64,000 bases of DNA from Desulfarculaceae bacterium. GTDB lineage: Bacteria > Desulfobacterota > Desulfarculia > Desulfarculales > Desulfarculaceae. The notes under the pieces are model-generated. The model had not been told where the DNA came from. It saw only the letters and a program-made list of their open reading frames with translations, and searched no databases. The position numbers were made by a program, and so were the translations under genes. Below are positions 1 through 64,000 of this stretch, one piece after another; the stretch's first letter is position 1, and each line of letters starts with the position of its first letter. Location: contig JAIPEN010000010.1 of NCBI GenBank assembly GCA_021737145.1, positions 1 to 64,000 of the forward strand. The letters are read 5' to 3'.

Positions 1-22
1 CCCAAATCCACACCCAAGCGAC

Positions 23-53
23 AAAAAAGGGGTAGCGACTTTGCACTAACCCC
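23..53 (-). terminator. Intrinsic terminator after tRNA-Thr
   Basis: On the minus strand GGGGTTAG and CTACCCC form a stem with one bulged T, followed by six T. It lies just downstream of the tRNA 3' end and probably ends that transcript. Confidence 0.6.
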
Positions 54-63
54 TTGAAATCAT

Positions 64-138
64 TGGAGCCGGCGGGCGGATTCGAACCGTCGACCTGCTG
101 ATTACGAATCAGCTGCTCTACCCCTGAGCTACGCCGGC
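64..138 (-). tRNA. tRNA-Thr (anticodon CGT)
   Basis: The minus strand folds as a full cloverleaf. The acceptor stem is GCCGGCG/CGCCGGC, the D stem GCTC/GAGC, the anticodon stem GCTGA/TCAGC with loop TTCGTAA, and the T loop TTCGAAT. The anticodon CGT reads the threonine codon ACG. The CCA end is encoded. The T stem (GACGG/CCGCC) has one A-C mismatch at its second pair, which is slightly unusual but tolerated. Confidence 0.95.
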
Positions 139-219
139 TTTTAGTTCTGAGCCTTTATATCAGAGCCCGGGCCAGATGGCGACCCGGGCTCGATGCCTGC
201 TTGGCGGGTGAACCCTGTC

Positions 220-2671
<2,452 letters not shown>

Positions 2672-2713
2672 CCCGCAAGCCTCCTTTTGGCTCTTATTGT
2701 CAACAAGAGTAGA

Positions 2714-2742
2714 AATTTAACTTCCACCCCCGGGTATGTCAA
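2714..2742 (-). promoter_or_regulatory. Sigma70-type promoter for metK-ahcY
   Basis: On the minus strand a perfect -35 TTGACA (2737-2742) is followed after 17 bases by -10 TAAATT (2714-2719). It sits about 45 bases upstream of the metK start codon. Confidence 0.7.
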
Positions 2743-2803
2743 GGAACGGGGCGGCGGCAAGAGTTGCGCCGGGGGCGCGGGACGGGGCGGGGCTAAGGCG
2801 AAA

Positions 2804-2828
2804 CCGCCCCCCCGAAGGCGGGGGGCGG
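2804..2828 (-). terminator. GC-rich hairpin after panCD
   Basis: CCGCCCCCC and GGGGGGCGG form a perfect 9-bp stem with a 7-base loop, downstream of panD and upstream of the metK promoter. On the minus strand it is followed only by GTTTCG, so the T-tract is weak. It may end panCD transcription inefficiently. Confidence 0.4.
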
Positions 2829-2873
2829 CGCCTGATTGCGACGGCGGCCCTGGCGGGTCGGCCGGAATTTTTT

Positions 2874-3263
2874 TTACTGGGCCACCCTCAGGCCGTGCTT
2901 TTCCTCGCGGGTGATCTTGGCGATCTTGTTGTCATCGTCCAACAGCACCGACAGGGGCTGGTGCGCGGCCAGCTCGGCCTCGTCCAGCCAGCAGGAGGTG
3001 ACGATGATGATCTTGTCGCCCACCTCGCCCTTGCGGGCGGCCGCCCCGTTTAGGCAAAAGACACCGCTGCCCCGGGGGCCGGGGATGATGTAGGTCTCGA
3101 AGCGCTCCCCGTTGTTGATGTTGTAGACCGAGATCATCTCGTGGGGAATCATCTCGGCCGCTTCCATCAGGTCCTGGTCCACCGACAGGCTGCCCTCGTA
3201 GTGCAACTCGGCTTCGGTCACCGTGGCCCGGTGCAGCTTGGATTTGAACATATGGCGTTGCAT
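2874..3263 (-). CDS. panD: Aspartate 1-decarboxylase (PanD)
   Basis: PanD decarboxylates aspartate to beta-alanine for pantothenate and coenzyme A. It is made as a proenzyme that cleaves itself between Gly and Ser to create a pyruvoyl cofactor. The cleavage motif HYEGSLSVD is at about residues 21-29. The downstream segments YNINNGERFETYIIPG and NGAAAR are conserved. At 129 residues it is the usual size. It starts 24 bases after panC, so the two enzymes that make and use beta-alanine form an operon. Confidence 0.96.
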   Translation of the reverse strand: MQRHMFKSKLHRATVTEAELHYEGSLSVDQDLMEAAEMIPHEMISVYNINNGERFETYIIPGPRGSGVFCLNGAAARKGEVGDKIIIVTSCWLDEAELAAHQPLSVLLDDDNKIAKITREEKHGLRVAQ

Positions 3264-3287
3264 GATCGTCCTCTATTCAGGGCGTCT

Positions 3288-4142
3288 TTAGTTCAATGCG
3301 TCGTTGTCTATCAAACGGGTGGAGCCCAGCCACACGGCCAGGGCCATGCGGGCCGGACCGTCAAGGCTGGCCAGCGGAGTCAGGTCCTCGGCGTCCACCA
3401 CCTCGGCATACTCCAGGCGCGCGCCCGGAGTCTGGTTTATCTCTTGGACGGCCACGTCCTTTATGGCCGCCGCGTCGCTCTCGCCTCCGGCGGCCAGGGC
3501 GCGGGCCTGGTCCAGGGCGCGGCGCAGGCACAGGGCGTTGGCGCGCTCCTCGGGGCTCAGGTGCACGTTGCGGCTGCTCAGGGCCAGGCCGTCGGCCTCG
3601 CGCAGGGTGGGCCGCCCGATCACCTCCAGGCCCATGTCCAGGTCGCGGGCCATGCGCTGGATCACCTTGAGCTGCTGATAGTCCTTTTCGCCGAACACGG
3701 CCAAATGGGGCGCCACCGCACCGAACAGCTTGGCCACCACCGTGGTCACCCCGTCGAAGTGGCCCGGCCGGTGGGCTCCGCAGAGCCCCTCGCTCAGGCC
3801 CGCCACGCTGATCTTGGAACAGAAGCCCTCAGGATACATGGCCGGGGCGGTGGGGGCGTAGATAACGTCCACCCCGTGCCCGGCGCACAAGGCGCTGTCC
3901 TCCTCCCAGGTGCGGGGGTAGGCCTCCAGGTCGTCGGAGCGGTCGAATTGCAGGGGGTTGACGAAGATGCTCACCACCAGTTCGTCGCAGTTGGCGCGTG
4001 CGTAATCCACCAGGGACATGTGCCCGGCGTGCAGGGCGCCCATGGTGGGCACCAAGGCCACGCGCCGGCCGGCGGCACGCGCCGACTCGCTGTGGGCCCG
4101 CATATCCCGCGGGTTGCGTATTACGGTGAGATTGTGAGACAC
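3288..4142 (-). CDS. panC: Pantothenate synthetase
   Basis: PanC condenses pantoate with beta-alanine using ATP to give pantothenate. The HIGH-like nucleotide motif MGALHAGHMS lies near residues 33-42, FVNPLQF and GEKDYQQL follow, and the KMSKS-equivalent LSSRN is near residue 188. I place the start at the GTG at 4142, giving 284 residues as expected for the family. The frame is open up to 4316, but that extra N-terminal part resembles no PanC, and the promoter candidate at 4288-4316 lies inside it. panD follows directly. Confidence 0.93.
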   Translation of the reverse strand: MSHNLTVIRNPRDMRAHSESARAAGRRVALVPTMGALHAGHMSLVDYARANCDELVVSIFVNPLQFDRSDDLEAYPRTWEEDSALCAGHGVDVIYAPTAPAMYPEGFCSKISVAGLSEGLCGAHRPGHFDGVTTVVAKLFGAVAPHLAVFGEKDYQQLKVIQRMARDLDMGLEVIGRPTLREADGLALSSRNVHLSPEERANALCLRRALDQARALAAGGESDAAAIKDVAVQEINQTPGARLEYAEVVDAEDLTPLASLDGPARMALAVWLGSTRLIDNDALN

Positions 4143-4287
4143 GCTTTTCCGTCCCGGTCGCGCCTGCGATCCAAGCGGTGGCAGCCAAGGGGCCTTCCCT
4201 GTTCCGCGCCTGGTGGTCCTGCCCGTAGCCCGGGGGCTCTCAAGCGGCCGCGTGGAAAAGCGATGGCCTGGGAATCCAACGGCATAA

Positions 4288-4316
4288 TTGCTAACACAGG
4301 CCCCATGGCCTGTCAA
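4288..4316 (-). promoter_or_regulatory. Probable promoter for panC-panD
   Basis: The minus strand has a perfect -35 TTGACA (4311-4316), a 17-base spacer and a weak -10 TAGCAA (4288-4293) preceded by TGT. Its position supports a panC start downstream, at 4142. Confidence 0.5.
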
Positions 4317-4503
4317 ATGAAAGGTAAAGCTTTTTGGCGGCCTTGCAAGGGCAATCTTTGCCCGGCTTCCTGGCGGGGCCGGCCCGCCCCGGGGTTGATC
4401 CCCTGGCCGAAGAAAATGTTAAAATCAATCAACTCAAAATATCAGGGCATTGCCCCGGTTACCCCCGGCCGCGGCCGGAGGGCCAAGACCGCCTTGAGGA
4501 GGA

Positions 4504-4878
4504 ATGACCGTGAAAAAACCAAGTCTCGTCCGTTTGGCCCTGATCCTGTTGGCCGCCCTGGCCCTGGCGGGCGCCAGCCTGGGGGCGGCCCAGGCCTTTT
4601 ACAAGGAGATCAAGCTCTGCCCCAGCGACCAGAACCTGTGGGTGAACGGGCTGGACCCCAACAAGGACACCCACACCGCGGCCACCTGCGTAAAGGGCGA
4701 GAGCAAGGTCAACTGGTCACTGGACGTCATCGCCACTCAGGGCGGCGGGCTCTGGGGCCAGGGCTTTGAGTGCGCCGGCCGCGATCCCTGGACCTACAAG
4801 AACACCTATCACCACGCCACCAACCTACAGTACTTCGGGCAGGTGGGCTGCGTGCTGATCAGGATCACCCAGGACTAG
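4504..4878 (+). CDS. Small exported protein of unknown function
   Basis: This 124-residue protein belongs to no family I recognise. A basic start, a long Leu/Ala-rich segment and GAAQA followed by FYKE make a clear Sec signal peptide of about 32 residues. The mature part has four cysteines (in KLCPS, AATCVKG, FECAG and VGCVL), which could form two disulfides in the periplasm. The strong site GAGGAGG precedes the ATG; a GTG two codons later is an alternative start. It runs convergently to the lipoprotein gene at 4894. Confidence 0.7.
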   Translation: MTVKKPSLVRLALILLAALALAGASLGAAQAFYKEIKLCPSDQNLWVNGLDPNKDTHTAATCVKGESKVNWSLDVIATQGGGLWGQGFECAGRDPWTYKNTYHHATNLQYFGQVGCVLIRITQD

Positions 4879-4893
4879 GCCGGGCCGCTCCGC

Positions 4894-5460
4894 TCATGGA
4901 TTGAAGGGGCTGATCACCGTCTCCCGCCCCGCCTCCAGGGTCACGTTGCGGGTGGCCTTTTCGTCCAGCAGATAGATGGCCTCGCTCCGGGTGCGCCAGC
5001 GGGGGTCGTAGTCGCGGTACACCGTGCCGTCGGGGCCCTTGCGGTAGATATAGGAGTCGCCCTCCTGCTCCTGCCAGGAGCGGTCCAGGCTGGCCTCCAG
5101 CCTCAGGCGGAGCTGGTGCTGGCCGGGCGGGGCCAAAAAAACCCGCCGGTCCACCAAGTGGTAGCCGTCCAACAGCTCCTTTTGCCCCGGGGCCAGGGGC
5201 AGGCGGAACCAGCTCCCGTCCTCGCCCCGCACCTCGGCCCGGATATCCCAAAAGGGGCCCATGAAGCTGTCCATGCGCACCGCCCGGCTGGGAAAGGGCC
5301 CCCGCCGCTCCAGGCCGCTTTGCAGAGCCTCGGGGGTGATGCTCCGCTGCACCGCCACCACCAGCCTGGCCGGGTTGGGCCCCGGATCGGCCACGGGCGG
5401 ACCGCAGGCGCTGAGCAGCAGGGCCAGGGCCGACAAGGCCAGCAGGGCTTTGGGCATCAC
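4894..5460 (-). CDS. Hypothetical lipoprotein
   Basis: The 188-residue product starts with a short signal peptide ending in the lipobox LLSAC near residue 19, followed by GPP. The mature protein is therefore expected to be lipid-anchored in the envelope, probably the outer membrane because no Asp follows the Cys. The rest contains a string of charged, Arg-rich beta-type segments such as RQLRLRLEASLDR, with no motif I can name. It stands alone between convergent and downstream neighbours. Confidence 0.7.
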   Translation of the reverse strand: MMPKALLALSALALLLSACGPPVADPGPNPARLVVAVQRSITPEALQSGLERRGPFPSRAVRMDSFMGPFWDIRAEVRGEDGSWFRLPLAPGQKELLDGYHLVDRRVFLAPPGQHQLRLRLEASLDRSWQEQEGDSYIYRKGPDGTVYRDYDPRWRTRSEAIYLLDEKATRNVTLEAGRETVISPFNP

Positions 5461-5516
5461 GGGCTCGCCTCCTTGGAAGCTTGATCCCCCTACCTAATTA
5501 TTATGACACAAGGAAA

Positions 5517-6367
5517 TCAGGCGGGGCCCGCCTGGGCCAGGGCGCGGGCCAGGGCGGCAAACTCGGCCAGCGACAGGGTTTCGGCCCGGCGGGTGGGCTC
5601 GACCCCCGCCGTTGCCAGCAGGGACAGGGCCGCCTCGCGGGGCAGGCTCAGGCCCCCGGCCAGGCTGTTGGCCAGGGTCTTGCGGCGCTGGCTGAAGGCC
5701 GCCTTGACCGCGCGGCTCAAGCTCGCCTGGCCCTCGGGGCCCAGCTCGGCCGCCGGGGCCGGGCGGGGAGCCAGGTGCACCACCGAGCTGGCCACGGCCG
5801 GGCGGGGGAAAAACTGGCCCGGCCCCACCTCCATGCCCGGCCGCACCTGGCACCACATCTGGACCAGCACCGAAAGGCGTCCCCAGTCCTTGCCGCCGGG
5901 CCCGGAGCATAGGCGGCGGGCCAGCTCCTTTTGCAGCATCAGGGTGGCGCCCCGCCACAGGGCGCGGTGGTCCAGCAGGTCGAACAACAGCGGGCTGGAG
6001 ATGCTGTAGGGCAGGTTGCCCACGATGCGCAGGGGGCCGCCCACTTCCGCGGCCAGGGCCTCCCAGTCCAGGCGCAGAGCGTCGGCCAGGCGGGGCTCCA
6101 CATTGGAGGCCCCGGCCTCGGCCAACACCTCGCCCAGGGCCGCGAAGATGCCCCGGTCCACCTCCAGGGCGATGACCCGGTCCGCCAGCCCGGCCAGGGG
6201 CAGGGTGAGGGCTCCCAGGCCCGCCCCGATCTCCAGCACCGTGTCGCCGGGCTCGATGCCCGCGCTGGCCGCGATGGCCCGGGCGGTGGCTGGTTGGCAA
6301 AGGTAGTTCTGGCCGCGCTTCTTGCCCGCGTGCAGGCCGTGGGCCTTGAGGATGCCCGCGGGATGGG

Positions 6368-6371
<4 letters not shown>
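5517..6371 (-). CDS. rsmA: 16S rRNA dimethyladenosine transferase
   Basis: RsmA (KsgA) dimethylates the two adjacent adenosines in the helix 45 loop of 16S rRNA during late small-subunit assembly. SAM motif I VLEIGAGLGALT is at about residues 45-56 and the catalytic NLPY is at 119-122. The N-terminal GQNYLCQP corresponds to the family GQNFL motif. The frame is open further upstream, but the ATG at 6371 overlaps the tsaD stop as ATGA and gives 284 residues, so translation is probably coupled to tsaD. Confidence 0.94.
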
Positions 6372-7406
<1,035 letters not shown>

Positions 7407-7426
<20 letters not shown>

Positions 7427-8426
7427 TGAGGAAGTCCACGGCCTCGGCCACGTCCTGGGCGCTGCCCCCGATGAAGGGCACCCGCTGGTGCAAGTCGCTG
7501 GGGTCCACCTCCAACACCCGGCCCTGGCCGGTGGAGGCCGCGCCGCCGGCCTGCTCCATCAGGTAGCCCATGGGGTTGCACTCATAGAGCAGGCGCAGCT
7601 TGCCCCAGGGCTTCTTGGGGTCCTTGGAGTCGGCCGGATAGAGGAACACCCCGCCGTAGAGCAGGGTGCGGTGGATGTCGGCCACCATGGAGCCGATGTA
7701 GCGCAGGGAGTAGACCGCCTTGTCGTCGGTCTTGGTGCGCAGATAGCGGAAGTAGCTCTTGAGCTCCTCGCTCCAGTAGTCCCAATAGCCCATGTTGGCC
7801 GAGACGATCTTGCCCCGCTCCGGCACCTGGATGTCCGGATGGCTGAGCAAGAACTCGCCCACCGAGGGGTCCAGGGTGAAGCCGGAGACCCCGTTGCCCG
7901 TGGAGTAGACCAGCATGGTGGAGGAGCCGTAGAGCACGTAGCCCGCGGCCACCTGCTCGGTGCCGGGCTGCAAAAAGTCCGACAGGTCGCACTCGGGCCC
8001 GGTGGTGCGGCGCTTGAGGATGCTGAAGATGGTGCCGATGGACACGTTGGCGTCGATGTTGCTGCTGCCGTCCAGGGGATCGAACAGCACGATGTATTCG
8101 CCCAGGGTGCAGCCCCGGGGCGGCTCGATGGGGTCGGCGTCTTCCTCGGAGGCCAGCATGGCCACGTGGCCCGAGCGGTAGAGGCGGTCCACCATCAGGC
8201 CGTTGGAGAACTCGTCGAGCTTCTTGACCGTCTCGCCCTGCACGTTGCGCCGCCCGGTGCTGCCCAGGATGTCCACCAGCCCGGCCTTGTTGACCTCGCT
8301 GCTGATGATCTTGGCGGCCATGACGATCTCGTTGAGCAGATGGGTGAAGGCGCCGGTGGCCCCGGCCGAGGCGCTCTGCTGGTCGAGAATATGGTTGGTA
8401 ATGGTGGTGCCGGTGCCCGAGTTCAT
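7407..8426 (-). CDS. fbp: Class I fructose-1,6-bisphosphatase
   Basis: Fbp removes the 1-phosphate from fructose 1,6-bisphosphate in gluconeogenesis. The metal-binding core DPLDGSSNID is at about residues 116-125, SEEDAD precedes it, and the C-terminal signature KLRLLYECNPM is present. At 339 residues it is complete. The ATG follows an AAGGAGG site. It leads a small overlapping group, fbp-tsaD-rsmA, and is separated from cimA upstream by a palindromic repeat. Confidence 0.95.
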
Positions 8427-8589
8427 GACCGTCCTCCTTGCCCAACGGCGCTGCCCGCGCCGCTCTTGATCAAGTGTGACCCTAATTTAACACAAAAGCC
8501 GCCCAGGGGCCGGGACAAGGGCCAAGAGATTACTCGGCGATAAAAGGAAAAAGCAGCGTGAACCGCCCCCGCCCATCCGCATAAAGCGA

Positions 8590-8714
8590 GGCGGCCGAGT
8601 CCGTCGCCGAGGCGCGAGGTTGCAGCCAATTGCCGACGCAGGCGTACACGTCAGTACGCCGAGGAGGCAATTGGCGAAACCCGCGCCGCAGGCAGGAATC
8701 GGCCGCCGCAGCCC
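8590..8714 (-). repeat. Intergenic palindromic repeat, copy F
   Basis: This is one of at least seven ~120-bp elements in the window, here in the reverse orientation relative to copy A. The centre is a perfect inverted repeat, GGCGTAC and GTACGCC around acgtca (8641-8660), nested in GCCAATTGCC/GGCAATTGGC and in outer GGCCG/CGGCC arms. It fills the 305-base gap between cimA and fbp, which otherwise holds no gene I can support. Confidence 0.7.
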
Positions 8715-8731
8715 GGATCAGGGCGACTGGC

Positions 8732-10324
8732 CTACCCCCCTTGCAGGGTCTTGAACAACTTATACCGAATACTGTCGCCCAGGGCCTGCCAGGAGGCCTC
8801 CAGCACGTCGAAGCTCACCCCCACCGTGCCCCAGCGGCTCTCGCCGTCACTGGACTCCACCAGCACCCGCACCCGGGCCTCGGTGCCGGCCGATCCGGCC
8901 AGCACCCGCACCTTGTAGTCCACCAGGGTCATGGCGCTGAGCGCGGGATAAAAGCGCGACAGGGCCTTTCTGATGGCGCGGTCCAGGGCGTTGACCGGGC
9001 CGTCGCCCATGGCGGCGGTGTGCTCCTCCACGCCCTCCACCTTCACCCGCACCGTGGCCTCGGACGAGGGCGGCTTGGCCTCGGACTCCTTGTAGTCGGC
9101 CACCCGGAAGCCCATGAGGTCGAAGAAGTGGCTGGGCCGTCCGCCCAGGCGGCGGTTGACCAACAGCTCCAGGGAGGCCTCGGCCGCCTCGTAGGCGTAG
9201 CCCTCGTTCTCCCGCTCCTTGAGCTCGTCCAGCATCTGTTTGATGCGGTGGTCATCCGGGGCCATGTCGAATCCCCAGTCGGCCAGCTTCTTGAGCAGGG
9301 CGGCGCGCCCGGCCAGGTCGGAGAGCAGATAGCGCCGGTTGTTGCCCACCAGCTCGGGGGAGACGTGCTCGTACAGGGCCGGGTCCTTTTCCACCGCCGA
9401 GATGTGCAGCCCGCCCTTGTGGGAAAAGGCGCTGGTGCCCACGTAGGGGGAAAAGGAGGTGGGCGGCTGGTTGGCCTGCTCGCGGATGAAACGGGCGGTG
9501 TCGGTGAGGCGGCGCAGCTGGTCCTCGGACAGGCAGGTGTAGCCCATCTTGAGTTGCAGGGTGGGGGCGATGGCGCAGAGGTCCGCGTTGCCGCAGCGCT
9601 CGCCCATGCCCCCGGTGGTGCCCTGCACCTGGCGGGCCCCGGCCTCCACGGCGGCCAGGGTGTTGGCCGTGGCCAGGTCGCCGTCGTTGTGGCAGTGGAT
9701 GCCCAGGGTGATGCCGGGCAGGGCGGCGGCCACCTTGCCCACGCCCTGGGAGATCCAGGAGGGCAGGGAGCCGCCGTTGGTGTCGCAGAGCACCAAGGCC
9801 TCGGCCCCGGCCTCGGCGGCGGCCTTCAATACGGCCAGGGCGTAGTCCTCGTCCCGGGCCAGACCGTCGAAGAAGTGCTCCGCGTCGAAAAACACCCGCC
9901 GGCCGGCCTCTTTCATGTAGGCCACGCTGGCCGCGATGATCTCCAGGTTGCGTTCCAGCTCGATGCCCAGCTGGGCGGTTACGTGCTTGGACCAGGACTT
10001 GCCCACCAGGGCGCAGACCGGGGCCGGCGCGGCCAGCAGGGCGGCCAGGTTGGGGTCGTTGTCCGGGGTGCGTTTGGCGTGGTGGGTGGAACCAAAGGCC
10101 ACCAGGACGGCGTTTTCCAGCTGGAGCTCGCCGGCCCGCTCGAAGAATTCCTGATCGCGGGGATTGGAACCGGGCCAACCTCCCTCGATGTAGTCCACCC
10201 CCAGGCGGTCCAACTGGCGGGCCACCTTGAGCTTGTCTTCGGGGGTGAGGACGAATCCTTCGGCCTGGGTTCCGTCCCGGAGAGTGGTGTCGTAAAGTTC
10301 GATGACCGGGGCGTTACCAGGCAT
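8732..10324 (-). CDS. cimA: (R)-citramalate synthase
   Basis: CimA condenses pyruvate and acetyl-CoA to citramalate, the first step of the threonine-independent route to 2-oxobutyrate and isoleucine. The TIM-barrel signature LYDTTLRDGTQAEG is at residues 10-23 with HCHNDGD further on. The C-terminal 150 residues form the LeuA-type regulatory domain. At 530 residues it fits the long CimA subfamily better than 2-isopropylmalate or homocitrate synthases. It begins 2 bases after lysC, and ilvD elsewhere in the window would complete later isoleucine steps. Feedback control by isoleucine is expected from the family, not shown here. Confidence 0.88.
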   Translation of the reverse strand: MPGNAPVIELYDTTLRDGTQAEGFVLTPEDKLKVARQLDRLGVDYIEGGWPGSNPRDQEFFERAGELQLENAVLVAFGSTHHAKRTPDNDPNLAALLAAPAPVCALVGKSWSKHVTAQLGIELERNLEIIAASVAYMKEAGRRVFFDAEHFFDGLARDEDYALAVLKAAAEAGAEALVLCDTNGGSLPSWISQGVGKVAAALPGITLGIHCHNDGDLATANTLAAVEAGARQVQGTTGGMGERCGNADLCAIAPTLQLKMGYTCLSEDQLRRLTDTARFIREQANQPPTSFSPYVGTSAFSHKGGLHISAVEKDPALYEHVSPELVGNNRRYLLSDLAGRAALLKKLADWGFDMAPDDHRIKQMLDELKERENEGYAYEAAEASLELLVNRRLGGRPSHFFDLMGFRVADYKESEAKPPSSEATVRVKVEGVEEHTAAMGDGPVNALDRAIRKALSRFYPALSAMTLVDYKVRVLAGSAGTEARVRVLVESSDGESRWGTVGVSFDVLEASWQALGDSIRYKLFKTLQGG

Positions 10325-10326
10325 AT

Positions 10327-11574
10327 TTAGACCACGTCTTCTGGTTTGGGTGTGAGATCGTCGGCCAGGCCAAAGGCGTCGTGCAAGGCGCGCACGGCCA
10401 GCTCGGTGTACTTCTCTTCTATGACGCAGGAGATCTTGATCTCGCTGGTGTTGATGGTGAGAATGTTTATGTTCTCATCGGCCAGGGCCCCGAACATCTT
10501 GGTGGCCACGCCGGCGTGATTGCGCATGCCTATGCCGATGACGCTCACCTTGGCTATGCCGGTGTCGCCCAAAACCTCGGCCGCGCCTATCTTGCTGGCC
10601 GTGGCGCTCACGATGTCCATGGCCTGGTCGAAATCGGTCTTGGGCACGGTGAAGGTCAGGTCGGTCTTGCCGTCGGCCGAGGTGTTCTGGATTATCACGT
10701 CCACCACGATGCCCGCCCCGCTAACGGGGATGAAGACCTTGCTGGCGATACCGGGGGTGTCGGGCACGCCCTTTATGGTGATGCGGGCCTCGTTCTTGTT
10801 GTAGGCCACGCCGGAGATGATGAGCTTTTCGGTAATCTGGTCTTCGGGTACCACCATGGTGCCCTCCCGGTCTGTAAAGGTGGAACGTACGTGAATCTTG
10901 ACCCCGAACTTGGCGGCGAACTCCACCGCGCGGATGTCCAAAACCTTGGCCCCCAGGGAGGCCATCTCCAGCATCTCCTCGTAGGAGACGCAGCCCAGCT
11001 TGCGGGCCTCGGGCGCCACGTTGGGATCGGTGGTGTAGACGCCCTCCACGTCGGTGTAGATCTCGCAGACATCGGCCCCCAGGGCGGCGGCCAGGGCCAC
11101 GGCGGTGGTGTCGCTGCCCCCGCGTCCCAGGGTGGTCACGTCGCCGCTGTCCCAGTCCAGGCCCTGGAAGCCGGCCACCACCACCGCCTTGCCGTTTTCC
11201 AACAGCTCCTGAATGCGGGCGGTCTCCACGTCGGTGATGCGGGCCTTGCCGAACATGCGGTCGGTGAGGATGGCCGCCTGAAAGCCCAGCAGGGAGCGGG
11301 CCTCCAGGCCCATCTCCGACGCGGCCATGCAAAACAGGGCCACGGACTGCTGCTCGCCGGTGGCCATCAACACGTCCAGCTCGCGGGCCCGGGGGCGCTG
11401 GCTTATCTCGTGGGCCAGCTTGATCAGGCCGTCGGTGACCCCGCTCATGGCCGAGAGCACCACCACCATCTGGTTGCCCGCCTCGGCCCGGGCCTTCACC
11501 TTGGCCGCCACGTTCTGGATCTTCTCGATGCTGCCCACCGAGGTGCCGCCGTATTTCTGCACTATCAGGGCCAT
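10327..11574 (-). CDS. lysC: Aspartate kinase
   Basis: This kinase phosphorylates aspartate, the entry to lysine, threonine and methionine. The N-terminal QKYGGTSVG is the kinase signature, and GRGGSDTTAVALAAAL is the conserved nucleotide-site region. The last 150 residues contain two ACT domains, including SVIGIGMRNHAGVATKMF, so allosteric inhibition by lysine or threonine is likely. At 415 residues it is a stand-alone enzyme without a homoserine dehydrogenase fusion. It sits between tsaE and cimA with gaps of 4 and 2 bases. Confidence 0.95.
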   Translation of the reverse strand: MALIVQKYGGTSVGSIEKIQNVAAKVKARAEAGNQMVVVLSAMSGVTDGLIKLAHEISQRPRARELDVLMATGEQQSVALFCMAASEMGLEARSLLGFQAAILTDRMFGKARITDVETARIQELLENGKAVVVAGFQGLDWDSGDVTTLGRGGSDTTAVALAAALGADVCEIYTDVEGVYTTDPNVAPEARKLGCVSYEEMLEMASLGAKVLDIRAVEFAAKFGVKIHVRSTFTDREGTMVVPEDQITEKLIISGVAYNKNEARITIKGVPDTPGIASKVFIPVSGAGIVVDVIIQNTSADGKTDLTFTVPKTDFDQAMDIVSATASKIGAAEVLGDTGIAKVSVIGIGMRNHAGVATKMFGALADENINILTINTSEIKISCVIEEKYTELAVRALHDAFGLADDLTPKPEDVV

Positions 11575-11578
11575 AACT

Positions 11579-12082
11579 TCAGCCTAGTCCCGGCGCTTCA
11601 AGCGCCTGCTGCAACCAATCCATAATCTCCGGCGGCCCGCTGAGAACCGCCCGGCGCGTATCGTCATCCAAGGGCGTCAGCTCAACCATGACCGCCGTGT
11701 TCGGCCAGAGGCCGGGGGCCCGTTCGGCCCACTCCACGGCCAGCACCCCGGCCACGGCTTCCTCGAGCATCTCCAGCTCGGCCGCCTCGCCCGCCTCCAG
11801 GCGGTAGAGGTCGGCATGGAAAAAGTCCACCCGGCCGGGGTAGTGGTTCATCAGGGTGAAGGTGGGCGAGACTATGGCGTAGTCCCCGCTCACCCCCAGG
11901 CCCCGGGCCAGCCCCCGGGCCAGCACCGTCTTGCCCGCGCCCAGCCGGCCCACCAGCAAAACCACCCCGCCGGGGCCCAGCCGGGCTCCCAGGCTCTCGC
12001 CCAGGGCCACGGTGTCCGCCTCGCCGGGTAAAACCATCTCCAGGCGGACCTGGGGCCGCCCGGCATCTTTTGCCTTTACCAT
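11579..12082 (-). CDS. tsaE: tRNA threonylcarbamoyladenosine biosynthesis ATPase TsaE
   Basis: TsaE is the small ATPase that drives the TsaB-TsaD complex in t6A37 synthesis. The Walker A motif GRLGAGKT lies at residues 45-52, followed by the family segments SPTFTLMNHY and FHADLYRLE. At 167 residues the size is normal. The N-terminus (MVKAKDAGRPQ) is not conserved and the true start might be a little later. It starts 12 bases after nnr and ends 4 bases before lysC. Confidence 0.92.
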   Translation of the reverse strand: MVKAKDAGRPQVRLEMVLPGEADTVALGESLGARLGPGGVVLLVGRLGAGKTVLARGLARGLGVSGDYAIVSPTFTLMNHYPGRVDFFHADLYRLEAGEAAELEMLEEAVAGVLAVEWAERAPGLWPNTAVMVELTPLDDDTRRAVLSGPPEIMDWLQQALEAPGLG

Positions 12083-12094
12083 GGGCCTAGCCGC

Positions 12095-13678
12095 CTAGCA
12101 AGGGTCCGGGCCCTCGTCCCCCTCGTCCAGGGGGTCTTCCAGGGCGGCAAAGGCCTCGGGCAGCCAGTCGGCCAGCTCCCCGGCGGCCAGGCCCCGCTGG
12201 CCGTATTCGGCCGAGGCCAGGTCGGCGGCCAGGCCGTGCGCGTACACCCCGGCCAGGGCCGCGGCCAGGGCTCCCAGGCCCTGGGCCATGAGCCCTCCGA
12301 TCACCCCGGCCAGCACGTCGCCGCTGCCCCCGCTGGCCAAAAGCGGGTTGCCCGTGGGGTTCACCCAGGCGCGGCCCTCGGGCTCGGCCACCACGGTGCG
12401 GGCTCCCTTGAGCACGGCCACGCAGTCGCCCTTGGCGGCCAGCCGGCGGGCGGCGGCCAAACGGTCGGCCTGCACCTGATCGGTGGATATGCCCAGCAAG
12501 CGGGCCGCCTCGCCGGGATGGGGGGTTATAACCGCCTCGGCCGCGCCGGGGCCCGCCTCGCCGAAGCCCTGGCCCAGGGCGAAGAGCCCGTCCGCGTCCA
12601 CCACCAGGGAAGTTTCGTTCTGGGCCCACAGGGCGCGGGCCAGCTCCAGGGAGCCCTCCTCGCGGCCCAGGCCCGGGCCCAGCACCACGGCCGAGCGCTC
12701 GGCGCACATGGGCAGCACCGTGCCCAGGGCCTCGGCGCTCAGGCCGCCGGAGGCGCTTTCGGGCAGGGGCTGGCTCATGGGCGCGGTCAGCTTGGCCTCG
12801 GCGATGGGGTTGAGCGAGGCGGGCAGGCCCACCGTGACCAGCCCGGCCCCGGCCCGGAGGCCGCCCATGGCCGCCAGGCAGGGCGCCCCGCTCTTGCCCG
12901 GGCTGCCCCCCAGCACCAGCAGATGCCCGAAGGTGCCCTTGTGGCCCGCGGCCGGGCGGGGGTTCAAAAGGGCGGCCGCCAGGTCCTCGTCCAGCAGGAA
13001 GCAGGCGGGCTCCAGGGCGTCGATCACCTTGGGCGGGATGGAGATGTCGATGAGGAACAGCTCGCCGCAGTGCTCCCCGCCGTCCAGCACCAGGCCCTGC
13101 TTGACCAGGCCGAAGGTGGCGGTGAAATCGGCCACCACCGCCGCGCCCAGGGGGGCCCCGGTGTCGGCCGAGAGCCCGGAGGGGATGTCCACCGCCATCA
13201 CCGGGGCCTCCAGCCCGTTGAGCAGGTCGATGGCCTCCCCATAGCGCCCGGTCACCTCCTTGCTCAGGCCGGTGCCCAGCAGGGCGTCGATGAACAGCTC
13301 GTGCCCCGCGATCTCGCCGGCCAGCTTGCCGAAGCTCTCGGAGTCCGGGCACTCCTTGACCACGACCCCGCAGTTCAGGGCCACCTTGAGGTTCAGGGCC
13401 GCGTCGCCTGTGAGCTGGTCCTTGTTGGCCATGAGGTAGCAGGTGGCCAGAGCCCCCTGGTTGGTCAGGATGCGGGCCATGGCCAGGCCGTCGCCGCCGT
13501 TGTTGCCCCGGCCGCACAACACGGCCACGCTCAGGCCCTCCACCTCGCCCATGGCCTCGGTGAGCACCTGGACCGCGCCCTGGGCGGCGTTTTCCATGAG
13601 CACCGCGCCGGGGATGCCGATGTTGTCGATGGTCTCGCGGTCGCAAGACTGCATTTGCTCGGCGCTAAGCAGGATCAT
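12095..13678 (-). CDS. nnr: Bifunctional NAD(P)H-hydrate repair enzyme Nnr
   Basis: The protein repairs hydrated NADH and NADPH: the N-terminal YjeF domain (about 1-215) epimerises NAD(P)HX, and the C-terminal ribokinase-like domain (about 225-510) dehydrates the S form with ADP. Recognisable segments are LCGRGNNGGDGLAMAR in the first domain and NPLLASGGSGDVLAGVIGG in the second. At 527 residues it is a complete fusion. Its ATG overlaps the acpS stop as ATGA. The last 15 residues are acidic and not conserved. Confidence 0.93.
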   Translation of the reverse strand: MILLSAEQMQSCDRETIDNIGIPGAVLMENAAQGAVQVLTEAMGEVEGLSVAVLCGRGNNGGDGLAMARILTNQGALATCYLMANKDQLTGDAALNLKVALNCGVVVKECPDSESFGKLAGEIAGHELFIDALLGTGLSKEVTGRYGEAIDLLNGLEAPVMAVDIPSGLSADTGAPLGAAVVADFTATFGLVKQGLVLDGGEHCGELFLIDISIPPKVIDALEPACFLLDEDLAAALLNPRPAAGHKGTFGHLLVLGGSPGKSGAPCLAAMGGLRAGAGLVTVGLPASLNPIAEAKLTAPMSQPLPESASGGLSAEALGTVLPMCAERSAVVLGPGLGREEGSLELARALWAQNETSLVVDADGLFALGQGFGEAGPGAAEAVITPHPGEAARLLGISTDQVQADRLAAARRLAAKGDCVAVLKGARTVVAEPEGRAWVNPTGNPLLASGGSGDVLAGVIGGLMAQGLGALAAALAGVYAHGLAADLASAEYGQRGLAAGELADWLPEAFAALEDPLDEGDEGPDPC

Positions 13679-14067
13679 GACTTCTCCAGAACCACCACCG
13701 CCGCGGCGTAGTCGCCCTCGTCGGTGAGGCTAACGAAACTGTGAGCTATGCCGTTGTCCTCGGCCCAGGCCTTGGCCCGCCCGTGCAGAGAGAGCTCGGG
13801 CTTGCCCCTGGGGTCGTGTTTGACCTCTATGTCGGTCCAGCCCAGGCCCCGGCGGCCCAGGCCGTTCATGCCCAGGCCGGCCGCCTTGGAAAAGGCCTCC
13901 TTGGCCGCGAAGCGCAGGGCCAGGGCCGAGGCCCGGTCGGGCCGGCTCAGGCACAGGGCGCGCTCATAGGGCGTGAAGCAGCGCTCCAGAAAGCGCGCGC
14001 CGTGGCGCTCCAAGGCCCGGCCGATGCGCGCCACCTTGGCCAGGTCCAGGCCCAGTCCGTAGATCAC
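13675..14067 (-). CDS. acpS: Holo-[acyl-carrier-protein] synthase
   Basis: AcpS transfers 4'-phosphopantetheine from coenzyme A to acyl carrier protein. The metal-binding Asp8 in GLGLDLAKVARI and the RFAAKEAFSKA motif with Glu57 are both intact. At 130 residues it is the normal monomer length for the trimeric bacterial enzyme. It follows pdxJ by 4 bases, the same neighbour as in Escherichia coli, and overlaps nnr by 4 bases. Confidence 0.95.
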   Translation of the reverse strand: MIYGLGLDLAKVARIGRALERHGARFLERCFTPYERALCLSRPDRASALALRFAAKEAFSKAAGLGMNGLGRRGLGWTDIEVKHDPRGKPELSLHGRAKAWAEDNGIAHSFVSLTDEGDYAAAVVVLEKS

Positions 14068-14071
14068 GGGG

Positions 14072-14830
14072 CTACAGCCGCCGCTGCACCGGCTCGGAGG
14101 GCCGGTTGCTGGCCGCGGTGCGCACCAGGGCCAGCATCTCGCCCACCGCCTGCTCCAGGCCCACGAACACCGCCCGGGCGATGATGGAGTGGCCGATGGA
14201 GTACTCCTCGATTTCGGGCATGGCCAGCAGGGGATGCACGTTGCGGAGGTTCAGGCCGTGGCCCGCGGCCACCTTGAGCCCCAGGCGCGAGGCCAGGCGG
14301 GCCGAGTCCTCCAGGGCGCCCAGGAGCTTCAGGCGGCTCTCCTCGTCCGGGGCGTTGCAATAGGAGCCGGTGTGCAGCTCCACGATCTGGGCCTCCACCT
14401 GGTGGGCCGCCTTGATCTGCTCGCTGGTGGGGTCGATGAACAGGCTCACCCGGATGCCCGCCTGCCTGAGCGCGGCCACCGCCGCCCGCATACTCTCCAG
14501 GTTGCCGGCCACGTCCAGGCCGCCCTCGGTGGTCAGCTCCTGGCGCTTTTCGGGCACCAGGGTGCACAGGTCCGGCCCCACCCGCCCGGCGATGCCGATC
14601 ATCTCGTCGGTGGCGGCCATCTCCATGTTCAGGTCGCCCTTGACCACCTGCCTGAGCACCTCCAGGTCGCGGTCCTGGATGTGGCGGCGGTCCTCCCGCA
14701 GGTGCACGATGATGCCGTCGGCCCCGGCCTTTTCGGCCAGGATGGACGCCCACACCGGATCGGGTTCGTCGATGCCCCGGGCCTGGCGCAGGGTGGCCAC
14801 GTGGTCAACATTCACACTTAGACGGGCCAC
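14072..14830 (-). CDS. pdxJ: Pyridoxine 5'-phosphate synthase
   Basis: PdxJ condenses 3-amino-2-oxopropyl phosphate with deoxyxylulose 5-phosphate to give pyridoxine 5'-phosphate, so vitamin B6 is made by the DXP-dependent route. The N-terminus RLSVNVDHVATLRQARG and the phosphate-site segment VAAGHGLNLRNV are typical. I choose the GTG at 14830, 6 bases after a GGAGG, giving 252 residues. The frame is open to 14866, but that would place GGAGG inside the gene and add residues no PdxJ has. Confidence 0.94.
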   Translation of the reverse strand: MARLSVNVDHVATLRQARGIDEPDPVWASILAEKAGADGIIVHLREDRRHIQDRDLEVLRQVVKGDLNMEMAATDEMIGIAGRVGPDLCTLVPEKRQELTTEGGLDVAGNLESMRAAVAALRQAGIRVSLFIDPTSEQIKAAHQVEAQIVELHTGSYCNAPDEESRLKLLGALEDSARLASRLGLKVAAGHGLNLRNVHPLLAMPEIEEYSIGHSIIARAVFVGLEQAVGEMLALVRTAASNRPSEPVQRRL

Positions 14831-14849
14831 AGGCACCCTCCTTTCTTCG

Positions 14850-14970
14850 CCGGCTTCGCCAGCCACCGGGATACGGCGTTGCTGGCTTCGCTCTGGCCTC
14901 GGCGTAGGCTTTGCTACGCCTCCGGCCCTCGCTTGCCAGCGCCTTGTCTACCGGCGGCTGGCTGTGCCGG
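14850..14970 (+). repeat. Intergenic palindromic repeat, copy A (reference orientation)
   Basis: This 121-bp element lies between ybeY and pdxJ. Its centre is a perfect hairpin, GGCGTAG and CTACGCC around gctttg (14901-14920). Outer parts pair TACGGCGTTGCTGGC with GCCAGCGCC, and the ends are CCGGCTTCGCCAGCC and GGCTGGCTGTGCCGG. Copy B at 39004 matches it closely as its reverse complement. Confidence 0.8.
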
Positions 14971-15018
14971 GCCAGGAAAAAATTTACTGCGGCAAGGCCG
15001 AGGACGCCATTAGGCCCG

Positions 15019-15456
15019 CTAGGCCGCACTGGCGGCCAGCAGCTCCTCGGTCTTTTGTTCCATCAGACGGGCGGGCTCTCCGCCCTGCTCGTGTTCATGT
15101 CCCAATAGATGCAATATGCCGTGAATTATCAGGCGCATCAAGTGCTGGTCCGGGTCCAGGCCGTTGTCGGCCGCCTCGCGGGCGGCATAGGGGGCGCTAA
15201 CCACCACGTCGCCCAGGAGCTCCGGAGTCAGATCGGCGCCCTCCCCTTCGCCCTGGGCAAAGGAGATGACGTTGGTGGGGCCCTCCCGGCCCAGCCATTG
15301 CCGGTTCAGGGCCGCGATCTCCTCGTCGCCGCAGATGACCAGCGAAAGCTCGGCCTCCGGGGCCAGCTCCAGGGCGGCCAGGACCCGCTGCGTCCGGGCG
15401 GCGATGGCCCGGGCATCGAGCGCCAGGCCATCGTCCATGTCCAAGAGCACCGGCAC
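15019..15456 (-). CDS. ybeY: Endoribonuclease YbeY
   Basis: YbeY is a zinc-dependent RNase that acts in 16S rRNA maturation and ribosome quality control. The catalytic HxxxHxxxxxH pattern is present as HGILHLLGHEH near residues 114-124, with the upstream TNVISFAQGE and LGDVVVS segments. At 145 residues it is slightly short but complete. It starts 2 bases after phoH, a pairing seen in very many bacteria. Confidence 0.95.
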   Translation of the reverse strand: MPVLLDMDDGLALDARAIAARTQRVLAALELAPEAELSLVICGDEEIAALNRQWLGREGPTNVISFAQGEGEGADLTPELLGDVVVSAPYAAREAADNGLDPDQHLMRLIIHGILHLLGHEHEQGGEPARLMEQKTEELLAASAA

Positions 15457-15458
15457 GC

Positions 15459-16424
<966 letters not shown>

Positions 16425-16433
16425 GAAGCCGCC

Positions 16434-16853
16434 TTACTGTCCCTGCACGGTTATGATCACCCGCCGCGAGCGCGGGCGGTTGTCAAAGTCCAGCACCACG
16501 ATCTGCTGCCAGGTGCCCAGGCCCAGCCCGTGGTCCACCACCGGCACGGTGAGCGACGGCCCCAGCAGGGCGGCGCGCAAATGGCTGTAGCCGTTGCCGT
16601 CCCCCCAGCGCAGGTTGTGGGCGTACTCGCCGTCCGGCGGGGCCAGCCGGTCCAGCAGCCGCCGAAGGTCGGCAAGGCAGCCGGACTCGTGCTCGATGGT
16701 GGTCACTGCGGCGGTGGAGCCGGGGGTGAACACCAGCACCATGCCCTGGCTCACCCCGGCCTCGGCCACCACCTGGGCCACCTGGCCGGTGACCTCGTGC
16801 ACGTCGGTGCCCGCCGTACCGGCCAGCTCGATGGTTTGCCTGTATATTTTCAT
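16434..16853 (-). CDS. YjbQ family protein (UPF0047), paralog 1
   Basis: This small UPF0047 protein of 139 residues has the family core: FTPGSTAAVTTIEHE near residues 40-55, GNGYSHLRAALLGPS with the conserved His, and LGTWQQIVVLDFDNRPRSR near the C-terminus. Members are trimers with weak thiamine-phosphate synthase activity in Escherichia coli, but the real role is unsettled. Here it opens the phoH-ybeY operon, which hints at a link to RNA metabolism. A second copy is encoded at 43503. Compared with that copy, this one has departed more from the family consensus (FTPGSTAA instead of PHTTAA). Confidence 0.88.
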   Translation of the reverse strand: MKIYRQTIELAGTAGTDVHEVTGQVAQVVAEAGVSQGMVLVFTPGSTAAVTTIEHESGCLADLRRLLDRLAPPDGEYAHNLRWGDGNGYSHLRAALLGPSLTVPVVDHGLGLGTWQQIVVLDFDNRPRSRRVIITVQGQ

Positions 16854-16989
16854 GGGCTTATCTCCGCTTCAACCTTTACCATAGGCTCCCGGGGGCTGAC
16901 AACAAGCCCCGTCCGGGACCCCGGCGGAGACTAAGTTCACAAGTTATCGGTTTTATTACTTTATCGTAAAAAGGCCCACGCCTAGCTTC

Positions 16990-17019
16990 TTGACTTTTTT
17001 GCACCGGCCGTGCTACTGC
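16990..17019 (+). promoter_or_regulatory. Weak promoter candidate for cvpA-mazG
   Basis: TTGACT (16990-16995) and TACTGC (17014-17019) are spaced by 18 bases, just before the ATG at 17031. The -10 match is poor. If real, it rules out the upstream GTG at 17010 as start of cvpA. Confidence 0.3.
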
Positions 17020-17030
17020 TGAGCATTAAG

Positions 17031-17597
17031 ATGGAGAATACGCCAAACCTGCTGGATCTGATTTTCCTGATCATCCTGGTCTTCTTTTTAGTAAAGGCCC
17101 TGATGCGCGGATTCGTGCGCGAGCTGGCCGGCCTGGTGGGCGCGGTGATCGCGGTGGTGGTCAGCGCCATGTTCTACCAGGATCTGGGGGCCGTGCTGGA
17201 GCGCCTGTCCGGGGTGCAGGCCACCTGGTGGCCGGCGGTGGCCTTTGCCTTGATCCTGCTGGTGGTCTTCGCGGTGTTTTTGTGGATGGGCGCCATGATC
17301 CGCCGCCTGTTGTTGGGCGGGGGGCTCTCGGGCCTGGACCGCCTGTTGGGCGCGGGGGTGGGCCTGGTCAAGGGAGCGCTGATCTGCTATCTGCTGGTCA
17401 ACCTGCTGCTGTTGGCCAACCCCTTTTCCACCGTGGCCCCCCTGCGCACCTCGGTGATCGCGCCCTATGTGGTGGCCACGGGCCGCTACATGATGGACCT
17501 GGTGCCCTCGGACCTCACCCGCAAGCTCCAGGAGCGGGCCGGGCTGCTGGGGCCCGGGGACGCCCCGGCGAAACCCCAAGAAAAAACCAAGCAATGA
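17031..17597 (+). CDS. CvpA family membrane protein
   Basis: CvpA proteins are small inner-membrane proteins needed for colicin V export in Escherichia coli and linked to envelope stress. The 188-residue product has four hydrophobic segments: LLDLIFLIILVFFLV, ELAGLVGAVIAVVVSAM, PAVAFALILLVVFAVFLWM and LVKGALICYLLVNLLLLA. The motif LDRLLGAGVGLVKG between them is the family hallmark. The tail is hydrophilic and Pro/Lys-rich. The ATG at 17031 is preferred over the GTG at 17010, although neither has a strong ribosome site. The stop overlaps the mazG start as ATGA. Confidence 0.85.
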   Translation: MENTPNLLDLIFLIILVFFLVKALMRGFVRELAGLVGAVIAVVVSAMFYQDLGAVLERLSGVQATWWPAVAFALILLVVFAVFLWMGAMIRRLLLGGGLSGLDRLLGAGVGLVKGALICYLLVNLLLLANPFSTVAPLRTSVIAPYVVATGRYMMDLVPSDLTRKLQERAGLLGPGDAPAKPQEKTKQ

Positions 17598-18400
17598 GCC
17601 GAGATAGCGGGGCGCAAGACCCGGGCGCGGCCCTGGCGCGCCTGGTGGAGCTGGTGGCCCGTCTCAGGGCACCGGACGGCTGCCCTTGGGACCGGGAGCA
17701 GACCCCGGCCAGCGCGGCCGCCTATCTATTGGAAGAGGCCTACGAGGCGGTGGAGGCCATCGAAACCGGCGACCCGGCCGAGACGGTGGGCGAGTTGGGC
17801 GACCTGCTGTTTCAGGTGGTGTTCCAGGCCCAGCTATTGGCCGAGGCCGGCCAGGGCGGCCTGAACGGAATCATCGATCAGGTGCACGCCAAGATGACCC
17901 GCCGCCACCCCCACGTGTTCGGCGAGGCCCGGGCCCGCGACGCCGGCGAGGTGCGTGTGCGCTGGAGCGAGATCAAAAAGCAGGAGCGCGGCGCCAAGCA
18001 GGAGGGCCTGCTGGACAGCGTGCCCGCGGGGGCCCCGGCCCTGCTCCGGGCCCAGCGCCTGGGCTCGCGGGCGGCCAAGGTGGGCTTCGACTGGGACGGC
18101 CCAGCCGGGGTGGAAGACAAAATCGCCGAGGAAACCGCCGAGTTGGCCGCCGCCCAAGGCGACCAGGAGCGTCTGGACGAGCTGGGCGACCTGCTCTTCG
18201 CCTGGGTGCAGTGGGCCCGCCACCAGGGCCTGGGGGCCGAGGCCGCCCTGCGCGCGGCCAACCGCCGTTTTCAAGAGCGCTTCCGGCAAATGGAGGCGGC
18301 CGCCGCGGCCCAGGGCCGCTCCCTGGAGCAGATGAGCCCGGCCGAGCGCGAGGAGCTGTGGCAAGCGGCCAAATCCGCCGGCCATGGTGGGGTTTCCTAA
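17594..18400 (+). CDS. mazG: Nucleoside triphosphate pyrophosphohydrolase MazG
   Basis: MazG hydrolyses NTPs and dNTPs to monophosphates and pyrophosphate, cleaning the nucleotide pool and tempering stress signalling. The 268-residue protein has two MazG domains. The first carries CPWDREQT, then LLEEAYEAVEAI and ELGDLLFQVVF, which supply the magnesium-binding EExxE and ExxD residues. The second has KIAEETAEL and LDELGDLLFAWVQW. The ATG overlaps the cvpA stop by 4 bases. The Gly/Ser tail GHGGVS is not conserved. Confidence 0.95.
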   Translation: MSRDSGAQDPGAALARLVELVARLRAPDGCPWDREQTPASAAAYLLEEAYEAVEAIETGDPAETVGELGDLLFQVVFQAQLLAEAGQGGLNGIIDQVHAKMTRRHPHVFGEARARDAGEVRVRWSEIKKQERGAKQEGLLDSVPAGAPALLRAQRLGSRAAKVGFDWDGPAGVEDKIAEETAELAAAQGDQERLDELGDLLFAWVQWARHQGLGAEAALRAANRRFQERFRQMEAAAAAQGRSLEQMSPAEREELWQAAKSAGHGGVS

Positions 18401-18453
18401 AATGGGGCATGCTTTATCAAGGGCTTACGCCTCGATATCTTCTGTAAATTTTC

Positions 18454-18483
18454 TTGACAACCCCCGGCTTGCTGCCATATAAC
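18454..18483 (+). promoter_or_regulatory. Promoter for the cytochrome c3 gene
   Basis: A perfect -35 TTGACA (18454-18459) and -10 TATAAC (18478-18483) are spaced by 18 bases, about 70 bases before the start codon. Confidence 0.7.
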
Positions 18484-18554
18484 GGGGACAAAGAGATCGT
18501 GAAGACTTTCGCTTACTGATAAGCTTCCATAAGGACAGGGGAGGAAACAGGGAC

Positions 18555-18968
18555 ATGAAGAAGTGTAGCATCGCCGTGTTCGTGGTGCTGGCATTTGCCA
18601 TGACCGCCCTGATGGGCACCATGGCCATCGCCCAGGACACCAAGTCGGGCAAGGTGCCAGACACCTTCGACATCAAGGACCCGGGTTTCAAGAAGTACAA
18701 GAAAGCTCCGGTGAAGTTCACCCACAAGGAGCACAGCGTCGACTTCAAGCTGGCCTGCACCCAGTGCCACCACGTCTACAAGGACGGCAAGAACGTCTTT
18801 AAGGACGGTGACAAGGTAGAGAAGTGCTCCAAGTGCCACACCAGCCCCAAGAAGAACCAGGGCAAGATGCTGAGCCTGTACAACGCCTATCACAAGAACT
18901 GCCGCACTTGCCACAAGAAGGCCAAGAAGGGCCCGACCAAGTGCAATCAGTGCCACCCCAAGAAGTAA
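18555..18968 (+). CDS. Tetraheme class III cytochrome c (cytochrome c3)
   Basis: This is a periplasmic electron carrier of the kind sulfate reducers use to take electrons from hydrogenases or formate dehydrogenases to membrane complexes. The 137-residue precursor has a signal peptide ending near AIA-QD (about residue 27). Four heme motifs follow: CTQCHH, CSKCH, CRTCH and CNQCH. Additional histidines in FTHKEHS and AYHKN can supply the sixth ligands. The mature protein is very Lys-rich, as in type I c3. A GGGGAGG site precedes the ATG, and a strong terminator follows at 19018. The two CxxxxCH motifs of classical Desulfovibrio c3 are absent; all four here are CxxCH. Confidence 0.93.
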   Translation: MKKCSIAVFVVLAFAMTALMGTMAIAQDTKSGKVPDTFDIKDPGFKKYKKAPVKFTHKEHSVDFKLACTQCHHVYKDGKNVFKDGDKVEKCSKCHTSPKKNQGKMLSLYNAYHKNCRTCHKKAKKGPTKCNQCHPKK

Positions 18969-19017
18969 CGGGGTGAGGCCGCCCCCGAGGCGGCTGGTTT
19001 CAAGAGAGGGGAATCAA

Positions 19018-19046
19018 GGGCCGGCCCGAAAGGGCCGGCCCTTTTT
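19018..19046 (+). terminator. Strong intrinsic terminator of the cytochrome c3 gene
   Basis: GGGCCGGCCC, the tetraloop gaaa and GGGCCGGCCC form a perfect 10-bp stem followed by TTTTT. It lies 49 bases after the stop codon. Confidence 0.92.
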
Positions 19047-19209
19047 GGTTGGGAGGCGGTGCCTGAGCCCGGGGGGGGCGAGCCCTTTTTCATTGGGAGG
19101 CGGGGCCTGGGCCCGGGGGGGCGAGCCCTTTTTGGTTGGGAGGCGGGGCCTGGCCCCGGGGGCGGGCCTTTTTTCGTTGGGAGGCGGGGCCTGGGCCCGG
19201 GGGGGCGGG
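19039..19209 (+). repeat. Tandem repeat, four ~43-bp GC-rich units
   Basis: Four consecutive units of 44, 43, 41 and 43 bases start at 19039, 19083, 19126 and 19167. Each runs CCCTTTTT, then GGTT, CATT or CGTT, then GGGAGGCGG, then GCCTGGGCCC and a run of five to eight G. The first unit begins inside the T-tract of the cytochrome terminator, so the array looks like repeated duplication of that terminator's end. Open frames through it on both strands are repeat artefacts, not genes. Confidence 0.88.
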
Positions 19210-19212
19210 CCC

Positions 19213-19247
19213 CAAAAAGCAACCGCGCCGGGAAGGCCCCGGCGCGG
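19213..19247 (-). terminator. Intrinsic terminator of the ferredoxin gene
   Basis: On the minus strand CCGCGCCGGG and CCCGGCGCGG (19223-19247, 5-base loop) form a 10-bp stem followed by TTGCTTTTT. It is 30 bases past the ferredoxin stop. Confidence 0.85.
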
Positions 19248-19277
19248 CTAAAATTTTCCGAGAAACCGTGGTCTGAT

Positions 19278-19463
19278 TTAGACCTCGGTCACGGTAATGG
19301 CGTCCTGCTCGCAAACCTCGATGCAGCTCTCGCAACCGAGACATTCCTCGGCGTTAACCGGAACGGCTTTGCCATCCTGCATCTCATAAACGTCCACCGG
19401 GCAGACTTCCACACATTCTTCATCGCCGATGCATTTTTCAGCGTCAACCACCACCTCGAACAT
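19278..19463 (-). CDS. Ferredoxin with an Asp-ligated cluster (D. africanus Fd III type)
   Basis: This 61-residue cytoplasmic electron carrier has two cluster motifs. The first is C11-IGD-EE-C17-VEV-C21-P, where Asp14 replaces the usual second cysteine. The second is C41-LG-C44-ES-C47-IEV-C51-E. The same layout, including CIGD, is known from Desulfovibrio africanus ferredoxin III and Pyrococcus furiosus ferredoxin, whose Asp-site cluster converts between [3Fe-4S] and [4Fe-4S]. The last Cys is followed by Glu rather than Pro. An AAGGAGG site precedes the ATG. Its place next to dsrD, dsrN and cytochrome c3 suggests a role in supplying electrons for sulfite reduction. Confidence 0.93.
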   Translation of the reverse strand: MFEVVVDAEKCIGDEECVEVCPVDVYEMQDGKAVPVNAEECLGCESCIEVCEQDAITVTEV

Positions 19464-19690
19464 AGCTTGTCCTCCTTGATTGGCGAAACAGCTCGGGGCG
19501 TCCCCGAAGTTATAAATCGCGGCTTTTAAGCGGCCCTATGCCGGGGCCTCGCCAGTTCGGCCTCACCAAACATCCCCCCCGACCGGGGCCGGGAAAGGGA
19601 TGCGTCTGGTTCACGGCCTTGAAGCACCCCTTGTCAATAACGGTCTGAGGCCGTTTGGTCAAGTGAATATTTTCCTCAAAGCCCTTTGGT

Positions 19691-20374
19691 TTACTCGGAG
19701 GGCAAATCCAGGCGCCCGGCCAGGTCCGGATGCAGGGCATAACCCAGCTCCCGGGCCCTTAGGGCATGGAAGCGGGCCTGGTCCTTTTCGCCCCGCTCGC
19801 TGAGCACCACCGCCAGGTTGTTGTGGGCCATGGCGAAGTTCTCATTGAACTTTAGGGCCTCGCGGGCCGCCTCGGCCGCCTTGTCCGGGTTGTCCTGCCT
19901 GAGGAAAATGGTGCTCAGGTTGGTCAGGGCGTCGGGCATGTTGGGCGCGGAGTTCAGGGCGGTCTTGAGCTGCTCGGCCGCCTCGTCCAGGCGGTCCATC
20001 TGCAGATAAGCCACCCCCAGATTGGCCCGCACCAGTGGAATGTCCCATACTTTAAGGGCGTTTGTGAGCACCTTGAGGGCCTCTTCCGGCTCGCCCTTGC
20101 CCAGATGGATGGCCGCCACGTTGACCATGCTCTCCATGTGCTTGGGCGATTCGGCCATCACCTGGCGAAACTCGGTGAGGGCCTCATCCACCTCGCCGGA
20201 CTGCATCAGGGCCACGCCCAGGTTGTAGCGCACGTGCCAGGCCCCCGGTTCGGCGGCCAGGTATTGCTTGAGGCGGTCCACCAGGCCCTCCCGCATGAAA
20301 TCGTCGTCCGGGATGCCGCTGGTATTCTCGATTTTCTTCATGGGTCCGATGCCTTGTTGGTTTTTTACGACCAA
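19691..20374 (-). CDS. Tetratricopeptide repeat protein
   Basis: The protein is built mostly from TPR units, about five of them, for example WHVRYNLGVALMQSGEVDEALTEF, and no catalytic motif is visible. It is likely a cytoplasmic scaffold. I place the start at a TTG at 20374, 8 bases after GGAGG; a GTG at 20383 overlaps that site and an ATG at 20341 has no ribosome site, so the start is uncertain. It lies 90 bases after dsrD on the same strand and may share its transcript, which would tie it to the sulfite reductase system, but that is inference. Confidence 0.8.
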   Translation of the reverse strand: MVVKNQQGIGPMKKIENTSGIPDDDFMREGLVDRLKQYLAAEPGAWHVRYNLGVALMQSGEVDEALTEFRQVMAESPKHMESMVNVAAIHLGKGEPEEALKVLTNALKVWDIPLVRANLGVAYLQMDRLDEAAEQLKTALNSAPNMPDALTNLSTIFLRQDNPDKAAEAAREALKFNENFAMAHNNLAVVLSERGEKDQARFHALRARELGYALHPDLAGRLDLPSE

Positions 20375-20464
20375 AAAATACACCTCCGCCAGCGAACGAA
20401 CCGTACGGCCCGGTCAATGGCGGAGGATGCTTAACGGCCCCGAGGGGCCGAGTCGGTCGGGGGT

Positions 20465-20704
20465 CTAGTCCTCACCCTCGGCGTGCTTGCCGCCGGGCAG
20501 GGCGAAGTAAGTGGTGGAACCGCTGGACCAATACTGCAGCGACTGATCCTGGATCATGGAAGTGGTGACCTTCTTCAGGGGCCGCTTCTCAACGCTATCG
20601 TCCAGCTTCTGGACCTCCTTGAGCAGGTCCTTCATCATCATGCGCTTTTGCTTCTTCTCCATGACCTTGAGCACCAGGTCGCGGATCTCTTGATCGGTGG
20701 CCAT
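20465..20704 (-). CDS. dsrD: Dissimilatory sulfite reductase protein DsrD
   Basis: DsrD is a small winged-helix protein of reductive sulfite reducers that, in Archaeoglobus and Desulfovibrio, activates DsrAB and helps DsrC trisulfide formation. The 79-residue product has the hallmark LQYWSSGSTTYFAL near its C-terminus, close to the Desulfovibrio LEYWSSGSTT. The N-terminal two thirds are charged helices. Usually dsrD directly follows dsrAB; here it follows dsrN and dsrAB lies about 6 kb away. A GGGAGG site lies before the ATG and a separate promoter lies at 20750. Its presence argues for reductive, not oxidative, sulfur metabolism. Confidence 0.93.
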   Translation of the reverse strand: MATDQEIRDLVLKVMEKKQKRMMMKDLLKEVQKLDDSVEKRPLKKVTTSMIQDQSLQYWSSGSTTYFALPGGKHAEGED

Positions 20705-20749
20705 TCGCTATTCCTCCCAGGAATTGAGGCTATTTTCACAACATTGGAC

Positions 20750-20778
20750 ACCATAGCCGTAGGCCATGGTTCTGTCAA
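20750..20778 (-). promoter_or_regulatory. Promoter for dsrD
   Basis: On the minus strand TTGACA (20773-20778), a 17-base spacer and TATGGT (20750-20755) lie between the dsrN stop and the dsrD start. It would let dsrD be transcribed more strongly than dsrN. Confidence 0.6.
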
Positions 20779-20782
20779 GGAT

Positions 20783-22189
20783 TTACTGGTTTCGGGCCGT
20801 GTCCACCAGGCCCGGAGCCCACCCCGGCGAACCCAGGGCGTGCACATGGTGGTAGGTCCCCAGAACCCGGCGGTAAACCAGGCCGCCCCGGTCTCCGGTG
20901 ACCCCCTTGCCTCTGATCACCCGGTAGGCGAAGCACAGCTCCGCATCGGGCAGGGGCCGGGGCTCCGAGTAGTGGAACTCATGGGCCTTGAACTGGTAAC
21001 CCACCGGCCAGAATGGATTTTCTCCATCCACCTCGCACTGGGTGTAGCCATGGCCCTGGGGGCGGCGCTTCATGGCGAAATCCAGGGGCAGCACCCCGGC
21101 CATGGCGTGGGGCTCGTTGTCCACGATGAGGTTGCGCCCCAGATACATCAGCCCGCCGCACTCGGCGTAGATGGGCAGGCCCTCCCGCGCCGCCTGGCGC
21201 AGGGAGTCCCGGAAGGACTGGTTGGCCGCCAGGGAGCGGGCGTGGGTCTCGGGAAAGCCGCCGCCCAGATACAGGGCGTCCGCCTGGGGCAGCTTGCGGT
21301 CGCTCAGGGCCGAGCAAAACACCAGCTCGGCCCCGAAGTTGGTAAGCGCCTCCAGGTTTTCGGCGTAATAAAAGCCGAACGCCGCGTCCCGCACCACCGC
21401 GATGCGCACGGGCGGCCCCTGGGGCGGCTCGGGGGGCAGGAGCCCCTCGGGTGGGCCCTCGCCGCTCCAGGCCGGAGCCTGATTCATCAGGGACCACACC
21501 GCGTCCAGATCCACGTGGCCGGCCACGCTGCGGGCCGCCTGGTGCAGGGCCTCGGCCACCCGGGCGTGCTCCTGGGGGGGCACCAGGCCCATGTGGCGCT
21601 CGGGCAGGTCCAGCTTGAGCCGCGGCACCGCGCCCAGCACCGGCAGGCCGGTGGCCTGCTCCACCGCCGCGCGCACCACCCCCTCCTGGCGGGGGTTGCC
21701 CACCGGGTTGAGGATGAAGCCGGCCAGGTTCAGCTCCGGGTCGAAACGCTGGCAGCCCAGGGCCACCGCGGCCACCGTGCGGCTGGCCATGGAACAGTCC
21801 AGGGCCAAAACCACCGGGGCGCTGAGCATCTTGGCCAGCTCGGCGCTGGAATAGGAGCCGGCCGCGTCCATGCCGTCGAACAGGCCCCGGTTGCCCTCGA
21901 TCACCGCCGCGGCATAGCCCGCCGCGTGCCAGGCAAAGGAGCGGCGCACCTGGTCCCGGCCCATGAGGTAGGGGTCCAGGTTGCGGCAGGGGGCGCCGGC
22001 CGCCTCGCTGAGCCAGAAGGGGTCGATGTAGTCCGGGCCCTTTTTGAAGGGCGCCACGGCCAGTCCCCGGTCGGCCAGGGCCTGGATAAGGCCCAGGGTG
22101 AGGGTGGTCTTGCCGCTGCCGCCCCTCAGGGCGGCCACCACCACACGGGGCGGGGCTGAGTTTTGGCGGGCTGGTGCCATCAGACGCAT
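20783..22189 (-). CDS. dsrN: Siroheme amidase DsrN (CbiA-like glutamine-dependent synthase)
   Basis: DsrN is homologous to cobyrinic acid a,c-diamide synthase and amidates siroheme, making the sirohydrochlorin form used by dissimilatory sulfite reductase. The N-terminal ATP-binding domain carries GGSGKTTLTLG near residues 22-32. The C-terminal glutamine amidotransferase-like domain has the nucleophile in YAECGGLMYLG near residue 335 and a His in FKAHEFHYS. At 468 residues it is complete. The family split between CbiA and DsrN cannot be made from sequence alone, but the adjacent dsrD decides for DsrN. The start at 22189 could also be the ATG three codons later. Confidence 0.87.
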   Translation of the reverse strand: MRLMAPARQNSAPPRVVVAALRGGSGKTTLTLGLIQALADRGLAVAPFKKGPDYIDPFWLSEAAGAPCRNLDPYLMGRDQVRRSFAWHAAGYAAAVIEGNRGLFDGMDAAGSYSSAELAKMLSAPVVLALDCSMASRTVAAVALGCQRFDPELNLAGFILNPVGNPRQEGVVRAAVEQATGLPVLGAVPRLKLDLPERHMGLVPPQEHARVAEALHQAARSVAGHVDLDAVWSLMNQAPAWSGEGPPEGLLPPEPPQGPPVRIAVVRDAAFGFYYAENLEALTNFGAELVFCSALSDRKLPQADALYLGGGFPETHARSLAANQSFRDSLRQAAREGLPIYAECGGLMYLGRNLIVDNEPHAMAGVLPLDFAMKRRPQGHGYTQCEVDGENPFWPVGYQFKAHEFHYSEPRPLPDAELCFAYRVIRGKGVTGDRGGLVYRRVLGTYHHVHALGSPGWAPGLVDTARNQ

Positions 22190-22322
22190 GCTTCCGGAAA
22201 AAAATCGGTTGTCCGATATTTAACCGCATTCGGCCCTGAAAGCAAGAGGGCCGCTCCCCCGGCCCTTCTGGGCCGAGGAAGCGGCGTGGGAGGGAGGGAG
22301 GTTGGAGGAAAAGGTCTTGGGT

Positions 22323-22991
22323 CTAACCGCTGGCTGGCGGATTGTTGTCGGATGTGAACTGGCGGGCCACCCAGCCCCTCTGGCCGCCGGGGGCGCGCAC
22401 GTAGAGCCAACCGTTGGAGCGGCCCTGGAGATCCAGCACCGTGGTCTGGCTGAGCACCGCCACCACCGGGTAGTTCATGCCCGGCCCGGAGCGCAGATTC
22501 AGGGCCTCGGCCAGCACCACCACCGTGCCCGAGGCCGGAGCCGAGGGCGCGGCCGGCGCGGTCCCGGTCACCACCGGGGCGGAGACCACCACGTAGCCGC
22601 CCGGAGCGGGGCGGTAATACACGCCCCCGTAAAAATAGTAGGGCAGGCCGCCCACCAGGATCACCCGGAAGCCCATGGGCAGGCCGCCCACGAAAAGACC
22701 CACCGGCGGGAAGGCCAGCACGAAGCCGCCCCGGTAGGGCCGGTAGTAACGGCCCCCGTGGCCGTACCAACGCTTGCCCCGGTGGTCGTAGCGGTGGTAG
22801 CCCTGGGGCATGCGGTCATAGTGGCGGGGGCCGTTGTAGCTGCTCCGGCCGCCACTCCCATGTCCACCGCCGCCGCCATGGCCGCCGCCCCTGCCGGACT
22901 GGGCGCTGGCGGGCAGCGCGGCCAGGGGCAGGCACAGGGCGGCCAAAAGCAGGACCAAGGCCGCTCGGGATGTCTTGCTGGGAGAGTTCAT
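22323..22991 (-). CDS. Exported Gly/Tyr-rich protein with C-terminal SH3b domain
   Basis: The 222-residue protein has a signal peptide ending in LPASA-QSG (about residue 30). A Gly/His-rich stretch follows, then a Tyr-rich region with repeated GGRYYRPYRGG-like segments and a hydrophobic GLFVGGLPMGFRVILVGGLPYYF patch typical of DUF6515-like envelope proteins. The last 70 residues form a bacterial SH3 domain (LNLRSGPGMNYPVVAVL, then NGWLYVR and RGWVARQF), which often binds cell-wall material. The ATG at 22991 is chosen because AGGAGA lies 6 bases before it; the frame is open further upstream. Confidence 0.78.
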   Translation of the reverse strand: MNSPSKTSRAALVLLLAALCLPLAALPASAQSGRGGGHGGGGGHGSGGRSSYNGPRHYDRMPQGYHRYDHRGKRWYGHGGRYYRPYRGGFVLAFPPVGLFVGGLPMGFRVILVGGLPYYFYGGVYYRPAPGGYVVVSAPVVTGTAPAAPSAPASGTVVVLAEALNLRSGPGMNYPVVAVLSQTTVLDLQGRSNGWLYVRAPGGQRGWVARQFTSDNNPPASG

Positions 22992-23199
22992 GGCTCGTCT
23001 CCTAGGCCGGCGCGGGTTGCGGGGCAATGCCGGCTGGCCTAGGTATAGAGCAATGATCGTGCCGGGCGGGAGCCTGGCTGTTTATTTGAAGTGATTACGG
23101 TGTGTTGCAGATGCGGGCGCTGGCAAGGCCACGCCGGGGCGGGTCATATTTATGCGGCCATGGGAGCGGCCGGGTAAAAACTAACCGCCCGGGGCGGAT

Positions 23200-23697
23200 C
23201 TAGAAGGCGATCTTGTAGGCGCGGCGGCACCAGCCGTTCTGGTGCTTGAGGCAGCCCTCGAACCGGGGCTCCGCCTCCCAGCTCAGGTCCAGGGCGTCCA
23301 GCCAGCCCTCCACCCTGCGGTAGATGCCGCACTGGTACTGGTCCAGCATTCCCAGGCGCTTGATGCCGTGATAGGCGAAGCATTCGCCCATCTCCATGCT
23401 CAGCACCCCGTCATCGCTCAGTTGGTAGCTGAAATCCATGAAGTCGGCCTTGGCCAGGTTGAAGACCCCCTCCACGAAGCGGCGCAGCTCCTCCGGGGTG
23501 TCCACCTTGTCCAGGCCCAGGGCCCGCACGTAGCGCCCCGCCTCGATGCGCGACATGGAGTCGATGGCCGCCAGGTTGAGCTTGTTGGCCGTGGCCATGC
23601 CGCACTCCCGCAGGCTGTGCAAAAACCACATGGCGTCGTGGGTCATCCAGTTTTTGTTGAGCAGTTCCCGGACCTGGGCAAGATTCAGCTCGGGCAT
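23200..23697 (-). CDS. Conserved DUF6125-like protein with C-terminal cysteines
   Basis: The 165-residue product starts MPELNLAQVRELLNKNWMTH and continues DAMWFLHSL, a pattern I associate with a family of unknown function (DUF6125) in anaerobes. The middle is helical (IDSMSRIEAGRYVRALGL). The C-terminal half carries spaced cysteines in GECFAYHGIKRLG, YQCGIYRRVEGW, EGCLKHQ and GWCRRAY, which could bind a metal or iron-sulfur cluster. I start it at the ATG at 23697 because the 32 upstream residues look non-coding. Function unknown. Confidence 0.75.
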   Translation of the reverse strand: MPELNLAQVRELLNKNWMTHDAMWFLHSLRECGMATANKLNLAAIDSMSRIEAGRYVRALGLDKVDTPEELRRFVEGVFNLAKADFMDFSYQLSDDGVLSMEMGECFAYHGIKRLGMLDQYQCGIYRRVEGWLDALDLSWEAEPRFEGCLKHQNGWCRRAYKIAF

Positions 23698-23867
23698 GGC
23701 CCTTTCTCCCCGGCAAGGCCGTGCGGGCGGAGATTGGGGTATCTTAGAAGATGAAATCGGTTCATACAAGGCGCCTGCCCCTCCCGCCACCATAGCGTCA
23801 CTTTGCTCCCCTGGCCGGGGCTGTCATAATAGGTTCCCTCGGCCCCACCCCACACCCGGAGGCCCTC

Positions 23868-25370
23868 GTGCCCAGCGACCAGCCCGCGCCCCCCAGCCCA
23901 GCCGCGCCCTCCCGGGCCAAGACGGTGCAGGAGTACATTGACGAGACCCCTTGCTGGCCCGACGGCACCCAGGCCCCGGCCTCGCCCATGACCCGGATGC
24001 AGTGGCGAATCTGGTGGCTGGCCACGGCGGGCAAGTTCTTCGAGGGGCTGGTGGTGTTTATGACCGGGGTGGCCCTGCCCCTGATGGTGCGGGAGTTCGG
24101 CCTGAGCGCGGCCGAGAAGGGCCTGGTGGGCTCGGCTCCGCTGCTGGGCATCCTGGTGGGGGCCACCGCCCTGGGCGGCCTGGCCGATCGCCTGGGCCGC
24201 AAGGCCATGTTCATCGCCGAGATGTTTCTGTTCACCCTGTGCCTGGCCTTTCTGGTGTTCAGCCCCGGCTTCCCCTGGGTGCTGACCTTTTTGTTCGGCA
24301 TGGGCCTGGCCCTGGGCTGCGACTACCCCACCGCCCACGTGATGATCTCCGAGAGCATCCCCACCAACGACCGGGGACGCCTGGTGCTGGGGGCCTTCGG
24401 CTTCCAGGCGGTTGGCGCCCTGGTGGGCACCCTGGTGGGCTATCTGATCCTGTACAAAAACCCCTCCCTGGGGGCATGGCGCTGGATGTACGGCAGCGCG
24501 GTGATCCCGGCCCTGGCCGTGTCCCTGGGCCGCTTCTTCGTTACCCAAAGCCCCCAGTGGCTGGTGTGCCAGGGCCGTTTGCCCGAGGCGATGCGGGCCA
24601 CCCGCCGCCTGCTCCACCGCGAGCCGCCCTATCCCAAGGAGATAAACCTGGCCCCGGTCCAGGGCGGCAAGAGCAACGGCCTGGGCTATGGCGAGCTGTT
24701 CGCCAACAAGACCCGCAGGGCCACCCTGCTGGCCTCACTGCCCTGGTTTTTGCAGGACCTGAGCACCTACGGCATCGGCATCTTCACCCCCACCATCCTG
24801 GCCACGGCCATCGGGGCCTCTCCCCTGCACGAGCGCAACGTGGCCGACATCGTCCACAACGACATCCTGGCCGCCAAGGGAGCGGCGCTCATCGACGTGC
24901 TTCTTATCGTGGGCATCTTGGGGGCGGTGCTGCTGGCCGACCGCCTGGGGCGCATCCGCCTACAGGTGATGGGCTTTATCGGCTGCGGCCTGGGCCTGTT
25001 TTTGGCCGCCCACGCCACCAGCGGGGCGGGCCCGGCCCACATGGGCTTTCTCTTCGCCGGGTTCATGCTCTTCAGCCTCATGACCAACCTGGGGCCCAAC
25101 TCCATGACCTACCTCATCGCCGGCGAGGTGTTCCCCACCCGAATGCGGGCCAAAGGCGCGGGCCTGGCCGCCTCCTTTGCCAAGATCGGGGCGGTGCTCA
25201 CCGCCTTCTGGTTCCCCATCGTGCTGGGCGATTTGGGCGCGCCGGTACTGCTGACCGTGCTGGGGGCCACCAGCCTGGCCGGGGCGGGGCTCACCTGGTT
25301 TTTGCGCATAGAGACCGCGGGCATGAACCTGGAGACCATGCAGGAGCAAAAGGAGCAATCACCCTCTTGA
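23868..25370 (+). CDS. MFS transporter (sugar/organic-acid:cation symporter type)
   Basis: This 500-residue inner-membrane carrier has about 12 hydrophobic segments. The MFS motif after the second segment is GGLADRLGRKAMF, with a second copy-like LADRLGRIRL in the other half. GMGLALGCDYPTAHVMISESIP and TYLIAGEVFPTRMRAKGAG resemble the sugar-porter and aromatic-acid:H+ symporter groups. The start is a GTG, 5 bases after GGAGG. The first 50 residues are soluble and rich in Pro. The substrate cannot be read from the sequence and no catabolic gene is adjacent. Confidence 0.88.
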   Translation: MPSDQPAPPSPAAPSRAKTVQEYIDETPCWPDGTQAPASPMTRMQWRIWWLATAGKFFEGLVVFMTGVALPLMVREFGLSAAEKGLVGSAPLLGILVGATALGGLADRLGRKAMFIAEMFLFTLCLAFLVFSPGFPWVLTFLFGMGLALGCDYPTAHVMISESIPTNDRGRLVLGAFGFQAVGALVGTLVGYLILYKNPSLGAWRWMYGSAVIPALAVSLGRFFVTQSPQWLVCQGRLPEAMRATRRLLHREPPYPKEINLAPVQGGKSNGLGYGELFANKTRRATLLASLPWFLQDLSTYGIGIFTPTILATAIGASPLHERNVADIVHNDILAAKGAALIDVLLIVGILGAVLLADRLGRIRLQVMGFIGCGLGLFLAAHATSGAGPAHMGFLFAGFMLFSLMTNLGPNSMTYLIAGEVFPTRMRAKGAGLAASFAKIGAVLTAFWFPIVLGDLGAPVLLTVLGATSLAGAGLTWFLRIETAGMNLETMQEQKEQSPS

Positions 25371-25469
25371 TTGCAAGATTTGCCCTTGCCTAGCGTCGCC
25401 TCCATTTTTTAAAGTAAACTCGCCGTCCCCGGAGCGCGGGCTCCTCTCGCGCCGACATGGCGGCAGGGG

Positions 25470-26476
25470 GTGAACGCTTTGCTGCCCAAGGTCTTCGTCT
25501 GGCTCCTGTCCGCCGGGCTCTGTCTGGCTCCCCTGGCCGCCTCGGCCTACAACATAACCCCGGAACAGATCCGCGAGATGCGCGACCAGGCCCGCCGCAA
25601 TTTGCAGGCATCCTCCAGCTTTGCCGACACCATCGCCGGGGTGATCAACGTCACCATGTCCCCGGACCTGTCCTCGGCCTGGTACACCGTGCAATCGCCC
25701 GGCGAGCCTGACGTGGATTTTTCCACCACCAAGCTGCCCTTCTACTACTTCTTTGAAAAAAAGGCCGCTCCTGGTCGCCCTATCTGGGGGTGGTGCTGGG
25801 CTACCTGGACGCCAAGGAATCAGTGGACACCGTTTCGCCCACCTTTGGGGAGCAGATGCGCTGGAACGCCGATTGGAAGGGCTATTCCGGCATGCTCGAA
25901 GGCGGGATGAGCTTTGACCTGGGCCACGGCTTCCACCTCACCCCCGGGCTCACCGCCGGGCTGGCCCGGCTGCGCAACAGCGCCACTTTCCTCAACGACT
26001 TCAGCAAGGAGGTGGTGGGCCCGGTGCTGGACGGCCTGACCACCAACTTTTCGGTAACCGCGCTCACCCTCTCGGGCATCCTGGCCGCCGGCTATGCGAC
26101 CAAGCTGGGCTCCATGGACCTGGAGGTGCTGGGCAAGTACACCCACTCCTACATAGAGAGCATCGAGACCGACAACGACGCCCAGGAGTTCAACAGCGAC
26201 ATCGACTCCGTGTCCGGGCGGCTGACCGTGGGCGGGCCCCTGGGTGTCAGCCTGGGCTCCTACCCCATGATCTGGCAGGCCTTTTTGGGGGGCATGCACT
26301 TCATCGGCCAGGACCAGGAGGCCCTGGGCTGGACCTATTACGGCGAGCTGGGGGCCAGCATCGGCCTGGACATAAGGCAACTGGGCTGGCCGCTCAGCGC
26401 CCTGCGCCTGGGCGCCTCCATCATCCAGGGCGACAACATCTCCGGCTGGTCCATCGTGGTGGGCTACAAGTTCTAG
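25470..26476 (+). pseudogene. Outer-membrane-type protein, frame broken at an A7 run
   Basis: A GTG start is followed by a signal peptide ending in LAASA-YN. The frame is lost at the seven A at 25756-25762. Reading one extra A there joins FFEKK to GRSWSPYLGVVLGYLDAK and gives a single 335-residue protein. The second half has alternating segments and ends in GYKF, as in beta-barrels, so an outer-membrane location is likely. The site reads GA-A-AAA-AAG, which is the dnaX-type -1 slippery heptamer in the correct frame. Two other genes here also lack one base, so an assembly error is the simplest explanation; slippage or phase variation are alternatives. Confidence 0.75.
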
Positions 26477-26480
26477 GGCC

Positions 26481-26858
26481 TTAGCCCTCTTCCCCGGCCC
26501 CGATCAGGGGCAGCACCTTGTCGATCTTGAAAAACACCGCGAAGCGCGGGGTGTCCTCCCGGCCGTGGGGCTTGCGCCTTAGATGGGAGATCAGCTCCGG
26601 GTCGGTCTCCTCCTTGAGCTTGGTGAGAAACAGGCGCTTGCCCTTGCGCATGGAGCCCTCCTCGGAGAAGAGATAGGCCGCGTGGGGGTTGGTCTGCAAA
26701 TTGTGGTGGGTCAGGCGGTCGGGCATGATGAAGGCCACGGTGTCCGGGCCCATGAAGTGGGGCCGCGAGTACACCGCCGCGTCCACCTTGCCCTGGCCGT
26801 CAGCCGTGGCCAATACGCCCATGCCCTTGGCCTCCGCGAAATACTGCTCCAGCTCCAT
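26481..26858 (-). CDS. Pyridoxamine 5'-phosphate oxidase-like flavin protein
   Basis: This 125-residue split-barrel protein has the family pattern GVLATADGQGKVDAAVYSRPHF at its start, VAFIMPDRLTHHNLQTNP in the middle and AAYLFSE. Such small proteins bind FMN or F420 and act as oxidoreductases or flavin-binding sensors; the substrate is not predictable. It is convergent with the barrel protein and lies downstream of the dsrB terminator. A good Fur-box match sits just before it (26875-26893), suggesting iron control. A second family member is at 61498. Confidence 0.85.
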   Translation of the reverse strand: MELEQYFAEAKGMGVLATADGQGKVDAAVYSRPHFMGPDTVAFIMPDRLTHHNLQTNPHAAYLFSEEGSMRKGKRLFLTKLKEETDPELISHLRRKPHGREDTPRFAVFFKIDKVLPLIGAGEEG

Positions 26859-26874
26859 GCCCTTGCCTCCGTCT

Positions 26875-26893
26875 GAAAATGATTATCGTTTGA
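26875..26893 (-). promoter_or_regulatory. Fur-box-like operator before the flavin protein gene
   Basis: The 19 bases GAAAATGATTATCGTTTGA match the classical Fur consensus (GATAATGATAATCATTATC) at 13 positions. It lies 17-35 bases upstream of the ATG at 26858, where a bound repressor would block transcription. Confidence 0.45.
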
Positions 26894-26919
26894 AAACAGG
26901 ATAGCACGGTGCGGCCCGC

Positions 26920-26952
26920 AAAAAACCGCCCGGGGAATAATCCCCGGGCGGT
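26920..26952 (-). terminator. Strong intrinsic terminator of dsrAB
   Basis: On the minus strand ACCGCCCGGGGA, loop ttat and TCCCCGGGCGGT form a perfect 12-bp stem followed by six T. It lies about 40 bases past the dsrB stop. Confidence 0.93.
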
Positions 26953-26989
26953 TGTGCTTTGCAGCGTTGGCGCTATTGCGCCGAGCGGT

Positions 26990-28075
26990 CTACCACTTGA
27001 ACTGGGTCGAGGTCCGCCAGGTGGTGGCGGCGAAGCGGTAGTCGTCGATGTGGTGGTGGCTGAACTCGATACCGGTCTTCTCGAAGAACTTCTCCCACCC
27101 GATCCGCTGGGCCCACTCGCCCACGCGCTCGTACTTCATGGCGTCGCCCGCGTAGACCTCGACGATCTTCTTGATGGTGTCCACCGTGGTGGGCCAGCGA
27201 GGAGGCTCGTTGGGGATGTAGGGCACGGCCAGCTTACTAAACATGGGCATGCTCTTGGAGTTGGAGACCTTGCCGCCAACCCACAGGGCGATGCCGTCAC
27301 CCTCGGCGTCGGCCAAAGGCATGGCCGGGCACATGGTGTAGCAGTTGCCGCAGAACATGCAGCGGTCCGCGTTCACCGCCACGCTCTTGAAGTCGTCCAC
27401 CTTGGCCGGCTTAATGGCGGCGGTGGGGCAAGCAGCGATGGTGGTGGGGATTTCGCACATCTTGTCCAGGTGGCTGTGCTCGATCACCGGAGGCTTGCGG
27501 TGCACGCCCAGGATGGAAATATCCGAGCAGTGCACGGCGCCGCACATGTTCAGGCAGCAGGCCAGGGAGATGCGCACCTGCGCGGGCAGCTTGTGCGAGT
27601 TGAAGTAATCGAACAGCTCGTCCATCACCGCCTTGACCACGCCCGAGGCATCGATCGCCGGGGTGTGGCAGTGCACCCAACCCTGGGTGTGCACGATGTT
27701 GGTGACCGAAGCGCCGGTGCCGCCCAGGGGCAGCTGGCCGTTGTCGGCCAGGGCCTTCTTCAGGGGCTCCAGCTTGGACTCGTCGTCGATGATGAACTCA
27801 ACGTTGTTGCGCGTGGTGAACCGGAAGAAGCCGCCGCCAAACTGGTCGGCGATCTTGCAGATGTTCTCCAGGTGCATGGTGGTCATCAGGCGGGTGGCGG
27901 CGCAGCGCAGAGACCACACCTTGTCGCCGGTCTCGGACACGTGCACCAGCACGCCGGGCTCCAGAATCTCGTGATAGAGCCACTTGCCGTAGTTCTTTTT
28001 GATGACCTCGGGCCACATCTCGTCGTACTTGGGGGGCCCAATGTCGGTCAATTTGTTGGCTACTATTTCGGCCAT
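26990..28075 (-). CDS. dsrB: Dissimilatory sulfite reductase beta subunit
   Basis: DsrB carries the catalytic siroheme of the DsrAB complex, which reduces sulfite in the cytoplasm with DsrC as acceptor of the sulfur. The siroheme-[4Fe-4S] cysteines are C136 (VHCHT), C173, C174 and C178 (LACCLNMC), with exactly the spacing of Desulfovibrio vulgaris DsrB. The inserted ferredoxin domain has C239-MF-C242-GN-C245-YTM-C249-P. At 361 residues it is slightly shorter than the Desulfovibrio protein but complete. It starts 23 bases after dsrA behind an AAGGAGG site and ends at a strong terminator, so no dsrD is in this operon. Confidence 0.98.
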
Positions 28076-28098
28076 GATATAAACCTCCTTTGAGCCGC

Positions 28099-29370
28099 CT
28101 AGCGAGCGTGCTTCTTGCGGTAGTCAGAGATGTCGCGCTCGAAGCCACCCGGAACTTCATCTTCCTTGTAGAAGATGTAGGGGTTGGAGCGGGGCTCCTT
28201 GACCATCTGCGGGATGGGATCAAGGTCACAGGCCTCGATGAAGGCCGACAGACCCAGGCGCTGGATGCACTCACCGATGCGCTCGCGGTTCTTGCCGTTC
28301 TCATCCCACCAGTCCCACATCTTCTCGACGAACTCCTTGAACTCGTCGTAGGGCTCTTCCATCTTGATGAAGGGGATGATCAGCGAACCCATCTGGGCGC
28401 CGTCGAGGATCGGGGCCTTGGCGCCGATGAGGATGCTGGCGCCCTTGTCCAGGCCCGGGCGCAGCGCCTGCGGCATCACGTTGATGCAGTGCATGCAGCG
28501 GGTGCACTCGGCGTTGTTGATGGTCAGCTTGCCGTCCTCGTAGAACATGCAGCCGGTGGGGCACAGGTCGATGACGTCGGCCTTGATGTCCACCTTGTCG
28601 TCGAGGCCGTGACCGCCGCCGTTGGCAGCGATGTCGCCGGCCACGTAAGCGGCGACCTTCTCCTGGTCGATGCGGATGTCATCGCGCCAGGTGCCGATGA
28701 TGGCACAGTCGGAGCGGGCCAGGGAGGCCACGCAGCAGTTGGGGCAGCCGTCCACCTTGAACTTGAACTTGTAGGGCCAGGCCGGACGGTGCATCTCGTC
28801 CTGGAACTCCATGGTCAAGTTGTAGCAGATGTCCTGGGTGTCGATGCAGGCGTACTCGCAGCGGGCCTTGCCCACGCAGCAAGAGGGGGTACGCAGAGCC
28901 GAACCGGATCCGCCCAAGTCCCAACCCTTTTGGGTCAGCTCGGCGAAGATGGGCTCCAGCTCCTCGGTGAAGGCGCCCAGAAGCACCATGTCGCCGGTGG
29001 AGCCGTGCATGTTGAGCATGCCGGAGCCGCGGCGGTCCCAGATCTCCGTGACCTCGCGCAGGCGCTCGGTCTTGTAGAACTTGGATGCGGGCTGGTTCAC
29101 GCGCAAGGTGTGGAAATGCTCCACGCCGGGGAAGAGTTCAGGTACGTCGGAGTAACGGCCGATAACGCCGCCGCCGTAACCCAGAACGCCCACGATGCCG
29201 CCGTGCTTCCAGTGGCCCTCCTTGTCTTTGTAGGAGAGCTCGAGCTGACCCAAAAGGTCGGCACAAGGTTCATTACCGGCTTCAGCCAATTTCTTGATGT
29301 CGGTAACGAAGCTTGGCCAAGGTCCCTTTTCCAGCTCGTCCAGCATCGGAGTGTCATGCAGTTTAGCCAT
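28099..29370 (-). CDS. dsrA: Dissimilatory sulfite reductase alpha subunit
   Basis: DsrA pairs with DsrB in the alpha2-beta2 enzyme. The four cluster cysteines are C165, C171, C209 and C213, with spacing identical to Desulfovibrio (177, 183, 221, 225). The ferredoxin-domain ligands C270, C289, C292 and C295 also keep the known spacing. Length is 423 residues. The ATG follows a GGAGG. Codon and base use look a little less GC-rich than in the neighbours, which may reflect high expression or, as known for Desulfarculus-type dsrAB, past lateral transfer. Confidence 0.98.
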
Positions 29371-29593
29371 GAGAAAAAACCTCCGTGATCATTTGCTGAG
29401 AGTGGTCTTGCCTTGGTTAGGCGTCAAAGTCCGCCAAGACCCTGCACGGCCTTGGCACCAATATATATGAACGACCCGCCACCTAGAGAGCGTAAGCCCC
29501 CCTTGGGACGCGGGTTATTGCCGGCTAGCCTGTTGAGCTAACTTTTCGTTTTTCCAAGAGGGAACCGCAAGTCCCTATATTCACAATGGCGCG

Positions 29594-29622
29594 ATTATAG
29601 GAAGGCGGCTAGGCTATGTCAA
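29594..29622 (-). promoter_or_regulatory. Consensus sigma70 promoter and ~215-nt leader of dsrAB
   Basis: On the minus strand both boxes are perfect: -35 TTGACA (29617-29622), 17-base spacer, -10 TATAAT (29594-29599). Transcription would begin near 29586, leaving about 215 untranslated bases before dsrA. The leader contains inverted segments, such as GGGAC/GTTCCC near 29560 and CCAAG/CTTGG near 29430-29460, but I recognise no known riboswitch. Confidence 0.88.
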
Positions 29623-29704
29623 CCAAAAAACAGTCAACTTGCCCCAGCCGGGCCCCTTGGCTACAATTTGCCACACCACTGTATTCCAAACCGAGGCAAT
29701 TGTC

Positions 29705-29974
29705 ATGCGAAGCCGGAATGACCCAGAAATCGCCAAGCAGCACGCTGTTTTACAACAGGCGATCATCGCCCAGGGGGTCAAGGCATGGCTGAGCGAAAAA
29801 GCCCAGCCGGCCAGTCTAGATTCCCTAATCTACCTGTGTAAATTCGCCTTTTTCACCGGCATCCTCACCAAATCCCAGATCGGCCAGGTGTTGGGGGCCG
29901 ACCGGCCCGAGGTCAAGGCCCTGGTAAGAGGGTGGTATGACGACCACCGGGCCAGGGGCTGCGGCACCTGCTAG
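29705..29974 (+). CDS. Small hypothetical protein divergent from dsrAB
   Basis: This 89-residue protein starts at ATG 29705, 8 bases after GAGG. It belongs to no family I know. Two helical blocks are visible: KQHAVLQQAIIAQGVKAWLSE and LTKSQIGQVLGADRPEVKALVRGWYDD, the latter resembling a helix-turn-helix. It ends in GCGTC, a possible redox or metal pair. A promoter candidate (TTGGCT at 29657, 17 bases, TGTATT at 29680) faces away from the dsrAB promoter. The position is right for a local regulator of dsrAB, but this is only a hypothesis. Confidence 0.55.
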   Translation: MRSRNDPEIAKQHAVLQQAIIAQGVKAWLSEKAQPASLDSLIYLCKFAFFTGILTKSQIGQVLGADRPEVKALVRGWYDDHRARGCGTC

Positions 29975-29975
29975 G

Positions 29976-30095
29976 GCGGCTTCGCCAGACGGCGGGATAC
30001 TGCGTTGGGGGATTCGCTCCACCTCGCTGTAGGCTTCCCTACACCTCCGGTTGTCGCTCGCCCGCGCCTTGTCTGCCGCCGCCTGGCTGTGCCGC
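29976..30095 (+). repeat. Intergenic palindromic repeat, copy C
   Basis: About 120 bp in the same orientation as copy A. The ends CGGCTTCGCCAGACGG and GCCTGGCTGTGCCG, the segment GCGCCTTGTCTGCCG and the central TGTAG/CTACA hairpin (30028-30043) match the family. It lies between two convergent genes. Confidence 0.75.
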
Positions 30096-30149
30096 TGAGC
30101 GGGGCGGTATTTTTCCATTCAAATTAAACCCGGCAGTCTAATCACAAAC

Positions 30150-30171
30150 GGCCCGCCCCGATGGGCGGGCC
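30150..30171 (-). terminator. Hairpin terminator of the SYLF gene
   Basis: GGCCCGCCC, loop cgat and GGGCGGGCC form a perfect 9-bp stem. On the minus strand it is followed by GTTTGTGATT, a weak T-rich end. Confidence 0.6.
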
Positions 30172-30196
30172 GCTCCGGCCATAAACGGGCAAAGGC

Positions 30197-30895
30197 TCAA
30201 TCGTACTTGTTCAGGGTGTCGATGAGCTGCTGGGCGCTCTCGGGCAGCTTGGGCTGGTCCTTGATGCCCTTGAAGATCGAGCCCACGTTCAGGCTGGTCC
30301 CGTAGTAGGCCTTGGTGAAGGCCCGGTCGTATTCTATGCCCGCGCCGGAGAGCATGGCCCCGGCGAACAGGCCCGCGCTGCGCGAGTAGGAGTACACGTC
30401 AGCCTTGAAGCTGCCCCCGGTCAGGGCGGCCGAGGTGTCGCGCCCCACCGGGCCGGCCGCGACCGAGGCGTCCGCCCCCAGCTTGACCTGGTTTTTCAAA
30501 AGGGCCTGCATGCCCACCTCGGTCATGATCACCATGAACACGTCGGTGGAGCTGGCCCCGATCTGCAGGCCCAGGGAGGCCCCGCCGATCTCGAAAAAGG
30601 CAGGCCCGGACCAGGTGCCGTCGGCCTTGCGGCTCAGGATCACCCCGGTGCCGTAGTTGCCGCCCACGATGAACCCGGCCTTGATCATGCCTGGGAACAG
30701 GGCCACTCCCCGGCAGCGCTTGAGCATCCAGCGGGGGGTGCCCGCGTCCGGCGAGTCCATGAACTTGAGGAAGGATATGCGGGCCTGCTGCACCTTCAGC
30801 TCGGCCTCCAGCTTGTCGGTGGCCCCGGCCGGGGCCGCGGCGGCGATGAGGACCAGAACCATCAGGCCCGTCAACGCCATGCGAGTCAACTTCAT
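30197..30895 (-). CDS. SYLF (YSC84-like) lipid-binding domain protein
   Basis: The 232-residue exported protein has a signal peptide ending near AGA-TDK (about residue 26). The SYLF domain follows, with the typical RCRGVALFPGMIKAGFIVGG, a GTGVILSRK strand, WSGPAFFEIGGASLGLQIGAS and a C-terminal YYGTSLNVGSIF. Bacterial members are periplasmic or outer-membrane-associated and may bind lipids; their role is unclear. I start it at ATG 30895, since the residues upstream in frame resemble translated noncoding DNA. It follows a TPR gene on the same strand. Confidence 0.88.
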   Translation of the reverse strand: MKLTRMALTGLMVLVLIAAAAPAGATDKLEAELKVQQARISFLKFMDSPDAGTPRWMLKRCRGVALFPGMIKAGFIVGGNYGTGVILSRKADGTWSGPAFFEIGGASLGLQIGASSTDVFMVIMTEVGMQALLKNQVKLGADASVAAGPVGRDTSAALTGGSFKADVYSYSRSAGLFAGAMLSGAGIEYDRAFTKAYYGTSLNVGSIFKGIKDQPKLPESAQQLIDTLNKYD

Positions 30896-30942
30896 GCTTT
30901 CTTCCCGTGTTGAGCGGCCGCCAGGGGCGCGGCCGGGTTTGA

Positions 30943-31659
30943 TCATTTTTGGGCTGCCAGGCGCTTGCGTTCGGCGGCCACCTGGCGGGCCTGCTCGGGC
31001 AAGGCCATGCGGTGAAACAGCTCCTGGGCCCCGGCCAGGGCCCGGTCGGCCTCTTCCACCTCGTCCTGCTGGGCCAGCAGGGCGCCCACCCCCACCAGGG
31101 CCAAGGCCTCCCGCTGGGGATCGTTGAGCTTCTGGCTTAGCGCCCCCAGGCGGCGGTAGGCCTCCAGGGCCTGCTCCATCTGGCCGTCCTTGCGGTAGAG
31201 CGGGGCCAGATACTGATAGAGAAGCAGTTGGCTCAGATCGTCGTCCCCCTCCCGGGCCAGGCCCAGGGCCTCTTCCAGGGCGGCGGCCGCTCCGGCCAGG
31301 TCGCCCCCGGCCTCCAGCAGGTTGCCCCGGCGCTCCAACACCGAGGCCAGGCCGCTGATGTCGCCCAGGCCCCGGAAGCACTCCTCGGCCCGGGCCAGGT
31401 GTTGCATGGCCCCGGCCTGGTCCTGCCGGGCCGCGGACAGCTCGGCCAGGCGCAGGCGCACATGGGCCTCCCCGGTCGGGTTTTCCAGGTGCACGCACAG
31501 GTGCAGGGCCTCGTCCAGGGCCTCGGCCGCCGCGTCTAGGTTGTCCTTTTGCAGATAGCCCACCGCCACCTTGAACAGGGCGTTGGCCACCCTCTCGTCC
31601 GAGTCGATCAGGCGGGCCTCCTGCAAATCCTCCAAGGCGTCGGTCAGATTCACTTTCAA
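30943..31659 (-). CDS. TPR-rich protein
   Basis: The 238-residue protein is a chain of about six helical hairpins of TPR type, for example FKVAVGYLQKDNLDAAAEALDEAL and YLAPLYRKDGQMEQALEAYRRL. It has no signal peptide, no membrane segment and no other domain, so it probably acts as a cytoplasmic protein-protein adaptor. It precedes the SYLF gene by 48 bases and may be co-transcribed with it. Confidence 0.82.
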   Translation of the reverse strand: MKVNLTDALEDLQEARLIDSDERVANALFKVAVGYLQKDNLDAAAEALDEALHLCVHLENPTGEAHVRLRLAELSAARQDQAGAMQHLARAEECFRGLGDISGLASVLERRGNLLEAGGDLAGAAAALEEALGLAREGDDDLSQLLLYQYLAPLYRKDGQMEQALEAYRRLGALSQKLNDPQREALALVGVGALLAQQDEVEEADRALAGAQELFHRMALPEQARQVAAERKRLAAQK

Positions 31660-32142
31660 GGTCGCTCTCCTCTCTCAGGGCCCCATTGTCTCCCAGGCGG
31701 CCCGCCTTGTCCAGGTTTGCGCATGGGGCCGAGGTCTTATCGAAAAGGTTTTGCGCGCCTTCGACCGAGCCTTTATGATCCCTTCTCTTCTTCCCAAAGC
31801 CTCAAACCAGATCCCCTGCCTAGGTTTATGAGCACGGCGGTATACACGGGTTTTATCAGGGCGCTCAGCCCCACTGCCCCGGGGTTGCCAAGGTTGACCT
31901 CGCAGCCCTAAATGGACTAATATTATCAAGGCCATATGCAAACAAACCCATAATCGCGGAAAGCTCACAAACAAATATACAAACTGAAAAAATTTTTGCG
32001 GCGCCCATAGCGAGCATGCCAAATGGGCTGACGATTAACAAAGGAGCCGCCTGCCAACCTATGAGAGCCAGACAAATCCCACCTACATTATTGTTGGACA
32101 GGGGAACTTCCCACCGTGAAACCTTCCGGAGGTTGTAGTAAT
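31660..32142. other. Divergent intergenic region, partly AT-rich
   Basis: The right half (about 31910-32140) is clearly lower in GC than its surroundings. A possible plus-strand promoter is TTGACC (31894-31899), 18 bases, TAATAT (31918-31923), which would leave a ~210-base leader before the PocR kinase gene. A minus-strand frame at 31865-32155 encodes a hydrophobic peptide but lacks a convincing start. I see no RNA motif. Confidence 0.4.
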
Positions 32143-33515
32143 TTGCCGGGTACATACCATATTTCAGAGTTGATAAATATGGAGCGCCTTCAGGCGCTCA
32201 TGGAAAAATTCACCGCGGCCACCGCCACCGCCACGGCAGTGCTTGATCTCGAAGGGAATGTACTCGTGGCCACCGGGTGGCAGGATATCTGCACAAAATT
32301 CCACCGGGTTCATCCCGGGACGTGCAAGCGGTGCCTTGAGTCTGACGTTAAGCTGGCCAACATGTTGCAGGAAGGTGAACCATACAACGTTTACCATTGC
32401 CTGAACGGCATGGTGGATGTGGCTATCCCCATTAACATTCAAGGCGCTCATTATGCCAATCTTTTCATCGGCCAGTTTCTGTCGGAACAACCGGATATCG
32501 AGTTTTTCCGCCAGCAAGCCCGCGCATATGAATTTGATGAAAAGGAATATCTCCGGGCTCTTTCCAAGGTTCCCATCCTGTCGGGAGAAGAAGTTCAGCA
32601 AAAGTTGGACTATTTGGGAGCACTCGCCGTTTTCCTCGCCGAGGCTGGGCTGAATAGAATCAAACTCATCGAGATCATGCACGAGTTGGAAGACCGGGTC
32701 AAAGATCGCACCCGGGATTTGAAAGCGGCTCAGTTGGCGGCCCAAACCAGGATGCAGGAGGCTGAGGAGGCCCGCCGCCAGACGGAACTAGTCAATGAAA
32801 AACTGAAAAGGACCATGGACGAACTGGAGCGCTCCAACCTGGAGCTGCAGCAGTTCGCCTACGTGGCCAGCCACGACCTGCAAGAACCCCTGCGCATGGT
32901 CATCTCTTATGTGCAGATGTTGCAGCGGCGCTACCAGGACAAGCTGGACCAGGACGCCAATGACTTCATCGGTTTCGCGGTGGACGGCGCATCGCGCATG
33001 AAGGTGCTGATCCAGGACCTGCTGGCTTTTTCCCGGGTGACCACCCAGGGCGGGGAGATAGCGCCCGTCGACAGCGGGGCCTCCCTGGACCATGCCTTGA
33101 AGAACCTCGGCGCCCTGCTGGAGGAGAACGGGGCCGAGGTGAGCCACGGCCCCCTGCCCCAGGTGATGGCCGACTCCGGCCAGCTCACCCAGGTCTTCCA
33201 AAACCTGGTGCAAAACGCGGTCAAGTTCCGCGGGCCCGAGCCGCCCCGAATCTCGGTGGAGGCCGAAAACATTGACGGGCAATGGCGCTTCGCGGTGCAG
33301 GACAACGGGGTGGGCATCGAACCACAATACTTCGACCGAATCTTCATCATCTACCAGCGCCTGGCCTCCAGGGCCGACCTGGGGGGCACCGGCATCGGCC
33401 TGGCCTTGGTCAAGAAAATCGTGGACGCCACGGCGGCCGGATCTGGGTGGATTCCGCCTCCGGCCAGGGTTCCATCTTTTATTTCACCATTCCCGAGCAA
33501 AGGGGAAAGCCGTGA
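32143..33515 (+). pseudogene. PocR-domain sensor histidine kinase, one base missing
   Basis: Residues about 10-185 are a PocR ligand-binding domain (HPGTCKRCLESD, VYHCLNGMVDVAIPI, LFIGQFLSEQ). A coiled coil follows, then HisKA with the phospho-acceptor in YVASHDLQEPLRMV and an HATPase domain ([30 protein letters not shown]). Near 33426 one C is missing: GTGGACGCCACGG must have read GTGGACCGCCACGG, after which [18 protein letters not shown] continues normally. With it restored the protein has 457 residues and no membrane segment, so it is a soluble kinase. The TTG start at 32143 follows GGAGG. Its end overlaps the response regulator gene. Confidence 0.82.
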
Positions 33516-33958
33516 ATTTCGAAGCCGCGCAACCGATAAAGATCCTTTTGGTGGAGGACAACCCGGGCGACGCCCGCCTGGCCCAGGAGGCGCTCAAGGA
33601 GGCCAAGGTGGCCAACGAGCTTTATTGGGTGGACAACGGGGTCAAGGCGGTCCAGTTTTTGCGCTGCCAGGGGGAGTATCCCGATGCGCCCCGGCCCGAC
33701 GTGGTGCTCTTGGACCTGAACCTGCCCCTCATGGACGGGCGCGAGGTGCTGGCCGAGATAAAGGCCGACGAGGTGCTCAAGAGCATCCCGGTGGTGGTGC
33801 TCACCGTCAGCGAGGCCGAGGAGGACATCCTCAAAAGCTACGACCTGCACGCCAACTGCTACATCACCAAGCCCCTGGACCTGGACCGCTTCATGGATGT
33901 GGTCAAGCAGATAGAGGAATTTTGGCTGAGCATTGTAAAGCTGCCTCCTCAAAAGTAA
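33512..33958 (+). CDS. Rcp1-type single-domain response regulator
   Basis: This 148-residue receiver domain has no output domain. The acidic pair is in LVEDNPGD, the phosphorylated Asp in [13 protein letters not shown], the conserved Thr in VVVLTVS and the Lys in YITKPLD. The sequence style ([26 protein letters not shown]) is that of response regulators paired with phytochrome-like and PocR or PAS kinases. The GTG start overlaps the kinase stop as GTGA, so the two are translationally coupled and most likely a cognate pair. Confidence 0.9.
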
Positions 33959-34021
33959 CAATCAAACAATGGGCTCCGCGGCCTAGCTGAGCCGGCGAAA
34001 TTCAGGCGAGGACCTTGGCAT

Positions 34022-35964
34022 ATGAGTGACATGCGCTGCCGCATCCTGTTGGTGGAAGACAACCCTGGCGACGCACGGCTGGTCCAGGAATATCTGACCG
34101 AGTCCGACGACCTGCGCTGTGAAGTGCAGACCGCCGACTCCCTGGCCGACGGCCTCAGCGCCCTGGACCGGAAGGAATTCGACCTGATCCTGGCCGACCT
34201 GGGCCTGCCCGACAGCCAGGGCATCGCCACCTTCCACCAGCTCACCGAGGTGGCCCTGGACACCCCGGTGATCATCCTCACCGGGATGGACGACACCGGC
34301 CTGGCCATGGAGAGCCTGCGGGAGGGGGGCAGGACTTTCTGCTGAAAAACGAGATCGGCCCCCGCACCCTGGGGCTGGCGGTGCGCTTCGCCATCGAGCG
34401 CTGGCGCTCCCAAAGAGCCCTCAAGGCCAGCCAGGAAAAGTTCGCCAAGGCCTTCATGCACAGCCCGGTGTGGGTGGTGATCAGCGATTTGCACACCGGC
34501 GAGTACCTGGAGGTCAACGACGCCTTTTTGAAGGCCACCGGCTATGCCCCGGAGGAGGTGCTGGGCAACAGCAGCCTGGAGCTGGGCACCTGGCAAGACC
34601 TGGACGACCGGTCGCGGGCCATTGAGAGCATCCGCCAGGAGGGCTCGGTGCGCAACCTGGAGGTGAACCGCCTCGACCGGCAAGGCGACATCATCTCCAC
34701 CCTGTACTCCGGCGAGCCCCTGGAGCTGGAGGGCCGGCAGTGCCTGGTCTCGGTGAGCCAGGACATCAGCGCCATCAAGCGGGCCCAGTCGGACCGTTTG
34801 CAGATCGAAAAGCAGCTCCAGCAGGTGCAGAAGCTGGAGAGCCTGGGGGTGATGGCCGGGGGCATCGCCCACGACTTCAACAACATGCTCATGGGCATCC
34901 TGGGCAACGCCGAGCTGGCCCGCCTGGACCTGGCCGGCGAGTCGCCCCTGAGGCATTACCTGGAGCAGATCGAGACCGCGGCCAAGCGCCTGGCCGATCT
35001 GACCAACCAGCTTTTGGCCTACTCCGGGCGGGGGCGCTTCGTCATCAAGACCGTCAACCTCTCCCGCCTGATCGGCGAGATCAACGAGCTTTTAAAGACC
35101 GTGGTGAGCAAACAGGCGGTCATGCGCCTGCAGACCCAGGATGATCTGCCCGCGGTGGAGGCCGACATAACCCAGATGCGTCAGCTGATCATGAACCTGA
35201 TCACCAACGCCTCCGACGCCCTGGAGGAGCGCTCCGGCACCATCACCATCTCCACCGGGGTCACCGAGGTGGACCGCGCCTATCTGGCCGATACCTTCAT
35301 CGAAGAGGAGCTGCCCCCGGGGGCCTATGTGCACCTGGAGGTGTCGGACACCGGCGTGGGCATGGACAAGGCCACCCAGGCCAAGATATTCGACCCCTTC
35401 TTCACCACCAAGTTCGCGGGGCGGGGCCTGGGCCTGGCCGCGGTGCTGGGCATCATCCGGGGGCACAAGGGGGCCATCAAGATCTACAGCGAGCCGGGCC
35501 AGGGCACCTCGATCAAGGTGCTCCTGCCGGCCACGGACAAGCAGATCCAGGTTGAGCAGAGGCCCTCGGCCGAGACCGAATCCATGACCGCCCCCGCCCT
35601 GGTGCTGATCGTGGACGACGACGAGATGGTGCGCGCGGTCACCCGCCTGGCCCTGGAGAGGCTGGGCTGCCGGGTCATCGAGGCCCACGACGGCGTGGAA
35701 GGGGTGGAGACCTTCCAGGAGCAACAGTCCGAGGTGGACCTGGTGATCCTGGACCTGACCATGCCCCGGCTCTCCGGCGAAGAGGTCTTCGCCCAGCTCC
35801 GGCGGCTGGATCCAGGGGTGCGGGTGCTGTTGACCAGCGGCTACAACGAGGCCGAGACCACCAACCGCTTCGCGGGCAAGGGCCTGGCCGGCTTCATCCA
35901 AAAGCCCTACACTCCCTCCGGGCTGCGCCGCAAACTCCAGGAGATCCTGCCCGAGAAGTTCTAG
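34022..35964 (+). pseudogene. Hybrid sensor kinase REC-PAS-HK-REC, one base missing
   Basis: The gene starts with a receiver domain ([17 protein letters not shown], phospho-Asp in LILADLGLPDS). At 34324-34329 a run of six G must have been seven: adding one G turns the early stop into EGGQDFLLKNEIGPRTLG and joins the frame of the rest. The restored protein has 647 residues: REC (about 1-120), PAS (about 135-245), HisKA with [21 protein letters not shown], HATPase (NLITNASDALEE, DTGVGMD, GRGLGLAAVLGI) and a C-terminal REC (LIVDDDEMV, VILDLTMPRLSG). It follows the response regulator by 63 bases and may form one phosphorelay with the preceding pair. Confidence 0.85.
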
Positions 35965-36027
35965 GGTGCCTTCCCCTCCGGGCGGCCGGCGCCGGCCCCT
36001 CTTGCCCCGGCTCAAACGCGCCGGGGT

Positions 36028-36056
36028 TTGACACCCGCCCAAGCCCTAACTTAATA
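36028..36056 (+). promoter_or_regulatory. Promoter for the permease-aminotransferase region
   Basis: TTGACA (36028-36033), 17 bases, then TTAATA or TAATAT (36051-36057), about 60 bases before the permease start. Confidence 0.6.
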
Positions 36057-36117
36057 TCCATTAACCCGCTAACCACCTTGCCCCGCGTCCGCCCAGCGGG
36101 CGGGGAGGACGACCAAC

Positions 36118-37611
36118 ATGGATCTTTGGAGCTTCCTGCTGGGCTGGTCCCCGGTGCTTCTGCTCACCGTGCTGGCCGTGTTCTTCCGGCGGCCCGCCCT
36201 GGACCTTTCCATCTACGGCACCCTGTTCACCCTGCTGCTGGTTATCTGGGGCTACGACACCCCCCTGGGGGTGGCCCTGTTGGCCGGGGTGGACGGCCTG
36301 GTGACCACCCTGCCCCTGGTGCTGGTGATCTTCGCGGGCATCCTGCTCTCCAGCCTGCTCATGGCCACCGGGGCCTTGAAGCGCATCGTGGACTGGTTCA
36401 TGGGCGGGGTGCGCGACGGCTTTCACCGCAGCCTTTTGATCACCATGGGGGTGGGCAACTTCATGGAGGGCGCGGGGGTCATCGCCGAGCCGGTGGTGGC
36501 GCCCATGCTGTCGGCCGCCGGGGTGGCCCCGGCCGGAGCCGCCGCGCTGTCCATCGTGGGCTACGCCGGGCTCATGACCCTGGAGATGGCCGGCATCTTC
36601 ATCACCGTGCTGGCCCTGATCACCGGCCTGCCCCTGAGCGAGCTCGGCATCGCCTCGGGCTGGCTGTCCATTCCCGCCACCCTGGCCATGGCCGCGGTGG
36701 TGCCGCTGTTTTTGCCCCGGCCCCTGCCCGGCCTCCAGCGCTGGCTGCTGGTGCTGGCCTGCGGGGCGTTGGTGGGCTTCGCGGCCCTGGCCGCCGCCGC
36801 CTGGCTGGCCGTGTCCATCTCGGGCATGGTGGGCGGCCTGGCCCTGATCGCCGGGCTGGTGCTAATCGGCACCGGCCGCCTGCCCCTGAACAAGGAGATA
36901 CTAAAGGACCTGGCCCCCTTCCTGTTCATCCTGGCGGTGCTGTTGTGCCTCAACGCCATCGGCCCGCTCAAGGAGCTGACCTTCAAGCGCCTGAGCCTCC
37001 AGGTGAGCGTGATCCCGGTGCACACCATCACCCTCAGGCCCCTGTTCTCGGCCTATCTGTATCTCTTCCTGGCCGCGGCCCTGGCCATCAAGCTGCTGGG
37101 CATCCGGGGACAGGAGCTCAAGCAGGTGCTGGTCACCGGCAGCAGGAAGGCCCTGGTGGCCTCGGCGGCCATGCTGCTGTTCGGGGCCATGGGCCAGATG
37201 ATCGCCTACTCGGGCTACGCCCCGGGCTTCACCGAGCTGAGCAACCCGGACAACATCCCCTGGGTCATGGCCCAGGGGCTGATCACCTACACCCAGAGCC
37301 TCTACCCCATCTTCGCGCCGCTGTTGGGCTGGGTGGGCACCTTCCTCACCGGCTACGGGGTGGCCTCGCTGATGCTCTTCGGCCAGCTCCAGGTGCAGGG
37401 GGCCGAGCTGCTGGGCATCAGCCCGGTGTGGCTGGCCTCGGGCCTGGCAGTGGGCGCCTCCCTGGGCTCCATCTCCTCGCCGTTCAAGATCGCCATCGCC
37501 GCGCCCATGTGCGGGGCCCTGGGCCAGGAGGGGGCCATCCTGCGCCTTACCATCCCCCTGGGGGTGGGCGCCTCGCTGCTGGTGGGGGTGGTGCTCTGGC
37601 TGTGGTGCTGA
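36118..37611 (+). CDS. Lactate permease (LctP)-family transporter
   Basis: This inner-membrane protein of 497 residues has about 12-14 hydrophobic segments. The start MDLWSFLLGWSPVLLLTVL, the GVGNFMEGAGVIAEPVVAPML segment and the end LGSISSPFKIAIAAPMCGALGQEGAILR follow the pattern of L-lactate/glycolate permeases, which import 2-hydroxy acids with protons. The fit is moderate because the serine-rich substrate loop of LctP is changed. Downstream genes handle glyoxylate-type and pyruvate-type compounds, so glycolate, glyoxylate or a related acid is a plausible substrate. An AGGACGACCAAC sequence precedes the ATG. Confidence 0.75.
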   Translation: MDLWSFLLGWSPVLLLTVLAVFFRRPALDLSIYGTLFTLLLVIWGYDTPLGVALLAGVDGLVTTLPLVLVIFAGILLSSLLMATGALKRIVDWFMGGVRDGFHRSLLITMGVGNFMEGAGVIAEPVVAPMLSAAGVAPAGAAALSIVGYAGLMTLEMAGIFITVLALITGLPLSELGIASGWLSIPATLAMAAVVPLFLPRPLPGLQRWLLVLACGALVGFAALAAAAWLAVSISGMVGGLALIAGLVLIGTGRLPLNKEILKDLAPFLFILAVLLCLNAIGPLKELTFKRLSLQVSVIPVHTITLRPLFSAYLYLFLAAALAIKLLGIRGQELKQVLVTGSRKALVASAAMLLFGAMGQMIAYSGYAPGFTELSNPDNIPWVMAQGLITYTQSLYPIFAPLLGWVGTFLTGYGVASLMLFGQLQVQGAELLGISPVWLASGLAVGASLGSISSPFKIAIAAPMCGALGQEGAILRLTIPLGVGASLLVGVVLWLWC

Positions 37612-37715
37612 GGGCTTGTCCAAAAATCAAAGCCAGCAGGAAATATCAGCCTGTTATGATAAAGTTTGACCGCCGTATCATGGGCATTTGATGTGTAATT
37701 AGTCGGCTCCAAACT

Positions 37716-37767
37716 CCGGCGCGACCGGCCGCCGCCAAGGCGGATTGCCGGTGACCGGCGAAGCCGG
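37716..37767 (-). repeat. Internally deleted palindromic repeat, copy H
   Basis: A 52-bp remnant keeps the left end (CCGGCGCGACCGGCCGCC) and the right end (TTGCCGGTGACCGGCGAAGCCGG) of the family but lacks the central ~70 bp with the hairpin. It lies just before the aminotransferase gene. Confidence 0.55.
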
Positions 37768-37791
37768 CCCGATATCTTGAGAGAGGACATC

Positions 37792-38895
37792 ATGGACGAA
37801 TTGAAACCACCGCAAAGACTACTTCTCGGCCCCGGCCCCTGCAACGTCCCCTACCGGGTGCTCCGGGCCATGTCCACCCCCCTGGTGGGCCACCTGGACC
37901 CCCTGTTCATGCAGATGATGGACGAGGTGTGCGCCGCGCTGCGCGACACCTTCCAGACCGGCAACCAGATGACCTTCCCGGTAAGCGGCACGGGCAGCGC
38001 GGGCATGGAGGCCTGCTTCGTGAACCTGCTGGAGCCCGGCGACACCGCGGTGGTGTGCATCAACGGCGTGTTCGGCACCCGCATGGCCGACGTGGCCGAG
38101 CGCTGCGGAGCCAAGGTGATCAGGGTGGAGGCCGAGTGGGGCGGACCCCTGGATCAGCAGTTGATCATCGACACCCTGAAACAGCACCCCGAGGCCAAGC
38201 TCTGCGCCATCGTCTACGCCGAGACCTCCACCGGCGTGCTGCAGCCCATCCAGGAGATCGGGGCCTATCTCAAAGACAAGGACACCCTGTTCCTCGTGGA
38301 CGCGGTCACCGCCCTGGGCGGGGTGGACCTCCAGGTGGACGCCTGGGGCATCGACGCCTGCTACAGCGGCACCCAGAAGTGCCTGGCCGTGCCGCCGGGC
38401 CTGGCCCCGGTGAGCTTCGGGCCCAAGGCCATGGAGGTGTTGAAGACCCGCCAGAGCAAGGTGCAGAGCTGGTATCTGGACCTGACCATGCTCATGAAGT
38501 ACTGGGGCAGCGAGCGCTTGTACCACCACACCGCGCCCATCTCCATGATCTACGCCCTGCGCGAGGGCCTGAGGGTCATCCAGGAGGAGGGCCTGCAAAA
38601 CCGCATCGAGCGCCACGCCGCCGCGGCCGGCCACCTGCGCGACGGCCTGGCGGACATGGGCTTTGGCTTCTGGGCGGCCGAGGGCTACCGCCTGCCGCCG
38701 CTGACCAGCGTGTTCCCGCCCGAGGGCTGGGACGTGGAAGGCATCCGCAAGCAGCTGCTGGCCGACTACGACATCGAGCTGGGCGGCGGCCTGGGGCCGG
38801 TGGCCGGCAAGATCTGGCGCATCGGCCTGATGGGCGAGAACGCCTGCGTGCAAAAGGTGGCCGTGCTGCTCAGGGCCCTGCAAGACTTCGCATAG
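37792..38895 (+). CDS. Alanine-glyoxylate / serine-pyruvate type aminotransferase
   Basis: This fold-type I PLP enzyme of 367 residues moves an amino group from alanine or serine to glyoxylate or pyruvate. The N-terminal LLLGPGPCNVP and GTGSAGMEA bind the phosphate and cofactor, VDAVTALGGV holds the Asp, and the Schiff-base lysine is in SGTQKCLAVPPG. It fits the AGT/SPT class V family better than phosphoserine aminotransferase. The ATG at 37792 follows GAGAGG. The downstream HOGA1-like aldolase would release glyoxylate and pyruvate, the keto acids this enzyme uses, so the two probably act in sequence. Confidence 0.9.
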   Translation: MDELKPPQRLLLGPGPCNVPYRVLRAMSTPLVGHLDPLFMQMMDEVCAALRDTFQTGNQMTFPVSGTGSAGMEACFVNLLEPGDTAVVCINGVFGTRMADVAERCGAKVIRVEAEWGGPLDQQLIIDTLKQHPEAKLCAIVYAETSTGVLQPIQEIGAYLKDKDTLFLVDAVTALGGVDLQVDAWGIDACYSGTQKCLAVPPGLAPVSFGPKAMEVLKTRQSKVQSWYLDLTMLMKYWGSERLYHHTAPISMIYALREGLRVIQEEGLQNRIERHAAAAGHLRDGLADMGFGFWAAEGYRLPPLTSVFPPEGWDVEGIRKQLLADYDIELGGGLGPVAGKIWRIGLMGENACVQKVAVLLRALQDFA

Positions 38896-39003
38896 CCCGC
38901 ATATTTCATGAGGGTTGGGCGGTATATAACAACGGCTTGGTTTTCATAAGGCCCCTAGTTTAGGAAGGCGCCGGCATTATCTGGGTACGCTTTGCACCCA
39001 GGC

Positions 39004-39126
39004 CCGGCACAGCCGGCCGCCGGTAGACAAGGCGTCTGGCCAGCGAGGACCGCGGGCGTAGCCGTTAGCTACGTCCAGGCCCGAGCGCAGCCAGCAACAC
39101 CGTATGCCGGTGGCTGGCGCAGCCGG
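39004..39126 (-). repeat. Intergenic palindromic repeat, copy B
   Basis: 123 bp, closely matching the reverse complement of copy A: CCGGCACAGCCGGCCGCCGG, then TAGACAAGGCG, a central GCGTAGC/GCTACGT hairpin (39056-39074) and GCCGGTGGCTGGCGCAGCCGG. It lies between two co-directional genes of the catabolic cluster. Confidence 0.8.
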
Positions 39127-39170
39127 ACGCACGGCCTTCATGAAATTTGCCGGCAAGGAGGTAAATAACC

Positions 39171-40064
39171 ATGGCTCCCAAGATGCAGGGCATCCTGCCC
39201 CCCATGGCCACCCCGTTCACGGCCGACGAAGAGCTGGACCTGGCCGCGCTCAAGGCCAACATCACCGCCTGGAACCAGACCGGCCTGGGCGGCTACTTGG
39301 CCGTGGGCTCTAACGGCGAGTCGGTGTACATGAGCGCCAAGGAGCAGGACCAGGTGGTGGCCGCCACCGCCGAGGCCGCGGCCGAGGACAAGCTGGTCAT
39401 GGCCGGCACCGGCCGCGAGTCCACCCGCGAGACCATCGCCGCCACCAACCGCGCGGCCGGGGTGGGGGCCCACTGCGCCCTGGTGGTCACTCCCCATTAC
39501 TTCAAGGGCCAGATGAAGCCCGAGCGGCTCAAGGCCCACTACCTGAAGGTGGCCGAGGCGGCCAAGATCCCGGTGCTCTTGTACAACGTGCCCCAGGCCA
39601 CCGGGGTGAACATGGAGCCCGACACCGTGGTCTCCCTGTGCGGCCATCCCAACATCGTGGGCATCAAGGACTCCTCGGGCAACGTGTCCCAGCTCAGCGA
39701 GATCCTGCGCCAGACCAAGGACGAGGACTTCAAGGTCTTCGTGGGCAGCGCGGAGGTGATCTACTCCGCGGCCACCCTGGGGGTGGACGGCGGCATCCTG
39801 GGGGTGTGCAACGTGTTGCCCCAGCGCTGTGTGGAGCTGTTCGAGGCGGCCAAGGCCGGAGACCACGACCGGGCCAAGCACCTGCAATGGCGCATCGCCA
39901 AGCTGGCGGCCATGGTCACGCGCATCCACGGCGTGGGCGGGCTCAAGGCCACCATGGACATGGTGGGCTACCAGGGCGGCGTGGCCCGCATGCCCCTGGC
40001 CATGCCAAGCCCGGAGGTGGTCGCGGAGCTGAAGGCCGAGCTGGCCTTCGCCTCGGCCGACTAG
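39171..40064 (+). CDS. DapA-family aldolase, resembles 4-hydroxy-2-oxoglutarate aldolase
   Basis: This TIM-barrel class I aldolase of 297 residues has the Schiff-base lysine in HPNIVGIKDSSGN, the catalytic tyrosine in LLYNVPQATG and the substrate loop AVGSNGES. Several stretches recall mammalian HOGA1 more than DapA: LVMAGTGRESTRETI, CALVVTPHYFKGQM, KVFVGSAEVIYSA and the C-terminal GLKATMDMVGYQGG. HOGA1 splits 4-hydroxy-2-oxoglutarate into pyruvate and glyoxylate, which fits the aminotransferase next door. N-acetylneuraminate lyase or dihydrodipicolinate synthase activity remains possible. An AAGGAGG site precedes the start. Confidence 0.82.
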   Translation: MAPKMQGILPPMATPFTADEELDLAALKANITAWNQTGLGGYLAVGSNGESVYMSAKEQDQVVAATAEAAAEDKLVMAGTGRESTRETIAATNRAAGVGAHCALVVTPHYFKGQMKPERLKAHYLKVAEAAKIPVLLYNVPQATGVNMEPDTVVSLCGHPNIVGIKDSSGNVSQLSEILRQTKDEDFKVFVGSAEVIYSAATLGVDGGILGVCNVLPQRCVELFEAAKAGDHDRAKHLQWRIAKLAAMVTRIHGVGGLKATMDMVGYQGGVARMPLAMPSPEVVAELKAELAFASAD

Positions 40065-40077
40065 AAGAGGAGTCACC

Positions 40078-41700
40078 ATGCGCTTCACCTACCCAGGCAT
40101 GCGGCCCTGGGCCACCCCGGCCCAGCGCTCGGTGGTCATGGCCCCCCGGGGCATGGCCGCCTCCAGCCAGCCCCTGGCCACCCGCGCGGGGGTGCGGGTG
40201 CTGGAGAACGGGGGCAACGCGGTGGACGCGGCCCTGGCCATGGTGGCGGTGCTCAGCGTGGTCGAGCCCTATTCGGTGGGCATCGGCGGCGACTGCTTCG
40301 CCCTGTGCGCCCTGGACGGGGGCAGCCGCATCGTGGGCCTCAACGGCTCGGGCCGCGCCTCGTCCTCGGCCGACCGCGAGGCCCTGGTGGCCGCGGGACA
40401 CAAAAAAATCCCCATCCGCCACGGCGCGGCGGTCACCGTGCCCGGCGCGGTGGCGGCCTGGGCCGATCTGGCCCAGGCCCACGGCACCATGGGCCTGGAC
40501 ACCCTGCTGGCCCCGGCCATCGACTACGCGGCCCACGGCTTCCCGGTCAGCGAGGTCATCGCCGGGGAGTGGGCAGCCTTCCGCGAGCATTTGGCCGCCG
40601 ACCCTTCCTCGGCCCGGAGCTACCTGTTGGACGGGCGTCCGCCCCGGCCGGGTCAGATGTTCGTGAACCCCGGCCTGGCGCGCAGCCTCAAGCTCATCGC
40701 GGAGCGGGGGCCCGGGGCCCTGTACGAGGGGGAGCTGGCCGAGGCCATCGCCAACACGGTGCAGGCGGCCGGCGGCTGGCTGAGCCAGGACGACTTGGCC
40801 GCCCACCGCTCCGAGTGGGTGGACCCCATCATGCTGGACTACCGGGGCTGGACCGTCTTGGAGCTGCCCCCCAACGGCCAGGGGCTCACCGCCCTGGAGA
40901 TCCTGTCCATCCTGGAGGGCTACGAGCTGGCCGCCCTGGAGCCGCTGGGCGCGGACAAGGCCCACCTGGTGGCCGAGGCCATCAAGATCGCCTTTGAGGA
41001 CCGCAACCGCTACATCACCGACCCGGCCTTTTCGCGCGCGCCGGTGGAAAAGCTCCTGTCGCCCCAGTACGCCGCCCGCTGCCGGGAGCGCATCGACCCC
41101 GAGAGCACCCTGCCCCCGGGCGAGGCCGCGCCGCCCCTGGGCAGCGACACGGTCTACCTCTGCGCCGGGGACGAGCAGGGCAACGCGGTCAGCCTGATCA
41201 GCAGCATCTACACTCAGTTCGGCAGCGGCCTGGTGCCCACCGACACCGGCATCCTGCTGCACTGCCGGGGCATCTCCTTCTCCCTGGACCAGGCCAAGGC
41301 CAATTGCCTGGAGCCCGGCAAGCGGCCCATGCACACCATCATCCCGGGCATGCTCCTGGACCAGGGCCGCCTGGCCGCCGCCTTCGGGGTCATGGGCGGG
41401 GACATGCAGCCCCAGGGCCACGCCCAGGTGCTGATCAACATCATCGACCACGGCCTGAACCTGCAACAGGCCCTGGACGCGCCGCGCTTGCGCTGCATAG
41501 AGGGCAAGAAGGTGTATCTGGAAGAGGGCTTCGCCGAGGGAGTTCCGGCCGAGATGGAGCGCCGGGGGCACCGGATCGACTGGACCGGCCACCCCATCAA
41601 CCAGGTGGGCGGCGGCCAGATCGTGTGGCGCGACCAGGAGCAGGGCATCTGGCTGGGGGCTAGCGACCGCCGCAAGGACGGCTGCGCGATGGGTTATTAG
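40078..41700 (+). CDS. Gamma-glutamyltransferase-family Ntn hydrolase
   Basis: The 540-residue protein belongs to the GGT family, which self-cleaves to expose a catalytic Thr. Here the likely nucleophile is the Thr of LGSDTVYLCAGDEQGNAVSL near residue 361. N-terminal ENGGNAVDAALAMVAVLSVVEP and C-terminal GRLAAAFGVMGGDMQPQGHAQVL are typical. There is no signal peptide, so unlike periplasmic GGT it should act in the cytoplasm. Such forms hydrolyse amides or gamma-glutamyl compounds rather than glutathione. It follows the aldolase by 13 bases, behind AGAGGAG, so it is part of the same unit. Confidence 0.88.
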   Translation: MRFTYPGMRPWATPAQRSVVMAPRGMAASSQPLATRAGVRVLENGGNAVDAALAMVAVLSVVEPYSVGIGGDCFALCALDGGSRIVGLNGSGRASSSADREALVAAGHKKIPIRHGAAVTVPGAVAAWADLAQAHGTMGLDTLLAPAIDYAAHGFPVSEVIAGEWAAFREHLAADPSSARSYLLDGRPPRPGQMFVNPGLARSLKLIAERGPGALYEGELAEAIANTVQAAGGWLSQDDLAAHRSEWVDPIMLDYRGWTVLELPPNGQGLTALEILSILEGYELAALEPLGADKAHLVAEAIKIAFEDRNRYITDPAFSRAPVEKLLSPQYAARCRERIDPESTLPPGEAAPPLGSDTVYLCAGDEQGNAVSLISSIYTQFGSGLVPTDTGILLHCRGISFSLDQAKANCLEPGKRPMHTIIPGMLLDQGRLAAAFGVMGGDMQPQGHAQVLINIIDHGLNLQQALDAPRLRCIEGKKVYLEEGFAEGVPAEMERRGHRIDWTGHPINQVGGGQIVWRDQEQGIWLGASDRRKDGCAMGY

Positions 41701-41847
41701 CCGGCTGCGCCAGGCGGATTAAACGCCGGCTGCGTCCGGAAGGATTATACGGCGTTGCGGCCTGCGCTCGTTTCCTCGGCGTATTGGCATATACGCCTGT
41801 GGAACTCGCTTGACCGCGCCTTGCCCAACCCTCCCCGGCTGTGCCGG
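41701..41847 (+). repeat. Intergenic palindromic repeat, copy D
   Basis: 147 bp in the copy A orientation. The left arm is present twice (CCGGCTGCGCC at 41701, CCGGCTGCGTCC at 41726). The centre is GGCGTAT/ATACGCC (41778-41797) and the right end GGCTGTGCCGG. It starts directly after the GGT-family stop codon. Confidence 0.75.
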
Positions 41848-41868
41848 TGACCGCCTAGTTTGATCGAA

Positions 41869-41914
41869 AGAAAAAAGCAGGCTCCCATAAACGGGAACGC
41901 CTGCTTTCTCTTTT
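41869..41914. terminator. Bidirectional intrinsic terminator
   Basis: AAAGCAGGCTCCC and GGGAACGCCTGCTTT pair with a 2-base bulge, with A-rich sequence on the left and TCTCTTTT on the right. It lies between the convergent GGT-family and TPR genes and can end both. Confidence 0.85.
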
Positions 41915-41930
41915 CGCCTTAACGGCTAAG

Positions 41931-42047
41931 GGCACAGTCAGCCGCTGAAAGACGAGGCCTTTGGCGAGCGGCAGCCGATGCGTATTGCCCAATACGTCGA
42001 GGCTGGGGCGCAGCCAATAACGAAGTATTCCAGTGGCTGCCGAAGCC
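41931..42047 (-). repeat. Intergenic palindromic repeat, copy E
   Basis: 117 bp in the copy B orientation: GGCACAGTCAGCCG, GACGAGGCC, a central GCGTATT/AATACGT hairpin (41980-41998) and CAGTGGCTGCCGAAGCC. Copies D and E flank the terminator at 41869 in opposite orientations. Confidence 0.7.
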
Positions 42048-42059
42048 CGCCCGCTTTAC

Positions 42060-42509
42060 CTACTTTTGTTTGGTGGCCAGGTAGTATTCCCGCTGAAGAT
42101 AAGTCTGGTCCTTGGGCCGCAGGGCCACCGCCTTTTTGGCGTCGGCCAGGGCCTTTTTGTACTGCCCCATCTTCTCGTAGGTGAAGCTGCGGTTGTAATA
42201 GGTCTCCGCGTAATCAGGCTGCAACTTGATGGCCCGGGCGAAGTCGGCCAGGGCCGCCTTGCGCCGTCCCAGGTCGTCGTTGGCGCTGCCCCGGTTGTTG
42301 TAGGCCACGGCCATGTTGGCCGGGCTCAAATCGCCGGCCTCGATGGCCTTGCCGTAGTGGCTGATGGCGGTCTTGAACTTGCCGGCGGCCGCGGCGCGGT
42401 TGCCGGCGGTTATCTCATCCTTGCCCCCGGCCAGAGCGGGCGCGGCCAGGCACAGGCAGAGCAGCAGGACCAGGGCGGCACAAAACCAGGGACGGGGGGA
42501 AGCGGTCAT
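42060..42509 (-). CDS. Exported TPR protein
   Basis: The 149-residue precursor has a signal peptide (FCAALVLLLCLCLAAPALA, cleavage near residue 27). Three TPR units follow, for example AVAYNNRGSANDDLGRRKAALADF and AETYYNRSFTYEKMGQYKKALADA. It is probably a periplasmic adaptor. The ATG at 42509 follows GGAGG. It has its own promoter at 42553 and shares the terminator at 41869. Confidence 0.85.
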   Translation of the reverse strand: MTASPRPWFCAALVLLLCLCLAAPALAGGKDEITAGNRAAAAGKFKTAISHYGKAIEAGDLSPANMAVAYNNRGSANDDLGRRKAALADFARAIKLQPDYAETYYNRSFTYEKMGQYKKALADAKKAVALRPKDQTYLQREYYLATKQK

Positions 42510-42552
42510 GGGGCCTCCTCGAGGTTGGCTGGGGGTGAGCCGTTGGGCCTCT

Positions 42553-42581
42553 ATTATAAAGGGGCCGGACCCGGCTGTCCT
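42553..42581 (-). promoter_or_regulatory. Promoter for the exported TPR gene
   Basis: On the minus strand a perfect -10 TATAAT (42553-42558) follows AGGACA (42576-42581) after 17 bases, about 45 bases before the start codon. Confidence 0.6.
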
Positions 42582-42601
42582 CCCCCTGGCCGCGCGCGGT
42601 C

Positions 42602-42655
42602 CAAAAAACGAAACCCACCTGTCCCCGCCCAAGGCAGGGGGCGGGGAGCAGGTGG
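42602..42655 (-). terminator. Intrinsic terminator of the HTH gene
   Basis: On the minus strand CCACCTG plus CCCCGCCC pair with GGGCGGGG plus CAGGTGG, with small internal mismatches, followed by GTTTCGTTTTTT. Confidence 0.85.
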
Positions 42656-42681
42656 CGATGAGCGAACCAAAGGAGAGAAGC

Positions 42682-43035
42682 TTAGTCCACGGGCACCAGT
42701 CGCCAGGCTTTGGAGCGGCCGCGGGGCTTTTCCAGGGTGAACTTGGCGCCGGCCTTGGCGCCGGTCTTGTCGCCGAAGTCGGTGACCGTGAGGCGGCCGG
42801 TGGAGGTGACTTTATACACCTCGGGCTTGGCGGCCTGCTTGACGCTGGTGGTTTCCTGCTTGATCTTGCCGGACTCAACCATGGCCATCTTTAGCTGCTG
42901 GGCGAATTCAACCGAAGTCATGGCCTTGTTTTTAAAGGCCAGCTTTTCGCGGATCTCCTGCTCGGAGACGCCGTCGCCCACCATCTTTAAAAGCTTCTTT
43001 CTATCCTCGGGACTCCATTTGGACTTCCTAGCCAA
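42682..43035 (-). CDS. Predicted HTH DNA-binding protein
   Basis: This 117-residue protein begins at a TTG, 6 bases after AAGGAG; the longer frame to 43113 starts in AT-rich DNA without a ribosome site. The first half, KWSPEDRKKLLKMVGDGVSEQEIREKLA and then TSVEFAQQLKMAM, looks like a Myb/SANT-like or recombinase-like helix-turn-helix with a following helix. The second half is a Lys/Arg-rich beta-type tail (GRLTVTDFGDKTGAKAG, KPRGRSKAWRL) that could contact DNA. Target unknown. It has a strong terminator and an AT-rich upstream region. Confidence 0.65.
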   Translation of the reverse strand: MARKSKWSPEDRKKLLKMVGDGVSEQEIREKLAFKNKAMTSVEFAQQLKMAMVESGKIKQETTSVKQAAKPEVYKVTSTGRLTVTDFGDKTGAKAGAKFTLEKPRGRSKAWRLVPVD

Positions 43036-43502
43036 TGTTTTCTCCTTCTTTGTGAGAGGGGCCAAAAAATTGCGAACCATATAATAATATGCAGTATATT
43101 GAAAAATCACCATTTAAGCAATAGTCAAGCTAAAAAAACAACACCTGAATAATTTTTACGCGCAAGGGTTTTTGACAATCATTATTCGTTAATACAACGA
43201 TATATGTGTCTAGTTAAATGGCAACAAGCCAGGGAGAGCCAAATTAACCTTCTCCGTTATAAAAGCTGGTTGCTGAATTAAAAAGCCGTCTTTTACCGGT
43301 GGATTACTCGGAGGAAAAACCTCTTCCGCACGGTCTCTTGGCGGTTAGCGTAATTTTATTGTGACGTAATTACAGATGGTTGTCAGGATGGCCCTTCATC
43401 AGGGGCCCACAAAAAACAACCGCTTAGCTATAAGACCCCGCCACTGGGCGCCGGATCCCGCCGTAACAATAACCGGGACCGGAGCCGCCAACCGGGCGCG
43501 AA
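43036..43502. other. AT-rich intergenic region
   Basis: This stretch is much richer in A+T than the surrounding genes, especially 43070-43380. It should hold the promoter of the HTH gene, but no pair of boxes with correct spacing stands out. I see no open frame of note, no tRNA and no repeat from the palindromic family. Confidence 0.5.
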
Positions 43503-43895
43503 TCAGCGGACATCCACCCAGGCCTTGCGGCTGCGCGGCCCGTCGAATTCCATGAAAAAAACGCCCTGCCAGGTGCCCAGGGCCAGGCGGCCTCCCTGCA
43601 CCGGCAGGCGCACGGTCGCACCCAGCAACACGCTCTTTAGATGGGCGGCGGAGTTGCCTTCCAGGTGCTGATAACCGTTGTCCCAGGGCACCAACTTGTC
43701 CAGGGTGTTTAAAATGTCGCCGAGAACCGAGAGGTCGGCCGCCTCGTTGACCATGACCGCGGCGGTGGTATGGGGCACGAAAACCTCGCACCATCCCTGA
43801 TCCACCCCCGAGGCGGCCACGGCCTTTTGCACCTGGCCGGTGATGTCCACTCCCTGGGAATGGGCCTGGGTCTTTACGTTTATGCTCTGCATCAT
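43503..43895 (-). CDS. YjbQ family protein (UPF0047), paralog 2
   Basis: This 130-residue protein is close to the UPF0047 consensus: FVPHTTAAVMVNEAADLSVLGDIL near residues 45-68, GNSAAHLKSVLLGATVRLPV with the conserved His, and LGTWQGVFFMEFDGPRSRKAWV. The family forms trimers with a His-lined pocket and has been given weak thiamine-phosphate synthase activity; the true role is unknown. This paralog keeps all consensus positions, whereas the copy at 16434 has drifted. It is divergent from an MFS transporter and not in an obvious operon. Confidence 0.9.
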   Translation of the reverse strand: MMQSINVKTQAHSQGVDITGQVQKAVAASGVDQGWCEVFVPHTTAAVMVNEAADLSVLGDILNTLDKLVPWDNGYQHLEGNSAAHLKSVLLGATVRLPVQGGRLALGTWQGVFFMEFDGPRSRKAWVDVR

Positions 43896-44081
43896 GGGCC
43901 TCCGTGGCGAAGTTTATTCATTGTACGAAAAGCCGCGCTCCCCCGCCATGCCGGGCCAAAAAAAAGGCCGGGCTCCCTTGCCCCCGTCGCCGGCCCCGTG
44001 GCAGGCTGGAGCGCAGACAGGCGCCTTACCTTCGGGGAAGGTGCCGCCCTGTTTAATCTTAGGGACGGCGGGGAGGACGAC

Positions 44082-45365
44082 TTGCTCTCGGGAATCAAGA
44101 CCTACACTGACCGCTGGTACAGCGGCTACGCCTTTCAGGGAGCCTCCGTGCTGGGCGTGGCCCCCATTCTCATCCCCCTCATCGTGGCCAAGCTGGGCAG
44201 CAACTCCGCCGCCGGGGCGGTGGTGGCCGCCTTTTATCTGGGACAGCTCACCGCCCCCCTGTGGGGCTGGCTCACCGACCGTCTGGACAAGTTCCGCCTC
44301 ATCTACTCCCTGGGCTACCTCTTGCTTGCCGTGGGCATGGGGGCCTTCGCCATGGTGCACGAGCTGGCCTTCTGGCTGGGCCTGGCCTTTGTGCAGGGCG
44401 CCGGCGCCGCGGCCACCAACACCGTGGCCGCCATGTTCATCGTGGAGTTCAAGCCCAAGGAGCAGTGGGATCCGCGCATCGGCTGGCTGCAGACCTTTTA
44501 CGGCACCGGCCAGGCCCTGGGCCTGGGGCTGGCCGCCGCCTTGCAAATGGCCCCCCTGTGGGGCATGGGGCTGGCCGCCGCCCTGATGGTGCCGGGATTC
44601 ATCCTGGGCCGCCGGGGCCTGCCCCGGGACCAAGACCGCCGCAAATCCGACACCGCCACCTTCCAGGCCCACGCCCTGCGCCCGCCCCGCCACGCCTACA
44701 GCCAGCTCCACCGCAGCCAGGGCCTCTGCGTCCAGGGCATCAAGGGAATGGTCCGGGAGTGGGACGGCCCCTTCGGCCTGTTCATCTTCAGTTGGCTGCT
44801 GACCATGCTGGGCACCTGGATGGTCTACAACCTCTATCCCCTGCTGATGAAGGATCTCTACGGGGTGGACGCGGGCATGAGCTCCCTGGCCTACGCCATC
44901 GCCGCCACCCTGGGCATCTTCGCTTACGCCCCTTCCGGGGTGCTGGCCGAAAAGATAGGCGACGGGCCGGTGCTGGTCGTCGGCATCCTCATGACCCTGG
45001 TGTCCATGGTGGGCATGACCCTCCTGGCCTACGTGCACACCGGCGACAACTGGTTGCTCAGCCAGGCGGCGTTTCTGTTCATGCCCGTGGCCTGGTCGCC
45101 CCTGATAGTGGCCGGCACCTCCTACACCGCCCAACTGGCCACCATGCCCGAGGGCAACGCCCTGGGGGTGTACAACTCCGCCACCGCGGTGGGCTCGGTG
45201 CTGGGGGCACTGGCCGCGGGCTGGCTGTCGGACGCCTGGGGTTACGGGGTGGTCATGCTGGGAGCCAGCATCCTGACCATCGCCGGGCTGGCCTTGCTGG
45301 CCGGCCTGTTGTGGAGGCAGCGGAACGCCAAGGCGGCGGCCAAGCCCCAGGGCGCCTCCGGCTAG
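44082..45365 (+). CDS. MFS transporter
   Basis: This 427-residue inner-membrane carrier has about 12 hydrophobic segments. The MFS loop motif appears as GWLTDRLDKFRLIY after the second segment, and AEKIGDGPVLVVG in the second half is its counterpart. The central loop is long and charged (residues about 185-225). The chosen start is a TTG 5 bases after GGAGG; the frame is open far upstream but overlaps the YjbQ gene on the other strand. Substrate unknown. It converges on the large kinase gene. Confidence 0.83.
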   Translation: MLSGIKTYTDRWYSGYAFQGASVLGVAPILIPLIVAKLGSNSAAGAVVAAFYLGQLTAPLWGWLTDRLDKFRLIYSLGYLLLAVGMGAFAMVHELAFWLGLAFVQGAGAAATNTVAAMFIVEFKPKEQWDPRIGWLQTFYGTGQALGLGLAAALQMAPLWGMGLAAALMVPGFILGRRGLPRDQDRRKSDTATFQAHALRPPRHAYSQLHRSQGLCVQGIKGMVREWDGPFGLFIFSWLLTMLGTWMVYNLYPLLMKDLYGVDAGMSSLAYAIAATLGIFAYAPSGVLAEKIGDGPVLVVGILMTLVSMVGMTLLAYVHTGDNWLLSQAAFLFMPVAWSPLIVAGTSYTAQLATMPEGNALGVYNSATAVGSVLGALAAGWLSDAWGYGVVMLGASILTIAGLALLAGLLWRQRNAKAAAKPQGASG

Positions 45366-45393
45366 GGGCGGCTCCGGAGCGCCGCCGGGCGGG

Positions 45394-49224
<3,831 letters not shown>

Positions 49225-49450
49225 GCGGGAATACAAAACGGCGAGGCCCCTCTCTCCCCGGCCGGCACGCCTGTTGATCCAAACTAAGGCATGCCTTGTG
49301 GCCGGTCCCGGCGGCGCCGGTGAGCTGGTCCCGCCCTCGACGCAAGCGGCGGAACCCGTCCACTACTATTATTCCATAGCGGACGGATCGAATAAAACTG
49401 AATAAGCGCGGAATCAAGACGCAACGATGGGCCCAAGCATCTGGATATAA

Positions 49451-50365
49451 CTATATTTTTATCTCGGGGCGGGCCTGCAGCGAGCGGTCGCCCCCGTCTT
49501 TTTTGGCCTCGTACATGGCCAGGTCGGCCCGCCGGATGAACTGGTCCGCCTTTTCATCCGGGGCCAGTTGGGCCAGGCCGATGCTCATGGTCACCGGAGG
49601 GAGATCGCCTTCCAAGTAGGCCATTTTGCTCTCCCATTGGCGGTTGAAGGTATGGCGGAAGCGCTCCATGGCCAGCAGCCCCTGCTCGGCGGTGGTCTCC
49701 ACCAGAATGAAGCTGAACTCGTCGCCCCCCAGGCGGAAGGCCTGATCCATGGTGCGTAGGGACTCGGTCATGACCTGGCTGACCATGCGCAGGATGCCGT
49801 CGCCCTCCTGATGGCCGTAGGTGTCGTTGAACGGCTTGAAACGGTCCAGGTCCAAAAAGGCCAGGGTCAGGGGGCGGCCATAACGCCGCGAGCGGTCCAC
49901 CTCCTGGCTCAGGATGTTGTGGAAATGGCGGCGGTTGTACAGGCCGGTGAGGCTGTCGGTGATGGAGCGGCGGCGCAGCTCGTCCTCCAGGGTCTTGCTC
50001 TCGCTCATGTCGTGGAAAAAGCCCACGCTGCCCACCTCCTGGCCGTTTTGCACCAGCAGGGAGGCCGACAGGCGTATGGGGATGATCCGGCCCGAGGCGT
50101 CCACCACCTCCACCTCCATGCCGTCCAACCGGCCCCGGCCGCCGTTTTCCTGGCCGTAGAGCGCCTTCTTGACCTCGCGGGCCAGTTCGGGGGGATTGTA
50201 GACCTGGGTGATGGAGAGCTGGCCCAGCACCTGGGAGGCGGGCAGGCCGGTGAGCTTTTCGGCCGCCTGGTTGAAGATGATTACCTTGCCCTCCCGGTTC
50301 ACTCCGATGATGCCGTCTGGGCAGGAGCCCACCAGCCGGTTCATGAAATCTTGGCTGTTGAGCAT
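49451..50365 (-). CDS. PAS-GGDEF diguanylate cyclase
   Basis: The 304-residue protein has a PAS domain (about 10-125; PDGIIGVNREGKVIIFNQAAEKLTG) joined to a GGDEF domain (about 135-295). The active site reads RLGGDEFSFIL, and the RxxD inhibitory site (RTMD) lies five residues before it, so it should make cyclic di-GMP from two GTP and be inhibited by product. No EAL domain and no membrane segment are present. The ATG at 50365 follows GAGGG by 7 bases; a GTG at 50392 is a weaker alternative. Confidence 0.92.
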   Translation of the reverse strand: MLNSQDFMNRLVGSCPDGIIGVNREGKVIIFNQAAEKLTGLPASQVLGQLSITQVYNPPELAREVKKALYGQENGGRGRLDGMEVEVVDASGRIIPIRLSASLLVQNGQEVGSVGFFHDMSESKTLEDELRRRSITDSLTGLYNRRHFHNILSQEVDRSRRYGRPLTLAFLDLDRFKPFNDTYGHQEGDGILRMVSQVMTESLRTMDQAFRLGGDEFSFILVETTAEQGLLAMERFRHTFNRQWESKMAYLEGDLPPVTMSIGLAQLAPDEKADQFIRRADLAMYEAKKDGGDRSLQARPEIKI

Positions 50366-50509
50366 CTGGTTTCCCTCGGAATTGGCCGTCACGTTTCGCC
50401 TTTCCCCGGCAGCACCGCGTGGGCAGACGCCGGCGTTAAAAAGGGATTATCGAATCACGAGACGAAACAATATAGCACAAAGGAATTTTAAGAGGCACGC
50501 ACAGCCGCC

Positions 50510-50549
50510 AAAAAAGGTCCGGCCCCGGCGGGAGAGCCGGGGCCGGACC
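50510..50549 (-). terminator. Strong intrinsic terminator of trpB2
   Basis: On the minus strand GGTCCGGCCCCGGC and GCCGGGGCCGGACC form a perfect 14-bp stem with a 6-base loop, followed by TTTTTT. Confidence 0.93.
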
Positions 50550-50624
50550 AGCGCTAGGGAAAGGGATATGGGTCATGCCCGCCGGGGCGATGGGTTGGCG
50601 CGCCCCGGCCGGCGGGGTGACGGG

Positions 50625-51989
50625 TTAAGAGGGCAGCTCCACCTTGGGCAGCTTGCCCAGGGCCTCGTCCACCATCTTCTGGGGATACTCGTAGTTGCTC
50701 AGCTGGCCGGCCAGGTAGGCGTCGTAGGCGCTCATGTCGAAGTGGCCGTGACCCGAGAGGTTGAACAGGATCACCCGCTCCTTGCCCTCTTCCTTGGCCT
50801 TGAGGGCCTCGATCACCGCGCCGCGTATGGCGTGGGTGGACTCGGGCGCGGGGATGATGCCCTCGGAACGGGCGAACATGAGCCCCGCCTCGAAGCACTC
50901 CAACTGGGGCACCGCGATGGCCTCGATGAGGTTGTCTTCCACCAGGCGGCTGACCAGGGGGCTCATGCCGTGGTACCTCAGCCCGCCGGCGTGGATGCCC
51001 GGGGGCACGAAGGTGTGGCCCAACGTGTGCATCATCACGATGGGGGCCAGGTGGGCCATGTCGCCGTAATCATAGGCATAGGTTCCCTTGGTCACCGTGG
51101 GGCAGGAGGCGGGCTCCACCGCCAGGATGCGCACGTCCATGCCGCCGATCTTTTCGCGCACATAGGGGAAGGACAGGCCCGCGAAGTTGGAGCCGCCCCC
51201 GATGCAGCCGATGACCACGTCGGGCTTTTCGCCGATCTTGGCCATCTGCCTGATGGCCTCCTCGCCGATTACGGTCTGGTGCAGGCACACGTGGTTGAGC
51301 ACCGAGCCCAGGGAGTAGTTGGTGTTTTCGTGGGTTACGGCGTCTTCCACCGCCTCGGAGATGGCCAGGCCCAGGGAGCCGGGATGGTCCGGGTTTTCGG
51401 CCAGGGCCGCGCGGCCGGACTCGGTCTGCTCGCTGGGGCTGGCGAAGATCTCGGCCCCCCAGGTGTTGATCATGGACTTGCGGTAGGGCTTCTGGTTGTA
51501 GGAGACACGCACCATGTACACGCTGCAGTCCAGGCCGAACATGTTGCAGGCCAGGCTCATGGCGCTGCCCCACTGACCGGCTCCGGTCTCGGTGGCGATG
51601 CGCTCGATGCCCTCTTTCTTGTTGTAATAAGCCTGGGGAATCGCGGTGTTGGGCTTGTGGGAGCCCGCCGGGGAGACCGACTCGTTCTTAAAGTAGATCT
51701 TGGCCGGGGTGTCCAGAAGCTTTTCCAGGTTTTGGGCCCGCATCAGGGGGGTGGGACGCCACAGGGCCAGCACCTGCATCACTTCCTCGGGGATGTCGAA
51801 GAAGGGCTGGGGGCTCATCTCCTGCTCCAGCAGGGCCATGGGGAAGATGACGTTCATCTGCTCCGGGGTGGCGATGTCCATGGTGGCCGGATGGAAGGGC
51901 GGGGCCAGCGGGGTGGGCAGGTCGGCCTGCACGTTGTACCACCGCTTGGGCATCTCCGTCTCGTCGAGTAAGACCTTGACCTGCTCCAT
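50625..51989 (-). CDS. trpB2: Tryptophan synthase beta subunit, TrpB2 type
   Basis: TrpB joins indole and serine with PLP to make tryptophan. This 454-residue protein belongs to the longer TrpB2 subfamily, with N-terminal YNVQADLP, the cofactor lysine in [21 protein letters not shown], and the phosphate-binding [11 protein letters not shown]. TrpB2 enzymes often lack the contacts for TrpA and use free indole. The ATG follows AGGAGA. It has no trpA or other trp genes beside it, yet is preceded by a Trp-codon leader peptide and attenuator (52041-52173), so its expression appears tuned to tryptophan supply. Confidence 0.94.
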
Positions 51990-52040
51990 GACTGTCTCTC
52001 CTCTTGCTCCTAACGGGTCGGTTTCGCTTGTATATAGCCT

Positions 52041-52071
52041 AAAAAGAGCCGCGGGCCCTGGGGCCCGCGGC
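52041..52071 (-). terminator. Attenuator terminator of trpB2
   Basis: On the minus strand GCCGCGGGCCC and GGGCCCGCGGC form an 11-bp stem with a very small loop, followed by TCTTTTT. It lies between the leader peptide and trpB2. The upstream leader segment GGGGCCCG can pair with CGGGCCCC in the first arm, offering an antiterminator. Confidence 0.88.
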
Positions 52072-52089
52072 GGCGCTGCTAGCTGAGTG

Positions 52090-52173
52090 CTACTTGAGCG
52101 CGGACGGGCCCCTGCTCGGCGGCTGCCAGCGCCACCAGAGATGGTTGTCACGCACCGGGATCAGGTTGCTCAT
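52090..52173 (-). CDS. trpL: trp leader peptide (27 residues, WWRW)
   Basis: The short frame starts with ATG at 52173, 6 bases after GGAG, and ends at TAG 52090-52092. Codons 13, 14 and 16 are TGG, giving WWRW in a 27-residue peptide, which is far above chance. A promoter lies 27 bases upstream and an intrinsic terminator 19 bases downstream. This is the classical arrangement in which ribosome stalling at Trp codons lets transcription continue into trpB2. Confidence 0.87.
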
Positions 52174-52199
52174 CACGCTCTCCGTTGAATACTGTATAC

Positions 52200-52229
52200 C
52201 GTATACCAGCGCTATGTGAGAAGTGTCAA
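52200..52229 (-). promoter_or_regulatory. Promoter, with possible operator, of the trpL-trpB2 unit
   Basis: On the minus strand a perfect -35 TTGACA (52224-52229) is followed after 18 bases by TATACG (52200-52205). The -10 area contains two GTATAC hexamers 7 bases apart (52194-52206), which could be a repressor site; no known operator matches well. Confidence 0.6.
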
Positions 52230-52320
52230 GAGAAATGTGGGGGGGGGATACCTTACAAATGGCAATTCAAAACGTTTTTCCACCTAGCAGACCCGACACC
52301 TTGATTATTTTCAGCATATT

Positions 52321-53073
52321 TCATTGATTTTGCGCGGAAATTTCCTGGTCCAATACGTTCCGTTTCTTGGCTAATTGAGGCCCCAATTTTAAGATATTTC
52401 GTTCCCATGTTGGATCAATAATTCTCAAATTTTGATCGAAGAAAACCTTAAAAATTAGAAAAAGCATGTAAAAAGCATACAAAACGGACAGAAGATAAAA
52501 ACTATATATTTTTGGATTGTCCTTAGGGAACTGAAAGTAATGCACAAATAGTTCATACTGTTTACTATCATCCCTTTCCTTCGTTTCAAATCTATGGAGG
52601 AAGGAGCTAATGTCAGCATGAGAACCAAGTTCACTACACATATCGTGTATTTTTATTAAGTCGCGTGCTAGCGGATATGAATTCTTGTCCTTATTAATTG
52701 CATCCTGGATATTTCTTTTGATGAACCTAAAAAATTTGTCTCTATTGATGTAAGCCTCGGATTTGGCCGGTTCTAATACAAGAACATATGCTGTCAAACC
52801 AGCATCAATCGCTTTTCTCAAGGATGATAGGGCTTCTGATAAGTGGGAACGCAGCAAACACGAGGCAGTGAAATATAAATGAAAATGGACAAACAAAAAC
52901 AATGTCGGTACTATTTCCTCTCCTTCCTTGCCTTGAAACCTGTTTAAAGGTGCCTGGTAGACATCATCTAATTGGTGAAAAAGGTCAAACTCTTCCCGAA
53001 AGTTTACTAGGCTGGCCAAAAGATTTTGTTCCTCGACTCCAAGATAATCAATAAAATTCATTTGATTACCCAT
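52321..53073 (-). CDS. Hypothetical protein in AT-rich island
   Basis: The 250-residue product resembles nothing I recognise. It is mostly helical and rich in Phe, Tyr, Lys and Asn, with two hydrophobic parts: TLFLFVHFHLYFTASCLL near residue 58 and YSFYLLSVLYAFYMLFLIF near residue 195. Those may be membrane segments or a buried core. The ATG at 53073 is 6 bases after GGAG. Base and codon use are AT-rich, unlike all core genes here, so the gene was probably acquired. It is followed at 53147 by a second gene of the same kind. Confidence 0.65.
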   Translation of the reverse strand: MGNQMNFIDYLGVEEQNLLASLVNFREEFDLFHQLDDVYQAPLNRFQGKEGEEIVPTLFLFVHFHLYFTASCLLRSHLSEALSSLRKAIDAGLTAYVLVLEPAKSEAYINRDKFFRFIKRNIQDAINKDKNSYPLARDLIKIHDMCSELGSHADISSFLHRFETKERDDSKQYELFVHYFQFPKDNPKIYSFYLLSVLYAFYMLFLIFKVFFDQNLRIIDPTWERNILKLGPQLAKKRNVLDQEISAQNQ

Positions 53074-53146
53074 TGTGCGCTCCAAATGCAGAATTCTTGA
53101 CCGCCATTATCGATGACTTCCTGTTTTCATGATTACCCATTATACA

Positions 53147-53479
53147 TTACCCAGTTTCTAACTCTCCTTTACTCACCTTTAACCTAAGGCGATCAACTTC
53201 AAGCTCCAGTTCACACAGTTTTTCTAATATTTCCTCTTTATCATTTATTGCACTATCCTTTGCTATATTAACAACCCATTCACACAAATTATTCATAAAA
53301 ATAAACTGCACACAAAGAATGAAAAATATTATCCAACTCGCATTATTTCTTACCCAATCCCCTACGCCTAAAAAATAAACGATAAAATAGATAACAACAA
53401 AAGGCGCTATTATCATTAGCGTTTGTGCTATGGTCTTTCCAAAACATTGAGATTTTTCCCACTCCTTATGTGTCAACAC
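53147..53479 (-). CDS. Small AT-rich membrane protein with coiled-coil tail
   Basis: This 110-residue protein has two hydrophobic segments, TLMIIAPFVVIYFIVYFLG and WIIFFILCVQFIFMNNL, separated by a short loop. The C-terminal 40 residues (KEEILEKLCELELEVDRLRLKVSKGELE) form a strong coiled coil, likely cytoplasmic. A GTG start at 53479, or a TTG just after it, follows GGAGG. Function unknown. It precedes the other AT-rich gene by 73 bases on the same strand, and the two may act together. Confidence 0.6.
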   Translation of the reverse strand: MLTHKEWEKSQCFGKTIAQTLMIIAPFVVIYFIVYFLGVGDWVRNNASWIIFFILCVQFIFMNNLCEWVVNIAKDSAINDKEEILEKLCELELEVDRLRLKVSKGELETG

Positions 53480-53595
53480 ACACCTCCCGCTAAATTTAAG
53501 GTTATTTTTCGCTAACCTTTATTCTTGAACTGGAGTTGGTTTGGCTGTCCCCCGCTATGTAGCTGTGTTCCCCCTCCCTGCCTGCCTCCGCCCCC

Positions 53596-54030
53596 TCAGG
53601 CCGCTTCTTTCTTCTCCTGCTTATGCGACCTCTTTACCAGATAGTAGCCGGCCGACAGGGCCAGGATGACCGCGGCCACGGCGATGAGCACCATGGGCTC
53701 GTTGCTCTTGGCGTCCAAGATGATCACCTTGCGGGCCACCGCGATCATGGCCACCAAAAAGACCACCTCCACGTGAATCTTGCTCTGGTCCAAATACATC
53801 TTGATGGTCTCGACCAACTCCAGGCCGATGAGGATGACGAAGAAGAAACCGAACAGGTCCAACAGCTCGTTGATCCTGAACAGCATGAACGGCGGGTTGA
53901 TCAAATCCGTGGCCAGCATGATGCCCAGTTCCACGGTGGAGATGACGATCACCAGGAGCATCATCACCAGCAGGGCCAGCACGGTGTAGCGCTCCACCCG
54001 GTTGATCAGCTTTTGCGCGGTGGCTTGCAT
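53596..54030 (-). CDS. PsiE family inner-membrane protein
   Basis: This 144-residue protein has four hydrophobic segments and the PsiE-family core LLDLFGFFFVILIGLELVETIKMYL followed by HVEVVFLVAMIAVARKVIILD. PsiE is induced by phosphate starvation in Escherichia coli, but its activity is unknown. The last 12 residues are Lys/Glu-rich and cytoplasmic. It is divergent from ilvD and has no phosphate genes nearby. Confidence 0.88.
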   Translation of the reverse strand: MQATAQKLINRVERYTVLALLVMMLLVIVISTVELGIMLATDLINPPFMLFRINELLDLFGFFFVILIGLELVETIKMYLDQSKIHVEVVFLVAMIAVARKVIILDAKSNEPMVLIAVAAVILALSAGYYLVKRSHKQEKKEAA

Positions 54031-54171
54031 GGGCTCCCCTCCCCCTGAAACTGCCAGACTTGATCATATTATCGCCGGGCGGGCCGGGTCAAACCCCTGG
54101 CCCCTGGACAAGCGGCCCGTTGGCGGCATATATCTTTGGGGCATCCCATCCCCCACACCGGAGAAGCACGC

Positions 54172-55848
54172 ATGACCCGCCGCAACAAGGACATTCTGGA
54201 AGGCCCCCGCTGGGCCAAGGTGCGGGCCCTGATGAAGTCCATGGGCCACAGCGACTACGACCTGGAGCGCCCCATCATCGGGGTGGCCAACACCTACAGC
54301 AACATGGTGCCCGGCCACTTCAACCTGAAGCAGGTGGCCGAGTCGGTGAAGCAGGGCATTTACCAGGCCGGGGGCACGCCCATGGAGTTCGGGGTGGTGG
54401 GCTGCTGCGACGGGGTGGCCAACGGCCATCTGGGCATGCGCTACATATTGCCCTCGCGGGAGGTGATCGCGGGCTCGGTGGAGGTGGCGGCCCAGGCCCA
54501 CCGCCTGGACGCGGTGGTGTTGTTGGGCTCCTGCGACAAGATCGTGCCGGGGCTCTTGATGGCCGCGGCCCGCCTGGACCTGCCGGCCATCTTGGTAAAC
54601 GGCGGGCCCTCCCTGGGCGGGTGCAGCTTTGACGGGCGCCCCTCGGACATCACCTCCCTGACCGAGGGGGTGGGCATGCTGGCCGCTGGCAAGATAACCG
54701 AACAGGAGTTCGCCGCATTGGAAAACGCGGTGATGCCCACCTGCGGGTCCTGCTCCTTTTTGGGCACGGCCAACTCCATGGGCTGCGCGGCCGAGGGCCT
54801 GGGGCTGTGCCTACCGGGCACGGCCACCATACCGGCGGTGCACTCGGCCCGGCTCATCGCGGCCCAGGCGGCGGGCAGGCGCATCGTGGCCATGGTGGAC
54901 GAGGACTTGAACGCCCGCAAGATCATCAACCGGGCGGGCCTGGAGAACGCGGTGCGCCTGGGCCTGGCCATGGGCGGCTCCACCAACCTGGTGCTGCACC
55001 TTTTGGCCGTGGCCTACGAGGCCGAGGTGGACATGGGGGTGGAGATATTCGAGGAGCTGTCCCAGACCACGCCGCACCTGGCCAAGATCTACCCGTCGGC
55101 CGCGGCCAACGTGCCCGACTTCCACGCCGCGGGCGGGGTGCCCGCCCTGCAGCGCGAGCTGCTGCCCCTGCTCAACGGCGGCAACCCCACGGTGAGCGGC
55201 CAAAGCGTGGCCGAAAACGTGGCCAACGCCACCAAGACCGGCGACGAGATCATCAGGAGCCTGGACGACCCCTGGTCCAGCCAGGGCGGCCTGGCCGTGC
55301 TCCGGGGCAACCTGGCCCCGGCCACGGCGGTGACCAAGCCCGCGGCCATCGACCCGGCCATGCACCGCTTCACCGGCACGGCCCACTGCTTCGACTCCGA
55401 GGACGAGGCCAACCAGGCCATCATGGACCAACGGATCAAACCGGGCGAGGTGGTGGTGATCCGCTACGAGGGGCCCAAGGGCGGGCCGGGCATGCCCGAG
55501 ATGGCCATGGCCATGAAGATGCTCTACGGCCAGGGCCTGGCCAAGCAGACCGCCCTGATCACCGACGGCCGCTTTTCGGGCACCAACAACGGATGTTTCG
55601 TGGGGCACATTTCGCCCGAGGCGGCCGAGGGCGGGCCCTTGGCAGCGGTGCGCGACGGCGACCGCATCACCGTGGACATTGCCAAGCGCCGGGTGGACCT
55701 GGAGCTGAGCGACCAGGAGATCGCCGCCCGCCTGGCCCAGTGGAAACGGCCCGCGCCCAAGATCGCCCGCGGCTACCTGGCCCTGTACTCCCGCCTGGCC
55801 GCCTCGGCTGCCAGGGGAGCCATCATCCCCACCCGCGACGAGGATTGA
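54172..55848 (+). CDS. ilvD: Dihydroxy-acid dehydratase
   Basis: IlvD removes water from 2,3-dihydroxy acids in valine, leucine and isoleucine synthesis. The 558-residue protein has the cluster cysteines in GCCDGVANG, GSCDKIVPG and MPTCGSCSFLGTANSMG, and the C-terminal DGRFSGTNNGCFVGHISPEA. Three cluster cysteines predict an oxygen-sensitive cluster. Length and motifs fit IlvD more than 6-phosphogluconate or sugar-acid dehydratases, though that cannot be excluded without alignment. ATG 54172 follows GGAG. Together with cimA this supports isoleucine synthesis from pyruvate. Confidence 0.92.
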   Translation: MTRRNKDILEGPRWAKVRALMKSMGHSDYDLERPIIGVANTYSNMVPGHFNLKQVAESVKQGIYQAGGTPMEFGVVGCCDGVANGHLGMRYILPSREVIAGSVEVAAQAHRLDAVVLLGSCDKIVPGLLMAAARLDLPAILVNGGPSLGGCSFDGRPSDITSLTEGVGMLAAGKITEQEFAALENAVMPTCGSCSFLGTANSMGCAAEGLGLCLPGTATIPAVHSARLIAAQAAGRRIVAMVDEDLNARKIINRAGLENAVRLGLAMGGSTNLVLHLLAVAYEAEVDMGVEIFEELSQTTPHLAKIYPSAAANVPDFHAAGGVPALQRELLPLLNGGNPTVSGQSVAENVANATKTGDEIIRSLDDPWSSQGGLAVLRGNLAPATAVTKPAAIDPAMHRFTGTAHCFDSEDEANQAIMDQRIKPGEVVVIRYEGPKGGPGMPEMAMAMKMLYGQGLAKQTALITDGRFSGTNNGCFVGHISPEAAEGGPLAAVRDGDRITVDIAKRRVDLELSDQEIAARLAQWKRPAPKIARGYLALYSRLAASAARGAIIPTRDED

Positions 55849-55967
55849 TGCGCGGCCGCCGGGAACAAGGGTTCCCCACGCCCGATAGCGAAGCTGTCTG
55901 GGGCGGCAGCCGGGGAAGGGGGCGGCGGCCAAGGCCGCATGCCGTTGCCCGGCGATGCCTGTCGGTT

Positions 55968-56348
55968 TTAGTCGCGGTGCAGGATCTCTATCTTCACGCC
56001 GTCCGGAGCCTGCAGGAAGGCGATCTTCACCCCGGCGCGCACCTCCATGGGCGGGCCCAGGAACTGGGCTCCCTTGGCGCTTAGCTCCTCAAAGGCCTGG
56101 TCCACGTCCTCCACCAAAAAGCCCAGCTCATAGGCGCCCCAGTGGATGCCGGACTCATTGGGCTCGGGCTCGTCGGCCCGCTTGGGCGACAGGGCCAGGA
56201 ACATGTCCCCCACCTTTACGCGCACCAGAGTGTTGCCCCGCACCTGTAGGCGGGCCACCACCTCGCCGCCGAACATGTTTACGTAGAAATCCTCGGTTGC
56301 TTGCAGGTCTTGGCAGCGCATGTGCACGTGATCGAGGGTGAGGGCCAT
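55968..56348 (-). CDS. VOC (glyoxalase-like) family protein
   Basis: This 126-residue protein has two beta-alpha-beta-beta-beta repeats of the VOC fold: LDHVHMRCQDLQATEDFYVNMFGGE at the start, and YELGFLVEDVDQAFEELSAKG with APDGVKIEILHRD at the end. The His near residue 7 and the final Glu are the usual metal ligands. Such proteins may be glyoxalases, isomerases or dioxygenases; the substrate is not predictable. AGGAGA precedes the ATG at 56348. It is followed upstream on the same strand by the SABATH-like gene. Confidence 0.87.
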   Translation of the reverse strand: MALTLDHVHMRCQDLQATEDFYVNMFGGEVVARLQVRGNTLVRVKVGDMFLALSPKRADEPEPNESGIHWGAYELGFLVEDVDQAFEELSAKGAQFLGPPMEVRAGVKIAFLQAPDGVKIEILHRD

Positions 56349-56443
56349 GACGTCTCCTATCAAGATGAGGCCGGGGTATTCCGGCGGGTTGGCATCTACT
56401 ATAAACCCGGGCGCGGGCGCGGGCCCAGGCAAAAGGCGCGGGC

Positions 56444-57532
56444 TCAGCTTTTGACCAGAGACATGATGGCCATCCACCAGCGGGCCGAGCAGGCGGCCGG
56501 ATCCTGGGCAAGGCCTTCGCGCAGGCGCTTGGCAAAGAGCTCGCGCACCTGCCGGCGGTCCTCTTCGCCGCGCTTCGGGTCCAGGGCCCCGAACAGGGCG
56601 GGCTGGAAGGCGGCCTCGAAAAAGGCGGCATAGTCCTCTGCAAAAGCCCCGGCGTCGCCGCCGTTCTGGCACTGCTCCAAATAAACGTCGTCCAGGACGA
56701 ACTCCTCCAGATGCTCCACGCTCAGCCCGGTGCCGCGGGCCCAGGAGGACGAGTTCCAGGGGGCCAGCCACTCGGCCCGGGTGCGGTAGTAGGTGGGGAT
56801 GGCCATGGCCGCGTACTCCCCGGCGGTTAGCTCGCCGGCCAGGATCATATCTCCCAGCACCCGGTTCACCAGGTCCATGAGCCCCTCGGCTCCGGAGAGG
56901 CCCTGCTCGTCGGCCCCGGAGAGCACCAGCACCATGCGCCCCCCCTGGATCAGCTCCCGGCCGCGCTCGGTCAGGAAAACCCGCCAGTCCTTGCGGGCCT
57001 GGTCGGCCCAGGCGGCGCGCTCCCGCTCCCCGGCCCGGGGCGACCATAGGTGCCCGGTGACGGGTCCGGGCACGCGGCTGAGCCAGTGCTCCACCACCGC
57101 CGAGTAGCCCAGGGCGATGCTCCCGGCCGGGAAGATGGGCCCATAGACCGAGGCCGCGCTGGCCAGGGAAAAGACGCCCTCCCGCCCGGCCAGGTAGCTA
57201 TCCGGGGAGGTGAGCACCGTGTTGAACAGGCTGGTCCAGTCGTTGCCCGGCAGGTCGGTGTGGATCACGCTGATGGCCGGCACCCGGCTCCAGCGCCTCT
57301 GGATGCGCCCCACCACGCTGGCCAGGGGCAGCAGGGAGTTGCGCCCCTGGGACGAGCCGAGATCGGCCACCCGGAGCTCGGGGCCCACCGGCGCCCGCTC
57401 CAGGGCGTCCACCGCCCGCATGAGCAGGGGCAGGGCCAACTGGTTGGCCAGGCCCTGCTCCTGGGAGTGACGGTTGTAAAAACCGTGGCCGAGCATGTGT
57501 CCCCGGCTGGGGCTGGACTGGCCGCGCGGCAT
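56444..57532 (-). CDS. SABATH-like carboxyl methyltransferase
   Basis: This 362-residue protein carries the marks of the SABATH family best known from plants: HGFYNRHSQEQ (plant YNxxSxxQ), VADLGSSQGRNSL (SAM-binding), IHTDLPGNDWTSLFN (DLPxNDFN), and GYSAVVEHWLSRVP (plant HSSYSLHWLS). GGRMVLVLSG and IPTYYRTRAEW match later family segments. Plant enzymes methylate carboxyls of small acids such as salicylate or jasmonate with SAM. Here the substrate is unknown. ATG 57532 is 8 bases after GGAG. It is the only gene of secondary-metabolite type nearby. Confidence 0.85.
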   Translation of the reverse strand: MPRGQSSPSRGHMLGHGFYNRHSQEQGLANQLALPLLMRAVDALERAPVGPELRVADLGSSQGRNSLLPLASVVGRIQRRWSRVPAISVIHTDLPGNDWTSLFNTVLTSPDSYLAGREGVFSLASAASVYGPIFPAGSIALGYSAVVEHWLSRVPGPVTGHLWSPRAGERERAAWADQARKDWRVFLTERGRELIQGGRMVLVLSGADEQGLSGAEGLMDLVNRVLGDMILAGELTAGEYAAMAIPTYYRTRAEWLAPWNSSSWARGTGLSVEHLEEFVLDDVYLEQCQNGGDAGAFAEDYAAFFEAAFQPALFGALDPKRGEEDRRQVRELFAKRLREGLAQDPAACSARWWMAIMSLVKS

Positions 57533-57756
57533 GGTTGCGCTCCCTTCCCGAGATTGGAGGGCGGGTCCAGACAGCATAAGGCAGGCGGCCGGTTTCAGGC
57601 AACGGGCGGATTGCCCGGCGCAAGCATTGACCCGGCGCCGGACTTTGCCTTAACCTAGGTCATCTTCCGGGGATTGAATTCCGCAGCCTGCCCGGGCCGC
57701 GCCCGGCCGCCATCACCCCAGCGTTTATAAACGTCATCCAAAAACAGGAGAGGGTT

Positions 57757-58194
57757 ATGTCCGGTCCGCACCTGACCCGTTGTCTGGCCGCGCTGCTCAT
57801 GGCCGCGCTGCTTGCCGTTTTGGCCCCGGCCGGGGCCCTGGCCCAGGAATGCGCCAGCAGCTGCGACCAGTTTTTGAGCTCCGAGGGGCTCACCGGCGCC
57901 GAGGCCCGGGATCAATGCATCCAGAACTGCCAAAAGCTGAAGAAGCTGGGCATCGAGGGGGTCAGCATCAAATGCGCCTATGAGCTGCCCAAGACCTGCG
58001 GATACGAGCTGGCCTGGGATTTGATCCGCTACTGCATCAAGCCCTGCATCGAGTTCAAGAAGACCCCCTGCGAGGACTGCCTGGTCAAGCACGGCTTCTG
58101 CGGTGCGGTGAGCGTGTGCCGCAAGTGGGTGTGCAAGTGCATCCTGAAAAATCACGACTGCGACCACTACTACCACAAGGGCTGCAAAAAGTAG
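57757..58194 (+). CDS. Cys-rich secreted protein
   Basis: The 145-residue precursor has a signal peptide ending in GALA-QE (about residue 30). The mature part of about 115 residues has 16 cysteines, many in CxxxC or CxxC spacing: CASSC, CIQNC, CIKPC, CEDC and CRKWVCKC. An even number and high density suggest up to eight disulfides or bound metal in the periplasm or outside the cell. It has no heme motif CxxCH. An AGGAGAGGGTT site precedes the ATG. I know no family. Confidence 0.75.
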   Translation: MSGPHLTRCLAALLMAALLAVLAPAGALAQECASSCDQFLSSEGLTGAEARDQCIQNCQKLKKLGIEGVSIKCAYELPKTCGYELAWDLIRYCIKPCIEFKKTPCEDCLVKHGFCGAVSVCRKWVCKCILKNHDCDHYYHKGCKK

Positions 58195-58200
58195 GGCGGG

Positions 58201-59040
58201 CTAAAGCTCCAGGCCGGGGCGGGCCCAGATACGGGCCTCCACCCCGCGCCTTTTGATCTGCCGGAAGGGCAGGCCCTGGCCCACCGCCTCCATCACCGGC
58301 CCGGGCGCGGCCACCCGGGAGCCGGCCAGCACGTCGGCCCCCCAGGAAAACAGCACCGGCGACCAGGGGGTGGAGGGGCCCACCACCACCTTGACCGCGT
58401 CGCGGGCGGTGTCCAGGGCCCAGGCCAGGGAGCGGGTCATCAGGGCGGTGGCGGTGAGGGCCGCCACCTGGCAGGAGGCCAGGATATCCTCCCATTGCCC
58501 GGCCGGCGGGGTGTCGGCCTCGGGCTTGAGCTCCAGCAGGTGCAGGGTGCCGGCCTGGGCGGCCAGGGTTTGGGTGAAGGGGAAGTCGCCCATGACCACC
58601 ACCCGCTTGCCCGGAGCCAGGCGCAGGAGCAGCTCCTCCGCCCCCTGGGCGCCGGCCTCGGCCGGGGCGGCATGGGCCGCGTTCAGGGCGGCCAGGCCCA
58701 GGCTGGCCAGCCAGGGCGATTCGCCCAGAAGCAACCCGGCCGCCCGGCTCAGGGGCGCGCCCTTCAGCTCGCGGGCCTGTTCCTCCTCGCCCGGCCCGGG
58801 CGCGGCCCCCAGGGTGGAGGCCAGCCCCACTCCCTGGCCGGTGGCCACTCCCAGAAAACGCCGCCCCAAGGCCAGCTCCATCACCGGAGCCGGGTCCGGC
58901 CCCAGGCCGGCCGCCAGCTCCTCCAGCAGTTGCCGTTCACGGGGACGCCCGGCCAGGGAGGGACGCGGGGTGGGCCCTCCGGCGCAGCAGTGCTGCTTTC
59001 CCCCGGCCGAGGGGTTCAACTGAGTCAGGGGCTTTTTCAT
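58201..59040 (-). CDS. DUF364/DUF4213-type protein (putative metal chelation)
   Basis: This 279-residue cytoplasmic protein has the two-domain layout I associate with DUF4213 plus DUF364. The first half has [18 protein letters not shown]. The second half is Rossmann-like: [29 protein letters not shown], then [16 protein letters not shown] and [26 protein letters not shown]. Structures of such proteins suggested heavy-metal chelation and a link to nitrogenase-like or molybdenum systems in anaerobes. An N-terminal CC pair (QHCCAGG) is unusual. ATG 59040 is 8 bases after GGAGG. Confidence 0.8.
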
Positions 59041-59193
59041 GGGGTCAACCTCCGGTGGCTTGGGGCGCCGGCGCCTTTCCGGTCGAATGGTCAATGGCCT
59101 ATTAATTGTAGTGCATTGTGCGCCCTTGGCAATGGGCTCCCCGGGGGCTGGGCCGTGCTATGCTGGGGGCATCATCCGGGAAGGCGGTGGATC

Positions 59194-59769
59194 ATGCGGG
59201 CCCTGTTGGTCATAGACGTGCAAAACGAATATTTCACCGGCGCGCTGCCGGTGAGCCATCCCCCGGACAGCCTGGCGCGGGTCTTGGAGGCCATGGACGC
59301 GGCGGCCCGATACCGCGTGCCCGTCGCCGTGGTCCAGCACGCCGCGGCCGACCCCCAGGCCCCGGCCTTTGGCCTGAACTCGCCGGGCTGGGAGCTGGTT
59401 CCCGAGGTGGCCCGGCGGCCCCGCGACATCCTCATCGCCAAAAAGCTGCCCGGCTCCTTCACCGGCACCGGGCTGGGCCCCTGGCTGGAGTCGCTGGGCG
59501 CGGACACCGTGGCCATCTGCGGCTACATGAGCCAGATGTGCTGCGACACCACCTCCCGCCAGGCCTTTCATCGCGGCCTGGGGGTGGAGTTCCTCTCCGA
59601 TGCCACCGGCACTTTGGATATCGCCAACCAGGCGGGCAAGGTGACGGCCGAGGAGCTGCACCGGGCGGTGCTGGTGACCCAGGCCATGCGCTTCGCGCGG
59701 GTGCTCACCACGGCCCAGTGGATCGACACCCTGGCCGGCAAGGGCCGCGACTGCTCCCAGGGCCTCTGA
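59194..59769 (+). CDS. Isochorismatase-like cysteine hydrolase
   Basis: This 191-residue hydrolase has the family triad: Asp9 in [11 protein letters not shown], Lys in [17 protein letters not shown], and Cys in [19 protein letters not shown]. Relatives include nicotinamidase and N-carbamoylsarcosine amidase; the consecutive Cys-Cys at the active site does not distinguish these. No metal-binding DxHxxxH of true nicotinamidase is evident. Short AAGG and GGTGG sequences precede the ATG. It is divergent from the DUF364 gene. Confidence 0.9.
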
Positions 59770-59786
59770 GCGGCGGGGCCCCTCCC

Positions 59787-60281
59787 CTACTTGAGCTTCT
59801 TGAGCGCCAACCCGGCCAACTGCTTGGCCGCGGCCAGGTCCTTGGCCTTGTCGCCGGTGGCGGTGTCCACGATCAGATAATAGTCGCCGGTGAGCACGTG
59901 CAGGCCGGCCCCCATCTTGGCCCCGGTGCCGCCCCAGAAGGCCTGATCGCCCAAGCCGCCGACCGGCTGGGCCTCGGGGGTGTGGGAGCGGGCCCCGGCG
60001 AACAGGCGCGAGGCGGGCAGGTTTTTTCTGAGCTTGGGCGGAGGCAGGGTCAGGGTGAGCTGGGCGTAGCCCGCCACCCGGGTGCCCTTTCCCGCGAAAA
60101 AGCACATGGACTGGCCCATGGGATTGGGGCCGTTGGGCTTGCCCGGGTTCACGGCCAGGCCCAGGGCCGAGCCCACTTGGGCCGGGGTGAGCAGGCCGCA
60201 GGCCGTGGGCGGCTCGGCCAGAGCCGGGACGGCGAGCAGCAGGACGCACAACAGGACCGACAGGCGCATAAGAGGACGCAT
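59787..60281 (-). CDS. Exported protein of unknown function
   Basis: The 164-residue precursor has a signal peptide ending in PALA-EP (about residue 22). The mature part begins TACGLLTPAQVGSALGLAV, a pattern seen in secreted proteins of the DUF3558-like kind, and has a second Cys in SMCFFAG, so one disulfide is likely. The end is Ala/Lys-rich helix. It converges on the hydrolase gene. No function can be given. Confidence 0.75.
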   Translation of the reverse strand: MRPLMRLSVLLCVLLLAVPALAEPPTACGLLTPAQVGSALGLAVNPGKPNGPNPMGQSMCFFAGKGTRVAGYAQLTLTLPPPKLRKNLPASRLFAGARSHTPEAQPVGGLGDQAFWGGTGAKMGAGLHVLTGDYYLIVDTATGDKAKDLAAAKQLAGLALKKLK

Positions 60282-60468
60282 GCTTCAATCCTCCGCATGG
60301 TCATGGCAAGACCGGGAGAGCTCCCGGAGCGGACCCCTTTTACCTACCCGATTATGAGCCAATCAGGCGCGGCCGGGCAACCGGGAGGTGGGCCGGCCCT
60401 ATTGCCGCGCGGGCCTGGATGCGCCTAGACTGGTGGAGTCTTGGGAGTTTTTTTGAAAGGGGAGAATC

Positions 60469-60834
60469 ATGCCGCAAGCCAAAATCTGGAGCCTGGCCGT
60501 CCTGCTGCTAGCCGTTCTGCTGCTGCCCGGCGTGGCCCCGGCCCAAAGCGACATCTTCGCCACTATTACGGGCACGGTCACCCTTTCTGACGGCACGGAC
60601 CTGCCCGGGGCGGTCATCAAGGCGGAGAACCAATCCACCGGCTTCGAGCTCTACCAGGTCACCAACAGTCAGGGCCACTACACCATTCAAGACCTGCCGG
60701 CGGGCGGTCCCTATAGGGTCGTCGCTTCGCTGGAGGGGTTCAACACCCAAATCCGCCAGAACATCAATCTGCGCCGGGGCCAGACCCTTCAACTGGACTT
60801 CCAACTCTCCCCCCACGTGATCCAAAAGAAGTAG
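60469..60834 (+). CDS. Exported carboxypeptidase-regulatory-like domain protein, copy 1
   Basis: The 121-residue protein has a signal peptide (LAVLLLAVLLLPGVAPAQ) and one beta-sandwich domain of the CarboxypepD_reg type, with ITGTVTLSDGTDLPGAVIKAEN, TNSQGHYTIQDLPAGGPYRVVASLEGF and a final strand. Single-domain forms are thought to bind other proteins or carbohydrates outside the cell. A GGGGAGAATC site precedes the ATG. A related gene follows 77 bases later. Confidence 0.82.
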   Translation: MPQAKIWSLAVLLLAVLLLPGVAPAQSDIFATITGTVTLSDGTDLPGAVIKAENQSTGFELYQVTNSQGHYTIQDLPAGGPYRVVASLEGFNTQIRQNINLRRGQTLQLDFQLSPHVIQKK

Positions 60835-60911
60835 AGCGAGCGCTCTGGCCCCGGAGCCCGGGTTTTGGTAGATTGGCCTGACAAAGCCAACCCGCAAACT
60901 GGAGAGCCGCC

Positions 60912-61304
60912 TTGCACCGCGCCCTGATATCGCTGCTTCTTCTGGCCGTCCTCATTTTGCCGGCCGCCTTCCCGGCCCAGGCCGAAACCGCCGGCTCCAT
61001 CAGCGGGGCGGTGGTCAACCGCTACGGCGAGCCCATCAAGGGCGCGGCGGTGCGGGCCGAGCATTTGCAAGAAGGCTTCGTGGTGGAGTCCCTCACCGAC
61101 GGCAAGGGCACCTACGTCATCACCAACCTGTCGGCAGGCGACTACAAGCTGGAGGCCAGCGCGGGACGCAAGGCCAGCGTGGCCGTCGAAAAGACCAAGC
61201 TGGCCTCGGGTCAAAACAAGACCCTGAACTTCGTGATCAACGTGAAGGAAGGCCTGCGCATCGACCCCAATTACCGGCCCACCGAGCCGGGGCTGCTGAA
61301 CTAG
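60912..61304 (+). CDS. Exported carboxypeptidase-regulatory-like domain protein, copy 2
   Basis: The 130-residue protein is a paralog of the one before it: signal peptide ending FPAQA-ET, then SGAVVNRYGEPIKGAAVRAEH and TDGKGTYVITNLSAGDYKLEAS. The two share the domain plan but little exact sequence, so the duplication is old or they were acquired separately. The start is a TTG 6 bases after GGAGA. A hairpin with CAAGGGCC/GGCCCTTG (61340-61365) lies downstream and may end the transcript. Confidence 0.8.
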   Translation: MHRALISLLLLAVLILPAAFPAQAETAGSISGAVVNRYGEPIKGAAVRAEHLQEGFVVESLTDGKGTYVITNLSAGDYKLEASAGRKASVAVEKTKLASGQNKTLNFVINVKEGLRIDPNYRPTEPGLLN

Positions 61305-61371
61305 CCCCGGGCCAGCCGCCCGCCTGGAACCAGAACAAGGGCCCCGCCATTGGCGAGGCCCTTGGTTGTTC

Positions 61372-61493
61372 CCGGCGCAGCCAGTCGCCGCGAGACAAGG
61401 TGTCCGGCGGGCGGCGGCCGGAGCCGTGCGCGGCAATAGGCCGAGACTGGCGCCAAGCCGGCGACGAAGCATCGCGGCGGCTGGCGCGGCCGG
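61372..61493 (-). repeat. Intergenic palindromic repeat, copy G
   Basis: 122 bp in the copy B orientation and the most diverged: CCGGCGCAGCCAGTCGCCG, GAGACAAGGTG, a short central GCCG/CGGC hairpin (61423-61434), and GCGGCGGCTGGCGCGGCCGG. It lies between convergent genes. Confidence 0.6.
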
Positions 61494-61497
61494 CGGC

Positions 61498-61905
61498 CTA
61501 GCCCATGTCCACCAGGGGCCTGACCTCGCTCACCTCGAAGATCACCGCCGCCTTGATGCCGGCGGCCGCCTGCTCGCCCGCCGCCTGGGCTATGGCGCTT
61601 TTCACCTGCTTGAGCGCCTCGCCCTCGCGGTCGATCTGCTTGCACTCCAGATACAGCCGCCAGCCCGGAGTGGTGAAGCCCACCGGCGACTCCTTCACGG
61701 TGAAGAACACCGCGTAGGGATTGGCCTCCAGGTTCTTGAGGCTGCGGTTTTCCATCATGCCCATTATCAGCTTGCCTTCCACGTCCAGGCGGGGGCTGCC
61801 GAAATAGGCGGCGTTGGGCTTGCCGTCCGGGCTGGCGGTGGCCAGTACGCCCACCCGGCCGGGCAGGTTTATGGTGGCTACGAATTCTTCGTCAAAAGCG
61901 GCCAT
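61498..61905 (-). CDS. Pyridoxamine 5'-phosphate oxidase-like flavin protein, second member
   Basis: This 135-residue split-barrel protein begins EEFVATINLPGRVGVLATASPDGKPNAAYFGSPRL and continues LIMGMMENRSLKNLEANPYAVFF, the usual flavin-binding pattern. It is a different subfamily from the protein at 26481, with a longer C-terminal helix. Function in the cell is unknown. ATG 61905 is 9 bases after GGAG; the residues upstream in frame are not conserved. Confidence 0.87.
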   Translation of the reverse strand: MAAFDEEFVATINLPGRVGVLATASPDGKPNAAYFGSPRLDVEGKLIMGMMENRSLKNLEANPYAVFFTVKESPVGFTTPGWRLYLECKQIDREGEALKQVKSAIAQAAGEQAAAGIKAAVIFEVSEVRPLVDMG

Positions 61906-62044
61906 GAGCTTATCTCCATTTCCGGGGTCGCCCCCGGGTGTTTTGGGGTTGTTTTTATATGGTGCCACAAATCAGCCCCCCAATGCCGGCGATGGGCCCA
62001 CGGGATTTCTGGAGGCCCGGCCCCGGCTCTGTTATGCTGGGCCC

Positions 62045-62806
62045 ATGCCGCGATCCAAGAAAATAGACCTGACCCCGGTGGTGGTGGTGCTGGTGCGCCC
62101 CCGCTTTCCGGAAAACATAGGAGCCGCCGCCCGGGTGGTGGCCAACATGGGCCTGGGCGGCCTGCGGGTGGTGGAGCCCGAGCGCCCCTGGGACGAGCCC
62201 ATGAAACGCCTGGCCTCCACCTGCGGCCGCAAGGTGCTGGCCAGCATGGAGAGCTACCCCAGCCTGCGGGCGGCCCTGGCCGACACGGTGGGCGCGGCGG
62301 CCACCACCGCCCGGGTGGGCTACAAGCGCGGCGAGCTGACCAGCCCCCGCCGGGCCGCTCCCGAGCTGTTGGGCTGGGCCCAGGGCGGCAAGGCGGCCAT
62401 CGTCTTCGGCCCCGAGGACCGGGGCCTGACCACCAGCCAGCTTGACCGCTGCCAGCTCTCGGTGTGCATACCCACGGACCAGGCCTCCAGCCTCAACCTG
62501 GCCCAGGCGGTGATGGTGATGGCCTACGAGCTGAGGCAGACGGCCCTGGAGGCGGGCAGCGCCCCGGCGTCCGGACCCAGCCCGGCCAGCCACGGCGAGA
62601 TGATGGGCCTGCACCGCCACCTCATCGACGGCCTGGTGGCCATCGGCACCCTCAAAGAGGACAACCCCGAGCACTTCTACCGGCCCATCAAGAACGTCAT
62701 CGAGCGGGGGCGGCCCTCCAGCCGCGAGGTGCGGGCCATGCGGGGCATCGCCCGACAGATGCTCTGGGCGGCCGGGCGGATCCAAGAGCACGAAGCGAAG
62801 AAGTAG
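62045..62806 (+). CDS. trmJ: tRNA (cytidine/uridine-2'-O-)-methyltransferase TrmJ
   Basis: TrmJ is a SPOUT-fold enzyme that methylates the 2'-O of nucleotide 32 in the tRNA anticodon loop using SAM. The 253-residue protein has motif 1 VRPRFPENIGAAARVVANMG, motif 2 KAAIVFGPEDRGLTTSQLDRC and motif 3 SLNLAQAVMVMAYELRQ, which together make the knotted SAM site. The C-terminal 80 residues are the usual helical extension. No clear ribosome site is visible before the ATG. Confidence 0.93.
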   Translation: MPRSKKIDLTPVVVVLVRPRFPENIGAAARVVANMGLGGLRVVEPERPWDEPMKRLASTCGRKVLASMESYPSLRAALADTVGAAATTARVGYKRGELTSPRRAAPELLGWAQGGKAAIVFGPEDRGLTTSQLDRCQLSVCIPTDQASSLNLAQAVMVMAYELRQTALEAGSAPASGPSPASHGEMMGLHRHLIDGLVAIGTLKEDNPEHFYRPIKNVIERGRPSSREVRAMRGIARQMLWAAGRIQEHEAKK

Positions 62807-62935
62807 GCCCTTTCCTCCCCGCTTGAGCAATCCCCGGCTTTTGTATTATCTTGAGGCGGTATTGCCCTAGCCTGCCCGCGCCGCCTAAACCCGCCGCCGG
62901 AGGTCCGCCCGGTCGGCCCTGCTTGGGAGGGAATC

Positions 62936-63853
62936 ATGGCTGAGCCACAGGAGCTGATGCCCGGGGTGTTCATCGAGCCCCGCATTGTTCAGACCGCGCG
63001 CGGACCCGTCGAGGTGGACGACACCGGGGGAGAGCTGCCCGCGGTGCTGGTGTCCCACGGCGGCATCGGCGGGGTGGACCAGGCCCGCTGCGTGGTGGCC
63101 TGGCTGGACCCCAAGGAGTACCGCCTGATCTGCCCCTCGCGGCCCGGCTTTCTCAACACCCCCCTATCCAGCGGCCCCGGCCTGGAGGATCAGGCCGATC
63201 TGTTCGCCGCGCTTTTGGACGAGCTGGGGGTGGAGCGGGCGGCCGTGATCTCGGTCTCGGCCGGGGGGCCGCCGGCCTACAGCTTTGTGCGCAAATATCC
63301 CGAGCGGGCGTGGGCCTTCATGCCCATCGACAGCGTGAGCGGGTATTACGAAATCCCCGAGACCGCCGGGCCCATCGCCCAGGCCATCTTCACCTCCCAG
63401 TGGGGCCAGAAGCTCCTGCAAAAGATCGGCGAGAAAAAGCCCGAGTGGTTCTTGCAGGAGATATTCTCGGCCGAGGCCTACTTCACCAAGGACCAGATCA
63501 AGGCGCACATCGCCCATGCCCTGGGCGACCCCCAGGCGGTGGAGTTCATGCGGGCCTTCATGAACACCATGAACCCCTACAACCCGCGCAAGCCGGGCAC
63601 GGACAACGACATGGCCCTCTACCGCGAGCTGACCCATGTGCCCATGGACGGCATCGCCTGCCCCACCCTGGTGGTGCACGGCACCCACGACGCGGACGTG
63701 AAGCTATACGACGGGGTCTACGCCCACGAGCACATCGCGGGTTCGGAGCGCTTCTGGATCGAGGAGGGCTCGCATCTGGGCTTCTGGCTGAGCCCCAACG
63801 CGGAAAAGGCCCAGGCCGCGGCCAAGGAGTTCCTGGCGCGGCACAGGCCCTAG
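62936..63853 (+). CDS. Alpha/beta hydrolase
   Basis: This 305-residue hydrolase has the nucleophile elbow as ISVSAGGPPAY (Ser near residue 104), an oxyanion region VLVSHGGIGG, the acid in VVHGTHDADV and the His in EEGSHLGFW. It has no signal peptide and is probably cytoplasmic. A large helical cap (residues about 130-225, including KPEWFLQEIFSAEAYFTKDQIKAH) shapes the pocket. Esterase, haloalkane or epoxide hydrolysis are all possible. A GGGAGG site precedes the ATG. Confidence 0.87.
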   Translation: MAEPQELMPGVFIEPRIVQTARGPVEVDDTGGELPAVLVSHGGIGGVDQARCVVAWLDPKEYRLICPSRPGFLNTPLSSGPGLEDQADLFAALLDELGVERAAVISVSAGGPPAYSFVRKYPERAWAFMPIDSVSGYYEIPETAGPIAQAIFTSQWGQKLLQKIGEKKPEWFLQEIFSAEAYFTKDQIKAHIAHALGDPQAVEFMRAFMNTMNPYNPRKPGTDNDMALYRELTHVPMDGIACPTLVVHGTHDADVKLYDGVYAHEHIAGSERFWIEEGSHLGFWLSPNAEKAQAAAKEFLARHRP

Positions 63854-63881
63854 GATCGGCTGAGTTGGGAGGCTGCCGGGC

Positions 63882-64000
63882 CTACTTGGTGTGGGTCTGG
63901 GTGACCTTTTCGAACATCACCGCCAGGCCGGCGCCCAGGCTGTAGATGGACTCGACGGGCAGGTTGTCCTCGGCGGTCACGTCAAAGAACACATGGAACT
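63882..64000 (-). CDS. Partial gene, C-terminal 38 residues
   Basis: A frame enters from the right edge and ends at TAG (63882-63884). The visible part includes VFFDVTAEDNLPVESIYSL and ends VMFEKVTQTHTK. It has no stop in 38 codons and codon use like its neighbours. It is too short to name. Confidence 0.5.
   Translation of the reverse strand, partial: FHVFFDVTAEDNLPVESIYSLGAGLAVMFEKVTQTHTK

Follow-up and report, generated by a model that had tools for sequence, protein, structure and literature searches.

A Trp-codon leader peptide and predicted transcription attenuator upstream of an orphan trpB2 in a Desulfarculaceae bacterium

The orphan trpB2 of this Desulfarculaceae bacterium is preceded by a Trp leader and attenuator, an arrangement that an earlier note had described from the letters of the DNA and that is confirmed here. 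A leader frame with clustered Trp codons, an intrinsic terminator, predicted mutually exclusive folds, conservation among relatives and sister attenuators in the same genome together make it very probable that this is a classical ribosome-mediated transcription attenuator, which would sense charged tRNA-Trp and control a stand-alone trpB2. The mechanism is classical; the interest lies in its unusual target, the recurrence of that target and the shared regulon.

The leader and its gene

The leader lies on the minus strand of the window, by which we mean the whole 64,000-nucleotide stretch of DNA that was analysed (Table 1). The TTGACA promoter element that the note had placed on this strand is present at 52229-52224, and every one of the 15 closest orthologues (the window included) has a TTGACA in the 300 nt ahead of its trpB2; the TTGACA/TATACG promoter was absent from the list returned by a promoter scan of the window. 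The ATG behind GGAG, the 27-codon frame with its three Trp codons (WWRW) and the TAG were all read directly, as described. The GC hairpin and its TCTTTTT tail, 51 nt from the trpB2 ATG (51989), are also there, though the stem counts 10 pairs in the terminator scan rather than the 11 bp first given. A Shine-Dalgarno sequence and clustered Trp codons in a short ORF, with an intrinsic terminator between that ORF and the gene, are thus all in place. The proposed pairing of the leader with the terminator holds as well: GGGGCCCG (52112-52105) pairs with CGGGCCCC in the first arm of the terminator, and the duplex continues into GCGCU/AGCGC.

Table 1. Features of the trpB2 region in the window.
Feature	Position	Strand	Basis or remark
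-35 element TTGACA	52224..52229	-	read in sequence
TATACG, -10	52205-52200	-	weak; 18-nt spacer from TTGACA
GTATACGGTATACAGTATTC: -10 (TATACG) and overlapping GTATACnGTATAC palindrome, candidate operator	52187..52206	-	
Candidate operator palindrome at trpB2, also written TTGTATACAA		-	
GGAG	5' of leader ATG 52173	-	read in sequence
Leader ORF, 27 codons	52090..52173	-	ORF reading and orthologous leaders
Leader Trp codons	starts 52137, 52134, 52128 (52137-52132 and 52128-52126)	-	
Leader stop TAG	52092-52090	-	
Antiterminator 5' strand (region 2), within leader ORF	52097..52112	-	stalled-state fold
Antiterminator 3' strand (region 3), overlapping first terminator arm	52060..52077	-	stalled-state fold
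Intrinsic terminator: 10-bp GC hairpin (52071-52048) and TCTTTTT (52047-52041)	52041..52071	-	
trpB2, 454 aa, TrpB-like PLP enzyme	50625..51989	-	NCBIfam profiles
Terminator-like site 3' of trpB2, 14 pairs, TTTTTT	50516..50549	-	terminator scan

The trpB2 product scored above the cut-offs of two NCBIfam profiles (NF009057, 734.9 bits; TIGR01415, 641.5 bits), and its best solved relatives are 6hul, 4qys and 6hte. Because a terminator-like site follows the gene, the unit is probably monocistronic, and tblastn with this genome's trp proteins found no other trp gene in the 64-kb window. The operon trpB1 (TIGR00263, 605.6 bits, over the cut-off) instead adjoins trpD, trpC, trpF and trpA on contig C6, in keeping with the note's description of a lone trpB2. 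The gene therefore lies outside an operon in a genome with trpB1 inside the trp operon, as in the trpB2_o class (Merkl, 2007; PMC1854888). Upstream on the same strand is a 254-aa ORF (52321-53085) with no Pfam match; a protein that appears similar by eye is encoded ahead of trpB2 at one related locus (L087).

Alternative folds of the leader

The folding runs assumed ribosome footprints, with the stalled state taken as RNA polymerase just past the first terminator arm. When the ribosome was stalled at any of the three Trp codons, the window leader folded in silico into an antiterminator of about -33 kcal/mol, in which GGGGCCCGU...GCGCU is paired with AGCGC...GCGGGCCCC; when it was placed at the stop codon, the terminator formed (-25 kcal/mol). 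Folding in both states, which the note had suggested as a check, thus gave the two outcomes it had anticipated, an antiterminator that is exposed by Trp stalling and exclusive with the terminator, in silico and with modest statistics. An uncontrolled run with no ribosome gave the terminator together with an upstream pairing, a candidate for the protector (1:2) hairpin that would allow termination in the absence of translation. Once the complete hairpin is made, a leader stalled at W1 keeps the antiterminator, whereas those stalled at W2 and W3 choose the terminator, so that the switch rests partly on the order of folding.

The same test was extended to 33 distinct attenuator sites, three of which were too short, leaving 30. 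At least 50% of arm 3 was paired with the leader in 29 of these (mean 0.71 versus 0.56 in shuffles), and the terminator formed with the ribosome at the stop in 27, while individual significance (p ≤ 0.05) was reached by three of the 30 sites for arm pairing and by eight for energy. A duplex test gave p ≤ 0.05 in 16/36 sites, three of the 36 being repeats. The window itself passed the duplex test (p 0.010), with arm pairing (p 0.49) and energy (p 0.16) not significant. Site by site, then, the antiterminator statistics are weak. The plain minimum free energy of the whole leader is not unusual and is uninformative (z -1.23); the evidence resides in the alternative structures and in conservation, not in a single minimum.

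How often such a leader arises by chance

We applied a strict rule under which a frame opens with a start codon, is about 60 codons long at most, has at least three Trp in eight codons and is closely followed by a terminator. One of 5000 dinucleotide shuffles of the 300-nt region upstream of trpB2 passed it. Over 709 ORFs of at least 200 aa at loci L005-L080 (both strands, with trpB2 and spurious ORFs included) it gave eight matches, seven of them trpB2 itself. A similar scan of both strands of the whole window returned two sites, that of trpB2 and a GTG frame rich in Arg and Pro whose hairpin has 7 pairs. When the residue was varied over 169 trpB2 upstream regions, Trp gave 33 matches, well above the counts for the other rare residues (C 1, M 0, H 0, F 5, Y 7); the commoner residues gave G 28, L 20, V 16 and R 16. 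Five repeated regions (L001-L004, L185) had been dropped from this set, and four other repeated pairs remain in it, none of them matching.

Conservation in the genus and among close orthologues

Within the genus, the DNA upstream of trpB2 is readable in seven genomes (own included), and all seven pass the strict rule; an eighth, G007, holds only a trpB2 fragment and is not counted as readable. A second trpB2 in G010 (L104, 61% identical) has no Trp leader, and by eye shows a hairpin and T run. When nine leaders were aligned, all had TGG at the first and third Trp positions of WWRW and seven had it at the second, while the first twelve codons varied. The earlier note had named TGG codons kept amid drifting sequence as a test of its reading; they are seen within the genus and also in some genera, families and phyla outside it.

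A Trp leader is present at 11 of the 15 closest orthologues (76% identity or more, own included) and missing at the other four; the 11 include L094 and L095, which keep the hairpin with two Trp codons and fall outside the strict rule. At L090-L093 the promoter and GTATAC are kept, and neither leader nor terminator was found by the rules used. The pattern that the note had named as speaking against it, a hairpin kept with the Trp codons lost, does not occur among these 15, L090-L093 having lost both together. In the wider set, 10 of the 136 regions that gave no strict call have, within 250 nt, a hairpin of 9 or more pairs together with a T run; three of the 10 (L094, L095, L160) have two-Trp leaders, and in seven no such leader was established.

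Distribution across the order, the phylum and beyond

Strict calls were made at 11 of 20 usable order loci (21 given, own included; 0.00 expected from shuffles), at nine of the best 80 genome_contigs loci (0.03 expected), at three of 23 usable top phylum loci (24 given; 0.07 expected) and at 13 of 51 usable further phylum loci (60 given; 0.10 expected). These 60 comprise 47 taken one per family and 13 second members, chosen among the matches listed, and five records stand in two sets (L001/L086, L002/L089, L003/L094, L004/L095, L047/L185). No strict call was made in 136 of the 169 regions, including most trpB2 loci of the phylum and contig sets, and the strict list has weak members with odd Trp spacing or terminator placement (L222, L201, L192, L241).

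Outside the phylum, a Trp leader and terminator precede trpB2 in two spirochaete contigs and one Caldithrix contig (L007, L008, L071), with no neighbouring trp gene in the DNA examined. At 17 other attenuated loci, tblastn with this genome's trp proteins found no further trp gene within about 4 kb or to the contig end. At four of these 17, in other families of the phylum (L253, L255, L261, L263), the gene downstream of the attenuated orphan trpB2 is IorA-like, with a weak indolepyruvate ferredoxin oxidoreductase match far below the curated cut-off; such neighbours would fit an indole or indolepyruvate link. Four loci were set aside as orphan cases (L035, L042, L046, L047), since trpE-trpG follows trpB2 there and their leaders are ordinary trp-operon leaders. 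These four, with L022 and L029, place trpB2 beside other trp genes in several lineages, which contrasts with the statement of a 2009 paper, as given in the part concerned, that non-Geobacteraceae encode trpB2 apart from the trp operon (PMC2700814).

Attenuator presence (strict calls plus L094 and L095) was mapped onto a TrpB2 tree of 119 proteins (129 listed, 10 left out) built by a quick method. At least nine changes are needed, seven of them forced by well-supported branches, with gain and loss indistinguishable. A 2010 survey, in the part relevant here, named two phyla for leader-peptide attenuation and itself added Firmicutes His leaders (PMC2965389). The matches in several families of the phylum and in the spirochaete and Caldithrix contigs suggest that leader-peptide attenuation extends more widely than those two phyla.

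Sister Trp units in the same genome

Two further units of the genome carry attenuators of this architecture. The trpDCFBA unit is preceded by a Trp leader (WRYWWWY) and terminator, and the trpE unit, whose first gene heads an aromatic cluster, by a Phe/Tyr/Trp leader (FGFWFYWW) and terminator; trpB2 is the apparent third unit of this Trp regulon. NCBIfam cut-offs were exceeded by trpD, trpC, trpF, trpB1, trpA, DAHP synthase and prephenate dehydratase, whereas trpE (476 versus 517.7 bits) and a tyrA-like gene fell below the cut-off, and trpG and the remaining aro genes were named by reading, not by profile. At L114 the leader upstream of trpE, the head of the aromatic gene cluster, lies at -219 to -78. 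In relatives (L119-L133, L135), many of the trpE leaders likewise abound in Phe, Tyr and Trp codons (VFGFWFYWW, for example), as though all three aromatic amino acids were being sensed; the leaders at L130 and L132 have few Phe and Tyr codons.

At L143-L148, L150 and L156, trpD is preceded by a tandem arrangement, with a pair of Trp leaders and a pair of terminators in series. With tandem defined as two terminators plus two leaders that each have two or more Trp within six codons, this applies to eight of the 15 order loci whose upstream region is complete (own included); the own genome has one attenuator, and at L151 two leaders were found with one terminator called. Two leader ORFs in series are also known from the tandem attenuators of Salmonella mgtCBR (PMC3641672, relevant part), which resemble this sister trpD arrangement and not trpB2; unlike mgtCBR, both leaders of the trpD tandem are Trp-rich. 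A test of whether the trpB2 attenuator may have descended as a copy of that of trpD gave z 5 to 7 in three of seven genomes and p 0.020 in a fourth, and was not significant in the other three, the window's included.

The GTATAC palindrome

GTATAC is found at all three Trp units of the genome (window 52187-52206; L083, 4692; L114, 4452); of its five occurrences in the approximately 84 kb of these sequences, four are at the three units. Over the tabulated regions of 17 genomes (own included) it occurs at trpB2 in 14/17, at trpE in 10/15 and at trpD in 11/14, while three genomes from outside the genus (G011, G002, G019) have it at none of these units. TrpR models gave no match in this genome, the assembly of which is 94.74% complete. 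The operator sequence GTATACNGTATAC has its single exact genomic match at trpB2 and, at up to two mismatches genome-wide, is not enriched (12 per strand versus 21 for the reversed control). Searching for a regulator through the operator was unproductive: the four other GTATACNGTATAC sites inspected (L243, L244, L246, L248) lie near genes that do not appear Trp-related, among them a MerR-type regulator (Pfam) and branched-chain amino acid transport genes (by eye).

Alternative explanations

The hairpin might be simply the terminator of the upstream ORF at 52321-53085, which shares its strand and stops some 250 nt short of it, with the Trp-rich frame a chance ORF of a kind that, like hairpins, is plentiful in GC-rich DNA. 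This we consider highly improbable: the TTGACA promoter stands between that ORF and the hairpin, in-frame TGG codons recur in relatives even where the upstream ORF is a different one (L096, L097), and the shuffles and the single non-trpB2 match among the 709 ORF upstream regions leave little to chance. There is scarcely more to be said for a trpB2 promoter below the hairpin, which would make attenuation irrelevant. It is suggested by TATATACA just 3' of the hairpin in the window, a motif that is not kept in L084, L085, L087 or L088, and any -35 element serving it would fall within the hairpin itself.

That a repressor acting at the GTATACnGTATAC palindrome is the main control, with the attenuator secondary or decaying, seems to us rather unlikely, even with GTATAC at all three Trp units and its retention at the trpB2 of L090-L093, where leader and terminator are gone. 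The genus keeps its Trp codons, which argues for selection on the attenuator there; G011 and G002, two of the genomes without the palindrome at the three units, have trpB2 leaders; and neither a TrpR match nor a repressor was found in this genome. Very little weight, finally, falls on trpB2 having some other activity and a leader that does no more than tie it to translation stress. Serine deamination was at one time suggested as the function of TrpB2, but the passage that mentions this also describes the activity as poor in two TrpB2_o proteins (PMC1854888). Of the rare residues, it is specifically Trp that the leader codons favour, and TrpB2 enzymes are O-phosphoserine-dependent Trp synthases according to work cited in one passage of PMC11917138.

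Proposed mechanism and role of TrpB2

Under Trp attenuation, the reading we prefer, the ribosome would reach the TAG when Trp is ample and mask the leader ORF towards its 3' end, leaving the terminator hairpin to stop transcription ahead of trpB2. With translation and transcription coupled, as we infer, a shortage of Trp-tRNA would stall the ribosome on the TGG codons, and 52112-52097 would pair with 52077-52060, blocking the terminator so that trpB2 is made. Trp starvation would in this way call forth more of a second Trp synthase beta chain, apart from trpA, alongside the trpE and trpDCFBA units, and the raised TrpB2 would probably turn free or scavenged indole into Trp. A repressor at the GTATAC palindrome may do part of the work.

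The biosynthetic or salvage role that the note had drawn from Trp control of the gene is strengthened by the attenuators at trpE and trpDCFBA, because they share its architecture. Given this control and the presence of an operon trpB1 in the genome, TrpB2 is best read as a Trp-starvation enzyme that would make Trp from free indole, for which TrpB2 is described as having high affinity in the relevant parts of two papers (PMC11535334, PMC11917138). With no match to tryptophanase models in this genome, the source of the indole would be leakage or the surroundings. The genome also has IorA-like genes, one of them over the cut-off.

More tentatively, and at slightly less than even weight, we suggest a layered aromatic regulon in which a regulator other than TrpR would act at the GTATAC of the three units and be joined by attenuators of graded codon content, TrpB2 would serve as a dedicated indole scavenger under Trp starvation, and the scheme would have been gained or lost repeatedly across phyla. 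The grading, as part of this reading, would run from Phe/Tyr/Trp at trpE, through Trp, often two leaders in series, at trpD, to Trp at trpB2.

Relation to known attenuators

The trp operon of E. coli, with its leader trpL, is the model ribosome-mediated Trp attenuator, and Rfam includes a Trp_leader family. The present leader shares with trpL the short leader peptide, the neighbouring Trp codons, the antiterminator set against a terminator and the U tract; it differs in that one orphan trpB2 is controlled, not a trp operon, and in that no TrpR match accompanies it. Neither at the gathering score nor in a relaxed search did the leader match any Rfam family, the Trp_leader covariance model included (the best relaxed hit, E 1.5, was to another family), and the Rfam search of the window gave only a tRNA and no T-box.

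An attenuator before a gene called trpB2 has been described in the actinobacterium Corynebacterium diphtheriae, whose trpB2A has a trp attenuator; repeated UGG codons mark the leaders of the trp attenuators in that paper, as presented in its relevant section (PMC1262725). Like the present case in that respect, it differs in being an operon with trpA rather than an orphan trpB2, and our guess is that the C. diphtheriae gene is TrpB1-like and not a COG1350-type TrpB2. Attenuators have also been predicted for aromatic supraoperons, including those of the deltaproteobacterium Desulfovibrio vulgaris, where one of the attenuated aromatic clusters adjoins the trp operon; section 36 of that paper deals with tyrA-containing clusters and itself mentions neither trpB2 nor leader codons (PMC1173090). 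In the main text of the trpB2_o paper, 'attenuat' occurs once, in a reference title (PMC1854888). Searches of an open-access library brought up no report of an attenuator on an orphan trpB2; subscription papers may hold one.

A 2008 metagenome paper suggested, in the passage concerned, that repression and attenuation become superfluous for trp genes that have become detached (PMC2395257). The trpB2 attenuator runs against that suggestion. In a Trp-codon attenuator the sequence gives direct evidence that, for the cell, the orphan trpB2 belongs to its Trp supply.
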